Position numbers and translations under genes: made by a program | Notes under the pieces: generated by a model | What the model was told of the DNA's origin: nothing | What the model saw: the letters and a program-made list of their open reading frames with translations, nothing else | Database searches by the model: none | NCBI GenBank assembly: GCA_947381415.1 | Contig: CANCVB010000005.1 | Coordinates: 1-64,000, forward strand | Source of the DNA: Burkholderiales bacterium | Lineage (GTDB): Bacteria; Pseudomonadota; Gammaproteobacteria; Burkholderiales; Burkholderiaceae_C | Direction of reading: 5' to 3' | Length of the DNA stretch: 64,000 nucleotides | Shown: positions 1-64,000 of the stretch, piece by piece | How the letters are laid out: the number at the start of each line of letters is the position of its first letter | Numbering within the stretch: position 1 is the first letter of the stretch

Positions 1-1302
1 CTGAAGTCGTTCACATTGGTGTGCGTGGGGCCGGTCACCACCAAGTCCCCCAAGGCTTCAAAAAACCGGTAGCTGTCATTGCGGTCCACATACACCGAGG
101 GCTTCAAACCCCGTTGCTCGGCGCGTGACAAGGTGTCGGGCGTGACCACAGCCCCTGCGTTGTCTTCCACCCCATCTATGCCATCGGTGTCAGCCGCCAA
201 GCCCCACACGCCTGTCTGTCCTTGCAAGCCCATGGCCAGCCCCAAACAAAACTCCCCTGCGCGGCCTCCTTTGCCACGTGGGGTGTCTGGCGCTTGCGGG
301 CGCACGGTCACCGTGGTTTCGCCACCGCTCAACAACACACAAGGTTTTTGAAAAGGCCCCTCGCCACGCGCAGCCGCACGCGCCAAGGCCGCATGCACCT
401 TGCCTACCTCGCGCGACTCGCCCTCTATTTCGTCTGACAACACATAGGCGTGCAGACCCGCTTGGCGCGCCACCTCCGCCGCCGCTTGCAAAGACTGCTG
501 TGGTGTCGCGAGCATGTGCACACGCTGACCGTGAAACACAGGGTCTGTCGGTTTGGGGGTTTCCAACGCACCCGAGCGCAAGGCTGCCCACACCGCTTCG
601 GGTAAGCTGATGCGGTAACGCGTCAAGATGGCCATGGCTTGGTCGCAGGTGCTGGCGTCGGGCACGCTGGGGCCACTGGCGATGACAGCGGGATCGTCAC
701 CGGGCACATCGCTGATGGTGAGCGTGACCACCTGCGCGGGATGGCAAGCGGCCGCCAAGCGCCCGCCCTTGATGCGTGAGAGGTGTTTGCGGACCGTGTT
801 CATTTCCAAAATGTTGGCGCCGCTCTCTAGCAATGCACGGTTGATCTGCTGCTTGTCTTTCAAGTTCAAGCCTTGGGCAGGCAGCGTCAGCAAAGCCGAG
901 CCCCCGCCAGACACCAGACAAATCACCAGATCGTCAGCGGTCAGCCCTTGGCACAAGGCCATCATCCGCTCGGAGGCCGCCAGACCCGCTTCGTCGGGCA
1001 CAGGGTGGGCCGCTTCGAGCACCTCGATGCGCTGCACCAAACCAGGTGGGCGCGGCGGCGTGTGGTGGTAGCGGGTAACGACCAGACCCGACAAGGGCGC
1101 ATTGGCTGGCCACAAAGCCTCCAAGGCATGGGCCATGGCACCCGCGGCTTTGCCAGCACCCAGCACCAAGGTGCGACCGCTTGGCACAGCCGGCAAGCCA
1201 GACTGCATGTTCAACAAGGGCTGGGCACGCGCCACCGCCGCATCAAACATTTGGCGCAAAAAAAGAGAGGGATCGGATTGAAATAAGGCAAGGGTAGACA
1301 TG
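1..1302 (-). CDS. Glycerate 2-kinase, MOFRL family (partial, 3' end off window)
   Basis: Reading leftwards from an ATG at 1302, an uninterrupted frame of 434 codons runs off the window edge, so the C-terminus and stop are missing. Motifs seen are LVLGAGKAAGAMA near residue 47, HPVPDEAG near 98, the glycine-rich LVSGGGSALLTLP near 129 and SDVPGDDPAVIASGP near 196. These are typical of the GckA/TtuD family, often mis-annotated as hydroxypyruvate reductase. Family members phosphorylate D-glycerate to 2-phosphoglycerate in the cytoplasm, the last step of glyoxylate/tartronate-semialdehyde assimilation. Its position beside purine-degradation genes suggests it drains carbon from ureidoglycolate/glyoxylate; that link is inference. 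Family assignment is firm; the exact substrate is not shown by sequence. Confidence 0.9.
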
Positions 1303-1381
1303 GCGGACGAGCATAGCGCAATCGCTCAAGTTGTCGTCGCTCGGGTCGATACACAGTCATCCCAAGCAGCGAGAGCACACC

Positions 1382-1738
1382 ATGGCCACCACCGATTTCA
1401 AAAAGTACCTTCAAACAGATACCGCTGAAAACGACGACCTGTGGTACTGGGTAGCCTGTTTGGTTTTTTTGCCTTTGGTGGTGTTTTGGTACACCGGACG
1501 GGTCTTGACCAAAGGCATTGAAGCCGCCCACGACCAAATGGCCATCAATGCCAAGCATCGGATGATTCGGGACAACAAGCTAGAAGAAGAAAAAGGCCTG
1601 CGCCGGGCACAAATGCAAAAGGAGCACCAAGCCTATTTGGCCGAGCGTGAAAAACGCCTGCAAGCCTACGAGCAGCAACTCAGGGCTGCGCCCCCGCCTC
1701 AAACCAGCTTGCCAGCGCTTGACGCTCCTGCGGCGTGA
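1382..1738 (+). CDS. Small single-pass membrane protein with coiled-coil tail, unknown function
   Basis: I do not recognise the family. The product from the ATG at 1382 is about 118 residues: a short polar N-terminus, one membrane segment (LWYWVACLVFLPLVVFWY, about residues 20-37), then a highly charged helix rich in E, K, R and Q (about 50-95) that looks like a coiled coil, and a Pro/Ala-rich tail. A TTG at 1331 in the same frame would add 17 residues, but they look non-coding-like, so the ATG is preferred. It is divergent from the glycerate kinase, and its last 59 bases overlap the 3' end of convergent puuD. Function cannot be assigned. Confidence 0.6.
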   Translation: MATTDFKKYLQTDTAENDDLWYWVACLVFLPLVVFWYTGRVLTKGIEAAHDQMAINAKHRMIRDNKLEEEKGLRRAQMQKEHQAYLAEREKRLQAYEQQLRAAPPPQTSLPALDAPAA

Positions 1739-2882
1739 TGCCCGTGGCATTGTTCATGGGCATTTGCTGAAGCACCACTGCCTGTTGATACACCGCTTGC
1801 GCATGGCCCAGCAATGCCTCGGGGGAATCGAGGCGAATATTTTTCATTTGCACCTGCGGCCCATGGCAGGACACACAACGCTGGGCCACGATAGCCTGGA
1901 CCTGCGCAAAACCCACCGGCGCTTGCGAGACAGGTGAAGCGGGCACAGGCCGCAACGCCACCACCATGCCCACGATCAGCAACACCCCCACAGCCGCAAA
2001 CGGCCAAGGGTTAGCGGCACGCTGTAAATGCCACGCGTGGCGTTGCACAAAAAACTGCCGTATCAGCGCGCCCGCCATCATCATCAGCAAAAGCAACAGC
2101 CAGCGCATGGGATGGGCATATAAAAACCCATAGTGGTTGGAGAGCATGGCAAACACTACGGGCAATGTGAAGTAGGTGTTGTGCACGCTGCGCTGTTTGC
2201 CACGCTGGCCATGGATAGCCAAGGCCTGTACGTCATAGGGCTGACCCGAAGTCATGGCTGCGACCACCTTTCGCTGGCCTGGGATGATCCATACCAAAAC
2301 ATTGGCACTCATTGCGGTGGCCATCATGGCGCCTACCAACAAAAATGCCGCCCGTCCAGCAAACAACTGGTTGGTTCCCCAGCACGCCAAGGCCACCGTG
2401 ATCAACATGACCCCGCCTAGCCACAACTCCCCACGTTGGCGAAACCCCACCCAGCGGCAAGTCAGGTCATAGACCAGCCAAAAAGCCAGCAACAAACCCA
2501 AGGCAACCGCACCCGCCGACAAGGGCGCCCAAGCCATCACACGTTGATCGATCAAAAACGTGTTCGCGTTCCACAGGTACAACACCGAAAACAGCGCAAA
2601 ACCGCTCAGCCATGTGCTGTAGCTTTCCCAGTAAAACCAATGCAACTTGCCGTGTATGCGCCCGGGCTGACCGAGGTATTTTTGCGGGTTGTAAAACCCG
2701 CCGCCATGGACCGCCCACATCTCGCCAGCCACCCCCTTGTCGCGCAGCGACGCGTCTTCAGGGGGTATCAGGTTGCTGTCTAAAAACACAAAGTAAAAAG
2801 ACGATCCGATCCATGCAATCGCGGTGATGACATGCACCCAGCGCAACAGCAAATTCGCCCATTCCAACAGGTAAGTTTCCAT
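1680..2882 (-). CDS. puuD: Membrane-bound urate hydroxylase PuuD with C-terminal cytochrome c domain
   Basis: The 400-residue protein has several membrane helices (first at about 10-33) and the urate-oxidase-type region with MWAVHGGGFYN (55-65) and LHWFYWESYSTWLSGFAL (80-97). A C-terminal periplasmic-type haem c motif CVSCH lies at 336-340. PuuD proteins oxidise urate to 5-hydroxyisourate and pass electrons to the cytochrome c domain instead of making hydrogen peroxide. The start is the ATG at 2882, 9 bases downstream of the xdhC stop, so the two are probably co-transcribed. The product would be the substrate of UraH, encoded at 4391-4744. The 3' end overlaps the convergent small membrane-protein gene by 59 bases. 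Confidence 0.93.
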   Translation of the reverse strand: METYLLEWANLLLRWVHVITAIAWIGSSFYFVFLDSNLIPPEDASLRDKGVAGEMWAVHGGGFYNPQKYLGQPGRIHGKLHWFYWESYSTWLSGFALFSVLYLWNANTFLIDQRVMAWAPLSAGAVALGLLLAFWLVYDLTCRWVGFRQRGELWLGGVMLITVALACWGTNQLFAGRAAFLLVGAMMATAMSANVLVWIIPGQRKVVAAMTSGQPYDVQALAIHGQRGKQRSVHNTYFTLPVVFAMLSNHYGFLYAHPMRWLLLLLMMMAGALIRQFFVQRHAWHLQRAANPWPFAAVGVLLIVGMVVALRPVPASPVSQAPVGFAQVQAIVAQRCVSCHGPQVQMKNIRLDSPEALLGHAQAVYQQAVVLQQMPMNNATGITPQERQALASWFEAGAQP

Positions 2883-2891
2883 AGCTTCACA

Positions 2892-3707
2892 TCAATCGGG
2901 GTGAGACCCCAATTCCTTCAACAATTGAGCGGCCACAGCCACCGCTATCACTTCGGGTTGTTTGCCAGGAATGTCTGGCATCCCAATGGGACAGGTGATG
3001 CGCTGCAACTCCTGCGCCGAAAAACCCTTGCTCTCCAGCCTGTGCCGAAAAGTGGCCCATTTGGTGGCGCTACCTATCAAACCAATAAAGGGCAGATCAT
3101 CGCGCAAACGCAAGCGCTGCAAACAAGCAGCCACCACATCCAAGTCTTGGGCATGGCTAAAGCTCATGATGAGCACTTGGCTGGCTGGCGCCAAATCGGC
3201 CACGGCTGCATGCACAGGGTCGCTGTGTTCACAGTGCACATGCGCGGATACGTCCGCGGGAAAGACCTCGTCGCGGCTGTCAATCCAGCGCACCGCCATC
3301 GGCAAGCGCGACAACACCTCTACCAAAGCCTTGCCCACATGGCCTCCCCCGAACAAGGCCACTGGCGACAAGGCCGGCATCAAACGCTGGCGCAAAACAG
3401 GCACATCGTTGGCCGAGACATGTTCAAAAACCAGTTCGACCGCGCCACCACAGCACTGCCCCAAACTTGGCCCTAAAGCCACTTTTTGCCGAACAGGCAA
3501 AGGCGTCAAGCCCTGCAGGGCTTGGCGCGACTGGGCTATGGCCTGCCACTCCAGTTGGCCGCCCCCGATGGTGCCCACCGCGTCTTGGGCAAAAACCACC
3601 ATCCATGCACCCACTTCTCGCGGCACCGAGCCCAAGGCGGCAGCCACCGTCACCAGAACGGCAGGCTCTTGGGGCAGGCGTTGGCTGAGCAGGTCTAAGG
3701 CTCTCAC
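2892..3707 (-). CDS. xdhC: Xanthine dehydrogenase accessory protein XdhC
   Basis: The 271-residue product has the XdhC/CoxI layout: an N-terminal domain containing GSVPREVGAWMVV (about 26-38) and GTIGGGQLEWQAI (about 45-57), a cysteine pair in LGQCCGGAVELVFE, then a Rossmann-type domain beginning LFGGGHVGKALVEVL (about 138-152). XdhC proteins bind molybdenum cofactor, promote its sulfuration and insert it into xanthine dehydrogenase. The frame begins with GTG at 3707. It lies directly upstream of puuD, consistent with a hypoxanthine/xanthine to urate to hydroxyisourate route. The dehydrogenase subunits xdhA and xdhB are not in this window and must be elsewhere. Confidence 0.92.
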   Translation of the reverse strand: MRALDLLSQRLPQEPAVLVTVAAALGSVPREVGAWMVVFAQDAVGTIGGGQLEWQAIAQSRQALQGLTPLPVRQKVALGPSLGQCCGGAVELVFEHVSANDVPVLRQRLMPALSPVALFGGGHVGKALVEVLSRLPMAVRWIDSRDEVFPADVSAHVHCEHSDPVHAAVADLAPASQVLIMSFSHAQDLDVVAACLQRLRLRDDLPFIGLIGSATKWATFRHRLESKGFSAQELQRITCPIGMPDIPGKQPEVIAVAVAAQLLKELGSHPD

Positions 3708-3790
3708 TCACGACCTCGGGTAATCATGGTTGTCAAAGTCATACATTGGTCACAGAGTATGCCTTGCACGCTTTGGCGTGGGGAGAAGAC

Positions 3791-4384
3791 ATGGGGTGTT
3801 GGGCAAGGCTTAGGCGGTCAGGGCTGGCAGTTCTGCTTGTGTTGGTGGCCGCATGCGCGACCCAACTGGCGGTTAAGACTGTGCCTGCGCCCCTGCCGGT
3901 CGCTGACACTCGCCCCCCCGAAACACAGGCGCCAACACCGGCCGCCCCGCCCACCGACCTGCCAATGCAAAAAGACCACACCGCGGTAGAGCCAAGCGCA
4001 AGCGCTCCGCCCCCCGTTGCGATGGCGCCAGCAAACAGCGTGGTTTCTCAAGCACTGCGCAGCGACGATTACCGCAAAGAAGCCGCCCGTCACATTTACC
4101 AACGCTTGCCAGAACGTATTTACAAAGGCAAATTGCCACCCATGCTCAAAGCAGTGGTGGTGGTGGATATGCACATTGAACCCTCGGGGCAGGTAGGGGC
4201 GATTCACTGGGTTCGGGTGCCCCAACACGCCATGGAAGTGAAACAAGACATCGAACAAGCCATTCGGCAGTCGGCCCCTTTTCCCGCGCCCCAGTACCTC
4301 CATCGCGTGAGCTTCACCGAAACCTGGTTATGGCACCGCACGGGTCGCTTCCAACTCGATGCCCTGACAGAGGGCCAACACTGA
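3791..4384 (+). CDS. Putative lipoprotein with proline-rich linker and TonB-like C-terminal region
   Basis: Starting at the ATG at 3791, which follows GGGAGAAGAC as a plausible ribosome site, the product is 197 residues. It opens with basic residues, a hydrophobic stretch and a lipobox-like VAAC (about residues 18-21), so it is probably a lipoprotein. Residues of about 30-75 are rich in Pro, Ala and Thr. The remainder (YQRLPERIYKGKLPPMLKAV and later VVVDMHIEPSGQVGAIHWVR) resembles the C-terminal domain of TonB-like proteins. An upstream in-frame start at 3746 lacks a ribosome site and would place 15 polar residues before the signal. Function is unknown; it sits between xdhC (divergent) and uraH (convergent). 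Confidence 0.65.
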   Translation: MGCWARLRRSGLAVLLVLVAACATQLAVKTVPAPLPVADTRPPETQAPTPAAPPTDLPMQKDHTAVEPSASAPPPVAMAPANSVVSQALRSDDYRKEAARHIYQRLPERIYKGKLPPMLKAVVVVDMHIEPSGQVGAIHWVRVPQHAMEVKQDIEQAIRQSAPFPAPQYLHRVSFTETWLWHRTGRFQLDALTEGQH

Positions 4385-4390
4385 ACCGCC

Positions 4391-4744
4391 TCAGGAACCG
4401 CGGTAGGTGGAATAACTCCAAGGGCTGACCAACAGTGGCACATGGTAGTGCTGGTCAATGTCAGCAATGCCAAAGTCCAGACTGACTTCATCCAAAAACG
4501 CTGGCTCAGGCAACGCCACCTTGCGTGCCAAAAAATAGGCTTTCACTGCAAACACCAAGCGGTAGGTGCCGACCTCAAGCTGGGCGTTGTCCAAGAGTGG
4601 GCCGCCCTCGTGGCGACCATCGGCGTTCAAGACAAATTGTTTCAGCAAACGGCTGCCTGCGCCCTGCGTGGCATACAAAGTCACCGCCATGCCTGCTGCG
4701 GGGCAGCCGTGCATGGTGTCCAATACATGTGTGCTCAATCCCAT
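4391..4744 (-). CDS. uraH: 5-hydroxyisourate hydrolase (transthyretin-like)
   Basis: The 117-residue protein carries the transthyretin-related signatures: LSTHVLDTMHGCPAAGM at the N-terminus, RLLKQFVLNADGRHEGGPL in the middle, and the C-terminal tetrapeptide YRGS, which marks hydroxyisourate hydrolases as opposed to transthyretin. His-6, the Arg in NADGR and the terminal YRGS supply the expected active-site residues. It converts 5-hydroxyisourate, the PuuD product, to OHCU, the substrate of the UraD domain encoded divergently at 4805. Length and both ends fit the family. The start is the ATG at 4744, and only about 60 bases separate it from the divergent uraD-allC fusion. Confidence 0.95.
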   Translation of the reverse strand: MGLSTHVLDTMHGCPAAGMAVTLYATQGAGSRLLKQFVLNADGRHEGGPLLDNAQLEVGTYRLVFAVKAYFLARKVALPEPAFLDEVSLDFGIADIDQHYHVPLLVSPWSYSTYRGS

Positions 4745-4804
4745 GGCGCATTGACAAAGTTATAGTTGATCGCCCCAGTGTAGCCGCCTGTCTCTCACCA
4801 CCCT

Positions 4805-6610
4805 ATGCACACTCACCACACCCTTGCCGCCATCGAACACCTCAACGCTGCCAGCCCAAGCGAGGCTGTGCAATGGTTGAATGGCATCTACGAGCACTCG
4901 CCTTGGGTGGGCGAACGAGCCCTTCAGCTTCGCCCTTTTCGCAGTCTGGCGCATGTCAAGTGGGTATTGGCACAAGCGGTTGACCAAGCCCCGCAGGAGC
5001 TTCAACTGGCCTTGGTCCGCGCCCACCCTGTGTTGGCACCCCAAGCTGCACCCGACTTGACCGCAGAGTCTCACCAAGAGCAACACAGCGCTGGCCTGTG
5101 GCAATGCACACCTGAACAAGCCAAGCGCTTGCGAGAACTGAACGCCGCTTACCAGCAACACTTTGGCTGGCCCTTCATCATTGCCGTGAAAGGACCGCGC
5201 GGCAATGGCCTTGGGCCCCAAGCCATTGTGGACAGCCTCGAGCGGCGCTTGTTAGCCTCTCCTGCGAATGAATTTCAAGAATGTTTGCGCCAAATACACC
5301 GTATCGCCGAGCTTCGCCTGAACGACAAATGCGGCACCCAACCCACGCTGGGTCAAGAGCTATGGGACTGGCATGAATGGCTGGCCCAGTTCAGCGATGC
5401 TGGCTTTGCCGAGCGTGGCGAACTGAGTGTGAGCTACCTCACGCCTGCGCACCGCGCTTGCGCGCAGACATTGCTGCTGGGCATGCAGGCCTGTGGGTTT
5501 GATGAGGTACACATGGATGCCGTGGGCAATGTGGTGGGTCGCTACCACCCAGCGCAAGCCGATGCACCCTATGTGCTGACGGGCAGCCACTACGACACCG
5601 TGCGCAACGGTGGCAAATACGATGGGCGTTTGGGGATTTTCGTGCCCATGGCCTGTGTGCGTGAGCTGGCCCGCGCTAAAAAGCGCTTGCCCATCGGTAT
5701 TGAGGTGGTGGCATTTGCTGAAGAAGAAGGCGTGCGCTACAAAGCCACTTTTTTGGCTTCGTCTGCGTTGACTGGGCATTTTCAAAGTGCATGGCTAGAC
5801 CAAACCGACGCCGAGGGCATCAGCATGCGCCAAGCCATGCAAGCCGCGGGCTTAGACCCGCGCCAGATTCCAGCCCTTGCACGCGATGCCGCGCACTACA
5901 TCGGGTTTGTGGAAGTGCACATAGAACAGGGGCCGGTATTGCACCAGCGCAATACGCCGCTGGGCATCGTCACCTCGATCAACGGCAGCCGCCGCTACCT
6001 GGGTGACATCACAGGCACCGCCAGCCATGCAGGCACCACGCCCATGGGACAGCGCCAAGATGCCGCGGCCGCCTTGGCCGAATGGTCGGTCTACCTTGAA
6101 CAGCGCGCCACCCTCGATGGTGACTCGGTTGCCACCATTGGCATGCTGCATGTGCCCGATGGCTCCATCAATGTGGTGCCAGGGCGCTGTCATTTCAGCT
6201 TGGATATGCGTGCACCCACCGATGCCCAGCGTGATGCGCTGGCTGACGATGTCTTGCAAGCGCTTGAACGCATTTGCAAGCAACGTGGCCTGCGCCACAG
6301 CCTCGAGGAAACCGTGCGCGCGCCAGCCGCCCCCAGCGACCCCGGCTTGCAGAAGGCCTGGGAACAGGCGGTTGCTTCCTTGGGTATTCCCTTACACCAC
6401 TTGCCAAGCGGTGCGGGACATGACGCCATGCAATTGCACCGCCTGATGCCGCAAGCCATGTTGTTTGTGCGCGGCGAAAACCAAGGCATCAGCCATAACC
6501 CGCTTGAATGCACCACGGCTGACGATATGCAGTTGGCGCTGCAAGCTTTTACCTATTTTGTTAAAAATTTGTTAACAACAAAACACCAAATGGGTACAAA
6601 CCCTGCATAG
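4805..6610 (+). CDS. Fusion protein: OHCU decarboxylase (UraD) + allantoate amidohydrolase (M20 family)
   Basis: One uninterrupted 601-residue frame contains two enzymes. Residues of about 5-165 are a UraD-type OHCU decarboxylase, with RPFRSLAHVKW (43-53), RAHPVLAPQ (72-80; the family usually has HPDLAG) and the signature LNAAYQQHFGWPFIIAVKG (112-130). Residues of about 178-595 are an allantoate amidohydrolase/carbamoylase of the M20 metallopeptidase fold: GSHYDTVRNGGKYDGRLG (260-277) with metal-ligand candidates H262 and D273, AEEEG (305-309), and EVHIEQGPVLH further on. Together they would perform OHCU to allantoin, and allantoate to ureidoglycolate with ammonia release. The intervening allantoinase step is not encoded here. 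Each half has near full family length, so it reads as a true fusion, not a read-through of two genes. Confidence 0.9.
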   Translation: MHTHHTLAAIEHLNAASPSEAVQWLNGIYEHSPWVGERALQLRPFRSLAHVKWVLAQAVDQAPQELQLALVRAHPVLAPQAAPDLTAESHQEQHSAGLWQCTPEQAKRLRELNAAYQQHFGWPFIIAVKGPRGNGLGPQAIVDSLERRLLASPANEFQECLRQIHRIAELRLNDKCGTQPTLGQELWDWHEWLAQFSDAGFAERGELSVSYLTPAHRACAQTLLLGMQACGFDEVHMDAVGNVVGRYHPAQADAPYVLTGSHYDTVRNGGKYDGRLGIFVPMACVRELARAKKRLPIGIEVVAFAEEEGVRYKATFLASSALTGHFQSAWLDQTDAEGISMRQAMQAAGLDPRQIPALARDAAHYIGFVEVHIEQGPVLHQRNTPLGIVTSINGSRRYLGDITGTASHAGTTPMGQRQDAAAALAEWSVYLEQRATLDGDSVATIGMLHVPDGSINVVPGRCHFSLDMRAPTDAQRDALADDVLQALERICKQRGLRHSLEETVRAPAAPSDPGLQKAWEQAVASLGIPLHHLPSGAGHDAMQLHRLMPQAMLFVRGENQGISHNPLECTTADDMQLALQAFTYFVKNLLTTKHQMGTNPA

Positions 6611-6733
6611 ATCAATATTGCCAGATAATTCAGTTTTTATATAGATTCATTAAATTCGGTAATTTTGCGAATATCATGCGTGGCAATTTCGTCCGCATGA
6701 ATGCGGGTTCTTTTACTGCACAGGTCTTTGCCC
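6611..6733 (+). promoter_or_regulatory. AT-rich intergenic segment upstream of the channel operon
   Basis: These 123 bases are far more AT-rich than the surrounding genes, especially 6618-6672, and are the obvious place for the promoter of the 6734-13201 gene string. Near 6654-6672 is a small interrupted inverted repeat, ATTCG then CGAAT separated by nine bases, which could be an operator. No clear -35/-10 pair, sigma-54 element or known box could be assigned. Direct observation is limited to base composition and the inverted repeat. Confidence 0.35.
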
Positions 6734-7375
6734 ATGGCTATTCATCCATCAAGTCGAACTTCATCGCGCGGATTTACCTTCCAAGATTTTATTTTTGTGA
6801 TTTTGGTGCTTTTCGCCCTGGTCGCCGTGACTTATCTTGGCAACGAGGCTTATTTAGACGCCATGAAAACAGAGATGACCAAGAAAAATGGAGAAGAACT
6901 GGCTTCATGGCTGACTGAATCTGGCACCTTGCGCTTTAAAAAGGACTACGCAGTGAACGCGTGTGCAGGTGGCAAACCCGTGGCAGCCCCTGTCAAAACA
7001 GACGCTTCAACAGCGACCCCCGCTGAAGGGGAGGCTGTTGAAAAAGTGGAAGAAGCGGCTGCGCCAGAGCAGCCTCTGGCAGGCACTTGGGGTGCTTGCT
7101 TCGCCTACCTGATGAATGAAGGCGAGTTCAAAGCCATGATTAACCCTTTCACCAATGAACCACCCCAGTTCGTTGCGGCATGTAACCCTGCCGACCACAC
7201 GCTGGCCGGCCAAATCGTCTTAGAAAAGTTGACAGCCACCCCACCAGGTTCGGCGGTTCCCATCATCAACTCTCAATTGGTTGACACCGATCCCATAGAC
7301 CAAAAATTGCAATTGCGGCTATCGGTCTGTGACAAGGGCGCCTATGCCATCAAGATTGCCGAATTCGAATACTGA
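6734..7375 (+). CDS. Single-pass secreted/membrane protein with type IV prepilin-like N-terminus
   Basis: The family is not recognised. From the ATG at 6734 the product is 213 residues. It begins with a short polar, basic leader ending in Gly-13, followed by FTFQDFIFVILVLFALVAV. This resembles a type IV prepilin or pseudopilin cleavage site (G then F, with Asp at +5 where Glu is usual) and a hydrophobic N-terminal helix. An amphipathic, charged helix follows, then an Ala/Pro/Glu-rich linker (about 80-110) and a C-terminal part. There are four cysteines (in NACAGG, WGACFAY, VAACNP and LSVCDK) that could form two disulfides. An in-frame ATG at 6701 would add 11 residues. It ends 8 bases before the channel gene at 7384, implying co-expression. 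It may instead be a simple signal-anchored protein. Confidence 0.6.
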   Translation: MAIHPSSRTSSRGFTFQDFIFVILVLFALVAVTYLGNEAYLDAMKTEMTKKNGEELASWLTESGTLRFKKDYAVNACAGGKPVAAPVKTDASTATPAEGEAVEKVEEAAAPEQPLAGTWGACFAYLMNEGEFKAMINPFTNEPPQFVAACNPADHTLAGQIVLEKLTATPPGSAVPIINSQLVDTDPIDQKLQLRLSVCDKGAYAIKIAEFEY

Positions 7376-7383
7376 GGTTAGCC

Positions 7384-9027
7384 ATGGAAAACACTGAAAA
7401 AACACCTCTTCGCATCATTGACTTAGACGCCAAAACCCTGATGGGTGATGATGTTGAGGCCAATATTTCATCCGATTTGCCCTTGCGCCAATGGATGTAC
7501 GCTTGGTTGCTAGACCCCCACATTCCTGGCAATTACCAAAAAAATATCGATAAATGGATTGGCTTGCTCATTGTGGGCAACCTGTTTTCATTGGTATTCG
7601 AGCATGTGCCAGCCATCTATGAACCTTATAAACAATGGTTCCATTTGTTCGATCTTTTCTCAATCACTGTTTTTGTGATTGAGTATGCCCTGCGCTTGTA
7701 CCTTGCCCCTGAAGATGCTGAATTCAATCAACGCAAACTGCCCCGCTTGGCCTATGTGTTCAGCCCGTTTGCCATCATCGACTTCTTGGCTGTTGCGCCG
7801 TTTTTCTTTCAAGCGTTTATCCCCGTCGATCTGCGTGCACTGCGATTCTTGCGTTTGTTGCGAATCCTGAAACTGTTTCGCATCGTCATTCCTGCTTTCA
7901 AAGAATTTGGCGACTTAAACCAAGGCCGTACCTTCCGTCAAAAAATCCATGCATTGGTTTTTCCCAGCCCTTACGGCGGCACCATGCAATCGATCTTTGA
8001 CTCATTCATTGGTTTATGGGTTTTGATCTCCGTTTTAGCGGTTGTGCTGGAGTCTGTGCAATCCATCAGCTATGTTATCAATATTGAGTTTGTGATCTTG
8101 GACGCGGTGGCGGTGGGCATTTTCACCGTCGAATACATGATGCGTATCTATGCCTGTGTTGAAGAACCGGGATATAAAAACGCGATCGCGGGTCGCTTCA
8201 AGCAAGCCAGCACGCCAGCCACCATCATCGACTTGCTGGCGATCTTGCCCTTCTTCTTAGAGGTCTTCATGACCCACGTGTTTGATTTGCGGTTCTTGCG
8301 GGTGTTCCGTTTGGCACGTTTACTCAAACTCACGCGTCAAAGCGATGCCACAGCCATTTTGGGCAAAGTGTTGGTGCGTGAGTGGCCGGTCATGAGTGCC
8401 TCTGCTTTCATCATGCTGCTGTTGGTGGTCTTGACCGCCAGTTTGGGGTATTTGTTTGAGCATGAAGCGCAACCCGACAAGTTTGAAAACATTCCCACAG
8501 CCATTTATTGGGCTGTGATTACCTTGGCCTCGGTGGGCTATGGCGACATCTCTCCAGTCACCCCTATTGGCCGAACCATGACCATCGTGTTGGCCTTGAT
8601 TGGTATTGGTATTTTTGCCATCCCTGCTGCATTGTTGTCATCGGCTTTCAGTGACCAGTTGGTCAAGGAACGTGACGCATTGAAAGCCAATCTGTTTCAC
8701 ATGATCAAGGATGGTCACCTCTCTGAGGTTGAAATTGCGCAAATCCGTGCCGAAGCCAAACGACTTCACCTCACCATTGAAGAAATCAATGCGTTGCTAG
8801 AACAGATTCAAAAAGAGCAAGAAGAAGAAAACTACAAGCGGGCCAGCCTGCCGGTACACATGATTGCCGAAAGTCCCGACCATGCAGTGGAACACTACAA
8901 AACATTGCTTTCTCAAATCAAACAACTGGCGTTGATGACAGACGGTGAAAAATTTGAACATGCCGCCAAATCCTCGGACAGTCTCACCGCCAAAGAGTTG
9001 GCTTTGTGGCAACAAATCAAAGCTTGA
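7384..9027 (+). CDS. Voltage-gated potassium-type channel with two tandem voltage-sensor domains and one pore
   Basis: 547 residues; ATG at 7384 preceded by GAGGTTA. The first voltage sensor has S1 at about 56-74, S2 at 86-107, S3 at 127-146 and a charged S4 (LRALRFLRLLRILKLFR, 150-166). No pore follows it. A second sensor has S1 at about 203-223, S2 at 233-256, S3 at 277-297 and S4 (LRFLRVFRLARLLKLTR, 302-318). Then come S5 at about 337-358, a pore helix and the canonical potassium filter TLASVGYGD at 380-388, and S6 at about 397-422. A charged cytoplasmic C-terminus contains a DG-led helical module (about 441-476). Ordinary bacterial Kv channels have one sensor per subunit, so the VSD-VSD-pore order is unusual. 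It is predicted to be a tetrameric inner-membrane cation channel; voltage dependence is untested. Confidence 0.88.
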   Translation: MENTEKTPLRIIDLDAKTLMGDDVEANISSDLPLRQWMYAWLLDPHIPGNYQKNIDKWIGLLIVGNLFSLVFEHVPAIYEPYKQWFHLFDLFSITVFVIEYALRLYLAPEDAEFNQRKLPRLAYVFSPFAIIDFLAVAPFFFQAFIPVDLRALRFLRLLRILKLFRIVIPAFKEFGDLNQGRTFRQKIHALVFPSPYGGTMQSIFDSFIGLWVLISVLAVVLESVQSISYVINIEFVILDAVAVGIFTVEYMMRIYACVEEPGYKNAIAGRFKQASTPATIIDLLAILPFFLEVFMTHVFDLRFLRVFRLARLLKLTRQSDATAILGKVLVREWPVMSASAFIMLLLVVLTASLGYLFEHEAQPDKFENIPTAIYWAVITLASVGYGDISPVTPIGRTMTIVLALIGIGIFAIPAALLSSAFSDQLVKERDALKANLFHMIKDGHLSEVEIAQIRAEAKRLHLTIEEINALLEQIQKEQEEENYKRASLPVHMIAESPDHAVEHYKTLLSQIKQLALMTDGEKFEHAAKSSDSLTAKELALWQQIKA

Positions 9028-9117
9028 TTTTTTTAGAGCAAGTTCCTTCGACCGCTTATGTTTGACGGTTATGTGTGGGGGACTTGCTCGCCCCTTTTAC
9101 TTTTTTAGCGTCGCGCA
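9028..9117 (+). promoter_or_regulatory. Intergenic segment with long-range inverted repeat between channel genes
   Basis: GAGCAAGT at 9036-9043 is matched by ACTTGCTC at 9082-9089, followed by a T-rich stretch (about 9094-9106). The 38-base loop contains a shorter ACCG/CGGT pairing. It could be an attenuator or a weak terminator that sets the level of the following channel genes. There is no good Shine-Dalgarno before the ATG at 9118. Confidence 0.35.
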
Positions 9118-10014
9118 ATGTTTGATAAACAAAAAACCACTTTGATGGAGATTCTGGAAGGGTCTCCCAACCAGCCCCTGTCAAAGTACGCAGAGTGGTT
9201 GATTTCTACTGTCGTGTTGGTGAATTGTTCTGCTGTGATTTTGGACTCAGTGCCTGAAGTGCATGCAGAGTACAAGGAATTCTTTCATGAGCTGGAGTTT
9301 TGGAGCGTGATGTTTTTCACGGCCGAATACCTGATGCGGGTTTGGTCCTTGGGTGCCAAATACCTAGAGAGCGGCTGGAAAGGTCGGCGCGAGTACATGT
9401 TCAGTGCCTTTGGTTTAGTAGACTTCTTTGCCACCATGCCTTACTACTTGCATGTGTTTTTACCCACACTTGATTTGCGCATATTGCGTGTCTTGCGTTT
9501 GCTGCGCATTTTGAAATTATCCAAATACAACTCTGCCCTGCAAGATTTGTTTTCGGCGGTGTACTCTGAGAGACGGGCGTTTGGCTCAGCGGCTTTTTTG
9601 CTCACCATCGCCACCATTGTCTCGGCCTCTTTGATGCACTTCGCCGAGGGCCACGCACAACCCGAACAATTTGGCACCATCCCTCACGCCATTTACTGGT
9701 CCATCGTGACTATCACTTCAGGTTATGGCAACGTCGAGCCGGTCACCAAGGGCGGAGAAGTCGTTGCCTTACTGACCGGTTTTTTGGGCGTGTGTATGGC
9801 CGCCATCATGACCGGTATCGTGGCCTCCGCGTTTGCCAACCAACTGTCTCGCAAAAAATCTGCTTACCAAGCGCAACTGCGGCAAGTGTTGGCTGACGGT
9901 GTCGTCTCAGACGCAGAAAAAGATGCACTTAAGCGTTTGCAAATGCAATTTCGCTTAAGCGATAAAGAAGTTCAAACCATGATGGAACAAGCCCAAGCAG
10001 GGAAGACACCATGA
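9118..10014 (+). CDS. Voltage-sensor cation channel with altered selectivity filter (TSGYGN)
   Basis: 298 residues in the six-helix ion-channel fold: S1 about 25-43, S2 about 60-77, S3 about 96-116, and charged S4 LRILRVLRLLRILKLSK (120-136). S5 is about 155-175, the pore region about 186-206, and S6 about 214-241. At the position of the potassium filter TVGYGD the sequence reads TSGYGN (200-205). The valine is replaced by Ser and the terminal Asp by Asn, so ion selectivity may differ from a standard K+ channel. The short C-terminus (about 258-293, LADGVVSDAE...) matches the module in its neighbours. The next gene starts inside the stop codon (ATGA at 10011), implying translational coupling and possible hetero-oligomers with that paralogue. 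The start is uncertain: an ATG at 9145 is possible. Confidence 0.85.
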   Translation: MFDKQKTTLMEILEGSPNQPLSKYAEWLISTVVLVNCSAVILDSVPEVHAEYKEFFHELEFWSVMFFTAEYLMRVWSLGAKYLESGWKGRREYMFSAFGLVDFFATMPYYLHVFLPTLDLRILRVLRLLRILKLSKYNSALQDLFSAVYSERRAFGSAAFLLTIATIVSASLMHFAEGHAQPEQFGTIPHAIYWSIVTITSGYGNVEPVTKGGEVVALLTGFLGVCMAAIMTGIVASAFANQLSRKKSAYQAQLRQVLADGVVSDAEKDALKRLQMQFRLSDKEVQTMMEQAQAGKTP

Positions 10015-10946
10015 GCAATGTCCTCGAACTCTCTGCCTATCGCCGTGTCAAGCATCGCGTCTTCAGCGTTCTTGAAGGCGACGTCTCAGACCCAGCCAGC
10101 CGGTTTTGCGAGATTTTCATCGCGCTGCTGGTCATCTTGAATGTGCTGGCCATCATTTTGGAATCCGTGCCCGATATACACGAGGCTTTCGGAGAGTATT
10201 TCCATTATTTCGATCTTTTCAGTGTGGGCGTTTTTTCCATTGAATATGTGCTGCGCGTATGGTCTTACAGTGAAAAATACACTGACGCAGACGACAGTCC
10301 ATGGAAAGGTCGCAAGGAATACGTGTTCAGCTTCTTTGGTCTGGTGGACTTTTTCAGCACGGTGCCCTTTTACCTGCAACTGCTGATGCCAGGTACCGAT
10401 TTACGTGTCCTGCGAATGTTTCGTTTGTTGCGGATTTTCAAACTCTCGCGCTACAACAGCGCCATGGACGACATGTTTGAAGCCATCAAGGCTGAAAAAG
10501 ACTCTTTCTCTTCCGCTTTGTTTTTGTTGTTCATCAGTGGCCTTTTATTCTCTTCACTGATATACATCATCGAAGGACACGATCAACCTGAAATATTCCC
10601 CTCCATACCCGCTGCCATGCATTGGTTTATCTTGACCATCATTTCGGGTTGGGGCAATGTGGACCCGGTCACTTTCCCCGGTGTGATTTTGGTCATCATC
10701 ACCCAAATTTTGGCGATCGCACTCGCCGCCATCTTGACCGGTGTGGTATCCACCGCTTACACCACCCAAGTGGCACGCCGTGAAGCTTTGTACGAAATGG
10801 AAATTCGCGAAGTGCTGGCTGATGGTATCGTCACTGAAGAAGAAGAGATCAAACTGAAAAACATGCAAGCCAAATACGGCATGTCAGACGAACAGGTCGA
10901 AGCGATTGCCGCACAAGTTCGTGCAGAAAAGAATATGCCGCATTAA
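10011..10946 (+). CDS. Voltage-sensor cation channel paralogue with altered selectivity filter (SGWGN)
   Basis: 311 residues, clearly paralogous to the upstream protein: compare ILESVPDIHEAFGEYFHYF with ILDSVPEVHAEYKEFFHEL. S1 is about 32-51, S2 about 64-85, S3 about 105-126, S4 LRVLRMFRLLRIFKLSR (131-147), S5 about 166-187, pore about 197-218 and S6 about 222-249. The filter reads TIISGWGN (209-216): relative to TVGYGD, the Thr is Ile, Val is Ser, Tyr is Trp and Asp is Asn. Such a filter departs from all classical K+ channels; it may conduct poorly, select other ions or be a regulatory subunit. The C-terminal helical module (269-304, LADGIVTEEE...) is shared with the two preceding channels. 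Translation is coupled to the upstream gene by a 4-base overlap. Confidence 0.85.
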   Translation: MSNVLELSAYRRVKHRVFSVLEGDVSDPASRFCEIFIALLVILNVLAIILESVPDIHEAFGEYFHYFDLFSVGVFSIEYVLRVWSYSEKYTDADDSPWKGRKEYVFSFFGLVDFFSTVPFYLQLLMPGTDLRVLRMFRLLRIFKLSRYNSAMDDMFEAIKAEKDSFSSALFLLFISGLLFSSLIYIIEGHDQPEIFPSIPAAMHWFILTIISGWGNVDPVTFPGVILVIITQILAIALAAILTGVVSTAYTTQVARREALYEMEIREVLADGIVTEEEEIKLKNMQAKYGMSDEQVEAIAAQVRAEKNMPH

Positions 10947-10979
10947 TCCTGTCCCATTCACTTTCAACCGGAGACAATC

Positions 10980-12365
10980 ATGCAAGACATGGGCACCACC
11001 TTGGTGATTTGGGCCGCCATATTGGGCGCGATTGCAGCAGGTTCAATGGTGCTGGGTGCCATTGTGGGTATCACCACCCCGATGTCCAACGCCACCGTTG
11101 GCGCGATGTGTGGCTTTGGTGCGGGTGCCTTGATTTCTGCGCTTTCTATTGAACTGGTGTCACCGACCGTGGAAGCGCTGGCCCATGCAGACATCGCACA
11201 CCGTGTTGAAGAGACGCACCACTTCGTCACATTGCTGATTGCACTGATTGGTGGCGGACTGATTTTCATCACCCTTGACCAATTGCTCAGTGCCCATGGT
11301 GGTTATTTGCGCAAGGGCGCATACGTGATTGCCCAGCATGCGCGCAACAAGTCCAAACGCCAAGCCGACTTGATGCAATCGATTGGAAATTCATCTTTTT
11401 TCAGCAGCATGTCACCAGACATGATGCACGATTTGGTCAAACTGCTGCAACCCAAGTTTTTGGTGGAGGATGAGCATCTGTTTTCCGTGGGAGATGCTTC
11501 CTCTGAGTTGTATATCGTTCGCGCTGGGTCTATCACCTTGACGCATGCGGATGGCAGCAGCCATACCGTGGAGCGGGGTGACTTGTTGGGTGAGGTTTCT
11601 TTCTTGGCGCACCAAGCGCACAGTACCACCGCTGTTGCCGAGCATGGTCCCGCCGAGTTGCTGGTGCTGCACAAGTCACAGTACGAGGTTTTTTCGCGCA
11701 GCCACCCCGAATTTGCCGCCTCTGTGCGCGAGTTGGCCGCACAACGTATTTTGGAAAACAAACGCCATGTTGACCAAGCCGCTGTAGCCAAGCAAGCTTG
11801 GGCCAATCTGGCCATTGACGCCATTCGAACAGGTGGCAGCGAAGTGCCAACAGCTGCCGAATTGAACACCATGAAAGAGGAACACAACAACGCAGGCATG
11901 GCCATTTGGTTAGGCAACTTGCTTGACGTGATTCCAGAAAGTTTTGTGATTGGCACGGTGATGCTGTCTATCGTTGCCTCCAAAACAGCCACAGGCATGA
12001 CACTGAGCTTTTGGGATGTGATGCCATTGACACTGGTGGGTGCCTTGTTTTTATCCAACTTCCCCGAGGCTTTGTCTGCCAGCGTGAACATGAAAAGCCA
12101 AGGGTTTTCTACGGGAAAAATCATTTTCCTGTGGTCTGTGTTGACCGTGATTTGTGCAGTCGGTGCCGCCTTTGGCGCCTATGTGGGTGAATCTATTCCG
12201 CATTCAGCCATGATTGTGGTTGAAGGCATCGCAGCAGGTGCCATGCTGACCATGATTGGCTCAGCCATGTTGCCCGAGGCCGCGCATTTGGCCTCGCCAA
12301 ACATGGCTGGCTTTTCTACCTTGGTCGGTTTTGTGGCCGCTGTAGGATTCAAGCTTTTTGAATAA
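10980..12365 (+). CDS. ZIP-like membrane permease with inserted cyclic-nucleotide-binding-type domain
   Basis: 461 residues; ATG at 10980 after ACCGGAGACAATC. Three N-terminal membrane helices (about 7-30, 40-62, 82-104) are followed by a soluble domain (about 139-260) with the CRP/cNMP-binding beta-roll pattern: LFSVGDASSELYIVRAGSIT, then GDLLGEVSFLAHQAHSTTAV. In the phosphate-binding cassette, Glu-205 is kept but the usual Arg is absent (HSTTAV). C-terminal helices carry WLGNLLDVIPESFVIG (310-325) and LSNFPEALSAS (358-368). These resemble the metal-site helices 4 and 5 of ZIP transporters, with Asn, Asp and Glu in place of some His, and are followed by GIAAGAMLTMIGSAMLPEA. Probably a ligand-gated divalent-metal permease; metal, direction and ligand are unknown. 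Co-directional with the channels and 5 bases before ureD, so a nickel role is conceivable. Confidence 0.72.
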   Translation: MQDMGTTLVIWAAILGAIAAGSMVLGAIVGITTPMSNATVGAMCGFGAGALISALSIELVSPTVEALAHADIAHRVEETHHFVTLLIALIGGGLIFITLDQLLSAHGGYLRKGAYVIAQHARNKSKRQADLMQSIGNSSFFSSMSPDMMHDLVKLLQPKFLVEDEHLFSVGDASSELYIVRAGSITLTHADGSSHTVERGDLLGEVSFLAHQAHSTTAVAEHGPAELLVLHKSQYEVFSRSHPEFAASVRELAAQRILENKRHVDQAAVAKQAWANLAIDAIRTGGSEVPTAAELNTMKEEHNNAGMAIWLGNLLDVIPESFVIGTVMLSIVASKTATGMTLSFWDVMPLTLVGALFLSNFPEALSASVNMKSQGFSTGKIIFLWSVLTVICAVGAAFGAYVGESIPHSAMIVVEGIAAGAMLTMIGSAMLPEAAHLASPNMAGFSTLVGFVAAVGFKLFE

Positions 12366-12370
12366 AGCCC

Positions 12371-13201
12371 ATGGGTTGGCAAGCCACACTGCAGATTGAT
12401 TACAGCGTAGAAGAAGGTCATTGTGTGGCGCGTCATGTGCACAATGGTCCTTTGCGCATACTGAAAAGCCTCTATCCCGAAGGCGAACAGGTGTGTCACA
12501 ACATCTTGGTACATCCACCCAGTGGTTTGGTGGGCGGTGATTGCTTGAACATTCAGTTGCACCTTCATGACCATGCCCACGCCTTGTTAACCACCCCTGG
12601 GGCCACACGTTTTTACCATTCAGAGGCTTTGACTGCTTCGCAATACATCCATGCCACGCTGGGTCATGGCGCCCGTTTGGAATGGTTACCGCTTGAAGCA
12701 CTGGCCTACAGCGGTTGCCATGCGCACAACCAAGTGACTTTCAACTTGGCCATAGACAGCCAACTCATGGCATGGGATGTCACTGCTTTGGGCTTGCCGC
12801 ATGCCCAGCAGCCATTCACGCAAGGTCAATTTCAGCAGCATTTGGAAATAGAGGGCATGTGGCTAGAACGCGGCTTGATCCGTGCCACAGATCAGCGTTT
12901 GCTACACAGTCCCTTGGGCCTTAACGGCCACAACTGCCAAGGCACCTTGGTATTTGCGCAAGGTCAAGCCATGTTGGATACGCAGTTGCAACAGGTCATT
13001 GCAATGGCGCGCGACGTGTGTGATCAACATGGACTGCAGTTACAAGCGGGCGTTACCTCGCCCGACCCCAGACTGGTGGTGGTTCGGGTACTGTCTGCGC
13101 AAGTGGAGCAGGCAATGGATTTGTTGCGCCGCATTTGGCTCACGTGGCGCGCAGAGATATGGCAATTACCGGCTGTCGCGCCGCGTATATGGGCCATGTA
13201 A
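12371..13201 (+). CDS. ureD: Urease accessory protein UreD
   Basis: The 276-residue product shows UreD hallmarks: GPLRILKSLYPEG (about 26-38), HPPSGLVGGDCLNI (about 48-61), TTPGATRFYHS (about 73-83) and LEWLPLEALAYSGC (about 104-117). UreD acts with UreF and UreG as the scaffold and nickel channel that loads the urease active site. It begins 5 bases after the ZIP-like gene and so is probably co-transcribed with the channel operon, not with ureABCEFG, which lies over 10 kb away on the same strand. In many Burkholderiales ureD directly precedes ureA, so this placement is unusual. It ends 4 bases before the convergent aquaporin gene. Confidence 0.93.
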   Translation: MGWQATLQIDYSVEEGHCVARHVHNGPLRILKSLYPEGEQVCHNILVHPPSGLVGGDCLNIQLHLHDHAHALLTTPGATRFYHSEALTASQYIHATLGHGARLEWLPLEALAYSGCHAHNQVTFNLAIDSQLMAWDVTALGLPHAQQPFTQGQFQQHLEIEGMWLERGLIRATDQRLLHSPLGLNGHNCQGTLVFAQGQAMLDTQLQQVIAMARDVCDQHGLQLQAGVTSPDPRLVVVRVLSAQVEQAMDLLRRIWLTWRAEIWQLPAVAPRIWAM

Positions 13202-13205
13202 AACA

Positions 13206-13865
13206 TCAATGCATGGCGTCTTTGTCAGAGCCAAGCCAGCTGTCCAATAAAACGCCCACACTGGCACCGACCAACTCGGCCAGCATGAACGCGGGCGCAT
13301 CCCAAGGACTGATGCCTGCGAAGGTATTGCTCATCATGCGACCAAACACTGCCGCAGGGTTGGCAAACGAGGTACTGGCGGTAAACCAATAGGCCGCGCC
13401 AATGTAGCAAGCCACCATCGCCGAGGCTTTGCCAACAGGTGCACGCAAAATCACAAACAGCAAACCTGCCGTGGCCACGGCTTCGGCCAAGCATTGGCCA
13501 TAGCCACTCCTGACTTTGCTTGCGTATTGAAACACCTCTAAATCGAACATGGCATGGGCCAACCACACACCCATGGCGGCACCCGTCAATTGCGCAAGCA
13601 TGTAAAAAACCACTTGATTGCGCGGTAAATCACGACGGTAAGCCATGACCAAAGAAACAGCAGGGTTGAAATGCGCGCCGCTGACAGGGCCCAAAGCCTC
13701 GATCAAGACATAAAGTGCGAACACGGTTGCCAAGGTATTGGCCAGTAGCGCCACAGCCATGTTGCCTGCGGCCAAATTCTCGGCCATCACGCCTGAACCC
13801 ACCACCGCGCACAACAATGCCGCTGTACCGATACCTTCAGCCAGGTAGCGACGCCACGCTGTCAT
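13206..13865 (-). CDS. Aquaporin/aquaglyceroporin family protein (AqpS-like)
   Basis: The 219-residue membrane protein has both MIP half-helix signatures: GAHFNPAVS (about 63-71) and SFANPAAVFGR (about 166-176), plus six hydrophobic segments. The ATG at 13865 overlaps the arsC stop by 4 bases. In Sinorhizobium meliloti and others, arsC next to an aquaglyceroporin forms an arsenate detoxification route in which ArsC makes arsenite and the channel lets it leave. Since this protein is encoded directly after arsC, that is the most likely job. Urea or glycerol passage is an alternative, given the nearby urea genes. Family assignment is firm, substrate inferred from context. Confidence 0.88.
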   Translation of the reverse strand: MTAWRRYLAEGIGTAALLCAVVGSGVMAENLAAGNMAVALLANTLATVFALYVLIEALGPVSGAHFNPAVSLVMAYRRDLPRNQVVFYMLAQLTGAAMGVWLAHAMFDLEVFQYASKVRSGYGQCLAEAVATAGLLFVILRAPVGKASAMVACYIGAAYWFTASTSFANPAAVFGRMMSNTFAGISPWDAPAFMLAELVGASVGVLLDSWLGSDKDAMH

Positions 13866-14365
13866 GCCTTGCCCAATTCGCGAGCAGTTTGTTGCAAAAC
13901 CATCTTGCCAAGGCTGGCTTCAGGAAGGCTGATCAACAGTTCTAACCTGCGTTTGATTTGGTGCAGGGTTTGGGCGAAGGCCTCAAGTTTTACCGCATCG
14001 TCCCCAGACCCTTCCGAGGGGTCTGCATACCCCCAGTGGGCGGTGGCAGGTTGACCCGGCCAATAGGGGCACACCTCGCCCGCCGCGTTGTCACAGACGG
14101 TGATGACCAAATCCATGTGAGGCGCGTCGGGGGTGGCAAACACATCCCAACTTTTGCTGCTGAGTCCTTGCGTCGCGATACCGGCCTTTTCTAAAGTGGC
14201 CAGTGCCATGGGGTTTGGCTGTTGGTTTTCTCGCGGACTGCTGCCCGCAGAATAGGCTTTGAAGCGCCCTTCCCCCAAGTGATTGAGCATGGCTTCCGCC
14301 AGAATACTTCTCGCAGAGTTATGGGTACAAAGAAAAAGCACATTCAAGGCTGGCGTGTTTGTCAT
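13862..14365 (-). CDS. arsC: Arsenate reductase, low-molecular-weight phosphatase type (thioredoxin-coupled)
   Basis: The 167-residue protein begins with the P-loop VLFLCTHNSARSILAEAM (about 9-26), the C-x5-R active site of the LMW-phosphatase-like ArsC family. It also has DLVITVCDNAAGEVCP (about 79-94), containing further redox cysteines, and HWGYADPS, where the Asp is the general acid. It reduces arsenate to arsenite in the cytoplasm. It is followed by the aquaporin gene with a 4-base overlap and preceded 15 bases upstream by a cupin gene in the same direction. No arsR or arsB was seen in the window. Confidence 0.92.
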   Translation of the reverse strand: MTNTPALNVLFLCTHNSARSILAEAMLNHLGEGRFKAYSAGSSPRENQQPNPMALATLEKAGIATQGLSSKSWDVFATPDAPHMDLVITVCDNAAGEVCPYWPGQPATAHWGYADPSEGSGDDAVKLEAFAQTLHQIKRRLELLISLPEASLGKMVLQQTARELGKA

Positions 14366-14380
14366 ACAAAGGGTTCTTGT

Positions 14381-14731
14381 TTATTTGAATGCGAAAAGGT
14401 ACTTGGCGCCCGAGGAGCCTGCTTGCAATTCATAACGCGTGGTTGTGTCGATGAAGAATAACTCCCCCATCATGTAGCGTGTGGTTTCGCCATTGGCGCT
14501 GAGGGCCAGATCGCCCTCTAAGACCAAACCAAACACTTCTTGCCGACGGGTTGATTGCAAAATGATTTTAGAGGGTTCCAAGGTGCCATACACAGGGGAG
14601 ACAAACCCCAGTTGTTTCAGATGGTGTTTAAATTGTTCGATGCCTTGTCCCAGCGAAGAGGGAGAAGGTTTCATCGGAAGTGCCAACGCGTCCATAAGGG
14701 AATAACCTGCTGAGTGATGAGCCAATGACAT
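14381..14731 (-). CDS. Small cupin-like protein, unknown function
   Basis: A 116-residue product from the ATG at 14731. The centre (about 48-115) has a beta-rich cupin-like pattern: STRRQEVFGLVLEGDLALSA, then RYMMGELFFIDTTTRYELQA and KYLFAFK, with Gly and Glu/Asp at the usual turns. Few of the metal-binding His residues of classical cupins are present, so catalysis is doubtful; it may be a binding or sensor protein. It is the first gene of a probable cupin-arsC-aquaporin operon. I do not recognise a specific family. Confidence 0.62.
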   Translation of the reverse strand: MSLAHHSAGYSLMDALALPMKPSPSSLGQGIEQFKHHLKQLGFVSPVYGTLEPSKIILQSTRRQEVFGLVLEGDLALSANGETTRYMMGELFFIDTTTRYELQAGSSGAKYLFAFK

Positions 14732-14797
14732 GGGTTTTTACGTGAAAAACATAATGACATAAAAATATGTTTCCTTCATGACATTCACTTGCCACCC

Positions 14798-15487
14798 ATG
14801 AGCCCGCTTTCAAAAAACAATCTGATTCGCATCGTTATGGTGTGGTGCTTCGCTTGGATGCCTATGCAACCTGGCTTTGCGGCCTTCAGTGACACCTTGC
14901 TCGATATTGTTCAGCACTGTGTTGATCCGACCGTAACCAACTATTGCAAGCAGTGCAAAGCACCCAGCGCTGCTGCGCAATGCACGCCAGAACCCAGCTG
15001 CAAAAAAACCACCGAGGTATGGGCGCTTGACAACGACTTTGTGGCCCTGCGCGACATCAAAATGTGTGGTTGCCCGCAAGGGTTTGTGCATGGCTTGGTA
15101 TTGCCCTTGCAAGTCATCACCGGCGTTGAGGACCCCTTGCGGCCTGACAGCATTTGGGCCTTTTCCTGGACACAAGCCAGCCAACGCATAGCTGAACGCG
15201 AGATAGCCTTGGTGGTCAACCCGCAATACAAACGCTCACAGAACCAACTGCATGTTCATTTGCTTCGCTTGAACCCCCAAGCACGTGCCCTGTTTGACAT
15301 CTGGCCCTCTGCACAAGTGCGCAGCTTGGCTGAGGTATGGAAAGTGGCCACCCAGCTTGCCCAGCAGCAGCGCTTCAGTGATTACGGCGTATTGGTCAGT
15401 CAATCCAGCGCAGAAACCTTTGTCGTGGTCGTCACACCTCACAGCCCCGAGGACTTGTTTACCCAGTACGTTTGCACCTTGCCCTGA
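14798..15487 (+). CDS. CDP-diacylglycerol diphosphatase (Cdh family)
   Basis: From the ATG at 14798 the product is 229 residues, beginning with a signal peptide or anchor (IRIVMVWCFAWMPMQPGFAA). The body has the HIT-like histidine motif NQLHVHLLRL (about 149-158), the pattern of CDP-diacylglycerol pyrophosphatases. It also has seven closely spaced cysteines (CVDPTVTNYCKQCK, CTPEPSC, CGC) that could form disulfides. Family enzymes hydrolyse CDP-diacylglycerol to phosphatidate and CMP at the periplasmic face. A TTG at 14789 is an alternative start. It is followed by a secreted glycerophosphodiesterase, consistent with phospholipid turnover. Confidence 0.8.
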   Translation: MSPLSKNNLIRIVMVWCFAWMPMQPGFAAFSDTLLDIVQHCVDPTVTNYCKQCKAPSAAAQCTPEPSCKKTTEVWALDNDFVALRDIKMCGCPQGFVHGLVLPLQVITGVEDPLRPDSIWAFSWTQASQRIAEREIALVVNPQYKRSQNQLHVHLLRLNPQARALFDIWPSAQVRSLAEVWKVATQLAQQQRFSDYGVLVSQSSAETFVVVVTPHSPEDLFTQYVCTLP

Positions 15488-15547
15488 GTGTCATCAAATT
15501 TTCATGCGGCCTTTTTAAAGTGAAGACACTCTTGATTGTTGTCTTGC

Positions 15548-16771
15548 ATGAACTATTCTCATTTCTTCAGCGCCTGTCTTCTGTTTGTCTTTTTTCAATC
15601 TTCGCTGGCCAAGCAGCCAGTTGTCGACCCCTCGGTGCAACTGGGTCCACGACCGTTTTTTTTGGTTTCTCAGATGAAAGACTCGCCTTTGAAGAAGCAG
15701 CTGCAAAGTTGCTCCAACGGTCCTTTCAAGAAATCGGGTTTCTCCATTGGCCACCGTGGCGCGGCTTTGATGTTTCCAGAGCACACACGAGAGTCCTATG
15801 AAGCCGCGGCCCGCATGGGCGCAGGCGTGATCGAATGCGATGTGACTTTCACCAAAGACAAAGAATTGGTTTGTCGCCACGCACAAAATGATTTGCACGC
15901 CACCACCAATATCTTGCTCACACCTTTGGCGGCAACGTGTGTCAAACCATTCACGCCCTACGACGCCGCAACACACACACCCGCCAGTGCGGAATGCCGC
16001 ACCAGCGAAATCACCTTGGCGGAATTCAAATCTTTGCGCGCCAAGATGGATGGCTTCAACCCCAAAGCCTTAACGCCCCAAGAATTTGTGGCGGGTACGC
16101 CGCCATGGCGCACAGACTTGTATGCGGGACCGACCAGCGGCACATTGATGTCGCACAAGGAAACCATTGCATTGTTCAAACAATGGGGCGTCAAAATGAC
16201 CCCCGAGTTGAAAGAAGCCACAGTCGCCATGCCCTTTGAAGGCTTCACGCAACAACAGTATGCGCAAAAAATGCTGGACGAATACAAAGACATGGACGTC
16301 CCAGCCAAGCAAGTGTTTGCGCAGTCTTTTCATGAAGAAGACATTTTGTATTGGATCAAACAAGAATCTGCGTTTGCCAAGCAAGCCGTGTTTCTGGATG
16401 CGGCAGAAAGCGTGAAAGATTTGCCTTCTTTGGAAACTTTGAAGTCTTATAAGGCCAAGGGTGTCAAGATCGTTGCGCCACCCATCTTTGCACTGTTGGC
16501 CTTGGAGAACGGCAAACTTGTGCCTTCTGTCTATGCCAAAAATGTCAAAGCTGCTGGGCTTGACATCATTACCTGGTCGCTTGAACGCTCTGGCGTGATG
16601 GCCGTAGACAAAGGTGGTTGGTATTACCAAAGCGTCACGGATGGCATACACAACGAAGGCGACATCATGGAAGCTTTGCATGTTTTGCACCATGATGTGG
16701 GCATTCGCGGCATCTTCTCTGACTGGCCCGCCACTGTCACCTATTACGCTAACTGCATGGGCATTCAGTGA
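15548..16771 (+). CDS. Periplasmic glycerophosphodiester phosphodiesterase family protein
   Basis: Beginning at the ATG at 15548, the 407-residue protein has a cleavable signal ([14 protein letters not shown]). The GDPD catalytic start is [20 protein letters not shown] (about 66-85), with the catalytic HR and E-H-T-x-E pattern, and [21 protein letters not shown] (ECD metal ligands and catalytic His) follows. It is longer than cytosolic GDPDs (about 250 residues) because of inserts after the second His, a feature of secreted forms. It hydrolyses glycerophosphodiesters to glycerol-3-phosphate and an alcohol. It lies downstream of the CDP-diacylglycerol diphosphatase gene and overlaps the next gene by 4 bases. 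Confidence 0.88.
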
Positions 16772-17259
16772 ACCATTTTTCCCGCGGGGTTTCCATGTTG
16801 GGCAAAGGCCTAGGGTTTGTTTTCATTCCTTTGTCGCCCTTGGTTTTGTTCCTTTTTTTTGGCAAAAAGAAATTCCTCCTTGAATACGCCAACACTGTAA
16901 AAAAAATGCGTATCCATTGGCATGCGGTATCAGCAGGACCTGTGCGACACTATTTTGAAGATGTTTTTCTGCGCAACAAAAACATTCCCGTCCAAATCCA
17001 AGGTACTTGTGTGCAATGCGGGAACTGTTGCCTCAACAAACAATGCGTGTTTTTAGAGCCGGTTGCAGAGGATAAATTTCAGTGCGGCATTTACAGCTCA
17101 CCTTGGCGCCGCTTTTCCAACTGCAATTCCTATCCCTTGCACCACGAAGACATTGCACGCTACAACTGCCCCAGTTTTTCGGTCATTCCTGTGCGTATAA
17201 ACCGTCTGGCGGAGGAACAAACCGCCTTAAATAGAGACCAGTTGCCGAATCCCTTTTGA
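16768..17259 (+). CDS. Membrane-anchored CxxCxxCC (YkgJ-type) cysteine-cluster protein
   Basis: The 163-residue frame starts with GTG at 16768, overlapping the GDPD stop; an ATG at 16795 after GGGGTTTCC is an equally plausible start. Residues of about 14-31 are hydrophobic. The C-terminal half contains CVQCGNCC (about 81-88) with further cysteines in [23 protein letters not shown] and RYNCPSF. This is the pattern of the YkgJ/Fli B zinc- or iron-cluster family, whose biochemical role is poorly known. Its last 33 bases overlap the 3' end of convergent urtE. Co-translation with the phosphodiesterase suggests an envelope or lipid-linked role, which is inference. Confidence 0.72.
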
Positions 17260-17919
17260 TGGCATTTCACTGCCCGGCCCTTGCGCGATCACCTCGCCGC
17301 GCTCCATCACCACATACTGGTCGGCCAGTTCCTCGGCAAAATCATAGTACTGCTCACACAGCAAGATAGCCATATCACCACGCTTGGCCAATTGCTTGAT
17401 CACGCGCCCAATGTCTTTGATGATGCTCGGCTGAATACCTTCGGTAGGCTCATCCAGCACCAGCAAGCGGGGCGAGCCCGCCAAGGCGCGGGCAATCGCC
17501 AGCTGTTGTTGCTGTCCACCCGACAAATCACCCCCTCGGCGATGGCGCATCTGGTCCAAGATAGGAAACATCTCAAACAATTCTGCAGGTATGGGGGTGC
17601 CCGCTTTTTGCGTCGCCAAGCCCATGCGCAAATTGTCTTCGACCGTCAAGCGATTAAATATTTCACGGCCCTGGGGCACATAACCAATGCCTGCTCTGGC
17701 GCGCTCATAAGGTGTGGCCTTGGTGATCAATTGCCCGCCAAACGTGATGTTGCCTTCACGCAAGGGCACCAATCCCATCAAAGCTTTAAGCAAAGTGGTC
17801 TTACCAACGCCATTTCGCCCCAGCAACACAGTGACCTCCCCTGCATGGGTCTGCAAACTGACATTGCGCAGAATATGGGAGCCGCCATAGTATTGGTGAA
17901 TATTTTGTATTTGCAACAT
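17227..17919 (-). CDS. urtE: Urea ABC transporter ATP-binding subunit UrtE
   Basis: 230 residues with a complete ABC ATPase set: Walker A LLGRNGVGKTT (about 32-42), signature LSGGQQQQLAIARAL (about 132-146) and Walker B LLVLDEPTEGIQP (about 151-163), then the H-loop region. It is closest to LivF/UrtE type subunits of branched amino-acid/amide transporters. It is last in the urtABCDE operon, 3 bases after the urtD stop. With UrtD it energises import of urea through UrtB and UrtC. Nitrogen-controlled expression is expected from the promoter upstream of urtA. Confidence 0.95.
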   Translation of the reverse strand: MLQIQNIHQYYGGSHILRNVSLQTHAGEVTVLLGRNGVGKTTLLKALMGLVPLREGNITFGGQLITKATPYERARAGIGYVPQGREIFNRLTVEDNLRMGLATQKAGTPIPAELFEMFPILDQMRHRRGGDLSGGQQQQLAIARALAGSPRLLVLDEPTEGIQPSIIKDIGRVIKQLAKRGDMAILLCEQYYDFAEELADQYVVMERGEVIAQGPGSEMPSKGIRQLVSI

Positions 17920-17922
17920 GGC

Positions 17923-18795
17923 TTAGCGTCCTAAATACACATCAATGACACGCTCGTCGGCTTGGACTTGCTCAAAGCTGCCTTGGGCCAGCACAGCACC
18001 ATCGCACAGCACTGTCACGATGTCGGCGATTTGCCGGATAAATCCCATGTCATGCTCAACCACCATCAAAGAGTGTTTGCCCTTGAGTGACAAAAACAAC
18101 TCGGCTGTTCGTTCGGTTTCTTGGTCGGTCATGCCAGCAACAGGCTCATCCAACAGCAGCAACTTGGGGTCTTGCATCAGCAACATGCCAATTTCCAGCC
18201 ATTGTTTTTGACCGTGACTGAGCAGACCCGCCAAACGCGATATGTCTTGGCTTAAGCGAATCGTTTCCAAGACTTCGCACATGCGGTCTTGTTGCACGCC
18301 ATTCAATCGAAACAGCATGGAAGCGCTGACGTGTTTGGCGGTTGCCAAAGCCAGTTCGAGGTTTTCCCATACCGTCAAATGTTCAAACACCGTGGGTTTT
18401 TGAAATTTGCGGCCAATCCCCAACTGGGCGATCTCTGGCTCGTTGTGGCGCAGCAAATCAATCGTGCTGCCAAAGAACACTTGTCCACTGTCAGGACGGG
18501 TTTTACCGGTGATGATGTCCATCATGGTGGTTTTGCCTGCGCCATTGGGACCAATGATGCAACGCAACTCGCCTGGGGCAATGTCCAAAGACAAGTTGTT
18601 GATGGCTTTGAAGCCATCAAAGCTGACATTGACATTCTCAAGGTACAGAATGCGTCCATGCGCCAGGTCCAATTCACCAGGGTGCAATAAGCGACCAAAA
18701 CTGGCGCTTCTGTCACCCGAGGCCGGTTGTTGGACTTGTCGAAACTTGTGCGCTTGCAAGCGCTTGCTGCCTTCATCAAACAAATCGGGCGTCAT
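17923..18795 (-). CDS. urtD: Urea ABC transporter ATP-binding subunit UrtD
   Basis: The start is placed at the ATG at 18795 (MTPDLFDEGSKRLQ), which overlaps the urtC stop by 4 bases; a longer frame to 18909 exists but adds non-family residues lying inside urtC. The 290-residue product has Walker A CIIGPNGAGKTTMMDII, an ABC signature of LLSHGQKQWLEIGMLL type (SHGQ in place of SGGQ, as is usual in UrtD/LivG-like proteins) and Walker B LLLLDEPVAGM. About 45 N-terminal residues precede the ABC core, which is common for UrtD. It forms the ATPase pair with UrtE. Confidence 0.94.
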   Translation of the reverse strand: MTPDLFDEGSKRLQAHKFRQVQQPASGDRSASFGRLLHPGELDLAHGRILYLENVNVSFDGFKAINNLSLDIAPGELRCIIGPNGAGKTTMMDIITGKTRPDSGQVFFGSTIDLLRHNEPEIAQLGIGRKFQKPTVFEHLTVWENLELALATAKHVSASMLFRLNGVQQDRMCEVLETIRLSQDISRLAGLLSHGQKQWLEIGMLLMQDPKLLLLDEPVAGMTDQETERTAELFLSLKGKHSLMVVEHDMGFIRQIADIVTVLCDGAVLAQGSFEQVQADERVIDVYLGR

Positions 18796-19913
18796 GCTGA
18801 AGCCCCTTTTGACAGCCATGCTTGGCGTGCTTTGTTCCATAAACCCAAGATACCTTGGGGCATGAACAAGGTCACGGCAATGAATAAGGCCCCCAACACG
18901 TACAACCAAAACTCAGGCGCAACCACGGTCAACCAACTTTTGCCGCCATTGACCATGAACGCCCCCAAAATAGGCCCCAGCAAACTGCCCCTGCCACCCA
19001 CGGCGGCCCACACCGCAATTTCAATTGAGTTGGCCGGGCTCATTTCACTGGGGTTGATGATGCCTACCTGTGGCACGTACAAAGCACCCGCCACGCCACA
19101 CATCACGGCCGAGATCACCCAAATGCTGAGCTTGTAAGGCAAGGGCGAGTAGCCACAAAACATGACCCGACTCTCTGCGTCCCGAATGGCTTGCAAGACC
19201 CGACCGAATTTGCTTTGCACCAACCATCTGGCCATCAAGAAAAAGCCCAGCAATGCCAGTGCCGTCAACACAAACAACAGCATGCGCATGTGGGGTGTTG
19301 CGATGGTCATACCCAAGATACGCTTGAAGTCGGTAAAGCCGTTGTTTCCACCAAAACCAGTTTCATTGCGGAAAAACAGCAGCATGAAGGCAAAGGTCAT
19401 GGCCTGTGTAATGATGGAGAAATACACACCCTTGATACGCGAGCGAAAGGCAAAGTAGCCAAATACAGCGGCCAACAAACCTGGGGCCAACACAATAAAG
19501 GCCAAGGTGGCGATGAAACTGTCACTGAAATACCAATGCCAAGGCAAGCTCTTCCAGTTCAGAAAGACCATGAAGTCTGGCAACTCGGATTTGTAATTGC
19601 CATCCAATCCAATTTGGCGCATCAGGTACATGCCCATGGCATAACCACCCAACGCAAAAAACAAACCATGACCCAACGACAAAATACCGGTATAGCCCCA
19701 AATCAAATCCATGGCCAATGCACAAATGGCGTAGCACATGATTTTTCCCACTAAGGACACCGCAAAGTCACTGACATGCCATGGGTTTTCTGTGGGGACA
19801 TACAGGTTGAGCAAGGGTGTCACCACGCCCAGTAACAACACACAAGCCAAAAATGCCAACCACCCCGTGGGGCTGAGCAATGCGGGTTTGCGCGGAATAT
19901 TCATTGTGTCCAT
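18792..19913 (-). CDS. urtC: Urea ABC transporter permease UrtC
   Basis: 373 residues, all-hydrophobic with about nine to ten membrane segments. It contains LIWGYTGILSLGHGLFFALGG (about 64-84), the permease signature of LivM/UrtC proteins, and RVLQAIRDAESRVMFCGYSP, the EAA-like loop contacting the ATPases. GSLLGPILGAFMVNGG, near residue 318, is also typical. It starts at the ATG at 19913, one base after urtB, and ends overlapping urtD. With UrtB it forms the inner-membrane channel for urea uptake. Confidence 0.95.
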   Translation of the reverse strand: MDTMNIPRKPALLSPTGWLAFLACVLLLGVVTPLLNLYVPTENPWHVSDFAVSLVGKIMCYAICALAMDLIWGYTGILSLGHGLFFALGGYAMGMYLMRQIGLDGNYKSELPDFMVFLNWKSLPWHWYFSDSFIATLAFIVLAPGLLAAVFGYFAFRSRIKGVYFSIITQAMTFAFMLLFFRNETGFGGNNGFTDFKRILGMTIATPHMRMLLFVLTALALLGFFLMARWLVQSKFGRVLQAIRDAESRVMFCGYSPLPYKLSIWVISAVMCGVAGALYVPQVGIINPSEMSPANSIEIAVWAAVGGRGSLLGPILGAFMVNGGKSWLTVVAPEFWLYVLGALFIAVTLFMPQGILGLWNKARQAWLSKGASA

Positions 19914-19914
19914 T

Positions 19915-21501
19915 TCATGCCTCCGCGCTTCTGCCCTTCATCGCAAACAAACCTTGCGGGCGTTTTTGAATGAAGATGATGATGAACACCAAGACAGCAA
20001 TCTTGGCCAGCACAGCGCCGGTCCAACCCTCTAGCAATTTGTTCAGAACACCCAAGCCCAAGGCAGCGTAAACCGTTCCTGCCAGTTGCCCCACACCACC
20101 GAGCACCACCACCATAAAGGCGTCCACGATGTAGCCTTGACCCAGGTCGGGGCCGACATTGCCAATTTGGCTCAGCGCACAACCCGCCAAGCCTGCAATA
20201 CCCGAACCCAAAGCAAACGCATAGGTGTCTATGCGTGCGGTATTCACACCCATGCACGAGGCAATGGCACGATTTTGTGTCACCCCACGCACAAACAATC
20301 CCAAGCGTGTTTGACCGATGAGCAATGCCATGCCAAGCAAAACCGCTAATGCAAACACCACTATCAATACACGGTTCCACGGCAGGCTGAGGTTGGATAA
20401 CACTTGTATGCCACCACTCATCCAACGGGGGTTTTCAACCGCGACGTTTTGGGCACCAAACACACTGCGCACAGTTTGCATGAGGATCAAACTGATGCCC
20501 CAGGTTGCCAACAAGGTTTCCAAAGGTCGGCCATACAAAAACCGCAACACGGTTCTCTCCAGCACCGCACCCACTACAGCTGCACTCAAAAACGCCATGG
20601 GCAAGGCTGCCAACAAATACCAGTCAAATGCATTGGGCAGGTATTGACGGAACACAAGCTGCACCACGTAGGTGGCATAGGCACCCACCATCATCAATTC
20701 ACCGTGGGCCATGTTGATGACGCCCATCAAACCATAGGTGATGGCCAAACCCAAGGCCACCAATAACAAAATAGAACCCAGGCTGATGCCAGTGAACACA
20801 ACGCCGAGACGCTCGCCCCAGGCGAGTGCCGCCTTGATGCTGACAAGCGACGCTTGGATTTGGGCTTTGACTTTGGCATCTGTTTCCACACCCAATTGCT
20901 GGTTAAGCAGCAATTGCGCCTCTGGTGACTTCGCTTGCCCCAATGTTTGGGCCGCTAGCAAACGTTCTGCAGGGTCAGCCGCACTGATGGCCATGGCGGC
21001 CTTGGCCAACATCAATGCTTTTTTTACTTCTTCGTTGTGCTCTGCCATCAAGGCTTTGTGAATCAAAGGCAATTTCGCTGCATCGGGTTCTTTTGCAAGT
21101 GCCATGGCGGCTTGCAAACGGACCGCGTCATCTGGACTGAGTAGCTTCAATGCAGCCAATGCCGCATCAATCTCACCACGCATGCGGTTGTTACTGACCA
21201 CATCTTCAATTTGTGCAGGCAATGGTGTTTCTGCGTTGGTGACAGGATCAAAAGCCTTGCCATCGCGAACCACGACCACTTGTCGGCCCGCCACTTTGAC
21301 CAGGTCATCTGCCAAGGCTTGCAAATACGTCGCCGTGGCGGCATCAGCCTCTTGCAGTGCTTGGTTGAGTACTTCTAAACGGGTATCGGTTTCGCCCTGC
21401 ACCATGCCAAGTGCTTGTGCGGGAGTGAGTGCCTGCGCCAGTGTCAAACTCAAATAGCTGAACGCAAAGACAAAGCTCAACCTGATGCGGACTGTCCACA
21501 T
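19915..21501 (-). CDS. urtB: Urea ABC transporter permease UrtB (long form)
   Basis: 528 residues. An N-terminal signal sequence and an alanine-rich helical periplasmic domain (about 30-225) precede the permease core. The core includes ALGLAITYGLMGVINMAHGE (about 254-273) and the C-terminal PDLGQGYIVDAFMVVVLGGVG region. The long extracytoplasmic domain is a known feature of proteobacterial UrtB; shorter LivH-type permeases lack it. It is the second gene of the operon, about 97 bases after urtA. It pairs with UrtC for high-affinity urea import. Confidence 0.94.
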   Translation of the reverse strand: MWTVRIRLSFVFAFSYLSLTLAQALTPAQALGMVQGETDTRLEVLNQALQEADAATATYLQALADDLVKVAGRQVVVVRDGKAFDPVTNAETPLPAQIEDVVSNNRMRGEIDAALAALKLLSPDDAVRLQAAMALAKEPDAAKLPLIHKALMAEHNEEVKKALMLAKAAMAISAADPAERLLAAQTLGQAKSPEAQLLLNQQLGVETDAKVKAQIQASLVSIKAALAWGERLGVVFTGISLGSILLLVALGLAITYGLMGVINMAHGELMMVGAYATYVVQLVFRQYLPNAFDWYLLAALPMAFLSAAVVGAVLERTVLRFLYGRPLETLLATWGISLILMQTVRSVFGAQNVAVENPRWMSGGIQVLSNLSLPWNRVLIVVFALAVLLGMALLIGQTRLGLFVRGVTQNRAIASCMGVNTARIDTYAFALGSGIAGLAGCALSQIGNVGPDLGQGYIVDAFMVVVLGGVGQLAGTVYAALGLGVLNKLLEGWTGAVLAKIAVLVFIIIFIQKRPQGLFAMKGRSAEA

Positions 21502-21598
21502 GCAAAACTCTCGGAAATAGGGGGTGGGAATACAAAAGGTGGGACAAAGGTCAGTGGCGCCTCACCTCGCCACTGACTTGACTCACAGACGCTGTGAC

Positions 21599-22870
21599 TT
21601 ACTTCTTGACAGGCTCGTCAGGCTTGACGTCGTTGCCAGGGATGTAAGGGCTCCATGGCTTGGCTTTCACAGGACCAGGTGTCTTCCACACCACATTGAA
21701 CTGGCCATCGGCTTTGATTTCGCCGATGAACACCGACTTGTGCAAGTGGTGGTTTTTCTCGTCCATCTTGGAAGTGATGCCACTGGGTGCCTTGAAGGTT
21801 TGACCGGCCATGGCGGCGATGACTTTGTCGACATCGGTGGACTTGGCTTTTTCAACCGCTTGCTTCCACATGTTGATGCCGATGTAAGTGGCTTCCATCG
21901 GGTCGTTGGTCAAAGGCTTGTCTTTGTGACCGGCAATGCCTTTGGCCTTGGCATAGGCCGACCATTTTTTGATGAACTCGTCGTTGGCGGGGTTCTTGAT
22001 GGACTGGAAGTAGTTCCAAGCTGCCAAGTGGCCAACCAAAGGCTTGGTGTCCACGCCGCGCAGTTCTTCTTCACCCACGGAGAAGGCCACCACAGGCACG
22101 TCTTTGGCTTTCAAGCCCGCGTTGCCCAGCTCTTTGTAGAAAGGCACGTTGGAGTCACCGTTGATGGTGGAGACCACCGCGGTTTTGCCACCGGCCGAGA
22201 ATTTCTTGATGTCAGCCACGATGGTTTGGTAGTCGGAGTGACCAAACGGTGTGTATTTTTCATCGATGTCAGACTCTTTCACGCCCTTGCTGATCAAGTA
22301 GGCGCGCAAAATTTTGTTGGTGGTGCGGGGGTAAACATAGTCGGTGCCCAACAAGACCCAACGCTTGGCCGCGCCACCGTCTTTGCTCATCAAATAGTCC
22401 ACTGCAGGAATGGCCTGCTGGTTGGGCGCTGCACCGGTGTAGAACACGTTCTTGGACAGCTCTTCGCCTTCGTACTGCACGGGATAGAACAGCAAGCCGT
22501 TCATTTCTTCCACCACGGGCAACACGGATTTGCGTGACACCGAGGTCCAGCAACCGAAGATCACAGCCACTTTGTCTTGACCCAGGAGTTGCTTGGTTTT
22601 TTCAGCGAACAAAGGCCAGTTGGATGCGGGGTCGACCACCACGGGTTCGAGCTTCTTGCCCAACACGCCGCCTTTGGCGTTGATCTCTTCAATGGCCATC
22701 AACACGGTGTCTTTCAACACGGTTTCGGAAATGGCCATGGTGCCAGACAAGCTGTGCAACACACCTACTTTGATGGTGTCTGCGGCGTGTGCAATAGAAA
22801 GTGTCAGAGATCCACTGACCAAGGCTGCTGCAGCGGCCAAGGTTTTGAGATGGTTGCGACGGTTAAGCAT
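21599..22870 (-). CDS. urtA: Urea ABC transporter substrate-binding protein UrtA
   Basis: The start is placed at the ATG at 22870 (MLNRRNHLKTLAAAAALV), which gives a 423-residue preprotein with a typical signal peptide ending near AHAAD. A longer frame to 22957 adds 29 residues overlapping the promoter and is rejected. Family signatures include IKVGVLHSLSGTMAISETV at the mature N-terminus, CWTSVSRKSVLPVVEE, and FYPVQYEGEE, which matches urea/short-amide binding proteins. It binds urea in the periplasm for the UrtBCDE permease. A sigma-54-like promoter lies at about 22937-22953. Confidence 0.95.
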   Translation of the reverse strand: MLNRRNHLKTLAAAAALVSGSLTLSIAHAADTIKVGVLHSLSGTMAISETVLKDTVLMAIEEINAKGGVLGKKLEPVVVDPASNWPLFAEKTKQLLGQDKVAVIFGCWTSVSRKSVLPVVEEMNGLLFYPVQYEGEELSKNVFYTGAAPNQQAIPAVDYLMSKDGGAAKRWVLLGTDYVYPRTTNKILRAYLISKGVKESDIDEKYTPFGHSDYQTIVADIKKFSAGGKTAVVSTINGDSNVPFYKELGNAGLKAKDVPVVAFSVGEEELRGVDTKPLVGHLAAWNYFQSIKNPANDEFIKKWSAYAKAKGIAGHKDKPLTNDPMEATYIGINMWKQAVEKAKSTDVDKVIAAMAGQTFKAPSGITSKMDEKNHHLHKSVFIGEIKADGQFNVVWKTPGPVKAKPWSPYIPGNDVKPDEPVKK

Positions 22871-22936
22871 GAGAGGAACTCCAAGTCGTTCGAGGTTAAA
22901 AAGAAACGCGCCTTGTGGGCTACGCACAGGACCTAT

Positions 22937-22953
22937 CGCAAGCCTTATGCCAA
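22937..22953 (-). promoter_or_regulatory. Putative sigma-54 promoter of urtABCDE
   Basis: On the minus strand the sequence reads TGGCATAAGGCTTGCGA. It has GG and GC dinucleotides 10 bases apart, in the context TGGCAY-N5-TTGC, which is the -24/-12 pattern of RpoN promoters. It lies about 67 bases upstream of the urtA ATG and downstream of the NtrC-like boxes, as expected for nitrogen-regulated urea uptake. Sequence match only. Confidence 0.6.
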
Positions 22954-23014
22954 CCAAAGCCAGACGCTAGAAACCTCAAGTTTTGTCAAACAGTCCCCAG
23001 TTTGGGGATGAATT

Positions 23015-23076
23015 TGCACCAAAATATGCAAAGCGCGCCCTTGTTCGGCACCAAGACGATGCAATCTTTTGGTGCA
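23015..23076. promoter_or_regulatory. Two putative NtrC boxes between urtA and ureA
   Basis: TGCAATCTTTTGGTGCA at 23060-23076 fits the NtrC consensus TGCAC(C/T)-N5-GGTGCA in both halves, with two mismatches. TGCACCAAAATATGCAA at 23015-23031 has a perfect left half and a partial right half. The centres are 45 bases apart. They lie between divergent sigma-54-like elements and could activate both the urea transporter and the urease operon under nitrogen limitation. A third partial GGCACC half-site lies at 23047-23052. Confidence 0.55.
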
Positions 23077-23092
23077 TAGCGGTTTTGCATCA

Positions 23093-23108
23093 AGGCACGG
23101 CACTTGCA
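23093..23108 (+). promoter_or_regulatory. Putative sigma-54 promoter of the urease operon
   Basis: AGGCACGGCACTTGCA matches the RpoN consensus TGGCACG-N4-TTGCA at all but the first base, with GG (23094-23095) and GC (23106-23107) exactly 10 bases apart. The predicted transcription start, near 23119, is about 33 bases before the ureA ATG. Together with the NtrC-like boxes upstream, it points to nitrogen control of urease. No strong sigma-70 promoter was seen in the same gap. Confidence 0.65.
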
Positions 23109-23151
23109 TCACAATGCAGGCGTTCACTCTGCTTATTCACAACAGGTCACC

Positions 23152-23454
23152 ATGGAACTCACGCCCCGCGAAAAAGACAAGTTACTGATATTCACTGCTG
23201 GTTTGCTGGCAGAGCGCCGCAAAGCACGCGGTTTGAAACTCAATTACCCCGAAGCTGTGGCCTTCATCAGCGCCGCCGTGATGGAGGGCGCCCGCGATGG
23301 CAAGACGGTTGCGCAACTCATGAGCGAGGGGCGCACCTTGCTTACTCGCGCCGATGTGATGGAGGGCATTGCCGAAATGATTCCCGACATCCAAGTTGAA
23401 GCCACCTTTCCCGATGGCACCAAACTGGTGACGGTTCACCAACCGATTGTGTAA
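23152..23454 (+). CDS. ureA: Urease subunit gamma
   Basis: The start is placed at the ATG at 23152 ([17 protein letters not shown]), which gives the standard 100-residue UreA; an upstream in-frame start at 23104 lies inside the promoter. Features include [23 protein letters not shown]-type helices and the C-terminal [15 protein letters not shown]. It is a structural subunit of the cytoplasmic nickel enzyme that hydrolyses urea to ammonia and carbamate. It is the first gene of ureA-(small protein)-ureB-ureC-ureE-ureF-ureG. Confidence 0.97.
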
Positions 23455-23473
23455 ACCTTTTCAAGGAACTGCT

Positions 23474-23635
23474 ATGTTGAAAATACCCTTAGGCTTGCTG
23501 ATGCTTTGGGCACTTCCCGTTTTGGCACATGATGGCCATGGGCTAGAAGGCTCTCATGGCCATGCCACTGACATGGTGGGTTTGTGCATCACCTTGGTCG
23601 CGGTGGCGGCTTTCTGGTGGTCGGGTCGCAAATGA
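23474..23635 (+). CDS. Small His-rich membrane peptide encoded between ureA and ureB
   Basis: A 53-residue product from the ATG at 23474, preceded by AAGGAACTGCT as ribosome site. It has an N-terminal hydrophobic segment ending LPVLA, which resembles a signal peptide, then a His/Gly-rich stretch [15 protein letters not shown], and a second hydrophobic segment ending WWSGRK. The stop overlaps the ureB start (ATGA at 23632), so it is translationally integrated into the urease operon. The histidines would face the periplasm if the signal is cleaved, which suggests metal (nickel) handling; this is inference. No family name is recognised with certainty. Confidence 0.72.
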
Positions 23636-23961
23636 GCACGCGATTCATTCCTGGGGAACTCTTCACCGACGCCGGCCACCACGAACTCAACACTGGCAGG
23701 CGCACCCACACCTTGGTGGTGAAAAACAGCGGTGACCGCCCTATCCAAGTGGGCTCGCATTACCACTTTGCCGAAACCAACACAGGCTTGTTGTTTGACC
23801 GTCACGCCGCGCGCGGCATGCGCTTGAACATTGCCTCGGGGACAGCGGTGAGGTTTGAGCCTGGCCAAGAGCGCACGGTAGAGTTGGTCGACTATGCCGG
23901 CACACGCGAGGTCTATGGTTTTCGCGGTGATGTGCAAGGCGCTTTGAAAGGGGGCGCATGA
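23632..23961 (+). CDS. ureB: Urease subunit beta
   Basis: From the ATG at 23632 the product is 109 residues, with [40 protein letters not shown]-type beta structure, including [15 protein letters not shown], and the conserved [15 protein letters not shown], ending in [12 protein letters not shown]. These are standard UreB signatures and length. A longer in-frame start at 23584 would lie within the preceding small gene. The stop overlaps the ureC start. It forms the (UreA-UreB-UreC)3 core with its neighbours. Confidence 0.97.
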
Positions 23962-25730
23962 TGGCGCACATTGACAAACGAGCCTATGCCGAAATGTTTG
24001 GTCCGACCGTGGGTGACCGCCTGCGCTTGGCCGACACCGACCTCATCATTGAAGTCGAACAAGACTACACCTTGCGCGCTGGCAGTTACGGCGAAGAGGT
24101 GAAGTTTGGTGGCGGCAAAACCATTCGGGATGGCATGGCACAAAGCCAGCGCACCCGCAATGGCCCCGTGAGCGGTGGCGCCCAAGCCGGTGGTGCCATG
24201 GACTGTGTGTTGACCAATGCGCTCATCGTCGATCACTGGGGCATTGTCAAAGCCGATATTGGCATCAAAAATTCACGCATCGCGGCGATTGGCAAAGCCG
24301 GAAACCCTGATACCCAACCCGGTGTGGACATTGTGATTGGTCCTGGCACCGAAATCATTTCTTGCGAAGGCATGATCGTCACAGCGGGTGCCATTGATAC
24401 ACACATTCATTTCATTGCGCCTCAGCAAATTGAAGAGGCCTTGGCCAGTGGTGTCACCACCATGCTGGGCGGGGGCACAGGGCCTGCCACCGGTACCTTT
24501 GCCACCACCTGCACACCAGGCCCTTGGAACATCGAGCGCATGTTGCAAGCCGCCGATGCCTTTCCGATGAATTTGGGTTTTTTGGGCAAAGGCAATGCCG
24601 CCTTGCCCGATGCCTTGCACGAACAGGTCAACGCCGGTGCCATTGGTTTGAAATTGCACGAGGACTGGGGCACCACACCTGCCGCCATCGATAACTGCTT
24701 GAATGTCGCTGAAGCCACCGACACCCAAGTCGCTATCCACACCGACACCTTGAACGAATCGGGCTTTGTGGAAGACACGGTGGCAGCCTTCAAAGGTCGC
24801 ACCATCCACACCTTCCACACCGAGGGCGCGGGTGGCGGCCATGCACCGGACATTTTGAAAGTGGTGGGCGAGGCCAATGTGCTGCCCTCTTCCACCAACC
24901 CCACCCGCCCCTACACCATCAACACGCTGGATGAACATGTGGACATGCTGATGGTGTGCCACCACCTGGACGCTTCGATCGCAGAAGACTTGGCCTTTGC
25001 TGAAAGCCGCATCCGCAAAGAAACCATCGCCGCAGAAGACATCTTGCACGACCTCGGTGCGATCAGCATGTTCTCCTCTGACTCCCAAGCCATGGGGCGC
25101 GTGGGCGAGGTCATCATGCGCTGTTGGCAAACCGCGCACAAGATGAAACAGCAGCGCGGCAAATTGCCTGCCTTTGGCCCGGAGGGCTTGGTGGGCGACA
25201 GTGACCGGCATGACAACGGTCGCGTCAAACGCTATGTGGCCAAACTCGCCATCAACCCCGCGATTGCCCATGGCATCAGCCACGAGGTGGGCAGCATCGA
25301 GGTGGGCAAATGGGCCGACATCGTGTTGTGGAAACCGGCTTTTTTTGGCGTCAAACCTTTCATCATCATGAAAGGCGGCTTCATCGCCATGGCCGCCATG
25401 GGCGACCCCAATGCATCCATTCCCACACCGCAACCGGTGCACTACCGCCCCATGTTTGGTGCATTTGGCGGCGCACTGCACAAAGGCTCGCTGAGCTTTG
25501 TGTCGCAAGCCGCACTGGCTGCGGGTGTGGGTGATCGCTATGGCCTGCACAAAACCTTGAGTGCGGTGAAAAACATCCGAGGCATCGGTAAACGCCATAT
25601 GCTGCACAACGACTACGCACCGCACATGGATGTGGACGCCCAAACCTATGCGGTGCGTGCCGATGGGCAACTGCTGACCTGTGAACCGGCCAGCGTCTTG
25701 CCCATGGCCCAGCGCTACTTTCTGTTTTGA
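23958..25730 (+). CDS. ureC: Urease subunit alpha (catalytic)
   Basis: 590 residues, slightly longer than the usual 570. Nickel ligands and catalytic residues are present: DTHIH (147-151), the carbamylated lysine in [12 protein letters not shown] (K232), the His of [24 protein letters not shown], and the mobile-flap motif MVCHHLD (332-338) with its Cys and His. It starts at 23958 (or the next ATG at 23961), overlapping ureB by 4 bases. It hydrolyses urea in the cytoplasm. Nothing suggests inactivation. Confidence 0.98.
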
Positions 25731-25764
25731 GGCTTCCACAGGGCCCACTCCCCACGCCACCCAC

Positions 25765-26286
25765 ATGATTCATTTCTCCAAGCTCATTCGCCATGGCCAC
25801 GGCCTTGCGCCTGCGCTGCTCAAACGTGCAGCCACCCTTACCCTGGATTGGGATGTGCGGCAAAAAAGCCGCTTTGAATCCACCGACAGTGCTGGGCGTC
25901 AAGTGGGTGTGTTTTTGCAGCGCGGCCAAGTGGTGCGCGGTGGCGATGTGCTGGTGGGCGAAGACGGCTCGCTGCTCAAGGTGATGGCTGCGCCGCAAGC
26001 GGTGTTGCGCATCACCCATTGCACAGCGCATGGCACTCCGTTTGATTTGACCCGCGCTGCCTACCACTTGGGCAACCGCCATGTCCCCATCGAATTGCAA
26101 GCCGACCATTTGAAAATTGAGCCCGACCATGTCTTGGCCGATATGTTGCGCGCCATGCACCTCATCGTCAACGAGGTGCATGAAAGTTTTGAGCCGGAAA
26201 ACGGCGCTTATGGCGAGCATGGCAGTGGACAGCATCACCATGGGCACGACCATGACCATGGCCATGCACACGATCACGGGCATTAA
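25765..26286 (+). CDS. ureE: Urease accessory nickel chaperone UreE
   Basis: The start is placed at the ATG at 25765 (MIHFSKLIRHG), giving 173 residues; an in-frame extension to 25681 lies within ureC. The N-terminal peptide-binding domain is followed by the metal-binding domain with the conserved LGNRHVPIEL (His in the dimer-interface nickel site). The C-terminal tail is very His-rich (HHHGHDHDHGHAHDHGH). Such tails store or deliver nickel to UreG. It is separated from ureF by zero bases. Confidence 0.95.
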   Translation: MIHFSKLIRHGHGLAPALLKRAATLTLDWDVRQKSRFESTDSAGRQVGVFLQRGQVVRGGDVLVGEDGSLLKVMAAPQAVLRITHCTAHGTPFDLTRAAYHLGNRHVPIELQADHLKIEPDHVLADMLRAMHLIVNEVHESFEPENGAYGEHGSGQHHHGHDHDHGHAHDHGH

Positions 26287-26979
26287 TTGGAAGCTGACCC
26301 CTATTCTTCCCATTCTTTGTTGCGCTTATTGCAACTGGCTTCGCCAGCCTTGCCCGTCGGTGGCTTCTCCTATTCAGAGGGCTTGGAAGCGGCTGTGGCA
26401 CACCAGTGGGTGCATGACGAGGCGTCCGCACAATCGTGGCTGATTGACCAATTGCACTTGGTGCAAGCGCGCAGTGAACTGCCCATGCTCGCACTGGCTG
26501 TTCCTGCGTGGCAACAGCATGACCGTGCGCGCTTGCAACAACTCAATGCATGGGTCATGCATACCCGCGAAACATTTGAAATGCGTTTGCAAACCGAACA
26601 AATGGGGCGGTCCTTGTTGATTTGGTTGCGTAACCAAGCCGATGCCGACCCCGCTCGCCTGCAAACCTGTGACAGCCTGCCACCCACGTGGCCACTTGCG
26701 TTCGCACTGGCCTTGTCGACGCATGGCATCGCCTTGCGCCAAGGCTTGCTGGCAGCTGCTTTCGGATGGGCGGAAAATATGGTGCAAGCGGCAATCAAAG
26801 CCGTTCCCTTGGGGCAACTCAGCGGGCAACGCATACTGGCCGCCATGGCCCAGGAGATACCCGTCGCCGTGGATCACGCCATGCAATTGCCTTTTGAAAA
26901 CTGCCAAGCCTTTAGCCCGCGTCTGGCCATTTTGTCAGCGCGCCATGAAACCCAGTACTCCAGACTCTTTCGATCATGA
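26287..26979 (+). CDS. ureF: Urease accessory protein UreF
   Basis: 230 residues. A TTG start directly follows the ureE stop codon, the only in-frame start giving the complete N-terminus. The signature [21 protein letters not shown] (residues of about 12-32) and the later all-helical body with [21 protein letters not shown] identify UreF. It acts as activator and GTPase-checkpoint partner in the UreD-UreF-UreG complex. Its stop overlaps ureG by 4 bases (ATGA). Confidence 0.94.
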
Positions 26980-27635
26980 CCACTCCGCTTCACCACATTG
27001 CCCATCGCAGCAAAAAACTCCCACCACTTCGCGTCGGTATCGGTGGCCCCGTGGGCTCTGGCAAAACCACCTTGTTGGAAATGCTGTGCAAAGCCATGCG
27101 CGATCACTATGACTTGATTGCCATCACGAATGACATTTACACCAAGGAAGACCAGCGGCTCTTGACCATCAGCGGCGCCTTGCCTGCCGAACGCATCATG
27201 GGCGTGGAGACGGGTGGGTGTCCGCACACGGCTATTCGTGAAGATGCCTCCATCAACCTTGAAGCCATCGACCGCATGTTGGAAAAATTCCCCAATGCAG
27301 ATGTGGTTTTTGTGGAGAGCGGCGGCGACAATCTGGCAGCCACCTTCAGCCCCGAGCTCAGCGACCTCACGATTTACGTGATTGATGTGGCTGCCGGTGA
27401 AAAAATTCCGCGCAAAGGTGGGCCAGGCATTACCAAAAGCGACTTGTTCATCATCAACAAAACAGACCTTGCGCCGCATGTGGGTGCAAACTTGGAAATC
27501 ATGCAATCGGACACCGAGCGTATGCGGGCGAGTCCCCAAGGTGTCAAACCTTTTGTCATGACCAACCTCAAAACACAAACAGGCCTGTCTGATGTGGTGA
27601 AATTCATTGTCACCAAAGGAATGTTGTTGCCATGA
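26976..27635 (+). CDS. ureG: Urease accessory GTPase UreG
   Basis: 219 residues with P-loop [15 protein letters not shown] (about 22-36), nickel-site CPH in [13 protein letters not shown] (about 75-87), switch motif [19 protein letters not shown], and the guanine-specificity [10 protein letters not shown]. This SIMIBI-class GTPase delivers nickel for urease maturation. The start at 26976 overlaps ureF. The stop overlaps the start of the PQQ-type sugar dehydrogenase gene, so translation continues beyond the urease genes. Confidence 0.97.
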
Positions 27636-28990
27636 AGTTTTACCCCGTATTTTTGAAGTCTGTTTTTGCTTTTGTTTGTGCTGCGGCATGTGTTTCATTC
27701 CAAGCACAAGCCCAAAGCCCGAAGTTGCAATTGCAACTGTTGGCGCAAGACCTCACTGCGCCCGTTCACCTTGAAGAGTTACCCGATAACAGTGGTCGCA
27801 TGCTGGTCGTGCAACAAGACGGTCTGGTCAAGGTGATGCTGCCCGATGGCAAAGTGTTGACTGAGGCGTTTTTGGATTTGCGCAGTCGCATGTTCGCGCT
27901 GCAAAACGATTTTGAAGAACGTGGGCTGTTAGGTTTTGCGCTGCATCCACAGTTTGCGCGCAATGGACGTTTCTTCGTGTCGTATTCAGCGCCTTTGCGC
28001 GAGAGTGCGCCCCAAAGTTGGAACCACACACGCAAAATTTCCGAGTTCACCACCAAACCTGGCAGCGTTGCGCCTGTCGATCCCGCCACCGAACGCGTGC
28101 TGATTGCCCAAGATTGGCCCAGTCGCAAACACAATGGTGGCGCTTTGGCGTTTGGCCCTGATGGCATGCTGTACATCGGACTTGGCGACAGCGGTGCATC
28201 GCATGGGTTTGGTAAGTCCGTGATTTGGGAAGCTTTCAATGTCCCTGCCGAAGGTTTGATTTGGGACATGATGGCGCAAGACAAACACAGCTTGTATGGC
28301 AAGATTTTGCGTATCGACATTGACCACGGCTACCCAGGTTACGCGATTCCCAACGGCAATCCTTTAAACACCTCGCAAGGGCGACCCGAAATATGGGCAT
28401 GGGGTTTTCGCAATCCCTACCGCATGGCTTTTGACAGAAATGGCAGTGGCGATTTGTATGTCACAGCCATTGCCGAAACCTTGTGGGAAGCGGCTTACCG
28501 TGTCAAGCGACCAGGCAATTTTGGTTGGCCTTTGATGGAGGCCTCTCATTGCGTAGACCGACTTCAACCGCGCAAGCCACCTACCCAATGCCCTCGCCAA
28601 GGTGCAGGTGGTGAACCTTTGCAAATGCCTGTTGTGGAATACAACAACATGCAGGTCAACCACCCAGACTCCACACTCAATATCCAAGGTGTGGGAACCG
28701 CCATTACAGGGGTTCGCATGTACCGTGGTGCAGCCATTCCTTTGCTGCAAGGCAAACTCGTGGTTGCCGACTGGAGCCACTCCTTCAAAAAAGCCTCTGG
28801 GCAACTCTTCCTCGCCACACCCCAACCGCAAAACGACAAACTCTGGCCCTTGGAAAAAGTCACCGAAATCGAAAGCCGCATCATCAGCTTGTCCGAAGAC
28901 CGCAATGGTGAAATTTATGTGTTAACCCATGAGGGAATGGGTCCCTTTGGCAACACCGGCAAGGTTTACAAACTGGTTTCCCACCCATGA
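27632..28990 (+). CDS. PQQ-dependent aldose sugar dehydrogenase family protein (periplasmic)
   Basis: 452 residues. The signal peptide is about 1-27 ([14 protein letters not shown]). The body is a six-bladed beta-propeller of the soluble glucose dehydrogenase/YliI type: [39 protein letters not shown] (about 165-184, with the calcium/PQQ-region GD) and [19 protein letters not shown] (about 253-271). Family members oxidise aldoses with PQQ, though some homologues have other or no activity. It overlaps ureG and the downstream hydrolase by 4 bases each, an unexpected operon partner for urease. No PQQ synthesis genes are visible. Confidence 0.85.
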
Positions 28991-29994
28991 CCCTGTGGCG
29001 CAGATGGCTGTTGGTTGTGCTCTTGCCATGGGCGATGGCCGTGCATGCCCAAGCGCCAAGCTATGGTGGCGAGCTAGAAGGTTTTGACTACCCCGCACCG
29101 GTGCAAAAGTTTGCATTCAAGTCGCAGCAACTTGCCATGCATATGGCCTATTTGGACATTCAACCAAGCAAGCCCAATGGCCATGTGGCTGTTTTATTGC
29201 ATGGCAAAAATTTTTGCGCAGCGACTTGGCAATCCACCTATGAGGTATTGCAACAGTATGGTTTTCGTGTCATCGTTCCTGATCAAATTGGTTTTTGCAA
29301 GTCCAGCAAACCAGCTGCTTACCAGTACAGTTTCCAGCAACTGGCGCACAACACCCATGCCTTGTTAAGTTCCTTGGGTATCACCCAAGCAACTGTTATC
29401 GGCCACTCCACCGGCGGCATGCTGGCCACACGCTATGCCCTGATGTATCCGCAACAGGTCAAACAATTGGTATTGGTCAACCCTATTGGTTTAGAGGATT
29501 GGAAAGCCATGGGTGTCCCCTCTCTCACGGTTGACCAGTGGTACCAACGCGAACTTGAGATGAGCGACGAACGCCTGCGCAATTACGAGCGCAGCACCTA
29601 CTACGTGAATGAGTGGAAGCCAGAATACGAACCTTGGGTGCAAATGATCGCCGGCATGTTCCGTGGGCCTGATAAAGCAACTGTGGCTTGGCACTCTGCG
29701 CTGCTCTACGACATGATCGTCAATCAACCTGTGGTCTATGAATTTCCCTTGCTCAAAGTACCTAGCTTGCTGATGATGGGCGAAAAAGACACGACGGCGA
29801 TTGGCAAAGACTTGGTGTCGGCAGAGATCAAGGCACAAATGGGTCTCTACCCCGAATTGGCCAGACGCACAGCCAAAGCCATACCTGGCGCGAAACTGGT
29901 TTTGTTTCCTGATTTAGGTCATGCGCCTCAAATGCAAAACCCCCACCGCTTTCACACCGCCTTGGTGAACAGTTTGCTTGCCCTGCAAGACTGA
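28987..29994 (+). CDS. Exported alpha/beta hydrolase
   Basis: 335 residues starting at the ATG at 28987, which overlaps the upstream stop. A signal peptide (RRWLLVVLLPWAMAVHAQA) indicates periplasmic location. The hydrolase core has VAVLLHGKNFCAATWQSTYE (oxyanion region), the nucleophile elbow VIGHSTGGMLATRYA with Ser near residue 140, and the C-terminal His in LFPDLGHAPQMQNP. The substrate is unknown; the fold includes esterases, lactonases and epoxide hydrolases. Coupling to a sugar dehydrogenase whose product would be a lactone makes lactonase an attractive but unproven guess. It is convergent with a DUF6172 gene. Confidence 0.83.
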   Translation: MTLWRRWLLVVLLPWAMAVHAQAPSYGGELEGFDYPAPVQKFAFKSQQLAMHMAYLDIQPSKPNGHVAVLLHGKNFCAATWQSTYEVLQQYGFRVIVPDQIGFCKSSKPAAYQYSFQQLAHNTHALLSSLGITQATVIGHSTGGMLATRYALMYPQQVKQLVLVNPIGLEDWKAMGVPSLTVDQWYQRELEMSDERLRNYERSTYYVNEWKPEYEPWVQMIAGMFRGPDKATVAWHSALLYDMIVNQPVVYEFPLLKVPSLLMMGEKDTTAIGKDLVSAEIKAQMGLYPELARRTAKAIPGAKLVLFPDLGHAPQMQNPHRFHTALVNSLLALQD

Positions 29995-29997
29995 CAA

Positions 29998-30333
29998 TCA
30001 CTCAGGCAAGTTGTCTTCAAGGGACGCCGCGGCCAAAGGAATCATCTCGGGTTTAGGGGTTCGCTTGCCGTGCTTGGCCAGTATCTCTATGTAAACCGAT
30101 GCGGCCTGTGTTTTGGCCAAGGCGTCAACGGCCGCGATCAAGGCGGCCACATGCACCACCTCTGCTTCGCTGGCTTGTAAGCCACATTTGCAGTCAAAGT
30201 CCCAAAAGTCGACGCCTTCTGGCAATGCGCGGCGGCGCTCGCGTTTGAGGTATTTGCGCACCTCGTGTTTCACGGCATCCAACACCCGGTCAGGGTGACG
30301 GCCTTCTGTTTGAAGTGGGAATTGTTTACGCAT
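29998..30333 (-). CDS. DUF6172 family protein
   Basis: The start is placed at the ATG at 30333 (MRKQFPLQTEGRHPDRV), giving 111 residues; an in-frame extension to 30357 adds eight unrelated residues. The conserved block VLDAVKHEVRKYLKRERR and the following ALPEGVDFWDFDCKCG identify a small conserved proteobacterial family without assigned function. It is cytoplasmic and basic in its N-terminal half. The gene lies 7 bases downstream of the methyltransferase gene and is likely co-transcribed with it. Confidence 0.85.
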   Translation of the reverse strand: MRKQFPLQTEGRHPDRVLDAVKHEVRKYLKRERRRALPEGVDFWDFDCKCGLQASEAEVVHVAALIAAVDALAKTQAASVYIEILAKHGKRTPKPEMIPLAAASLEDNLPE

Positions 30334-30340
30334 AGACCGA

Positions 30341-31507
30341 TTATGCGGCCCGCACACCCAAGCGCCACAAAGACGTCACCTCTTGCGCTCGCGCAGCGTG
30401 CAATGGGTCGGTGCTGTCTTGCACTTTGGGGTGGCTGGGGCGAATATCGTCTCGCCCCAGCACCTGCAAACCACCCTCTTCTATCCATTGCAGCAACAAC
30501 GCACGAGAGCGCAAATGCAAATGCTCTGCCAAGTCGGACAGCACCAACCAAGCTTGCCCATTGGGTGCCAAATGCGCTGATACGCCCGCCAAAAACCCGC
30601 GCAACATGCGGCTGTCAGGATCGTAAATGGCTTGCTCTAACAAGGAGGTGGCTTTGCCAGGCAGCCAAGGGGGATTACACACGATCAATGGGGCTTGTCC
30701 ATGTGGAAACACATCACACAACTGACATTGCGCGCCTGCAGACAAACCCAGTTGCTGCAAATTCGCTTGTGCACAACGCAAAGCTGATTCACTGCTGTCA
30801 GTGGCAATAAGCTGCTTGACACCTCGCATCAACAACAGGGCCGCTATCACGCCTGTGCCGGTGCCTATGTCAAATGCCCGCTCAGTCGAAGGCAGGGGCG
30901 CTTTGGCAAGCAGGTCGAGGTATTCACTTCGCACAGGCGAAAACACGCCGTAATGCGGGTAAATCTTGAACCCTTCCTCGCTCAAGGCTTTGACAGTCAC
31001 ACCTTTTCGCTGCCATTCATAGGCACTGATCACGGCCAGCAATTCACGCAAGGACAACACCCTCACCAAGCCGGTTGCTTCGCCCCATGCACTGCGCAGA
31101 GCCGCTTGTACATCGGGTGCGCGACGCAAAGCGATGCGGTAGTCACCTTCAATTTGCACAACCAACATCGACAGTATTCGTGCACGCTGTGCCTGTGCCA
31201 TGCGGTGTGCATGAAAGGCCTGCGGCATGGCAAGGCTGGCTGTTTTGCCAGATGCAGAGCGGGTGGCGCGGCGCGTTAAGGCTTGCAACAACTGACGCGC
31301 TTGTGGAAAGTCCCCCTGCCAAAGCATGGCGGTGCCTGCACACGCCAGTGTGTAAGCCTGATCTGCGCTGCAGTGATCGTTCACCCGTTCGAAACGCAGA
31401 GGTGCCGATGCGCCACTGGCCGAATACCAATGGGCTTTGAATGCGTTCACATCGGGTTCAACGGTCAAGGTAGGCACCACCGCCAGGTGTATGGATTTCA
31501 AACACAT
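30341..31507 (-). CDS. Class I SAM-dependent methyltransferase
   Basis: 388 residues if read from the ATG at 31507; a GTG at 31480 is an alternative start. The frame overlaps the 3' end of the 5-oxoprolinase gene by 20-50 bases, so it is translationally coupled. The C-terminal two thirds hold a Rossmann methyltransferase: motif [17 protein letters not shown] (about 215-230), [19 protein letters not shown], and the NPPW catalytic motif ([10 protein letters not shown]), typical of enzymes methylating nucleic-acid bases or glutamine amides (RsmC/PrmC-like). The N-terminal region of about 180 residues is a separate helical domain. The target is unknown. Confidence 0.8.
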
Positions 31508-34500
31508 CCCCCGCTTGCATTTGTACCTGATCGATGTGCGCCAGTGTCACCACTTCACCGTTAGCCCTGACCACCCGATTCAAACCCGGCAAGCCTGGTT
31601 GTCCACCGGCCAAGCCCATTGCAGGGAAAGTGCGGCCGTTAGACAGAATGCCTGCCGTCATGGGCTCTAAAAATTGAATTCGCCGGCTGCCGCCCATGCC
31701 GCCGGCGTACCGACCTGCGCCACCCGAAGCTTCACGCACACTGTAAGACAGCAAACGCACGGGAAAGCGAAACTCCAGTACCTCGGGGTCGGTCAAACGT
31801 GAATTGGTCATGTGGGTTTGCACCACCGAGGTCCCCTGAAAACCACCCACCACATCGCCGCTGCTGTCAAACACTGGCCCGGCCCCACTGCCGCCTGAAA
31901 TGGTTTCATAGTATTGGTAAGTGGCATTGCCAAAAGTGAAGTTGTTCATGGTGGGTTGACTACCCGCCATGACACCCAAAGCGGCATACAAAGCATTGGT
32001 GATGCAGCTAGAGGTTTCCACATTCCCCGCCACCACCGAGGCTGGCGGCAAGGGGTTGAGCATCGAACCTTCAGGGATGATGACTTGGATGGGCTTTAAG
32101 CAGCCTGCATTCAAAGGTATATCGTCTTCAACCAAGCTGCGAAACACATACAACACAGCTGCCATACAGACTGCGCGCGGTGCATTGAAGTTATTGGTTT
32201 GCTGTGGCGATGTGCCCGTGAAATCCACCACTGCACTGCGCGTGGTGGCATCAAGGGTGACACTCACCTGGATACACGCGCCGTTATCGAGCGGAAATTC
32301 ACAGCGGTGGCGAGTGCCATCACCGACACGTTTTACCAAGCGGGTGATGGCGCGTCTGACCGCTTCTTCGGCGTTGTCTTGCACATGTTGCATATACGCC
32401 TGCACCGTTGGCAACCCATAGTTTTCAACCATGCGTCGCAACTCTTGCGCGCCTTTTTCATTCGCTGCAATCTGTGCTTTCAAGTCGGCCATGTTTTGCG
32501 CTGGATTGCGACTGGGAAACGCTCCGCTTTGCAACAAGGCCACCATCTCCGCTTCACGCAACACACCTTTTTCAACCAGTTTGAAATTTTGGATTTGCAC
32601 ACCTTCTTCATCGATGGTGGTCGAGAACGGCGGCATAGAGCCAGGCGACACACCGCCAATGTCTGCATGGTGTCCACGTGAACCCACATAAAAAGCAGGC
32701 TCGTTCCCGTGGCGCAAGTACACCGGGGTGATGACTGTGACATCGGGCAAATGCGTGCCGCCATGGTAGGGGTCATTCAACACATAAACGTCCCCCGGTT
32801 GCATACGACCTGCATTCTCACGGATCACTGTCTTGATGCTTTCACCCATAGAGCCCAAATGCACGGGCATATGCGGTGCATTGGCAATCAACTCGCCTTG
32901 CTGGTTGAAGATGGCACAGGAAAAATCCAGACGCTCTTTGATATTGACAGAGTGCGCCGTGTTTTGTAACTGCAAGCCCATTTGCTCTGCGATGTTCATG
33001 AATAAGTTGTTGAACACCTCCAATTGCACGGGGTCCACCGATGTACCTGCCGCATGCACCACGGTGCGTGGCAACACCCGCGACAAAACCATGTGATTGA
33101 GCGCTGTCAATTTGGCTTGCCATCCCCATTCAACCACGGTGGTGGCATGCCGCTCAACCACAATGGCTGGCCCTTGAACCACATCACCGGCTTGCATGCT
33201 GTCACGCTGAATCAGCACCGCTTCGTGCCACGCACCTTGCATGTAAACGCGTGTGCATGTGTGAACGGGCTCGCCACGTTGCGGGGACACAGTGTGCACG
33301 TGTTCGGATACCTGCTCACCCAACAACACAGCTTCCACCGACACGGCCTCCACCACCAAGGCCTTGTCTGGCATGACAAATGCAAAGCGTCGCAGGTAGG
33401 CATCCTCGAATGCTTGCTTGAGCGTGGCCATGCTGCCCATGGCCACCAACAAAGCCGAATCGGTCCCTGCATAACGCAGATGCACCCGTTCATGGGTTTG
33501 CACCTGTCCCCCACCTGCAATCTGTGAGCGCAAAGTGGTCACGGCTTGGGCAGTCAACTGCGCCAACCTGTCTTGCAACTGTGGCCAAAGCGTGTCCGAC
33601 AAGGTCTCTTCGATGGCTTGTTCTTTGATCAAGCTTTGGGCAGCCAAGCCCATGCCATACGCTGACATCACGCCCGACATGGGATGGATCAGCACCTGAG
33701 ACATGCCCAGTGCATCGGCGACGGCACAGGCGTGTTGGCCACCCGCACCTCCAAAGCACTGCAAGGTATAACCAGTCACGTCATAGCCTCTGGCCACAGA
33801 AATTTTTTGCACCGCATGCGCCATTTGTTGTACGGCAATATGCACAAAACCTTCGGCCACTTCTTCGGGCGTTTTGTGGGTCAACTCTGCAAGATGGGCA
33901 AAGCCTTGCGCCACCACTTGTGCATCCAAGGCTTGATTTCCTTCAGGTCCAAACACCGCAGGAAAGTAGGACGCTTGCAATTTACCCAATTGCAAATTCG
34001 CATCGGTCACGGTCAATGGCCCACCCCGCCGATAGCATGCAGGGCCAGGGTCTGCGCCGGCACTTTGCGGTCCCACGCGAAAACGTGCGCCATCAAATTG
34101 CAACAACGATCCACCGCCTGCCGCCACCGTGTGAATGTGCAACATGGGAGCACGCATGCGCACGCCTGCAACCTGTGTTTCAAATTCGCGCTCAAGCACA
34201 CCCGCGTAGTGGCTGACATCGGTAGATGTGCCCCCCATGTCAAACCCAATCACCTGCACCTTGCCCGTTAAGCCATCACCATGCGCAAATGCCACTTCGG
34301 CGGTTCTTGCCATGCCCACAATGCCGCCTGCTGGCCCCGACAAAATGGCGTCTTTGCCTTGGAACATTTGCGCATCCACCAGCCCCCCCGAGGACTGCAT
34401 GAACAGCAGTGGCACCCCTGGCAATTGCACGGCCAATTGGTCCACGTAGCGACGCAAAATAGGTGACAAATAGGCATCAACCACCGTGGTGTCACCCCGG

Positions 34501-35126
34501 CTGACCATTTTCATCAAAGGACTGGTGTGGTGCGACGTGCTGACTTGGGTAAAACCGATGGCCTTGGCGATTGCAGCCGCTTGGGCCTCGTGGTCGCTGT
34601 AACGGTACCCATGCAAAAACACAATGGCAACAGAGCGCAAGCCTCTGTGGTACGCGGCCTGCATTGCACTGTGCAGCGCAACCGTGTCCAAGGCCTGCAC
34701 CAACGCACCATGCGCGCCCATTCGCTCATCGGCTTCAATCACTTCGCTGTACAACATCTCAGGCAAAACGATATGGCGGTCGAACAAGCGTGGTCGGTTT
34801 TGGTAAGCGATGCGCAGCACATCCCTGAAACCACGGGTGGTCACCAGCAGTGTGGGCTCCCCTTTTCGCTCTAGCAATGCATTCGTCGCCACCGTGGTGC
34901 CCATGCGCACACAGGCGATGCGGGTTGCAGGTATCGCTTCGCCTGGTTGCAAGCCCAGCAAATCCCGTATGCCTTGCACCGCAGCATCTGCATACAACTG
35001 TGGGTTTTGGCTGAGCAACTTGTGGGTGTGCAAACGACCTTCGGGATCGCGGGCAACGATGTCGGTGAATGTGCCGCCGCGGTCAATCCAAAATTGCCAG
35101 CGGTTATCAGGTTGATGAAATTGCAT
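31458..35126 (-). CDS. 5-oxoprolinase / hydantoinase A-B fusion protein
   Basis: The start is placed at the ATG at 35126 ([19 protein letters not shown]), giving 1222 residues; a longer frame to 35378 runs into the divergent crcB gene and is rejected. The N-terminal half is HyuA-like, with [32 protein letters not shown] and [15 protein letters not shown] (ATP-binding acetate kinase-like fold). The C-terminal half is HyuB-like, with [19 protein letters not shown] and [16 protein letters not shown]. This full-length fusion is the organisation of eukaryotic-type ATP-dependent 5-oxoprolinases (5-oxoproline to glutamate). Hydantoin as substrate cannot be excluded. Confidence 0.92.
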
Positions 35127-35154
35127 GAAGAAAATTAAACCACGCTTTGGGCCT

Positions 35155-35193
35155 GCGGGTTTGGGCACGCCAAACCTGCATTGGATAATGCAG
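35155..35193. promoter_or_regulatory. Overlapping alternative hairpins in the 5-oxoprolinase/crcB divergent gap
   Basis: GCGGGTTTGG (35155-35164) can pair with CCAAACCTGC (35170-35179) around a five-base loop. CTGCATT (35176-35182) can pair with AATGCAG (35187-35193). The two stems share 35176-35179 and are mutually exclusive. They lie 24-62 bases before the crcB ATG. The sequence does not match the crcB (fluoride) riboswitch consensus, so this is only an observed structure that could be an operator or a leader switch. Confidence 0.35.
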
Positions 35194-35216
35194 CCACTGA
35201 ATGGAATAAACAGACT

Positions 35217-35594
35217 ATGAGCGCAGTCATTGCAATTTGTGTGGGGGCCTGTGTTGGCGCATTGGCGCGTTGGCAACTGGGACTCTTGTTCAATGTTGGC
35301 GGCACCTTGCCATGGGGAACGCTGTATGCCAATTTGATCGGCGGCTACTTGATTGGCCTGTGTGTGGCGGTGTTTCAAGCGATGCCCGAGCTAGATCCCG
35401 CGTGGCGGCTCTTGCTTGTGACCGGTTTTCTGGGCGCACTGACCACCTTTTCATCCTTCAGTGCCGAGGTGGTCGGCATGCTGATGCAATCGCGTTTTGT
35501 GTTGGCCTTGTTCACTGCGGGTTTGCACTTAGTTGGCTCTTTGTTACTGACGCTGGCAGGTATCAAAACAGCAAGCATGTGGCTGTCTCGGTAA
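35217..35594 (+). CDS. crcB: Fluoride efflux channel CrcB/Fluc
   Basis: From the ATG at 35217 ([20 protein letters not shown]) the product is 125 residues with four membrane helices. Conserved Fluc elements are [20 protein letters not shown] (with the pore Asn) and [15 protein letters not shown] (with the Phe-box and the TTFSTF-like motif). It forms a dual-topology dimer exporting fluoride. An upstream in-frame start at 35181 overlaps the hairpin region. It is divergent from the 5-oxoprolinase gene; the next gene, a regulator, begins 37 bases downstream. Confidence 0.94.
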
Positions 35595-35631
35595 GCCCGC
35601 TGTCAGCGACATCACACACAGTTGGTTTTGA

Positions 35632-36729
35632 ATGAATACAGCAGTTATCACTTCAGACAGACTCACTTTGCTTGAGCAAGCAAGGCAAGCTGTTTTATTC
35701 AACGGCGAAACGGTCAGCCCCTCTTTACCGGAATGGATTTCACACAGTTGGCGGCGTTGCCTTGACAACGGTTTACACCCTGACTACAGCGTTGAATTTG
35801 ATGCGGTATCCGCTGCTCACATCGTGCGCACGCTGGAGCAGCAACGCGATTTTGTCCAAGCGGCGCAACCCGAAATTGAACGCCTCTGTCGCGCGATTGC
35901 GGGCACTTCTTTTTTTGCTTTGTTGACAGACGCGCAAGGCATGGTTTTGGATGTAGGTGGCAGCATTAACCGCCATGACAAACGGGTAGATGCCATTGCC
36001 CGCGTCGGTGTCGATTTGTCCGAGCAATCGGTTGGTACCACTGCCATCAGCGCGGCTTTGACCGAACTGCGTCCCGTGTGGTTGCACCGAGGCGAACATT
36101 TTTTCCGCGATACCTCTGTCTACAGTTGTGCCGGCGCTCCTGTCTGGGGGCCTCATGGCGAGTGCGTTGGCATGCTCGACCTGACTGGCATCAACGCCCC
36201 GGAGCGGCCTGAGCTGATGCACTTGGCTGCGCTGTCTGCACGCACGATTGGCAATGCCTTGCTGCTGCGCCAAGCGCATGATTTGTTGTTGCGCTTGAAC
36301 TGGCCAGGACGCTTGATGGGTGACGACAACGATGGCTTGGTCTTGCTCAGCAGCGAAGGCGAGGTGCTTGGCGCCAACATCGCGGCGCGCGAAATGCTGA
36401 ATCTCTTTCCCCAATCGGGAAAACCCTTACACGCCAGCGATGTCTTTGCCCTGCCTTGGACTTTGTTGTTTGATGCCGCCGCCCAAGACCATTTTGTAGA
36501 TGTGCCTTTGTGGAGTGGCCTGCATTTGCAAGCGCGGGCCTTCGTGCAACACAACTGCGAACAAGCGCCCAATTTCAGCACCACAGGCTCCTTGCAACAA
36601 CTGCAATCGGCCATGATTCGCAAAGCCATAGATTTGTCCCGTGGCAATGTGGCACAAGCGGCCAAAACCCTGGGCATCAGTCGGGCAACGCTTTACCGAA
36701 AACTGTCGCGAACGGGTCCCAAACACTGA
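35632..36729 (+). CDS. AcoR-like GAF/Fis-type transcriptional regulator lacking the AAA+ domain
   Basis: 365 residues. An N-terminal segment (LPEWISHSWRRCLDNGLHPD, about 31-50) and a GAF domain (about 85-220: TDAQGMVLDVGG, GVDLSEQSVGTTAISAAL, SCAGAPVWGPHGECVGMLDLTG) match sigma-54 activators of the AcoR type. A PAS-like part follows (about 228-290), then a Fis-type helix-turn-helix (about 325-362, NVAQAAKTLGISRATLYRKL). The central AAA+ ATPase with GAFTGA motif is absent, so it cannot activate sigma-54 in the usual way and probably acts as a ligand-responsive DNA-binding protein. The downstream TRAP transporter genes are the likely targets. Confidence 0.83.
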   Translation: MNTAVITSDRLTLLEQARQAVLFNGETVSPSLPEWISHSWRRCLDNGLHPDYSVEFDAVSAAHIVRTLEQQRDFVQAAQPEIERLCRAIAGTSFFALLTDAQGMVLDVGGSINRHDKRVDAIARVGVDLSEQSVGTTAISAALTELRPVWLHRGEHFFRDTSVYSCAGAPVWGPHGECVGMLDLTGINAPERPELMHLAALSARTIGNALLLRQAHDLLLRLNWPGRLMGDDNDGLVLLSSEGEVLGANIAAREMLNLFPQSGKPLHASDVFALPWTLLFDAAAQDHFVDVPLWSGLHLQARAFVQHNCEQAPNFSTTGSLQQLQSAMIRKAIDLSRGNVAQAAKTLGISRATLYRKLSRTGPKH

Positions 36730-36730
36730 C

Positions 36731-36770
36731 GCAGTCCCCCTACAATGACCGCTTGATTGGGGGAGACTGC
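36731..36770 (+). promoter_or_regulatory. Leader hairpin covering the ribosome site of the TRAP small permease
   Basis: GCAGTCCCCC at 36731-36740 can pair with GGGGG...ACTGC at 36759-36770 (two-base AG bulge), enclosing an 18-base loop. The 3' arm contains the Shine-Dalgarno sequence GGGGGAGA of the gene starting at 36772. The loop holds TACAAT at 36741-36746, a good -10 match. Read-through mRNA would have a masked ribosome site, whereas a transcript begun near 36752 would lack the 5' arm. Pairing is seen in sequence; function is inference. Confidence 0.45.
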
Positions 36771-36771
36771 C

Positions 36772-37374
36772 ATGGGCGCACTATTGGGTTTTTCAAACGG
36801 CATAGACCGTCTCAACACATGGTTGAGCAAATATGTGATCTGGTTGATTTTGATTGCGACATTGGTTAGCGCCATCAACGCCTTGGTCCGCAAAATATTC
36901 AACACCAGCTCGAATGCCTTTTTAGAAGTGCAGTGGTATTTTTTTGCAGCATCTTTTCTTTTGGCCGCTGGCTACACACTGCTCAACAATGAGCATGTCA
37001 AGATTGACGTGGTGTATTCGCGTTTTTCCAGACGCACCCAAACCCAAATCGATATTTTTGGCTTTGCGGTGTTTCTGTTGCCAATGTGTTCTGCCATTTT
37101 GTGGTTTGCTGTCCCCTTCTTTGTGAAAGGCTATGTCAGCAATGAAATGTCTTCCAACGCAGGGGGGCTGATCCGTTGGCCGGTTTACGCCATGATCCCC
37201 TTGGGTTTTTGCTTGCTGTGGTTGCAAGGCGTATCAGAGTTGATCAAGCGCATCGCTTTCTTGCAAGGTTTGATCGAGGACCCCACCCTGAAAAAAGACG
37301 AGAAATCTGCCGAAGAATTGTTGGCCGAAGACATTCGCAAACTGGCTGAGGCCAAAGACCAACAAGCGGCCTGA
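36772..37374 (+). CDS. TRAP transporter small permease subunit (DctQ-like)
   Basis: From the ATG at 36772, preceded by GGGGGAGA, the product is 200 residues with four membrane helices (about 18-38, 50-68, 88-110, 135-155). It has the small-permease pattern FLEVQWYFFAASFLLAAGYTL and NEHVKIDVVYSRFSRRTQ. A charged cytoplasmic tail follows. An in-frame TTG at 36757 is less likely. It pairs with the large permease encoded 16 bases downstream in a sodium-driven organic-acid uptake system. The substrate is unknown. Confidence 0.92.
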   Translation: MGALLGFSNGIDRLNTWLSKYVIWLILIATLVSAINALVRKIFNTSSNAFLEVQWYFFAASFLLAAGYTLLNNEHVKIDVVYSRFSRRTQTQIDIFGFAVFLLPMCSAILWFAVPFFVKGYVSNEMSSNAGGLIRWPVYAMIPLGFCLLWLQGVSELIKRIAFLQGLIEDPTLKKDEKSAEELLAEDIRKLAEAKDQQAA

Positions 37375-37390
37375 CACTAAGAGACACACC

Positions 37391-39154
37391 ATGGACCTAT
37401 TCATTCACAACCTGGCCCCCATCATGTTTGTGGGGCTCATCATTTTCTTGCTGCTGGGTTTTCCCGTCGCTTTCAGTCTGGGTGCCTGTGGCCTGTTCTT
37501 TGGCTTTATCGGCGTTGAACTGGGCGTCTTACCCGAAGCTTTGCTGCAAGCCTTGCCCTTGCGTATTTTTGGCATCATGCAAAACGACACCTTGCTGGCC
37601 ATTCCCTTTTTCACCTTGATGGGCCTGATTCTTGAGCGCAGTGGCATGGCCGAAGACTTGCTCGACACCATTGGTCAGTTGTTTGGGCCCGTGCGCGGCG
37701 GTTTGGCGTTTGCCGTGATTTTTGTCGGGGCATTGCTTGCAGCCACCACCGGCGTTGTTGCGGCTTCGGTGATTTCCATGGGCTTGATTTCTTTGCCCAT
37801 CATGTTGCGCTATGGGTATGACCGCCGAATCGCCTCTGGCGTGATCGCCGCCTCTGGTACCTTGGCGCAAATCATCCCCCCTTCCTTGGTACTCATCATC
37901 TTGGCCGACCAACTGGGCCGAAGCGTGGGTGAAATGTACAAAGGTGCCTTCATTCCTGGCTTCATGCTCACAGCCCTGTATGTTGGCTATGTGATTTTGA
38001 TTGCTATCTTTAAACCCAACTGGGTGCCTGCACTGCCTTTGGAGGCGCGCACGATCCGTGAAGACAATGGCAAGTCAGGACTGCTGTCTTTGCTTTTTTT
38101 GACGATTGTCAGTGCCGGTTTGGCCATGACTTTGGGCCAGAATTACGGCGCAGTTGTCTCTTATTTCAAAGGTGTGGCGGGGGCCAACCCACCCACCGAT
38201 GAAACCATTGTGGTGTCACTGTGTGCAGGTGTTTTGCTGGCGTTTGTGCTGGCAGTACTGAACAAAACACTGCGCCTGAAATTGCTCTCCAATATCGCCG
38301 AGCGCGTCACCTTTGTGCTCATCCCACCGTTGCTGTTGATCTTCTTGGTGCTGGGCACCATCTTCTTGGGAATAGCCACGCCAACGGAAGGTGGCGCCAT
38401 GGGCGCGTTAGGCGCCATCATCATGGCCATGGCACGCGGTCGCTTGAACATGACCTTGCTCAAACAAGGCCTGACCACCACCACCAAACTGGCCAGTTTT
38501 GTGGTGTTTATTTTGATTGGCTCTACCTGCTTTAGCCTGGTGTTCCAAGGCGTAGATGGCCCCAAATGGGTAGAGCATTTGCTCAGCAGTTTGCCTGGCG
38601 GTCAATTGGGCTTTTTGATCGTGGTGAATATCCTGATCTTCTTCTTGGCTTTCTTCTTGGACTTCTTTGAACTGTCGTTCATCGTGGTGCCACTGATTGG
38701 CCCGGTCGCCGAGAAGCTGGGCATTGACTTGATTTGGTTTGGCGTGTTGTTGGGCGTGAACATGCAAACATCGTTCATGCACCCCCCTTTTGGATTTGCG
38801 CTGTTTTACTTGCGCAGCGTGGCGCCTATCAAAGCCTACTTTGACAAGACCACCCAAAAAACCATCGAACCCGTCACGACTGGTCAGATTTACTGGGGCG
38901 CGGTGCCTTTCGTGGTCATCCAAATCATCATGGTGGGTCTCATCATCGCCTTCCCTGGCATCGTCTCTAGTGGTTTGGACAAAGAAGACACCTTGAACAT
39001 GGAGCAGGTGCAAAACGAGATGATGAATGCCTCGCAAACAGACGCAGACCCCAATGCGCCCGCAACGGGTTCAACCAGCACCGAACTGCCTGCCGACGAC
39101 CCAATGAAGATGATGCAAGATGCCATCAACAACGACGCGCAGAAAAAACCCTGA
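37391..39154 (+). CDS. TRAP transporter large permease subunit (DctM-like)
   Basis: 587 residues, larger than the common 430 because of inserted loops (about 220-270) and an acidic C-terminal tail (about 540-587). Signatures are IPFFTLMGLILERSGMAEDLL, GGLAFAVIFVGALLAATTGVVAASV, SGTLAQIIPPSLVLIILADQLG and FDFFELSFIVVPLIGPVA-like sequence near residue 420. Ten or more membrane helices are evident. This large form is typical of TAXI/DctM variants and of the mannitol-type TRAP group. It is followed by a strong terminator at 39165-39192. Confidence 0.93.
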   Translation: MDLFIHNLAPIMFVGLIIFLLLGFPVAFSLGACGLFFGFIGVELGVLPEALLQALPLRIFGIMQNDTLLAIPFFTLMGLILERSGMAEDLLDTIGQLFGPVRGGLAFAVIFVGALLAATTGVVAASVISMGLISLPIMLRYGYDRRIASGVIAASGTLAQIIPPSLVLIILADQLGRSVGEMYKGAFIPGFMLTALYVGYVILIAIFKPNWVPALPLEARTIREDNGKSGLLSLLFLTIVSAGLAMTLGQNYGAVVSYFKGVAGANPPTDETIVVSLCAGVLLAFVLAVLNKTLRLKLLSNIAERVTFVLIPPLLLIFLVLGTIFLGIATPTEGGAMGALGAIIMAMARGRLNMTLLKQGLTTTTKLASFVVFILIGSTCFSLVFQGVDGPKWVEHLLSSLPGGQLGFLIVVNILIFFLAFFLDFFELSFIVVPLIGPVAEKLGIDLIWFGVLLGVNMQTSFMHPPFGFALFYLRSVAPIKAYFDKTTQKTIEPVTTGQIYWGAVPFVVIQIIMVGLIIAFPGIVSSGLDKEDTLNMEQVQNEMMNASQTDADPNAPATGSTSTELPADDPMKMMQDAINNDAQKKP

Positions 39155-39164
39155 GCGCAGACAA

Positions 39165-39192
39165 TAAAAAAGCCCCTCACGGGGCTTTTTTT
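39165..39192. terminator. Bidirectional rho-independent terminator
   Basis: AAAAAAGCCCC-TCAC-GGGGCTTTTTTT: a short perfect GC stem with A-tract before and T-tract after. It can serve both the TRAP large-permease gene (plus) and the DUF1993 gene (minus), whose stop lies at 39191. Confidence 0.9.
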
Positions 39193-39697
39193 ATACCTTG
39201 CCTAAGTAATCTCGTTTGCCTATCTCGATGCCGTTGTGCCTGAGGATGGCATACACGGTGGTGGCATGGAAATGCATATTGGGCATGGCGTGGTTGAGTA
39301 AAAACTGCATGCCTTTGTAGTGGGTTTCCACATCACCGCGCTTGGTGAGGATGTCCTTGTCCTCGGTGCCATCCAACTGTGCTGCAGTGAATCCACTGAC
39401 AAAAGCGATGGTTTTGGCAATGCGCGCTTTCAAGTCGGCAATACTGACCTCATTGTCTTCGTAAACGGGAATCTCCACGCCCGCCAATCTGGCCACCACA
39501 CCTTTGGCCGTGTCACAGGCGATTTGCACTTGACGGGTCAATGGAAACATATCGGGGTAAAGCCGAAACTGGGTCAACGCGGCTTCATTCCATTTTTTGG
39601 TTTCGACATGGGTTTGCGCTTTGTCGAGCAAGTGCGCTACGTTGGTCAAGATGCTGACAATGCGCGGCACGCTGGCGTGGTACATGCTGATAGACAT
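39191..39697 (-). CDS. DUF1993 family protein
   Basis: 168 residues starting MSISMYHASVPRIVSILTNV, with RLYPDMFPLTRQVQIACDTAKG and HYKGMQFLLNHAMPNMHFHATTVYAILRHNG. This is the pattern of the DUF1993 (DinB/YfiT-like four-helix) family of unknown function. Several His residues near the C-terminus (LLNHAMPNMHFH) recall the metal site of DinB folds. It lies between the two halves of a TRAP locus without obvious linkage. It is cytoplasmic, with no signal peptide. Confidence 0.88.
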   Translation of the reverse strand: MSISMYHASVPRIVSILTNVAHLLDKAQTHVETKKWNEAALTQFRLYPDMFPLTRQVQIACDTAKGVVARLAGVEIPVYEDNEVSIADLKARIAKTIAFVSGFTAAQLDGTEDKDILTKRGDVETHYKGMQFLLNHAMPNMHFHATTVYAILRHNGIEIGKRDYLGKV

Positions 39698-39721
39698 GGT
39701 ATTGATCTTTCTAAAAATTCA

Positions 39722-39775
39722 ACAAAATAAAAAACCTCAAACGCCTTTGGGTGCCCAAAGGAAGTTTGAGGTTGA
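39722..39775 (-). terminator. Rho-independent terminator of the TRAP substrate-binding gene
   Basis: Nested inverted repeats CCTCAAAC...GTTTGAGG enclosing CCTTTGGG...CCCAAAGG. On the minus strand they are followed by a T-rich run (the complement of AAAATAAAAAA at about 39724-39734). It lies 15 bases beyond the stop at 39790. Confidence 0.82.
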
Positions 39776-39789
39776 CGGTAAAAGCGAAA

Positions 39790-40869
39790 TTAGAGCTTCA
39801 CGCTTTGCATGTAACGATCGAACGAGGCTTCGGCAAAACGGAACCACAGGTTTTGATCGCGACGGAAAGCAGAGTAGTCTTCGTAGACTTTCTTCCAGTT
39901 GGGATTTTTCCCGCTGAGTTCAGCGTACAAAGCCATGGATTCTTTGAAGCCAATGTCCATGACATCTTTGGGGAAGGGCAAGACCTTGGTTTTGCCGGCC
40001 ACCAATTGCTTGAGTGCGATGGGGTTGCGTGCATCGTATTTGGCTTGGCATTCCACATGGGCAAAGGCTGCGGCACACTCGACGATGGCTTTGTTTTCAG
40101 CCGACAAACTGTTGAACGCTTTGTCGTTGATGTACAAGTCCAACTGTGGACCACCTTCCCACCAACCGGGGTAGTAGTAAAACGGCGCCACTTTGTTAAA
40201 GCCCAATTTTTGGTCATCGTAGGGGCCGATCCATTCAGCCGCATCGATGGTGCCCTTTTCAAGGGCTTGGTAGATTTCGCCACCAGGGATGTTTTGTGGC
40301 ACACCGCCCATGCGTTCAATGACTTTGCCCGCAAAACCACCCACACGGAATTTCAAACCTTTGATGTCTGCGATGGATTTGATTTCTTTGCGATACCAAC
40401 CACCCATTTGCACGCCGGTGTTGCCGCCGGGGAAATTGATGATGTTGTATTGCTTGTAAAACTCACGCATGAGTTTTAAGCCATTGCCTTGGAACATCCA
40501 TGAGGTCATTTGGCGGCTGTTCAAACCAAAAGGAATGGCACAACCCAAGGCAAAGGTCTCATCCTTGCCAAAGAAATAATAAGGCGCGGTATGGGCCACT
40601 TCCACCGTGCCGCTTTGCACACCATCGACCACGCCAAACGGGGGCATGAGTTCGCCTGCCGCATGCGAAGAAATGACAAACTTGCCACCGCTGAGCTCGC
40701 CAACCTTTTTCACAAAGGTTTCAGCCGCACCGTAAATGGTGTCCAAGGATTTGGGAAAGCTTGAGGCTAAGCGCCAGCGGATAGCGGCTTGTGCATGCAC
40801 TGCGGGTGCGGTGCCCGCAGCCAACACGCCCAAGATACCTGCATTTTTGAGAGCGGAACGACGGTCCAT
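39790..40869 (-). CDS. TRAP transporter substrate-binding protein (DctP-like), exported
   Basis: The start is placed at the ATG at 40869 (MDRRSALKNAGILGVLAAG), giving 359 residues with a twin-arginine-like signal and cleavage near AVHAQ. The body has the DctP family arrangement: WRLASSFPKSLDTIYGAAE, KGLKFRVGGFAGKVIERMGG (with the conserved Arg that clamps a carboxylate), PGGEIYQALEKGTIDAAEWIGPYDD, and a WW in PGWWEGGPQLDLYIND. This subtype binds 2-oxo/hydroxy acids or related anions. It is likely the partner of the permeases at 36772-39154 although on the opposite strand. Confidence 0.92.
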   Translation of the reverse strand: MDRRSALKNAGILGVLAAGTAPAVHAQAAIRWRLASSFPKSLDTIYGAAETFVKKVGELSGGKFVISSHAAGELMPPFGVVDGVQSGTVEVAHTAPYYFFGKDETFALGCAIPFGLNSRQMTSWMFQGNGLKLMREFYKQYNIINFPGGNTGVQMGGWYRKEIKSIADIKGLKFRVGGFAGKVIERMGGVPQNIPGGEIYQALEKGTIDAAEWIGPYDDQKLGFNKVAPFYYYPGWWEGGPQLDLYINDKAFNSLSAENKAIVECAAAFAHVECQAKYDARNPIALKQLVAGKTKVLPFPKDVMDIGFKESMALYAELSGKNPNWKKVYEDYSAFRRDQNLWFRFAEASFDRYMQSVKL

Positions 40870-40909
40870 GCTTGTCTCCAGTGAAGAATTAATTGACACG
40901 AAAAGTTTA

Positions 40910-42808
40910 TCAGCCCACCAATTTCAAGCCCGTTGGGGAAGATGCATTGGTGACTTCTGTTTTCAGCGCAAAACGTGCACGCACGGAAGCCTCGATACCC
41001 TGCGCATCCAAACCCAATGCGGACAAGATTTTTTGAGGATCGCCATGCTCGGTGAACACATCGGGAACACCCAGACGCAAAACCGGGATGGTGATGCCAG
41101 CGTCTTGCAAAGCTTCTAAGACTGCAGAACCTGCGCCACCCATGAGTGCGCCCTCTTCCACCGTCACCAAGGCTTGGTGGCTGGCGGCAAGTTGCAACAA
41201 CAGTTCGGTATCCAAGGGCTTGGCCCACCGCATATTTGCCACACTGGCATTGAGATTGTCAGCCGCTTTGAGCGCAGGGTAGAGCATGGTGCCAAACGCC
41301 AGTATGGCAACGCCTTGTCCCTGGCGACGCAGTTCACCTTTGCCAAACGGCAGGGTTGGCAAACCTGCGCTCATTGGTGTGCCTACACCCGAGCCGCGTG
41401 GGTAACGAACCGCCACGGTATGGTCTTGCGCATGCGCTGTGCTGAGCAACAGGCGGCATTCGTTTTCATCCGCAGGACAGGCGATGCTGATTTGCGGAAT
41501 GCAGCGCAAAAAGGGAATGTCGTATACGCCCGCATGGGTGGGTCCATCTGCACCCACAATGCCTGCACGGTCCAGCGCCAACACCATCGGCAGTTTTTGC
41601 AAAGCCACATCGTGGATCAACTGGTCGTAGGCCCGTTGCAAGAACGTGGAGTAAATTGCCACTACTGGCTTCAAGCCCTCGCAGGCCAAACCAGCGGCAA
41701 AGGTCAAGGCATGTTGCTCGGCAATGCCTACATCGTGGTATCGGTCGGGAAAGCGGTGGTGAAACTCGACCATGCCAGAGCCTTCGCGCATGGCGGGGGT
41801 GATGGCCACCAACAATGGGTCGACGGCCGCCATGTCGCACAACCAGGTACCGAATACCTGGCTGAAGGTTTGTTTAGGCGCAGTAGCGGGAGGCACCAAG
41901 CCCACCTTGGGGTCAAACTTTCCTGGCCCGTGGTACGCGATGGGGTCAACCTCGGCCAGTTTGTAACCTTGTCCCTTGCGGGTGACCACATGCAAAAACT
42001 GCGGGCCTTGCAAGTGCTTGATGTTTTCCAATGTGGGAATGAGCGAGTCGAGGTCGTGGCCATCGATGGGCCCAATGTAGTTAAAGCCAAATTTTTCAAA
42101 CAAAGTGGCTGGTACCACCATGCCTTTGGCTTGCTGCTCAAACCGCCTTGCCAAATCAAACAGCGGCGGCGCGTTTTTCAACACCTGCTTGCCCACCTCT
42201 TTGGCCGCTGAATAAAAACGCCCACTCATGAGTTGCGCCAAATAGCGGTTCAGCGCCCCCACGGGTGGGCTGATGGACATGTCGTTGTCGTTGAGAATGA
42301 CCAACACATTGGTATCGGACACACCCGCGTTGTTGAGCGCCTCAAACGCCATACCCGCGGTCATAGAACCATCACCGATGATGGCCACACAACGGCGTTG
42401 CTCGCCTTTTTGTTTGGCGGCGATGGCCATGCCCAGCGCGGCAGAAATGCTGGTTGATGAATGTGCGGTGCCAAAGGCATCAAACTCGCTTTCATCGCGT
42501 TTGGGAAAACCTGCGATACCGTCGAGTTGGCGCAAACTGGCCATGCGATCGCGCCGACCAGTGAGAATTTTGTGGGGATAGGTTTGGTGACCCACATCCC
42601 ATACCAAGCGGTCATGGGGCGTGTTGAACACGTAGTGCAGCGCCACCGTGAGCTCAACGGTGCCCAAGTTAGAGCTGAGATGACCACCTGTTTTGGCAAC
42701 GCTCTCCAAAACAAATGAGCGCAACTCATCAGCCAAGGGGCGCAGTTGCGCGCTTGATAAGCGTCGCAAATCTGCGGGGGAATCAATACTGCTTAACAAT
42801 GAACTCAT
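40910..42808 (-). CDS. dxs: 1-deoxy-D-xylulose-5-phosphate synthase
   Basis: The start is placed at the ATG at 42808 ([19 protein letters not shown]), giving 632 residues. Features include [35 protein letters not shown], the thiamine-diphosphate motif [32 protein letters not shown], and the transketolase C-terminal part with [18 protein letters not shown]. It makes DXP from pyruvate and glyceraldehyde-3-phosphate, the first step of the MEP isoprenoid pathway supplying phytol and carotenoids. A PpsR-type palindrome lies 108 bases upstream, so light/oxygen control with the photosynthesis genes is likely. Confidence 0.96.
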
Positions 42809-42915
42809 CTGACTACCTTTAAAACCTGCCTCGCCTTGATTGGGACTGTTTGTCACGCCCCTCGAACACCGCGTGCACCTTTGGGCACATATTGTGAACC
42901 TAAGCCATGGGTATG

Positions 42916-42933
42916 TGTCAATTTAAGTTGACG
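42916..42933. promoter_or_regulatory. Putative PpsR/CrtJ box upstream of dxs
   Basis: TGTCAATTTAAGTTGACG contains the palindrome GTCAA-N6-TTGAC and fits TGT-N12-ACA except for the last base. It is nearly identical to the boxes at 55220-55237 and 57696-57713. It lies about 108 bases before the dxs ATG. Binding is inferred. Confidence 0.6.
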
Positions 42934-42963
42934 CATAAGGGTAATCACTAGTGTCGAGCGACC

Positions 42964-43000
42964 ATGAAAAAACCCCACAACGCTTGCGCGATGTGGGGCC
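42964..43000 (-). terminator. Rho-independent terminator of the SMP-30 gene
   Basis: CCCCACA (about 42973-42979) pairs with TGTGGGG (about 42992-42998). The adjoining A-run at 42967-42972 becomes a T-run on the minus strand. It lies just beyond the stop at 43024 and also separates that gene from the dxs promoter. Confidence 0.8.
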
Positions 43001-43023
43001 AGCTGGGCTGGTTAAAGCGCAGT

Positions 43024-44154
43024 TTAGCTCAGGGCATGGCCTTGTGCGTTCACGTACAAAGCGTAAATCGAGGTAGAGCCGCACATGAACAAACGGTTGC
43101 GCTTGGTGCCACCGAAGGTCAGGTTGGCAATGACCTCTGGTGTGTGCAAGAAGGCCAACAAAGTGCCATCAGGATGGTGGACACGAACGCCATTGGTTTC
43201 CATGCCGCCCCAACCCCAGCCGCACCATACGTTGCCATCGGTGTCACAACGGATACCGTCGGTGAAACCAGGTGCAAAGTCGGCGAACACTTTGGGGTTG
43301 CTAAGTTTTTGGTCTTTCACATCAAACACAATGATGTTGGCTGGGTTGCCAGGACCGTCGGTCGCGCCAGTGTCAACCACATAGCACTTCTTGAAGTCGG
43401 GTGAGAAGCAAATGCCGTTGGGACGACGCATGGGGCCTTCAGCCGCCACAGTCACCTTGCCATCGGGCGCGATGCGGTACACGCGGGTAGGCAATTCGAA
43501 CTCAGCCTTGTGACCTTCGTAGGGGCCCATGATGCCGTAGCCAGGGTCGGTGAAGTAGATAGAGCCATCGGGTGTGGTGGCTGCATCGTTAGGCGCATTG
43601 AGTTTTTTGCCACCGAAGTTGTCGCACAACACGGTCCATGTGCCGTCGTAGTTGCGACGACGCACGCGGCGGGTGTCGTGTTCCATGGCGATCAAACGAC
43701 CTTGGATGTCACGTGAATGGCCGTTGGAATAGCCAGAGTCTGATTGGAAGGTGCTGACTGCACCGTTTTCTTCGTTCCAACGCAGAACGCGGTTGTTAGG
43801 AATATCGCTCCACAGCAAATTACCCCAGTCACCCATCCACACAGGACCTTCGCACCACAAAGCGGCGTCATGACCTTGACCGTGCCAAATACGTTGCAAT
43901 GTTGCATTGCCTTGGCGGCCGGTGAAGCGCTTGTCTAAGACTTCAAAAGCAGGCTCTGGGTAGGTGACAGGATGGTTACCTGTCCAGTCACGACCTTGTT
44001 GAAATTTGTCATTGGCACTGGCAGTGACCGATGCAGTCGCAGCGGCTACGCCAGCAGCGGCGCTGGCCAAAAATCCGCGACGTGCCAAGCTCATGGGTTT
44101 GGCAGAAGTGGTTTCTGCATCCGTTACGGCTGCGGTGCTTGTGGTTTTTTCCAT
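43024..44154 (-). CDS. SMP-30/gluconolactonase family protein, Tat-exported
   Basis: 376 residues. The N-terminus carries a twin-arginine signal after a short extension (SLARRGFLASAAAGVAAATA, residues of about 22-41). The beta-propeller body has LWCEGPVWMGDWGNLLWSDI (metal-ligand Glu), LNAPNDAATTPDGSIYFTDPG (Asn/Asp) and FTDGIRCDTDGNVWCGWGWGG (Asp), the pattern of calcium/zinc lactonases. It is a periplasmic lactonase or sugar-lactone hydrolase; the physiological substrate is unknown. GAGGAGACAG precedes the ATG at 44154. It sits between dxs and the HiPIP gene, at the edge of the photosynthesis region. Confidence 0.88.
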   Translation of the reverse strand: MEKTTSTAAVTDAETTSAKPMSLARRGFLASAAAGVAAATASVTASANDKFQQGRDWTGNHPVTYPEPAFEVLDKRFTGRQGNATLQRIWHGQGHDAALWCEGPVWMGDWGNLLWSDIPNNRVLRWNEENGAVSTFQSDSGYSNGHSRDIQGRLIAMEHDTRRVRRRNYDGTWTVLCDNFGGKKLNAPNDAATTPDGSIYFTDPGYGIMGPYEGHKAEFELPTRVYRIAPDGKVTVAAEGPMRRPNGICFSPDFKKCYVVDTGATDGPGNPANIIVFDVKDQKLSNPKVFADFAPGFTDGIRCDTDGNVWCGWGWGGMETNGVRVHHPDGTLLAFLHTPEVIANLTFGGTKRNRLFMCGSTSIYALYVNAQGHALS

Positions 44155-44278
44155 GCTGTCTCCTCAGGGGTTGAAAAAAGGTGAGGCCTGATCCTCTTTC
44201 TTTCCTAAGCGTTCCACAATAAGCGTAAACCCCTTGGTTTTGGACGTTTATTTTTTTAGCCAAGCTTGGCGTTTGGAC

Positions 44279-44313
44279 AACAAAAAACCCCTGAAGCGTC
44301 AGCGTCAGGGGTT
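44279..44313 (-). terminator. Rho-independent terminator after the HiPIP gene
   Basis: AACCCCTGA (44286-44294) pairs with TCAGGGGTT (44305-44313). The A-run on the plus-strand left side becomes the T-tract on the minus strand, 40 bases beyond the HiPIP stop. Confidence 0.82.
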
Positions 44314-44352
44314 GATGGACGGGGCCGCAAGAGCCCCATCAGGTCGGGGCTA

Positions 44353-44658
44353 TCAGCCTTTTTTGGCGTAAGCGCTGCACCAGCCAGCCGCGGCAACCTG
44401 TTTGCCAGCGAACAAGGGACACATGCCAGCCTTGTCACCCGCTTTGCCTTGGAACAAGGCGCAGATACCGCAGTTTTGGGCAGCGGCGTGTGTCGGGAAT
44501 TTCTTGGCGTCGACTTTGCTGGAATCGGCTTTGTATCCCATGGCGCCTGCCTGGGGATCGGTTTCGGCAACCATGTCAGCAGCCATGGCAACACGGCCAG
44601 CCAACAAAGCGGCGCTACCAGCGCTGATTTGGATAATGAATTCGCGACGACGGGTCAT
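44353..44658 (-). CDS. High-potential iron-sulfur protein (HiPIP)
   Basis: 101 residues with a twin-arginine signal (TRRREFIIQISAGSAALLAG), then a small mature domain holding the four cluster cysteines in the HiPIP pattern: CGIC, CPLF and GWCSAY. HiPIPs are periplasmic one-electron carriers with a [4Fe-4S]3+/2+ cluster. In many purple betaproteobacteria they re-reduce the photosynthetic reaction centre in place of cytochrome c2. Its location 0.8 kb from bchH fits that role, though HiPIPs also serve respiration. No PpsR box was found immediately upstream. Confidence 0.94.
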   Translation of the reverse strand: MTRRREFIIQISAGSAALLAGRVAMAADMVAETDPQAGAMGYKADSSKVDAKKFPTHAAAQNCGICALFQGKAGDKAGMCPLFAGKQVAAAGWCSAYAKKG

Positions 44659-44750
44659 AAAAATCTCCGATGAAAGTTACCCCTAGGGGCGAAATAAAGC
44701 CGTGATTCTGACTCAGCTTTAGGGTTTTACCAAAACGTGATGGCCATACC

Positions 44751-45314
44751 CTAGGTTGACACTGGGATAAGCCAAGGCAAAGCCTGCACAAACGGGCCGT
44801 TCAGGATGACCGTATCGTGGTTCAACACGCCCGCTGCGGATACCCAGAGCAAGTAAGGCAACACCAGCACAGCGGCCCAACGTGATTCGCGCCAAAGCCC
44901 CTGCACCAGCCAAATGATGCTCAACCACAAAAACAGCCACTCCCACATCGCCCAATCAGGGCGGTGTAAGTGAAAGTAAAGAAAGCTCCACCCCATGTTC
45001 AATGCACCGTTGTAAAGGTACAGCGCCACCACCTTGGCACGACGCCCCGGCGTGGGCGCACCATGCCAAGCCAGCCAAGCGCTGATGGCGCATAAGGTAA
45101 AGATCAGCGACCAAATCGCACCAAAAGCAGGGTCTGGCGGCTTCCATGCGGGGTGTTTGAGTTGGTAATACCAAGGTCCGAGATCTGTCAGGGCGTTGCC
45201 GATGCCCGCAATGCCAAAACTCACCACAAAGCAAACCGCCAAGCTGCGCCATTGCCTTTGCCAATGCGGCCATGGCGCGTTGGCTGTCAGTCCGTTTTGA
45301 ATATTTGTTGTCAC
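44751..45314 (-). CDS. tspO: TspO/MBR family tryptophan-rich sensory protein
   Basis: 187 residues; GTG start at 45314. Five membrane helices and the family signature LGPWYYQLKHPAWKPPDPAF (residues of about 46-65), then IFTLCAISAWLAW and NMGWSFLYFHLHRPDWAMWE-type aromatic segments. TspO of Rhodobacter is an outer-membrane tetrapyrrole-binding protein that modulates photosynthesis gene expression. The gene is divergent from bchH, sharing a PpsR-like box at 45391-45408. It is somewhat longer than the usual 160 residues because of its polar N-terminus. Confidence 0.92.
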   Translation of the reverse strand: MTTNIQNGLTANAPWPHWQRQWRSLAVCFVVSFGIAGIGNALTDLGPWYYQLKHPAWKPPDPAFGAIWSLIFTLCAISAWLAWHGAPTPGRRAKVVALYLYNGALNMGWSFLYFHLHRPDWAMWEWLFLWLSIIWLVQGLWRESRWAAVLVLPYLLWVSAAGVLNHDTVILNGPFVQALPWLIPVST

Positions 45315-45390
45315 TGAATAAGCCTGTTCAAAGATAAAAAGCCTGAATTAAGGGTTTTCCCGAATGTTCGCCTGCTTAAAACACCCATAA

Positions 45391-45408
45391 TGTCAACCTT
45401 GATTGACA
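45391..45408. promoter_or_regulatory. Putative PpsR box between tspO and bchH
   Basis: TGTCAACCTTGATTGACA is a perfect TGT-N12-ACA match with inner GTCAA/TTGAC arms. It lies 51 bases before the bchH ATG and 77 bases before the tspO start, well placed to repress both divergent genes in the presence of oxygen. Confidence 0.72.
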
Positions 45409-45458
45409 CATTGTTTGTCAGCACCTCTTAACGCGAAGTTTCTCCACGAGCACACTGC

Positions 45459-48400
45459 ATGACGGTCAACCTCAAGCAAGGCACAGCGCAAGACGCCAGC
45501 ATCCGAGTGGTGATTGTGACCATGGACACCCACCTCAACAGTGCGGTAGACCGGGCGCGCGTGGGTTTAAAGCGTTTGCTCCCCCAACTCCGTTTGACCA
45601 TCCACTCAGCCTCTGAGTTTGCAGCAAATCCCGAGCATTTGGCGCAATGCAAAACAGACATCGCGCAAGGTGACATCATTATTGTGACCATGCTGTTCAT
45701 GGAAGACCATTTCTTGCCTATTTTGGCTGATTTGCAAGCCCGGCGAGACCATTGCGATGCGATGGTCTGTGCCATGTCGGCGGGCGAAGTGGTCAAACTC
45801 ACGCGCATTGGCAAACTGGACATGTCCAAACCGGCCAGTGGGCCCATGGCTTTTTTGAAAAAAATGCGTGGCAACCCCAAAGACGACAGCGAAAAAGCGG
45901 CGGCTGGCGCCAAGCAAATGAAGATGCTGCGGCGCATTCCGCAAATGCTGCGCTTTATCCCAGGCACAGCGCAAGACCTGCGGGCCTATTTCCTCACCTT
46001 GCAATACTGGCTGGGTGGCTCGCAAGAAAACATCCAAGGCATGGTCCACTACTTGGCCGACCGCTACGCCAGCGCCAACAAAGGTCGCAGCAAAAACAAG
46101 GTCTTGCCCCCCGTGGAGTACCCCGAGGTTGGCATTTACCACCCGCGCATGAAGGCGCGCTTGTCCGACCAATTGAGCGATTTGCCCACGGTGGTGACGC
46201 CGCAAAAAGCCCGTGGCCGCGTGGGTCTCATACTGTTGCGCTCCTACCTCATTGCGGGCAATGCCCAACACTATGACGCAGTCATTGCAGCCATGGAAGT
46301 GCAAGGCCTCAATGTGGTGCCGGTGTTTGCTTCTGGCTTAGATTCGCGGCCCGCTATCGATGCGTTTTTCTTGAAGAACGGCCAAACCACGGTTGACGCG
46401 GTGGTGTCATTGACAGGCTTTTCACTGGTGGGAGGCCCCGCCTACAACGACGCACACGCGGCGGAAGAAATTTTGGCCAAGCTGGATGTGCCCTACATCG
46501 CAGCACACCCTGTGGAGTTCCAAACGCTGGACCAATGGGGAGGCTCAGACCGCGGCTTGTTGCCGGTGGAGTCAACCATCATGGTCGCGATCCCAGAGCT
46601 TGATGGCTCGACAGTGCCCATGGTCTACGGCGGTCGCCCTGGCGCTGACGGTGTGACCTGCACCGGTTGCCAGCAACGCTGCACCTTCACCAAAGACCAC
46701 AAGCAGCAAGACATGTTCACCTGCACCGAGCGCACAGCCATGCTGTCTGCACGGGTGGGCAAACTGATCGACCTGCGCCGCTCTGAACGCGCACAGCGCA
46801 AAGTGGCCATGGTCATTTTTAACTTTCCGCCCAACTCGGGCAACACCGGCACAGCTGCCTATTTGGCGGTGTTCGAGTCCTTGTTCAACACCATGGTGGA
46901 GATGAAGGCGCAGGGCTATAGCGTGGATTTGCCCGACAGCGTGGACGCCTTGCGCGAGGGTATTTTGTATGGCAACGCCCAGCAATACGGGGCGGACGCC
47001 AATGTCCACACCACCATTCCGGCCGAGCAGCATATTCGCCGCGAAAAATGGCTCTCTGAGATCGAAGCCCAATGGGGTCCTGCCCCTGGCAAACACCTGA
47101 CCAACGGCCAATCCATCTTTGTCATGGGTCAGCAATATGGCAATCTGTTGGTAGCCGTTCAGCCCTCGTTTGGCTACGAAGGCGACCCCATGCGATTGCT
47201 GTTCGAAAAAGGCTTTGCGCCCACCCATGCCTTTTCGGCTTTCTACCGCTACCTGAAAGAAGACTTCAACGCCAACGCCGTCTTGCACTTTGGCACCCAC
47301 GGCGCTTTGGAGTTCATGCCTGGCAAACAAAACGGCATGTCCGCCCTGTGCTGGCCCGACCGCATGATTGGCGAGTTGCCCAATTTCTACCTTTACGCTT
47401 CCAACAACCCATCGGAAGGCGCCATTGCCAAACGCCGTGCCGCGGCCACCTTGGTGAGCTACCTCACGCCCCCTGTGGCTGAATCGGGTTTGTATGCAGG
47501 GCTGGCCGACCTGAAAGCGTCCATCGACCGTTGGCGCAGCCTGGAACGGGACCAAGATCACGAACGTGGCGAGCTGATGGCTTTGGTGCAAGCCCAAGCC
47601 GCCGAGCTGGATTTGGTCAGCCTCGAGCCCACTTGGACCTTGGACGCCAAGGCGCCACCCGAACTGAATGCCGCCAAGCGCATCCAGACATTGGGCGAAC
47701 AGATTTTGGAATTGGAATACACCCTGATTCCCCATGGCTTGCATGTGGTGGGCCGTGCGCCCACCGACAGCGAGCGGGTCGATATGCTGCTGGCCATGGC
47801 CGAAGCCAGCTACGAGGCCAAGCCTGATAGGGCTTCGGTGGAAGCATTGGTGGCAGGTGCGACCGCTGCCAAAGCCCTGGCCCAAAGTGGCTTGGCGGGT
47901 CAAGACGCACATGCCGCTTTATTTGACAAGTTGGCTGACGCCAACCGTTTGATGCTGATGGACAGCGAACTCCAAGGCCTGATTGCTGCCATGGACGCGC
48001 GTTACATACGACCCGCGCCTGGTGGTGACGTCATGCGCACACCTGAGGTGTTACCCACAGGGCGCAACCTGCACGGCTTTGACCCCTTTCGCATCCCCAG
48101 CGCTTATGCGGTCAAAGATGGCGCGGCGCAGGCAGACAAACTCATCGCCCGCTACCAACAAGACGGCAACCCCTTGCCCGAGTCCGTGGCGATGGTGTTG
48201 TGGGGTAGCGACAACCTCAAATCCGAGGGCAGCCAAATCGCGCAAGTCTTGCGTTTGTATGGCGCCAAACCCCGCTTTGACAGCTATGGCCGCTTGGTAG
48301 GCGCCAGCCTCATCCCTTTGCCAGAACTGGGACGCCCGCGCATCGATGTGGTGGTCACCTTGTCGGGCATCTTCCGCGACCTGATGCCTTTGCAAATCAA

Positions 48401-49256
48401 ACTCATCGCAGAAGCGGCGTTGCTGGCCGCGCAAGCCGACGAGTCGCCTGAGGACAATTTTGTTCGCAAACACGCCTTGGCCTACCAAGCCGAACACGGC
48501 TGCGATCTGGAAACCGCTGCGCTCAGGGTGTTTGGCAATGCCGATGGCGCATATGGTTCCAATGTGAATAACTTGGTGGAAAACGGTGGCTGGGAAGACG
48601 AAGACGAACTCGCCAAAACCTACAGCCAGCGCAAGGGCTTTGCCTATGGCGTCAGCGGTAAACCCACACAGCACAATGGCTTGCTGAAAAGCGCCTTGGC
48701 CGATGTGCAACTGACCTACCAAAACCTCGATTCGGTGGAACTCGGCGTCACCACGGTGGATAACTATTTCGACACCTTGGGCGGCATCACCCGCGCGGTG
48801 CGCCAAGCCAAGGGCGGCGTGGACACCCCTGTTTACATCGGTGACCAAACCCGTGGCGACGGCACGGTGCGCAGTTTGTCCGAGCAAGTGTCCTTAGAGA
48901 CCCGTACCCGCATGCTTAACCCCAAGTGGTACGAAGGCATGTTGGCGCATGGCTACGAGGGTGTGCGTCAAATTGAGGTGCACATCACCAACACCATGGG
49001 CTGGTCTGCCACCACTGGTCAAGTGCAGCCTTGGGTGTACAAGCAACTCACCGAGACCTTTGTGCTCAACGCAGAGATGCGCGACCGCATGGCCCGACTC
49101 AACCCCACCGCTTCTGCGCGCTTGGCCAACCGCCTCATCGAGGCCTCTGACCGCGCCTACTGGCAACCCGACGCCGACATGATGGACCGTTTGCGCCAAG
49201 CCAGCGAAGAGTTGGAAGATCGCCTAGAAGGTGTGTTTGAGAGCAGCACCTCCTAA
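45459..49256 (+). CDS. bchH: Magnesium chelatase subunit H
   Basis: 1265 residues, the expected size of the large porphyrin-binding chelatase subunit. CobN/BchH motifs include RVGLILLRSYLIAGNAQHYD (about 251-270), YGGRPGADGVTCTGCQQRC, VLHFGTHGALEFMPGKQNGM (about 612-631), and YGSNVNNLVENGGWEDEDEL near 1028, together with the C-terminal WGWGGW-equivalent regions of the family. It binds protoporphyrin IX and, with BchI and BchD, inserts Mg2+, the first committed step of bacteriochlorophyll synthesis. In the classical order bchH lies between bchB and bchL; here it heads a bchH-bchI-bchD-bchO unit instead. It starts at the ATG at 45459. Confidence 0.97.
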   Translation: MTVNLKQGTAQDASIRVVIVTMDTHLNSAVDRARVGLKRLLPQLRLTIHSASEFAANPEHLAQCKTDIAQGDIIIVTMLFMEDHFLPILADLQARRDHCDAMVCAMSAGEVVKLTRIGKLDMSKPASGPMAFLKKMRGNPKDDSEKAAAGAKQMKMLRRIPQMLRFIPGTAQDLRAYFLTLQYWLGGSQENIQGMVHYLADRYASANKGRSKNKVLPPVEYPEVGIYHPRMKARLSDQLSDLPTVVTPQKARGRVGLILLRSYLIAGNAQHYDAVIAAMEVQGLNVVPVFASGLDSRPAIDAFFLKNGQTTVDAVVSLTGFSLVGGPAYNDAHAAEEILAKLDVPYIAAHPVEFQTLDQWGGSDRGLLPVESTIMVAIPELDGSTVPMVYGGRPGADGVTCTGCQQRCTFTKDHKQQDMFTCTERTAMLSARVGKLIDLRRSERAQRKVAMVIFNFPPNSGNTGTAAYLAVFESLFNTMVEMKAQGYSVDLPDSVDALREGILYGNAQQYGADANVHTTIPAEQHIRREKWLSEIEAQWGPAPGKHLTNGQSIFVMGQQYGNLLVAVQPSFGYEGDPMRLLFEKGFAPTHAFSAFYRYLKEDFNANAVLHFGTHGALEFMPGKQNGMSALCWPDRMIGELPNFYLYASNNPSEGAIAKRRAAATLVSYLTPPVAESGLYAGLADLKASIDRWRSLERDQDHERGELMALVQAQAAELDLVSLEPTWTLDAKAPPELNAAKRIQTLGEQILELEYTLIPHGLHVVGRAPTDSERVDMLLAMAEASYEAKPDRASVEALVAGATAAKALAQSGLAGQDAHAALFDKLADANRLMLMDSELQGLIAAMDARYIRPAPGGDVMRTPEVLPTGRNLHGFDPFRIPSAYAVKDGAAQADKLIARYQQDGNPLPESVAMVLWGSDNLKSEGSQIAQVLRLYGAKPRFDSYGRLVGASLIPLPELGRPRIDVVVTLSGIFRDLMPLQIKLIAEAALLAAQADESPEDNFVRKHALAYQAEHGCDLETAALRVFGNADGAYGSNVNNLVENGGWEDEDELAKTYSQRKGFAYGVSGKPTQHNGLLKSALADVQLTYQNLDSVELGVTTVDNYFDTLGGITRAVRQAKGGVDTPVYIGDQTRGDGTVRSLSEQVSLETRTRMLNPKWYEGMLAHGYEGVRQIEVHITNTMGWSATTGQVQPWVYKQLTETFVLNAEMRDRMARLNPTASARLANRLIEASDRAYWQPDADMMDRLRQASEELEDRLEGVFESSTS

Positions 49257-49308
49257 CGCCCTTTATGTGCAGCGTCGTCTCTGGCGGCGCATTGCTTAAG
49301 ATCACGAC

Positions 49309-50337
49309 ATGGCTATACCTTTTCCCTTCTCCGCCATCGTCGGTCAAGACGATATGAAACTCGCCATCCAAGTGGTGGCCATCGACCCCAAAGTGGGTGG
49401 CATCTTGGCCTTGGGTGACCGAGGTACGGGCAAATCCACGGCGGTGCGTGCGCTGGCCGATTTGCTGCCACCTTTGCAAGTGGTGGTGGGTTGCCGCTAC
49501 GGTTGCGACCCTGCCAGCAACGGCGCGACCTGTACCGATTGCGCCAGCCTCAAAGCCAGCGGCAAACGCCCCAAAACCGAAACCCGCCCGGTGCCCGTGG
49601 TCGATTTGCCATTGGGCGCCAGCGAAGACCGCGTGGTCGGTGCGCTCGACTTGGAAAAAGCCTTGAGCCAAGGCGTGAAAGCGTTCTCCCCGGGCTTGCT
49701 GGCCCAAGCCAACCGCGGTTTTTTGTACATCGACGAGGTCAATTTATTGGAAGACCATTTGGTTGATCTGCTGATTGACGTGGCGGCTTCTGGCGAGAAC
49801 GTGGTTGAGCGTGAAGGCTTGTCGGTACGTCACCCTGCCCGATTTGTGTTGGTCGGCAGCGGCAACCCCGAAGAGGGCGAATTGCGCCCGCAGTTGCTGG
49901 ACCGTTTTGGTTTGTCGGTAGAAGTCCGTACCCCCCAAGACATTGACCAGCGCATCGCCGTCATCAAACGCCGCGACGCGTTTGAACGTGACCCGCAAGG
50001 CTTTCGCGATGAATGGGCGGCCCAGAACGAGGGCTTGCGTGAACATATTTTGAAGGCGCGCAAGTTGCTCGATAAGGTCAAGGTGGGCGACGAGTTGCTG
50101 CGCCTGTGTGCACAGTTGTGCCAAACCCTGGGCACCGACGGTTTGCGCGCCGAACTCACCCTGATGCGTGCCTGCCGTGCGCTTGCCGCCATGCAAGGCC
50201 ACAAAGCCGCCACCCCTGCGCATTTGCGTACCGTGGCCCCCATGGCCTTGCGCCACCGGCTGCGTCGCAACCCCTTGGACGACACCGGTTCAGGTACCCG
50301 CGTCGAGCGCGCGCTGACCGAGGTGCTGGGCGCGTGA
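49309..50337 (+). CDS. bchI: Magnesium chelatase subunit I (AAA+ ATPase)
   Basis: 342 residues with Walker A GDRGTGKST (36-44), the BchI-specific insert with cysteines (CRYGCDPASNGATCTDCAS, about 64-82), Walker B GFLYIDEVNLLEDH (about 138-151), and sensor/arginine-finger regions ending in MALRHRLRRNPLDDTGSG. It forms hexamers that, with BchD, couple ATP hydrolysis to Mg2+ insertion by BchH. It begins 52 bases after bchH; its TGA overlaps the GTG start of bchD. Confidence 0.97.
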   Translation: MAIPFPFSAIVGQDDMKLAIQVVAIDPKVGGILALGDRGTGKSTAVRALADLLPPLQVVVGCRYGCDPASNGATCTDCASLKASGKRPKTETRPVPVVDLPLGASEDRVVGALDLEKALSQGVKAFSPGLLAQANRGFLYIDEVNLLEDHLVDLLIDVAASGENVVEREGLSVRHPARFVLVGSGNPEEGELRPQLLDRFGLSVEVRTPQDIDQRIAVIKRRDAFERDPQGFRDEWAAQNEGLREHILKARKLLDKVKVGDELLRLCAQLCQTLGTDGLRAELTLMRACRALAAMQGHKAATPAHLRTVAPMALRHRLRRNPLDDTGSGTRVERALTEVLGA

Positions 50338-52166
50338 ACCTGGCTTGGGACGACGCGCTGTGGGCGCTGGCGGCCCTGCATATGGACCCCGTGGGTTTGC
50401 ATGGCATTTGGTTGCGCGCACCGCATGGTCCCGTGCGGGACGAATGGCTGTCCATGCTGCACCACCTGCGCCCTGGCGTGCGTCGCTTGCCCAACCACAT
50501 TGACAGCGAGCGCCTGTTAGGTGGCTTGGATTTAAGTGCCACCTTGAACAGCGGTCGTCCCATCACCCAAGCGGGTTTGCTGGCCCAGTCCGACCAGTCA
50601 TTGCTGATCGCACCCATGGCCGAGCGCTTGACCAGCGAAGCCGCGGCCATTCTTGGCCAAGTGCTTGACACTGGCCGCGTCACCCCCCAAGGTGGCGGGG
50701 ACCCGCAAGATGCCCGCTTTGGCATCATCGCTTTGGACGAAGCCTTGGAAGACGAGACGCCCATGGCGGAGTCCCTGCAAGAGCGCTTGGGGCTGTGGCT
50801 GGACTTGCGCCACTTGGGCCGACAAGAAGAGGCCAGCGACGAGGTCTTGGGCCTGATGGGTTTGCTCAGCAGCCACAGTGAAGACGCTGACGAGGAACGC
50901 CAATCGGTATTGCAACGTTTGCGCACACTGCGCTTGAATGACCAGCAAATTCAAGCCATCACCCACATGGCTCAAGCCATGGGCATTGCCAGTCTGCGTG
51001 GGCCCTTGGCCTGTGTGCGATTGGCCTGTGTGCTGGCGGCGTTGCGCGACAGCGATGCGGTGGAAGACCTCGATGTGGGTCGCGCTGCCCGGCTGTGCCT
51101 GACGCCGCGTGCCACCCAACTGCCCGCACCGCCCGCGCAAGAAGCGCCGCCTGAGCTTTTGGAACCGCCCGATGAGGCGCAGGAACCACCCCCCGATCAG
51201 CCCCCTGAGCCGCCCGAAGAAGCGCCGCCGCCGACCGACCCAGCGCCCCCGCCAGAGTCGCCTGAAGAGAACAGCTTGCCGCAAGACATGGGCGAGTTGC
51301 TCTTGGAAGCGGCCTTGGCCACTTTGCCGCCCGATGTGTTGGCGCAATTGGCAAACCACAGCACCACACGCATGCAAGGTGGCGGTCAAAGCCGCAGCGG
51401 CGCCGTGCGGCAAAGCCGCAGCCGTGGCTCGCCCCTGCCCCCCCGACCAGGGCTGCCACGCCAAGGCGCACGTTTGCATGTACTGGCGACCTTGGGCCAC
51501 GCCGCGCCGCGCCAAAAGCTGCGCGTGCCGCTTGCCACAGCGCAGCGTGCAAGCCCCGGTTTGTCCATTCGCGCCGAGGATTTCCATGTGCACCGCTTTG
51601 CCGAGCGCAGCCAAACCTGTTTGATTTTTGCCATTGACGCCTCAGGCTCGGCGGCATTGCACCGATTGGCCGAGGCCAAAGGGGCGGTGGAGTTGCTGCT
51701 GACGCAGTCTTACGCTCGGCGTGACCAGGTCTGCGTGCTGGGCTTTCGCGGCACCCACGCCGAGGTGTTGCTGCCGCCCACCAAGTCGCTGGTGCGGGCC
51801 AAACGCAGCTTGGCGGGTTTGCCCGGTGGCGGTGGCACACCCTTGCCCCATGCCATGAAACTGGCTCTCGAATTGGCCTTGCAACAACGCCGTTTGGGTG
51901 TCACGCCCAGCTTGGTGATGCTGTGCGATGGCCGTGCCAACGTCAGCTTGCAAGGCAGCGGGGGACGCGCGCAGGCTTTGCAAGAGTCGCTGTCACTGGC
52001 CAATGCCTGGCGTGCCCAAGGCTTGCAAAGCATCTGGATTGATACCTCGGCCCGCCCCGACCCCCAAGCCGAACAACTCGCGCAAGCCATGGGCGCGCGC
52101 TATGTGCCGCTGCCCCAGGCCAGCAGCCAGCGCATGGCCCAGGTGGTGCAAGCCGCCCATTCTTGA
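50334..52166 (+). CDS. bchD: Magnesium chelatase subunit D
   Basis: The start is placed at the GTG at 50334, overlapping the bchI stop by 4 bases; the longer frame to 50106 lies inside bchI. The 610-residue protein has an AAA-like N-terminal domain without a good Walker A, a very Pro/Glu-rich linker (about 265-320), a basic stretch, and a C-terminal von Willebrand A domain. The latter has the MIDAS sequence AIDASGSAA (about 431-439) and GLPGGGGTPLPHAM. This is the standard BchD layout. It is the platform between BchI and BchH. It ends 1 base before bchO. Confidence 0.95.
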   Translation: MNLAWDDALWALAALHMDPVGLHGIWLRAPHGPVRDEWLSMLHHLRPGVRRLPNHIDSERLLGGLDLSATLNSGRPITQAGLLAQSDQSLLIAPMAERLTSEAAAILGQVLDTGRVTPQGGGDPQDARFGIIALDEALEDETPMAESLQERLGLWLDLRHLGRQEEASDEVLGLMGLLSSHSEDADEERQSVLQRLRTLRLNDQQIQAITHMAQAMGIASLRGPLACVRLACVLAALRDSDAVEDLDVGRAARLCLTPRATQLPAPPAQEAPPELLEPPDEAQEPPPDQPPEPPEEAPPPTDPAPPPESPEENSLPQDMGELLLEAALATLPPDVLAQLANHSTTRMQGGGQSRSGAVRQSRSRGSPLPPRPGLPRQGARLHVLATLGHAAPRQKLRVPLATAQRASPGLSIRAEDFHVHRFAERSQTCLIFAIDASGSAALHRLAEAKGAVELLLTQSYARRDQVCVLGFRGTHAEVLLPPTKSLVRAKRSLAGLPGGGGTPLPHAMKLALELALQQRRLGVTPSLVMLCDGRANVSLQGSGGRAQALQESLSLANAWRAQGLQSIWIDTSARPDPQAEQLAQAMGARYVPLPQASSQRMAQVVQAAHS

Positions 52167-52167
52167 C

Positions 52168-53031
52168 ATGGACTGGCAAGCGCACCGCCATGCTTGGCCA
52201 CATGCCGAGCGCAGCCGCTTCGTCCAAGCAGGCGGGGTCCGCTGGCATGTGCAGCAGGCTGGCCAACACGGGCCTCAGATGGTGCTTATCCATGGCACCG
52301 GCGCGTCCAGCCACACCTGGCGCGACCTGTTGTGGCCATTGGCCGAAAACGCCCAGGTCTGGTTGGTGGATTTGCCAGGGCATGGGTTCAGCTCGCTTGC
52401 CTCAGGCCAAGGCATGTCGCTCACCGGCATGGCCACCAGCTTGCACGCCTTGCTGCAAACGCTGGCGGTCAGGGCAGAGGTGTTGGTAGGCCATTCGGCC
52501 GGTGCGGCCATTGCCGCGCGGATGGTGGTGGACCATGGCCTCTCACCGCGCAAATTCATCGGTATCAACCCGGCTTGGTTGCCATTGCCTGGTTTGGCGG
52601 GATTGCTGTTTCCACCCACCGCCAAACTGTTGGCGCTGACCTCGTATGTTCCCCAATGGTTTGCCAAGCAAGCCAGTTCCCCTGGCATGCTGGAGAAGTT
52701 GCTAGAGAGCACCGGTTCGGTGCTGGACGACAGGGGCAAGGCGCTGTATGCCCAGTTGGTCGCCAGCCCCGAACACGCCCAAGGCGCTTTGAAAATGATG
52801 GCTGCTTGGGACTTGTCGGTGGGCCCAGACATGCTGCGCCAATTGCATTGCCCGGTGCATATCTTGGTCGGCAACAAGGACCGTGCCGTGCCACCGGCGC
52901 AAGCCCAGCAGGCACTGGCCTTGCTGTCAGACGGCCACGTGGAAAACTGGGCGGGCTACGGTCATTTGGTGCACGAAGAAGCTCCCTTGCGGTGCTCGCA
53001 GTATGTGCAAACCTTGCTGTCAGAAGCCTAG
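52168..53031 (+). CDS. bchO: Magnesium chelatase accessory alpha/beta hydrolase BchO
   Basis: The start is placed at the ATG at 52168, giving 287 residues, the usual BchO size. It has MVLIHGTGASSHTWRDLLWP (about 38-57), DLPGHGFSS, the nucleophile elbow VLVGHSAGAAIAARM (Ser near 112) and the C-terminal GYGHLVHEEAP. BchO proteins always accompany bchI and bchD in purple bacteria, but their chemical role is unproven. It is convergent with bchP, with 15 bases between the stops. Confidence 0.92.
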   Translation: MDWQAHRHAWPHAERSRFVQAGGVRWHVQQAGQHGPQMVLIHGTGASSHTWRDLLWPLAENAQVWLVDLPGHGFSSLASGQGMSLTGMATSLHALLQTLAVRAEVLVGHSAGAAIAARMVVDHGLSPRKFIGINPAWLPLPGLAGLLFPPTAKLLALTSYVPQWFAKQASSPGMLEKLLESTGSVLDDRGKALYAQLVASPEHAQGALKMMAAWDLSVGPDMLRQLHCPVHILVGNKDRAVPPAQAQQALALLSDGHVENWAGYGHLVHEEAPLRCSQYVQTLLSEA

Positions 53032-53046
53032 CGGTAAAAAATATCC

Positions 53047-54246
53047 TCAGGTCTTGGCCATGCCCATCAAATGCGCCATGTCTTTGAAGAAAATTTTCAC
53101 ATGGGCCATGGGTTTTTTGCGCTCCAGTTTTTTGTTCATGTAGGAATCAAAGGTGAGTTTTTGCACATCTTTGTCTTCGCACATCTTCACAAAACTTTCG
53201 CGGCGTTTATCGGTGCTGTACCAAAAATACTGCATGATGCCCAGCACCCAAAACACCGTGCCGTGGTCTTTCATGAAACGCTTGCGGGCCTGCTTCAAAG
53301 CAGCGGGATTGCGTTGCAGCAAGCACGCATGGACGGCATCAGCGGCGAGGCGCCCACCCAGCATGGCGTAGTAAATGCCTTCACCCGAGGCAGGTGCCAC
53401 CACACCTGCGGCGTCTCCTGCCAACACCACATCGCGACCGTTGTCCCAGCGCGGCAGTGGTTTCATGGGCAGGGGCGCACCTTCACGGCGCAATACTGTT
53501 GCGTGCTGCAAGCCTGCCGCATCGCGCAAACGTCCCACCGCGCTGCGCAGTGAAAAGCCTTTGTCAGCGCTGCCGGTTCCGACGCTCATGGTGTCGCCAT
53601 GGGGGAAGACCCAGCCATAAAAATCGGGGGACAAACTGCCTCGGTAGTACACATCACAACGCGAGGGGTCGGACTCGGTTTGCACCATGTCTTCGGGCGT
53701 TTTGACGATCTCGTGGTAGGCAAACACATATTTGGTTTTTTCCGCACCAGGCACTGCTTGGCGTGCCACCTCAGAGCGCGCGCCATCGGCACCGATGATG
53801 CAGCGCCCACGCACGCTGGCTGCTTTTTCCAAACCATCGTCGGTGCGAATGGTGAAATGCACGCGACTCACGCCATCGTCATCACGACTGAGTTTGTCAA
53901 AAACACCGCGCTGTCTTACTGCGCCGTGGTTCTCTGCGCGCACCCGTAACCATTCGTCAAATTGGTCGCGGTTAACCATGCCCACAAAGCCGCCCTCGAT
54001 GGGAATATCGACTTTTTTGTCTGTAGGCGAAACCATGCGCGCGGCACGCGCTTTGGCCACCAAGAGTTCGTCGGGGATCTCGAAATCTTTGATGAGGCGC
54101 GGCGGTATCGCACCGCCACAAGGCTTGATGCGCCCTTGCCGGTCCAGCAACAACACATGTCGCCCCAGTTTGGCCAAGTCATCGGCTGCGGTAGCGCCAG
54201 AGGGCCCTCCGCCGACCACCACCACGTCATAGGTCAAGTTTTGCAT
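53047..54246 (-). CDS. bchP: Geranylgeranyl diphosphate/bacteriochlorophyll reductase BchP
   Basis: 399 residues. The FAD-binding N-terminus YDVVVVGGGPSGATAADDLA (about 5-24) is followed by LLDRQGRIKPCGGAIPPRLI (35-54), the conserved CGG(A/G)IPP motif of geranylgeranyl reductases. GDAAGVVAPASGEGIYYAM (about 276-294) is the second FAD motif. It reduces the geranylgeranyl tail of bacteriochlorophyll to phytyl. Its start overlaps the end of bchG by 20 bases, so bchG and bchP are co-translated. Confidence 0.96.
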   Translation of the reverse strand: MQNLTYDVVVVGGGPSGATAADDLAKLGRHVLLLDRQGRIKPCGGAIPPRLIKDFEIPDELLVAKARAARMVSPTDKKVDIPIEGGFVGMVNRDQFDEWLRVRAENHGAVRQRGVFDKLSRDDDGVSRVHFTIRTDDGLEKAASVRGRCIIGADGARSEVARQAVPGAEKTKYVFAYHEIVKTPEDMVQTESDPSRCDVYYRGSLSPDFYGWVFPHGDTMSVGTGSADKGFSLRSAVGRLRDAAGLQHATVLRREGAPLPMKPLPRWDNGRDVVLAGDAAGVVAPASGEGIYYAMLGGRLAADAVHACLLQRNPAALKQARKRFMKDHGTVFWVLGIMQYFWYSTDKRRESFVKMCEDKDVQKLTFDSYMNKKLERKKPMAHVKIFFKDMAHLMGMAKT

Positions 54247-55198
54247 GCGCGTGCTCCTGAGAGGATTGGGCTATAGAAAAGGGAATGGCGTACGTCTGCG
54301 ACACCAGAATGTGTTGGGGGGCGTTGCGCCAAGCGAAAGCGCTCACCATCATGCCGGCGACCAGCAATGGCACGCCGAAGGCACTCAGATGCAAAGCGCG
54401 ACCCACGGGGTCCCGCATGAATCGCATCATCAAAGGCGTCTGCGCGTAAATCAACAACAACACCGCCACCGCGTAGGGCAACAAACCCCATGACAGCAAC
54501 AAAGCCACCACGACAAACTGCGGCAGCAACATGACCCAACAAGCCGTGCCTGCTGCGCCTTTGACGCCGAGCTGCACCGGCAGTGACCACACACCCATTT
54601 GCCGATCACCCTCGATGGCTTTGAAGTCATTCAAGGTCATGATGCCGTGTGCCGCCAAGCTATAGAGCAAGGCCAATGTCAGGATGTGGGCGTCTGGCAT
54701 GGCGCCGCCAAGCATGACTGCCGCGCCAGTGATCCACGCCAGGCCCTCATAGCTGAGGGCGCAAGCCGCGTTGCCAATCCAGCCGTCTTGTTTGAAGCGA
54801 AACGGGGGAGCGCTGTAGGCCCATGCCAAAGCCAGCGCCAGCAAAGTTGCGCGAAACGCCCATGTACCCAACTGCCACGCCCACAGCATGGACAACAAGG
54901 TCCAAACGATGGCGATGTACAAGCCCCAGCGCCCAGGTATTCGCCCCGAGGGAATGGGTCGTTGGGGTTCGTTGATGGCGTCGACATGGCGGTCAAACCA
55001 GTCGTTCACCGCTTGACTGCATGCGCAGACCATAGGGCCTGCCAACACCACGCCACTGAGGACCAAGGCCCAATGGTCGGCCAAGGACTGCCCCGAAGAC
55101 ACCGCGCCACAGGCAAACGCCCACATGGGCGGAAACCAGGTAACGGGCTTGAGAAGCTGTAAAACAGCAGAGGGTTGGGGAAGCGCCATACTTCCCAT
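54227..55198 (-). CDS. bchG: Bacteriochlorophyll a synthase (geranylgeranyl transferase)
   Basis: 323 residues of the UbiA prenyltransferase superfamily, with the two Asp-rich motifs NDWFDRHVDAINEPQRPIPSG (about 65-85) and LNDFKAIEGDRQMGVWSLPV (about 190-209). About eight membrane helices are present. It esterifies bacteriochlorophyllide a with geranylgeranyl diphosphate. It starts at the ATG at 55198, with a PpsR-like palindrome 22-39 bases upstream. It is the first gene of a bchG-bchP unit transcribed away from ppsR. Confidence 0.96.
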   Translation of the reverse strand: MGSMALPQPSAVLQLLKPVTWFPPMWAFACGAVSSGQSLADHWALVLSGVVLAGPMVCACSQAVNDWFDRHVDAINEPQRPIPSGRIPGRWGLYIAIVWTLLSMLWAWQLGTWAFRATLLALALAWAYSAPPFRFKQDGWIGNAACALSYEGLAWITGAAVMLGGAMPDAHILTLALLYSLAAHGIMTLNDFKAIEGDRQMGVWSLPVQLGVKGAAGTACWVMLLPQFVVVALLLSWGLLPYAVAVLLLIYAQTPLMMRFMRDPVGRALHLSAFGVPLLVAGMMVSAFAWRNAPQHILVSQTYAIPFSIAQSSQEHAHAKLDL

Positions 55199-55219
55199 TT
55201 TTCATTTGACAGAAATAAA

Positions 55220-55237
55220 TGTCAATCTAAGTTGACG
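55220..55237. promoter_or_regulatory. Putative PpsR box upstream of bchG
   Basis: TGTCAATCTAAGTTGACG has inner arms GTCAA/TTGAC and fits TGT-N12-ACA except for the last base. It lies 22 bases before the bchG ATG, likely overlapping its promoter. A second, tighter TGACA-N8-TGTCA repeat (55207-55224) overlaps it. Confidence 0.62.
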
Positions 55238-55259
55238 CTTTTTGAGGTCGACCTAGGGT

Positions 55260-56648
55260 TTACTCTGACTCATCTTCGGCAACCATGCCATAGCGGTGCA
55301 ACTTCACATACAAACTCTGGCGCGACAAGCCCAGCATTTCCGCCGCAGAGGCCCGGTTGTTTTGGGTCAACTCCAAAGCGGCCTGGATACACATGCGCTC
55401 GATCATGGTGCTGGTTTCACCCACGATTTCTTTCATGGGCATGCGACCCACCAATTGCGACAACTGCGCCACTGAATCCGCCATGCCGCCACTGGCAGGC
55501 AGGCTGTCTCGGCTGCGGTTGCCCGAGAGTTCATGAAAGAAAAACCCGTAGGTGGGATCGTCACCGTTCAAGGTCACAGCAGAAATATCGACAGGAATCA
55601 GCACCCCGACCGAGCTGCGCAAATCGGTGGCAAAGCTACGCAGTGTGCGCATTTGGCGCAGATTGGTCAGCAACACACCCAGATCGACGCCGCCTCTGGC
55701 CAACCAGTCTTCCAAGCTGCGGTTGACCAACATGGTGTGCGAAGCCACACCCACCATGCTGCAAAACTCGGGGTTGCTGGCCAACACCGTGCCCAACCGA
55801 TCGGCCACCACAAAACCCATGGGCGCCTGGTCCAGTGCATGGTGGAACCAGTGCATGACAGGTTGCTCGGTTTGGCTGGTTTGCTGCACGCTCAAAGCCT
55901 GTAAACGCAACAGGTATTGCGGCCCACCCTCTTGCACAAACACCGATGCATGCAAATTGCAATCTCGGTCTGCCTTGAGGTAACGCACCCGCGCGGACTC
56001 CATGCGTCCCGTGGTTTGCGCTTGTCGCAGCAATACATCTAATGCTTCGCGCTTGGCCGGATCGAACAATTGCGCCACATCTGTGCCAGGCAATTTGCGA
56101 TTGAGGTCTTTGAACAGCAACTGTGCTGCGTTATTGGCCTCCATGACACGGCGTTGCGCCACATCCACCACCATCATCGGGTCCGCCACCGATTCAAACA
56201 GCAAACGGTAACGCGCCTCCATGTGACGCAAGCGCAAAAAGTCGCGCTCCATGGATTGGTGCGCTTCGACCAAGCGGCTTTGCATTTGCGACACGTTGCT
56301 TAAATCACGGCCAAACAACCACACGGTGTTGTCTTTGGCTTGGGTCAACAAACTCACCTGCAAAGGCAGGTCTTGGCCTTGGGCCGAGAGGAAATTCAGG
56401 TGGCGCCACACGGGCGCATCCGACTTCCCGATCAAGTCCCAAATCGACTTGAATTTCTCTTGGCTGTCAAAACTGATGAATTCCTGCAGGGGTTTACCCG
56501 TCCACTCGCCAAGCTTGAGGGATTGCAAATCTTTGCCAAAAACAGAGACCTCTACAACCTGGGCTTGCGCATCCAAGACCATGAGGACGTCAACCATGGC
56601 TGGCAGTAGCTGCTGTAAATGCAAGGGGGTAAGTTCAGGTGTATTCAA
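55260..56648 (-). CDS. ppsR: Photosynthesis gene repressor PpsR/CrtJ
   Basis: 462 residues, the expected size. An N-terminal PAS region (about 18-115), a Q-linker/coiled helix, two further PAS domains (about 145-250, and 265-370 with FHHALDQAPMGFVVADRLG), and a C-terminal Fis-type helix-turn-helix (RASAAEMLGLSRQSLYVKLH, about 432-451). Three cysteines are present, one (in ERMCIQAALEL) within the DNA-binding region where the redox-active Cys of PpsR/CrtJ lies. It represses bch and other genes under oxygen. The frame begins with TTG at 56648; no better ATG gives the complete first PAS domain. It is downstream of ppaA on the same strand. Confidence 0.94.
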   Translation of the reverse strand: MNTPELTPLHLQQLLPAMVDVLMVLDAQAQVVEVSVFGKDLQSLKLGEWTGKPLQEFISFDSQEKFKSIWDLIGKSDAPVWRHLNFLSAQGQDLPLQVSLLTQAKDNTVWLFGRDLSNVSQMQSRLVEAHQSMERDFLRLRHMEARYRLLFESVADPMMVVDVAQRRVMEANNAAQLLFKDLNRKLPGTDVAQLFDPAKREALDVLLRQAQTTGRMESARVRYLKADRDCNLHASVFVQEGGPQYLLRLQALSVQQTSQTEQPVMHWFHHALDQAPMGFVVADRLGTVLASNPEFCSMVGVASHTMLVNRSLEDWLARGGVDLGVLLTNLRQMRTLRSFATDLRSSVGVLIPVDISAVTLNGDDPTYGFFFHELSGNRSRDSLPASGGMADSVAQLSQLVGRMPMKEIVGETSTMIERMCIQAALELTQNNRASAAEMLGLSRQSLYVKLHRYGMVAEDESE

Positions 56649-56775
56649 GATGATCAGAAGGCTTTAATGCTTTACATGTGGAATGGTGAACAGCGCCAAA
56701 CCTTCTGGCAAACACAGAGACACAGAGTGACAAGACGCGCGTATTCTATGCCGATGCTTACGCGAGACTGAAACA

Positions 56776-57585
56776 TCACCCAACCGCCAACTCTGAAGTT
56801 TTTCCCTGCTTCTTACGTGTTTGTTCAACCTGTTGCATGGCCATCAACTGCGCTTGGTCCGCATGCATGCTCGAGAAATCAGCGCCCAACCATTGGGCCA
56901 AATGGGGGTGTTTGAGCAGCAAGGGGCCGCCCACCATCACCAACAATGCGGCGTTACTGGACGCTTGCCGCAGTGTGGCAATCAGTTGCTTTACATAGCC
57001 CATCCGCCGCTCATCGGACACAGAAATGCCCACCACATCGACAGCGCTGGATTGCACGGCGGTGAGCATATCGGCCTCGCGCCAAGTCGAACTGCCCAAT
57101 ACCTGCCAACCATAGCGCTTGAAATACTGCGACAAAATCAGCAAACCCAGCGAGTGTTGCGATTGGGGCGTATTCACCAACAAGGCCACATGGTTGGCTG
57201 GCACCGCCGATTTGGGGCCCGACAAAACGAACTCGGGACTCAGGTAATAGACCAATTCTTGCAAGCGGTAACTGGCTTGGGTGACCGCGACAAAGTCGAT
57301 CTCATCTTGGGCCCACCAATCATGAAACAGCCGCGCAGCATTGGGAATGGTTTGCAAAAACAAGGTCTCTAAACCAATGCCTTGTTCAAACATGTTCAAG
57401 ACACAGTTTTCAACCACGCGCGGCTCGCGCGACAAACAAGCCTTGGCCAAGCGCTGACTTTGCAGCAAAACCATATCGCGATCCAAGGGCTCAAGCGCCG
57501 AATGGTGCAGCAATTGCGGGATCACAAGCTGTCTCAGCGCCATGTGTATGGGCGCAAACATCGCTTGCCTTTGTTGGGAATTCAT
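56776..57585 (-). CDS. ppaA: PpaA/AerR-type cobalamin-binding antirepressor
   Basis: 269 residues. The N-terminal helical part (about 1-130) has conserved FHDWWAQDEIDFVAVTQASY. The C-terminal half is a B12-binding Rossmann fold, with VNTPQSQHSLGLLILSQYFK (His-144 and Gly-147 of the H-x-x-G motif) and VDVVGISVSDE, then LLVMVGGPLLLKHPHL. The classical Asp before His is not present, as in other AerR proteins. AerR/PpaA binds cobalamin in the light and modulates PpsR/CrtJ. The gene lies 127 bases upstream of ppsR and divergent from bchF, with two PpsR boxes between. Confidence 0.9.
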   Translation of the reverse strand: MNSQQRQAMFAPIHMALRQLVIPQLLHHSALEPLDRDMVLLQSQRLAKACLSREPRVVENCVLNMFEQGIGLETLFLQTIPNAARLFHDWWAQDEIDFVAVTQASYRLQELVYYLSPEFVLSGPKSAVPANHVALLVNTPQSQHSLGLLILSQYFKRYGWQVLGSSTWREADMLTAVQSSAVDVVGISVSDERRMGYVKQLIATLRQASSNAALLVMVGGPLLLKHPHLAQWLGADFSSMHADQAQLMAMQQVEQTRKKQGKTSELAVG

Positions 57586-57634
57586 GTCGTTTATCTCGCC
57601 CTGGAATGGTCACAGCATGCAAAAGTTGTCCAAG

Positions 57635-57652
57635 TGTCATATTTTTTGGACA
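57635..57652. promoter_or_regulatory. Putative PpsR box 1 upstream of bchF/ppaA
   Basis: TGTCATATTTTTTGGACA is a perfect TGT-N12-ACA match, 50 bases from the ppaA start and 114 bases before the bchF ATG. Pairs of such boxes are usual for cooperative PpsR/CrtJ binding. Confidence 0.7.
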
Positions 57653-57695
57653 CATTTACCCTAGGGAAAACCCCATGACTGTCACTATTAAATAA

Positions 57696-57713
57696 CGTCA
57701 ATTTAAGTTGACA
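57696..57713. promoter_or_regulatory. Putative PpsR box 2 upstream of bchF
   Basis: CGTCAATTTAAGTTGACA, with GTCAA/TTGAC arms, fits the consensus except for the first base. It lies 53 bases before the bchF ATG and 61 bases (about six helical turns) from box 1. Its core is identical to the dxs box. Confidence 0.68.
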
Positions 57714-57765
57714 CTATGCGCTTAGGCCTCTAAAGTTAATCGACTTTGAAAAGAACCCTGCAACC

Positions 57766-59555
<1,790 letters not shown>

Positions 59556-59565
59556 GGCACACACC

Positions 59566-61179
59566 ATGCAACTCACCCTCTGGACATACGAAGGACCGCC
59601 ACACATAGGCGCAATGCGTGTGGCCACGGCCATGACCGATGTGCACTATGTGTTGCACGCCCCGCAGGGCGACACCTACGCCGATTTGTTGTTCACCATG
59701 ATCGAGCGTTTGCCCCGCCGTCCACCCGTCACCTACACCACCTTCCAAGCGCGCGATTTGGGCGGCGACACCGCCGAGTTGTTCAAAACCGCCGCACGTG
59801 AAGCCAACGAACGCTTCAAACCCAAGGCCATGCTGGTAGGGGCTTCTTGCACCGCCGAGCTGATCCAAGACGACCCAGGCGGTTTGGCGCTGGCCTTGAA
59901 CCTGCCTATACCTGTTGTGCCGCTGGAGTTGCCCGCTTATCAGCGCAAAGAAAACTGGGGTGCCTCGGAAACTTTTTACCACTTGGTGCGCGCCTTGGTG
60001 CCCCCAGGCAACACACGCACACCGCTGGCCGGTCGCACGCCAAGCTGCAATATTTTGGGTCCCACCGCTTTGGGCTTTCGCCACCGCGACGATGTCAAAG
60101 AAATTCAGTCACTCCTGCAAGAGCTGGGTATCCAAGTCAATGTGGTTGCGCCTTTGAACGCCAGCGTTGCCGATGTCAGACGTTTGGGGGAGGCGGATTT
60201 CAACGTGGTGCTCTATCCCGAACTGGCGCGCACAACCGCCCAATGGTTGCAACGCCAATGCGCGCAACCCTTTACCCAAACCATTCCCTACGGCGTCAAC
60301 GGCACCCTGGATTTCATTGAAGAAGTGCGCACACTCGCAGGCTTGAACGGCAGCGGCAAAACCCTGGCGGACTACCGTCAAGACTCGCGCGCCAAGTGGT
60401 ATGCCAAATCGGTGGACTCGACCTACCTGACAGGCAAACGGGTGTTTGTGTTTGGTGACGCCACCCATGCCATCGCCGCCGCGCGCGTGGCGCACCAAGA
60501 AATGGGCTTTGAAGTGGTGGGCTTGGGCACTTACAGCCGTGAGTTCGCGCGCGAGGTACGTGACGCAGCCAAGCTGTATGGCATCGAAGCCTTGATCACC
60601 GACGACTATTTGGAAGTGGAAGACGCCGTCAAAGCCATGCACCCCGAGTTGCTCTTGGGTACCCAAATGGAGCGCCACATTGCCAAGCGCTTGGGCGTGC
60701 CCTGTGCGGTCATTTCTGCGCCCATGCATGTACAAGATTTTCCTGCGCGTTACGCGCCGCAAATGGGTTTTGAGGGTGCGAATGTTTTGTTCGACACCTG
60801 GGTACACCCATTGATGATGGGGCTGGAAGAACACCTCTTGGGCATGTTCCGTGAAGACTTTGAATTCCATGACGGCGCAGCGCCTTCGCATCTTGGTTCA
60901 GGCCATGGCGCGCCAGCCAAAGCAGCGGTGCCCGTCGTTGAACCGCTCGCGCACAACACGGGCCACATTGAGTTGCCATCCCCGACCACTGTCGGCGCTG
61001 AAACCGTTGCCAGCAACGAAAGCAGTTGGGCGCCGGAAGCTGAGAAAGAACTCAAAAAAATCCCATTTTTTGTACGTGGCAAAGCGCGTCGCAACACCGA
61101 AATTTTCGCCCGTGAGCGCGGTGTTGCGCGCATCACGGTGGAAACCATGTACGAAGCCAAGGCTCATTTCAGCCGCTGA
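59566..61179 (+). CDS. bchB: Dark-operative protochlorophyllide reductase subunit B
   Basis: The start is placed at the ATG at 59566 ([18 protein letters not shown]), giving 537 residues; upstream in-frame codons lie inside bchN. The fourth NB-cluster ligand is the Asp of [11 protein letters not shown] (D36). Other family elements are [18 protein letters not shown] and [20 protein letters not shown], and a C-terminal domain ([20 protein letters not shown]) that contacts substrate. It forms the N2B2 heterotetramer with BchN. Confidence 0.96.
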
Positions 61180-62112
<933 letters not shown>

Positions 62113-62113
62113 G

Positions 62114-62839
62114 ATGAACCAAGCCAGTTATGTCGCACGGCGCGGCGAGATCGAGCATTACTTTGATCGCACCGCCGCCAAAGCTTGGGAGGTGCTGACC
62201 TCCAACGCACCCGTGGGCCGCATCCGCGCCACCGTGCGCCGTGGCCGCGATGCAATGCGCCACACCTTGTTGTCGTGGCTGCCCGAGGACATGCGCGGCC
62301 TGCGCTTGCTCGACGCCGGTTGCGGCACTGGTGCTTTGGCCCAAGAGGCCATGCGGCGTGGCGCACAGGTGCTGGCCATCGACCTCTCGCCCACCTTGGT
62401 CAACTTGGCCCGCGAGCGCCATGCGCAAGACCTGCTCACCGACCCCACGCTCAGCGCCAAAGGCGGCAGCATCACGTTTTTGGCGGGTGATATGTTGTCT
62501 GCCGAGCATGGCGAGTTCGACCATGTGGTGTGCATGGACTCGCTCATTCACTACGACACCCCAACCATTGCCAATGCGGTAGAGGCCTTGACACAACGCA
62601 CTCGCGGCTCAGTGCTGTTCACCTTTGCGCCGCACTCACCGTTGCTGGCGGTGGCCCATGCCATGGGCCGCTTGTTCCCGCGCAGCGACCGCTCACCGCA
62701 GTTGGCACCGACCCGCAAAACCACTTTGCATGTGTACATCGAACGCGCGGTGCGCGAACACGGCTGGCGTCCTGGCCGCATGCAGCGCGTCTCCAGTGGT
62801 TTTTACACTTCACAAGCCTGGGAGTGGAAGCGCACATGA
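62114..62839 (+). CDS. bchM: Magnesium protoporphyrin IX methyltransferase
   Basis: The start is placed at the ATG at 62114, one base after the bchL stop, giving 241 residues. SAM motif I is LRLLDAGCGTGALAQEAMRR (about 62-81), followed by VLAIDLSPTLVNLARER and DHVVCMDSLIHYDTP. It methylates the ring C propionate of Mg-protoporphyrin IX. The stop overlaps the lhaA start (ATGA). Confidence 0.95.
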   Translation: MNQASYVARRGEIEHYFDRTAAKAWEVLTSNAPVGRIRATVRRGRDAMRHTLLSWLPEDMRGLRLLDAGCGTGALAQEAMRRGAQVLAIDLSPTLVNLARERHAQDLLTDPTLSAKGGSITFLAGDMLSAEHGEFDHVVCMDSLIHYDTPTIANAVEALTQRTRGSVLFTFAPHSPLLAVAHAMGRLFPRSDRSPQLAPTRKTTLHVYIERAVREHGWRPGRMQRVSSGFYTSQAWEWKRT

Positions 62840-64000
62840 AGCTGTCTTTTCGTCCTCCCGCATGGGTCAAATCCATCATGCTGCAGTACGTGCCGTTTGC
62901 CGATGCGGCATCGAGCGAACTGCCATTGGGGAGGATGTTTCGACTGGCCATGTTTCAGCTTTCTATCGGTTTAACCATGGCCCTGTTGGTCGGCACCTTG
63001 AACCGGGTCATGATTGTGGAGTTGGAGATTCCCGCCGCATGGGTGGCAATTTCAGTGGCCTTGCCCTTGGTGTTTGCGCCCCTGCGTGCCTTGATTGGCT
63101 ACCGCAGCGACACCCACCCTTCAGCCTTGGGGTTGCGTCGCATTCCATACATGTGGATGGGCAGTTTGCTGATGTTTGGTGGTTTGGCCATCATGCCGTT
63201 TGCCTTGATGAACCTGAGCGAACCGCGCGAAGGCTATGTATGGGTGGGTCGCATAGGCGCGATCTTGGCATTCTTGGTGGTCGGTGCAGGCATGCAAATC
63301 ACCCAAACCGCGGGCTTGGCCTTGGCTACCGATGTCGCGCCCGAAGACAAACGGCCCCGCGTGGTGGCTTTGCTCTACGCCATGCTGTTGGTCGGCCTGA
63401 TCTTGGGCAGCACCCTGCTGAGCGTGAGCTTGGTGAATTTCTCTCCGCTACGTTTGATCCAAGTGGTACAGGGCTGTGCCAGTCTGGTTATCTTCATCAA
63501 CCTGATTTCATTGTGGAAACAAGAGGCACGCGGTGCCAGACGGGGTGCGCGTGAACCCGATGGGTTTTCCAACAATTGGCAAACACTGATGGCTGTGCCG
63601 CACATGAAGCGTTTTTTATGGACTGTGGGTTTGGGCTCGGCGGCTTTCAGCATGCAAGACATCGTGCTTGAACCTTATGGCGGTCACGTTTTGGGATTGG
63701 GCGTAGGACTGACCAGCGGCCTGACGGCCTTGAGTGCAGGGGGCGCGCTCTTGGCCTTTGCGCTCTCGGCCCGCTTGCTGCGTTCGATCGATGCAGTGCG
63801 TTTGTCAGCCATCGGTGCACTCTTGGGTTTGCCCGCTTTTGCCTGTGTGATCTTTTCCGCCCCACTGGGTTCGGCAGTGATGTTTCAAGCAGGTGCCGCA
63901 CTGATTGGTTTTGGTGGTGGTTTGTTTTCGGTGGGCATGTTGTTGACCGCCATGGAGATGACACACGCAGAGCAATCCGGCATGGTCTTGGGTGCCTGGG
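62836..64000 (+). CDS. lhaA: PucC/LhaA family light-harvesting assembly protein (partial, 3' end off window)
   Basis: From the ATG at 62836, overlapping bchM, an open frame of 388 codons runs off the right edge. The protein is a 12-helix major-facilitator-like transporter of the BCD/PucC group. Features are the N-terminal SSELPLGRMFRLAMFQLSIG (about 26-45), APLRALIGYRSDTHPSALGLRRIPY (region about 83-107, including RALIGYRSD), and AFSMQDIVLEPYGGHVLGLG (about 271-290). LhaA helps to assemble the LH1 antenna or insert bacteriochlorophyll. Its place after bchM is the standard purple-bacterial order, where puhA normally follows. Confidence 0.93.
   Translation, partial: MKLSFRPPAWVKSIMLQYVPFADAASSELPLGRMFRLAMFQLSIGLTMALLVGTLNRVMIVELEIPAAWVAISVALPLVFAPLRALIGYRSDTHPSALGLRRIPYMWMGSLLMFGGLAIMPFALMNLSEPREGYVWVGRIGAILAFLVVGAGMQITQTAGLALATDVAPEDKRPRVVALLYAMLLVGLILGSTLLSVSLVNFSPLRLIQVVQGCASLVIFINLISLWKQEARGARRGAREPDGFSNNWQTLMAVPHMKRFLWTVGLGSAAFSMQDIVLEPYGGHVLGLGVGLTSGLTALSAGGALLAFALSARLLRSIDAVRLSAIGALLGLPAFACVIFSAPLGSAVMFQAGAALIGFGGGLFSVGMLLTAMEMTHAEQSGMVLGAW

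Follow-up and report, generated by a model that had tools for sequence, protein, structure and literature searches.

Within a 64,000-nucleotide stretch of DNA (hereafter, the window) from a lake bacterium of the Burkholderiales, we identified four consecutive genes, P1 to P4 (Table 1), that constitute a conserved core in freshwater Burkholderiales and include two Kv-like channel subunits, P3 and P4, with shortened selectivity filters. The interpretation that we favor, giving it about an even chance, is that P3 and P4 would form a heteromeric voltage-gated cation channel with reduced K+ selectivity, encoded beside a K+ channel, P2, and its putative periplasmic partner, P1. Literature searches turned up no description of such a set of channel genes, in agreement with the original prediction that it had not been described.

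The list of open reading frames confirms the six predicted plus-strand genes at their expected positions, and the spacings between them (8, 90, -4, 33 and 5 bases) are also as predicted, with the P3 and P4 frames overlapping by 4 bases; the start of P1 falls within a longer frame listed from 6701. The AT-rich, promoter-like stretch proposed upstream of P1 is substantiated with respect to AT content (62.6% in 6611-6733 vs 44.5% for the window) but not to its resemblance to a promoter, the motif being no more common than in shuffled sequences (2 matches in 6300-13400 against a shuffle mean of 6.1, the single one in the AT-rich stretch being 6618-6647).

Table 1. Genes and intergenic feature of the P1-P4 locus (positions in the window)
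Feature	Positions	Strand	Description
P1	6734..7375	+	protein with a single membrane pass and a small periplasmic domain; putative accessory subunit
P2	7384..9027	+	VSD-VSD-pore K+-type channel subunit, SVGYGD filter
P2-P3 gap	9028..9117	+	resembles a terminator or attenuator: a long hairpin with a T-rich tail
P3	9118..10014	+	Kv-like 6-TM subunit, filter TITSGYGN, 1 residue short
P4	10011..10946	+	Kv-like 6-TM subunit, filter TIISGWGN, 1 residue short
P5	10980..12365	+	ZIP-like membrane protein with an inserted cyclic-nucleotide-binding-type domain; optional neighbor
ureD (P6)	12371..13201	+	urease accessory protein; PF01774, 153.9 bits

The P3 and P4 proteins each match the Pfam Ion_trans family (104 and 91 bits, respectively), and the closest solved chains are Kv1.2/Kv2.1, followed by Kv1.3 and KCNQ, for P3, and Kv1.3/Kv1.2 for P4. 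With the Kv channels (Kv1/Kv2/KCNQ) they share the 6-TM layout, the S4 arginines, the pore helix and a GYG/GWG core. The regularly spaced S4 arginines typical of voltage sensors are DLRILRVLRLLRILKLSK-like in the 70 P3 rows (Trp replaces one Arg in a single row) and DLRVLRMFRLLRIFKLSR-like in the 80 P4 rows. The filter, in contrast to that of Kv channels, is one residue short and has Asn for Asp: most of the P3 family has SGYGN, P4 has [SA]GWGN, and neither has a full-length TxGYG(D). The pore-helix Trp and the first Gly of the filter span 9 residues in 70/70 P3 and 80/80 P4 sequences (window included), against 10 in P2, which bears out the prediction of two channels with altered filters; the residue preceding this Gly varies (S, A, T or G). 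The deletion is identical in the two altered filters, a point that the original prediction missed. A tree was built from 34 rows, taken from 9 of the 80 loci, the window, G500 and G556, plus outgroups. All 24 rows with a short filter group in a single clade (100/99) within the TVGYGD channels, and this clade splits into GYGN-like and GWGN branches, each including rows from G500/G556, of another family; both genes are present in 53 of the 57 same-genus genomes that have either. At the C-terminus, P3 scores 16.8 bits against the Pfam TerB profile, below the cut-off of 24.4, and a similar helical stretch is seen by eye in the alignment of P2, P3 and P4.

Because one filter residue is lost, P3 and P4 probably pass ions by different rules. 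The retained GYG/GWG triplet, the Kv channels as Pfam and PDB neighbors, and the full-length GYGD/GFGD channels that are the closest relatives read beyond the short-filter clade would fit a conventional voltage-gated K+ channel whose filter has drifted but whose shortened loop still provides, through its backbone, enough K+ sites for the channel to remain K+-selective; we consider this rather unlikely, given that one residue is absent in all 150 sequences, that the residue preceding the first Gly varies, and that two distinct versions coexist, which is hardly expected from drift alone. Substitution of Asn for the filter Asp is insufficient by itself to abolish K+ selectivity, the hERG filter being SVGFGN.

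The prediction that P2 is a VSD-VSD-pore channel holds: Pfam detects two Ion_trans stretches and Ion_trans_2, and the two voltage sensors (32% identity over 133 columns, E = 2e-21) are, as judged by their sequences, an internal duplication. P2 thus has two sensors for one pore, as opposed to the single sensor per pore of voltage-gated K+ channels, and S4 charges are retained in both, the exception being DLHVLK in 4 of the 60 VSD1 rows. Its filter, S[VI]GYGD in 60/60 sequences, conforms to the TxGYGD type, and the deletion is found in 0/60.

The window P1 has no Pfam or NCBIfam match, and the family as a whole matches Pfam and PDB at chance level only. The AlphaFold model (pLDDT 88.5) consists of a helix (16-66) followed by a small beta domain, and the four Cys of the periplasmic domain are conserved in 38-39 of the 39 alignment rows. 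The class III cleavage motif of type IV prepilins comprises Gly-1, a hydrophobic residue at +1 and Glu5. The description of P1 as prepilin-like fails as a family trait: GFTFQD occurs in 2 of 57 P1 sequences (the window and L037), the 57 including one, from L084, that stops short of the motif site, and of the 39 aligned rows, 36 have Asp at position 5 and 15 have Gly-1.

The linkage of P3 and P4 to the conducting-type P2, their intact S4 combined with an altered filter signature, and the C-terminal resemblance of the three proteins would also be expected if P3 and P4 carried no current and served as voltage-sensing subunits, either modifying P2 or signaling without ion flow. This reading appears unlikely: P3-P4 occur without adjacent P1-P2 at L092 and L122, which are one and the same place and where another double-VSD gene lies approximately 6 kb further on, and without adjacent P2 in L156 and L157, and the filter letters seem too conserved for a dead pore.

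The remaining two of the six genes are not part of the core. P5, which had been predicted as a set member, directly follows P4 in only 14 of 80 loci and is an optional neighbor; a physical ion/metal complex including P5 is likewise unsupported. Its description as a ZIP-like permease with a cNBD stands for the cNBD (cNMP_binding, 42.6 bits, cut-off 27.5; closest solved match, SthK), inserted at approximately residues 121-288, but not for Zip (21.0 bits, cut-off 35.1). Insert-free P5 homologs are present in 5 genomes, and the two that were read score 24.3 and 26.9 bits with Pfam Zip; a Zip search of the genome itself reported other genes and not P5, the P5 profile matches the genome's own ZIP with a probability of 10.5%, and the P5 structure model has a pLDDT of 37.4. 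ZIP transporters bind metal through His of HNxPEG-type motifs in TM4/TM5; the P5 family lacks these His motifs, having GNLLDVIPES and [S/A]NFPEA in 11/11.

The last gene is ureD, as predicted (UreD match in Table 1, cut-off 27 bits), and a ureD gene lies within 4 genes in 36 of 80 loci. It is a frequent but optional neighbor, probably with a separate function. Together with PII-like genes a short way ahead of P3 in L092, L156 and L157 (by eye, also in L112), and with the conduction of methylated and ethylated ammonium ions by CNG channels described in the consulted part of one report (PMC6091977), this linkage might suggest nitrogen handling, P3/P4 passing NH4+ from urease. We regard this as very unlikely: no ureD match was found in 20.9 kb of L064, L067, L072 and L081, and in L156 and L157, where no urease gene was seen, the PII-like genes come after DUF1538, a family of antiporters.

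Across relatives, P3 immediately precedes P4 in 68 of 80 loci, with a median gap of -4 over these 68, and P1-P2-P3-P4 occur in order in 53 of 80, a contig end being reached in 18 of the other 27. Independent scattering of the core homologs, for which the gene neighborhoods had been checked, is not seen in most loci; the core genes are dispersed in a few (L094, L097, L105, L111 and L112). In other lineages, the P3-P4 pair adjoins DUF1538, PII-like and ClC genes (L156, L157, L122), and elsewhere genes for Na+-channel-like, CitMHS, Na+/H+ exchanger, TerC and DUF4337 proteins; by eye, the CitMHS neighbor is NhaD-like. The DUF1538 proteins UmpAB, a different protein class from the channels, have been described as a two-component Na+(Li+,K+)/H+ antiporter (PMC5484666); no DUF1538 gene is among the window genes examined. 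Dispersal in Oxalobacteraceae- and Polynucleobacter-labelled loci notwithstanding, chance adjacency in one lineage of genes with no common process is hardly credible because the same order recurs in dozens of genomes, the four-gene order and gaps being kept where P4 is 71-93% identical to the window P4 and the P3-P4 neighborhood down to 67%, and a P1-like gene precedes a double-sensor gene also in G442 (L161), of another family.

The P2-P3 gap of the window folds at -26.3 kcal/mol (z -2.1, marginal), and terminator-like hairpins lie wholly within this gap in 16 of 62 loci (dinucleotide shuffles: mean 1.65, maximum 5), which argues against one simple transcript and renders the predicted five-gene transcript doubtful. 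The hairpin may separate P1-P2 from P3-P4.

From these sequences, we infer a membrane-potential and cation-handling module. P2 would be a voltage-gated K+ channel with an additional voltage sensor in each subunit, and P1 its accessory partner, a small bitopic protein whose periplasmic domain is rich in Cys. P3 and P4, which are sister subunits, would most likely co-assemble 2+2 as one voltage-gated cation channel; their pairing and overlap are also compatible with co-expression without co-assembly. Because the P3/P4 filter, TVGYG(D) minus one residue, probably has three ion sites or fewer, these subunits would be far less selective for K+ and would conduct Na+ as well as K+, and perhaps NH4+ or Ca2+. 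Depolarization would open both channels, with cation leak or influx via P3/P4 and K+ efflux via P2 as the balance.

Like NaK/CNG-type non-selective channels, P3 and P4 have a filter that departs from TVGYGD and is expected to hold fewer ion sites; the consulted parts of two reports describe loss of K+ selectivity in NaK accompanying fewer filter sites (PMC8553846; PMC9822992) and a NaK filter, TVGDGN, that like the P3/P4 filter has Asn following the last Gly (PMC9822992). They differ from NaK/CNG in the filter letters, the deletion before the first Gly and the full-charge voltage sensors, and P2-P4 differ from CNG channels in that Pfam detects no cNBD on them. Scores with NCBIfam K_channel_Meth (P2, 60.4; P3, 41.3; P4, 17.8) are far below its cut-off of 300 bits. 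BacNav (NaChBac/NavAb) is also a bacterial voltage-gated cation channel, with a TLESW-type filter; this filter is absent from P2-P4. A BacNav-type channel is present in the same genome, and similar genes in several related clusters.

The TVGYG filter is among the best conserved ion-channel motifs, and here a natural one-residue deletion has become fixed, is shared by two partner genes following duplication, and has been retained. The number of ion sites needed for K+ selectivity has been studied with NaK and engineered variants (PMC9822992, PMC8553846); with a natural deletion beside normal K+-type channels as controls, this question becomes testable in natural proteins. If the proposed selectivity is true, the P3/P4 pore would be, in addition to NaK and CNG, one more way in which nature has turned a K+ filter into a non-selective one. 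The tandem-sensor P2 raises the question of the role of an additional voltage sensor. A more speculative and rather doubtful extension is that P1-P4, together with BacNav (linked or elsewhere in the genome), would be an electrical excitability module of freshwater Burkholderiales that starts and ends depolarizations, combining a P3/P4 heteromer with a natural, deletion-derived three-site filter and the tandem-sensor P2 with a beta-like periplasmic subunit, P1. The cluster offers a handle on why freshwater bacteria retain several voltage-gated channels.

The six consecutive plus-strand genes P1 to P6 (ureD) lie at the positions and with the gaps originally predicted, in a genome of 2.51 Mb in 40 contigs; their coordinates and those of related features are collected in the table, where L- and G-handles denote individual loci and genomes. 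A Pfam search of the window detected Ion_trans in P2 (two stretches), P3 and P4, and UreD in P6 (a clear family match); P5 matched cNMP_binding and, below threshold, Zip, and the P1 protein had no match.

Coordinates of the window genes and of related features
Feature	Location	Coordinates	Strand	Remark
P1	window	6734 (start)	plus	8 bases to P2
P2	window	7384 (start)	plus	90 bases to P3
P3	window	9118 (start)	plus	-4 bases to P4
P4	window	10011 (start)	plus	33 bases to P5
P5	window	10980 (start)	plus	5 bases to P6
P6 (ureD)	window	12371-13201	plus	
Other urease genes	window	about 23900-27635		recognised by eye: ureC at 23958; ureE, ureF, ureG to 27635
L064 match	G155:C1	460849-461754		Limnohabitans sp. 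Jir61, record NZ_NESD01000001.1
P1-like gene	L161 (G442)	9392-9916		
P3 homologue	L192 (same place as L085)	8128-9042	minus	TITSGWGN, the P4-type Trp in a P3 gene
Double-sensor relative	L195	5216-6412	minus	about 400 aa, seemingly second sensor and pore only
Double-sensor relative	L163	8541-9734	minus	same
Double-sensor relative	L164	943-2148	minus	same
ZIP-like protein	L190	4724-5638		304 aa, no cNBD insert; near TerC-like gene (by eye)
ZIP-like protein	L191	4420-5334		same
P5 copy	L039	6832-8216		seemingly broken
P5 copy	L041	4442-5148		seemingly broken
DUF1538-to-ClC row	L156	3620-10450		
BacNav-type channel	L117 (own genome, contig C9)	8823-9635		filter TLEGWS; outside the cluster
K+-type channel	L118 (own genome, contig C21)	8215-9249	minus	TTTGYGD; long insert before pore

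A named-genome collection was scanned with P4 using short peptide patterns, which find close relatives only; the best 80 of the 99 relatives were retained, so that P4 is present in all 80 by construction. The records are mostly labelled as MAGs (77/80), most commonly from Comamonadaceae, Limnohabitans, Comamonas, Burkholderiales and Betaproteobacteria, and more rarely from Oxalobacteraceae, Polynucleobacter, Noviherbaspirillum, Sulfuritalea and Rhodoferax. Two doubtful and possibly wrong labels also carry the set, namely Rickettsia typhi (L038, with a P4 90% identical to that of the window) and Alphaproteobacteria (L108). Among these best 80 of 99 relatives, P3 is immediately upstream of P4 in 68 loci and the order P1-P2-P3-P4 is complete in 53. 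Eighteen of the other 27 are truncated at a contig end, the ORFs of L108 and L113 are split, and L041 is a gene-caller miss (a separate listing shows all four genes); L092, L097, L102, L105, L109 and L112 are true departures. Where the genes are dispersed, either all four lie inside 7 kb with another gene separating P3 from P4 (L105), or P4 has beside it a more distant gene of the double-sensor kind (complete or truncated), followed by TerC (L094, L097, L111 and L112). With mechanically picked start codons, the median gaps are 8 bases for P1-P2 (n=53), 82.5 for P2-P3 (n=60) and -4 for P3-P4 (n=68). In 84 same-genus genomes, including Limnohabitans sp. Jir61, a hand tally of orthologues by score and identity yielded P4 in 56 (in part in G201), P3 in 54, both in 53 and neither in 27; P4 occurs without P3 in G153, G156 and G224 (completeness 64, 59 and 80) and P3 without P4 in G221 (69). 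The predicted gene set is real, with a conserved P1-P4 core. This core falls within the superfamily of voltage-gated channels and departs from it in two respects, a short-filter pair and a tandem sensor; our searches found no description of either.

The short filter, one residue fewer than the TVGYGD-type line, is shared by P3 and P4. The filter of P2 reads S[VI]GYGD in 60/60 sequences; that of P3 is mostly TITSGYGN, with VEP next in 39 and IEP in 8, and with rarer variants in which A replaces S, F, W or N replaces Y, or H replaces the filter N; that of P4 is TI[IV][SA]GWGN in 80/80, a count that takes in the window and leaves out the cut P4 of L114. The span between the pore-helix Trp and the first Gly of the filter is 10 residues in P2 (60/60) and 9 in both P3 (70/70) and P4 (80/80), and HMMER alignments to Kv1.2/Kv2.1 and Kv1.3 show a one-residue gap at this place. 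A P3 search of 349 order genomes matched 53 at E <= 1e-25; in the 30 loci read, which stand for the 30 stronger of these 53 genomes with one match each, the filter is short in the own genome, G500 and G556 and full length in 27. In the class and phylum samples, 34/321 and 40/349 genomes match at E <= 1e-32, and the short filter is absent from the 21 new loci read among these matches, all of which are full length; outside Pseudomonadota, coverage consists of the close-relative scan and one plasmid search. Within the genomes seen here, the short filter is confined to Burkholderiales, the two doubtful labels aside.

In a tree of 34 channels that takes in 9 of the 80 loci, all 24 short-filter proteins group in a single clade (100/99); its sister (94/86) is L158, which has a full-length filter, and the other TVGYGD channels fall outside. 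Long branches among the outgroups drew a warning from the tool. The clade divides into 12 GYGN-like (96/90) and 12 GWGN (100/100) proteins, each subclade holding rows from the same loci, including those of G500 and G556, which belong to another family. The simplest account of this history would be a single deletion and a single duplication, with both copies then retained together. Because P3 and P4 are retained as a pair, they probably assemble into a heteromer.

P2 consists of two full voltage sensors followed by one pore. VSD1 and VSD2 align with each other (32% over 133 columns, E 2e-21), and the charges are kept in both S4 helices except that VSD1 reads DLHVLK in 4/60 sequences. A search of 299 phylum genomes with P2 at E <= 1e-50 identified 13 besides the own genome, whose alignments all begin only at residue 177-205 and so cover a single sensor. 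Genes with two sensors turned up in the genus, the 80 loci, G442 (L161) and, judging by frame length, G566; two of them adjoin each other in two genus members (L193, L194), and other genomes have a second one near the cluster.

The single-pass protein P1 had been described as prepilin-like, a description that does not hold for the family, the motif of the window recurring only in L037 among 57 sequences. Conserved instead are four Cys (38-39/39 alignment rows) and an Asp immediately before the membrane helix (36/39). The predicted structure (mean pLDDT 88.5) shows a helix over residues 16-66 followed by a small beta domain, for which no trustworthy structural relative was detected, the archaellin hints being weak. 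In G442, a P1-like gene precedes the double-sensor gene; its product shares 16% identity and all four Cys with P1, with no phmmer match. Given this arrangement and the 8-base gap, P1 is a putative accessory subunit of P2.

P5 is directly 3' of P4 in 14/80 loci, and ureD lies at most four genes downstream in 36/80 (21 directly after P4, 10 after P5, 5 farther). The fused form of P5 occurs in 15/84 same-genus genomes, with some copies cut or split; G230 has a fragment that does not extend into the insert. The apparently broken copies of L039 and L041 (split frame, with an internal stop in G167) perhaps reflect decay or assembly error. Since five same-genus genomes (two of them read) encode homologues of about 304 aa without the cNBD insert, aligned to query residues 8-120 and 289-461, P5 is a protein of ZIP-like type into which a cNBD has been inserted. 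Its Zip scores are under the cut-off, the own-genome Zip search reported only other genes and not P5, and the expected His residues are missing in 11/11 sequences, so that we call P5 ZIP-like and not a ZIP transporter. Since ureD follows P5 immediately and the remaining urease genes lie over 10 kb away, it may be transcribed with the channel unit.

The P2-P3 gap of the window contains a long hairpin with a T-rich tail (z -2.1), which is also the median z over 62 P2-P3 gap regions, some extending into P3. Terminator-like hairpins lie fully within the gap in 16/62 loci (16/53 with gaps of at least 40 bases), compared with a mean of 1.65 and a maximum of 5 of 62 in 20 dinucleotide shuffles; the same rule finds none in 46/62. 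Controls for an earlier, wider count gave 0/61 in P2 coding stretches and 4/80 behind P4. Textbook examples are found in L046, L101 and L104; that of the window is marginal, and the tool's own terminator scan of this stretch did not exceed chance expectation. P1-P2 and P3-P4(-P5-ureD) may be two units or a single attenuated one.

At L092 (the same place as L122), L156 and L157, the gene order is DUF1538, two PII-like genes (one Pfam-confirmed in L122, the other assigned from likeness to neighbours only), a gene of 243-244 aa (244 in L156) with no Pfam match, the P3-P4 pair and a ClC gene. L156 and L157 come from two genomes of 1.5-1.7 Mb, both in another family. UmpAB, formed by DUF1538 proteins, is a Na+(Li+,K+)/H+ antiporter (PMC5484666). 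Other clusters also hold genes for Na+-channel-like, CitMHS-family (NhaD-like by eye), Na+/H+ exchanger, TerC, DUF4337 and further K+-type channel proteins. Genes like that of L118 sit within the channel cluster of L061, L064 and L076; the L117 channel has its closest solved chains among bacterial 'ion transport proteins', including an entry named NavAb. The neighbours point to monovalent-ion and voltage control more than to metal uptake.

Work on NaK (PMC8553846, PMC9822992) ties the number of ion sites in the filter to selectivity. P3 and P4 together would most likely form a depolarisation-gated cation channel with low K+ selectivity; possibly, the pair with its shortened filter keeps an intact K+ preference, or possibly its pore is dead. 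P2, with P1, would be a K+ channel. As a weakly selective cation channel, P3/P4 would act jointly with P2 to set or reset the membrane potential or the cation balance in dilute water.
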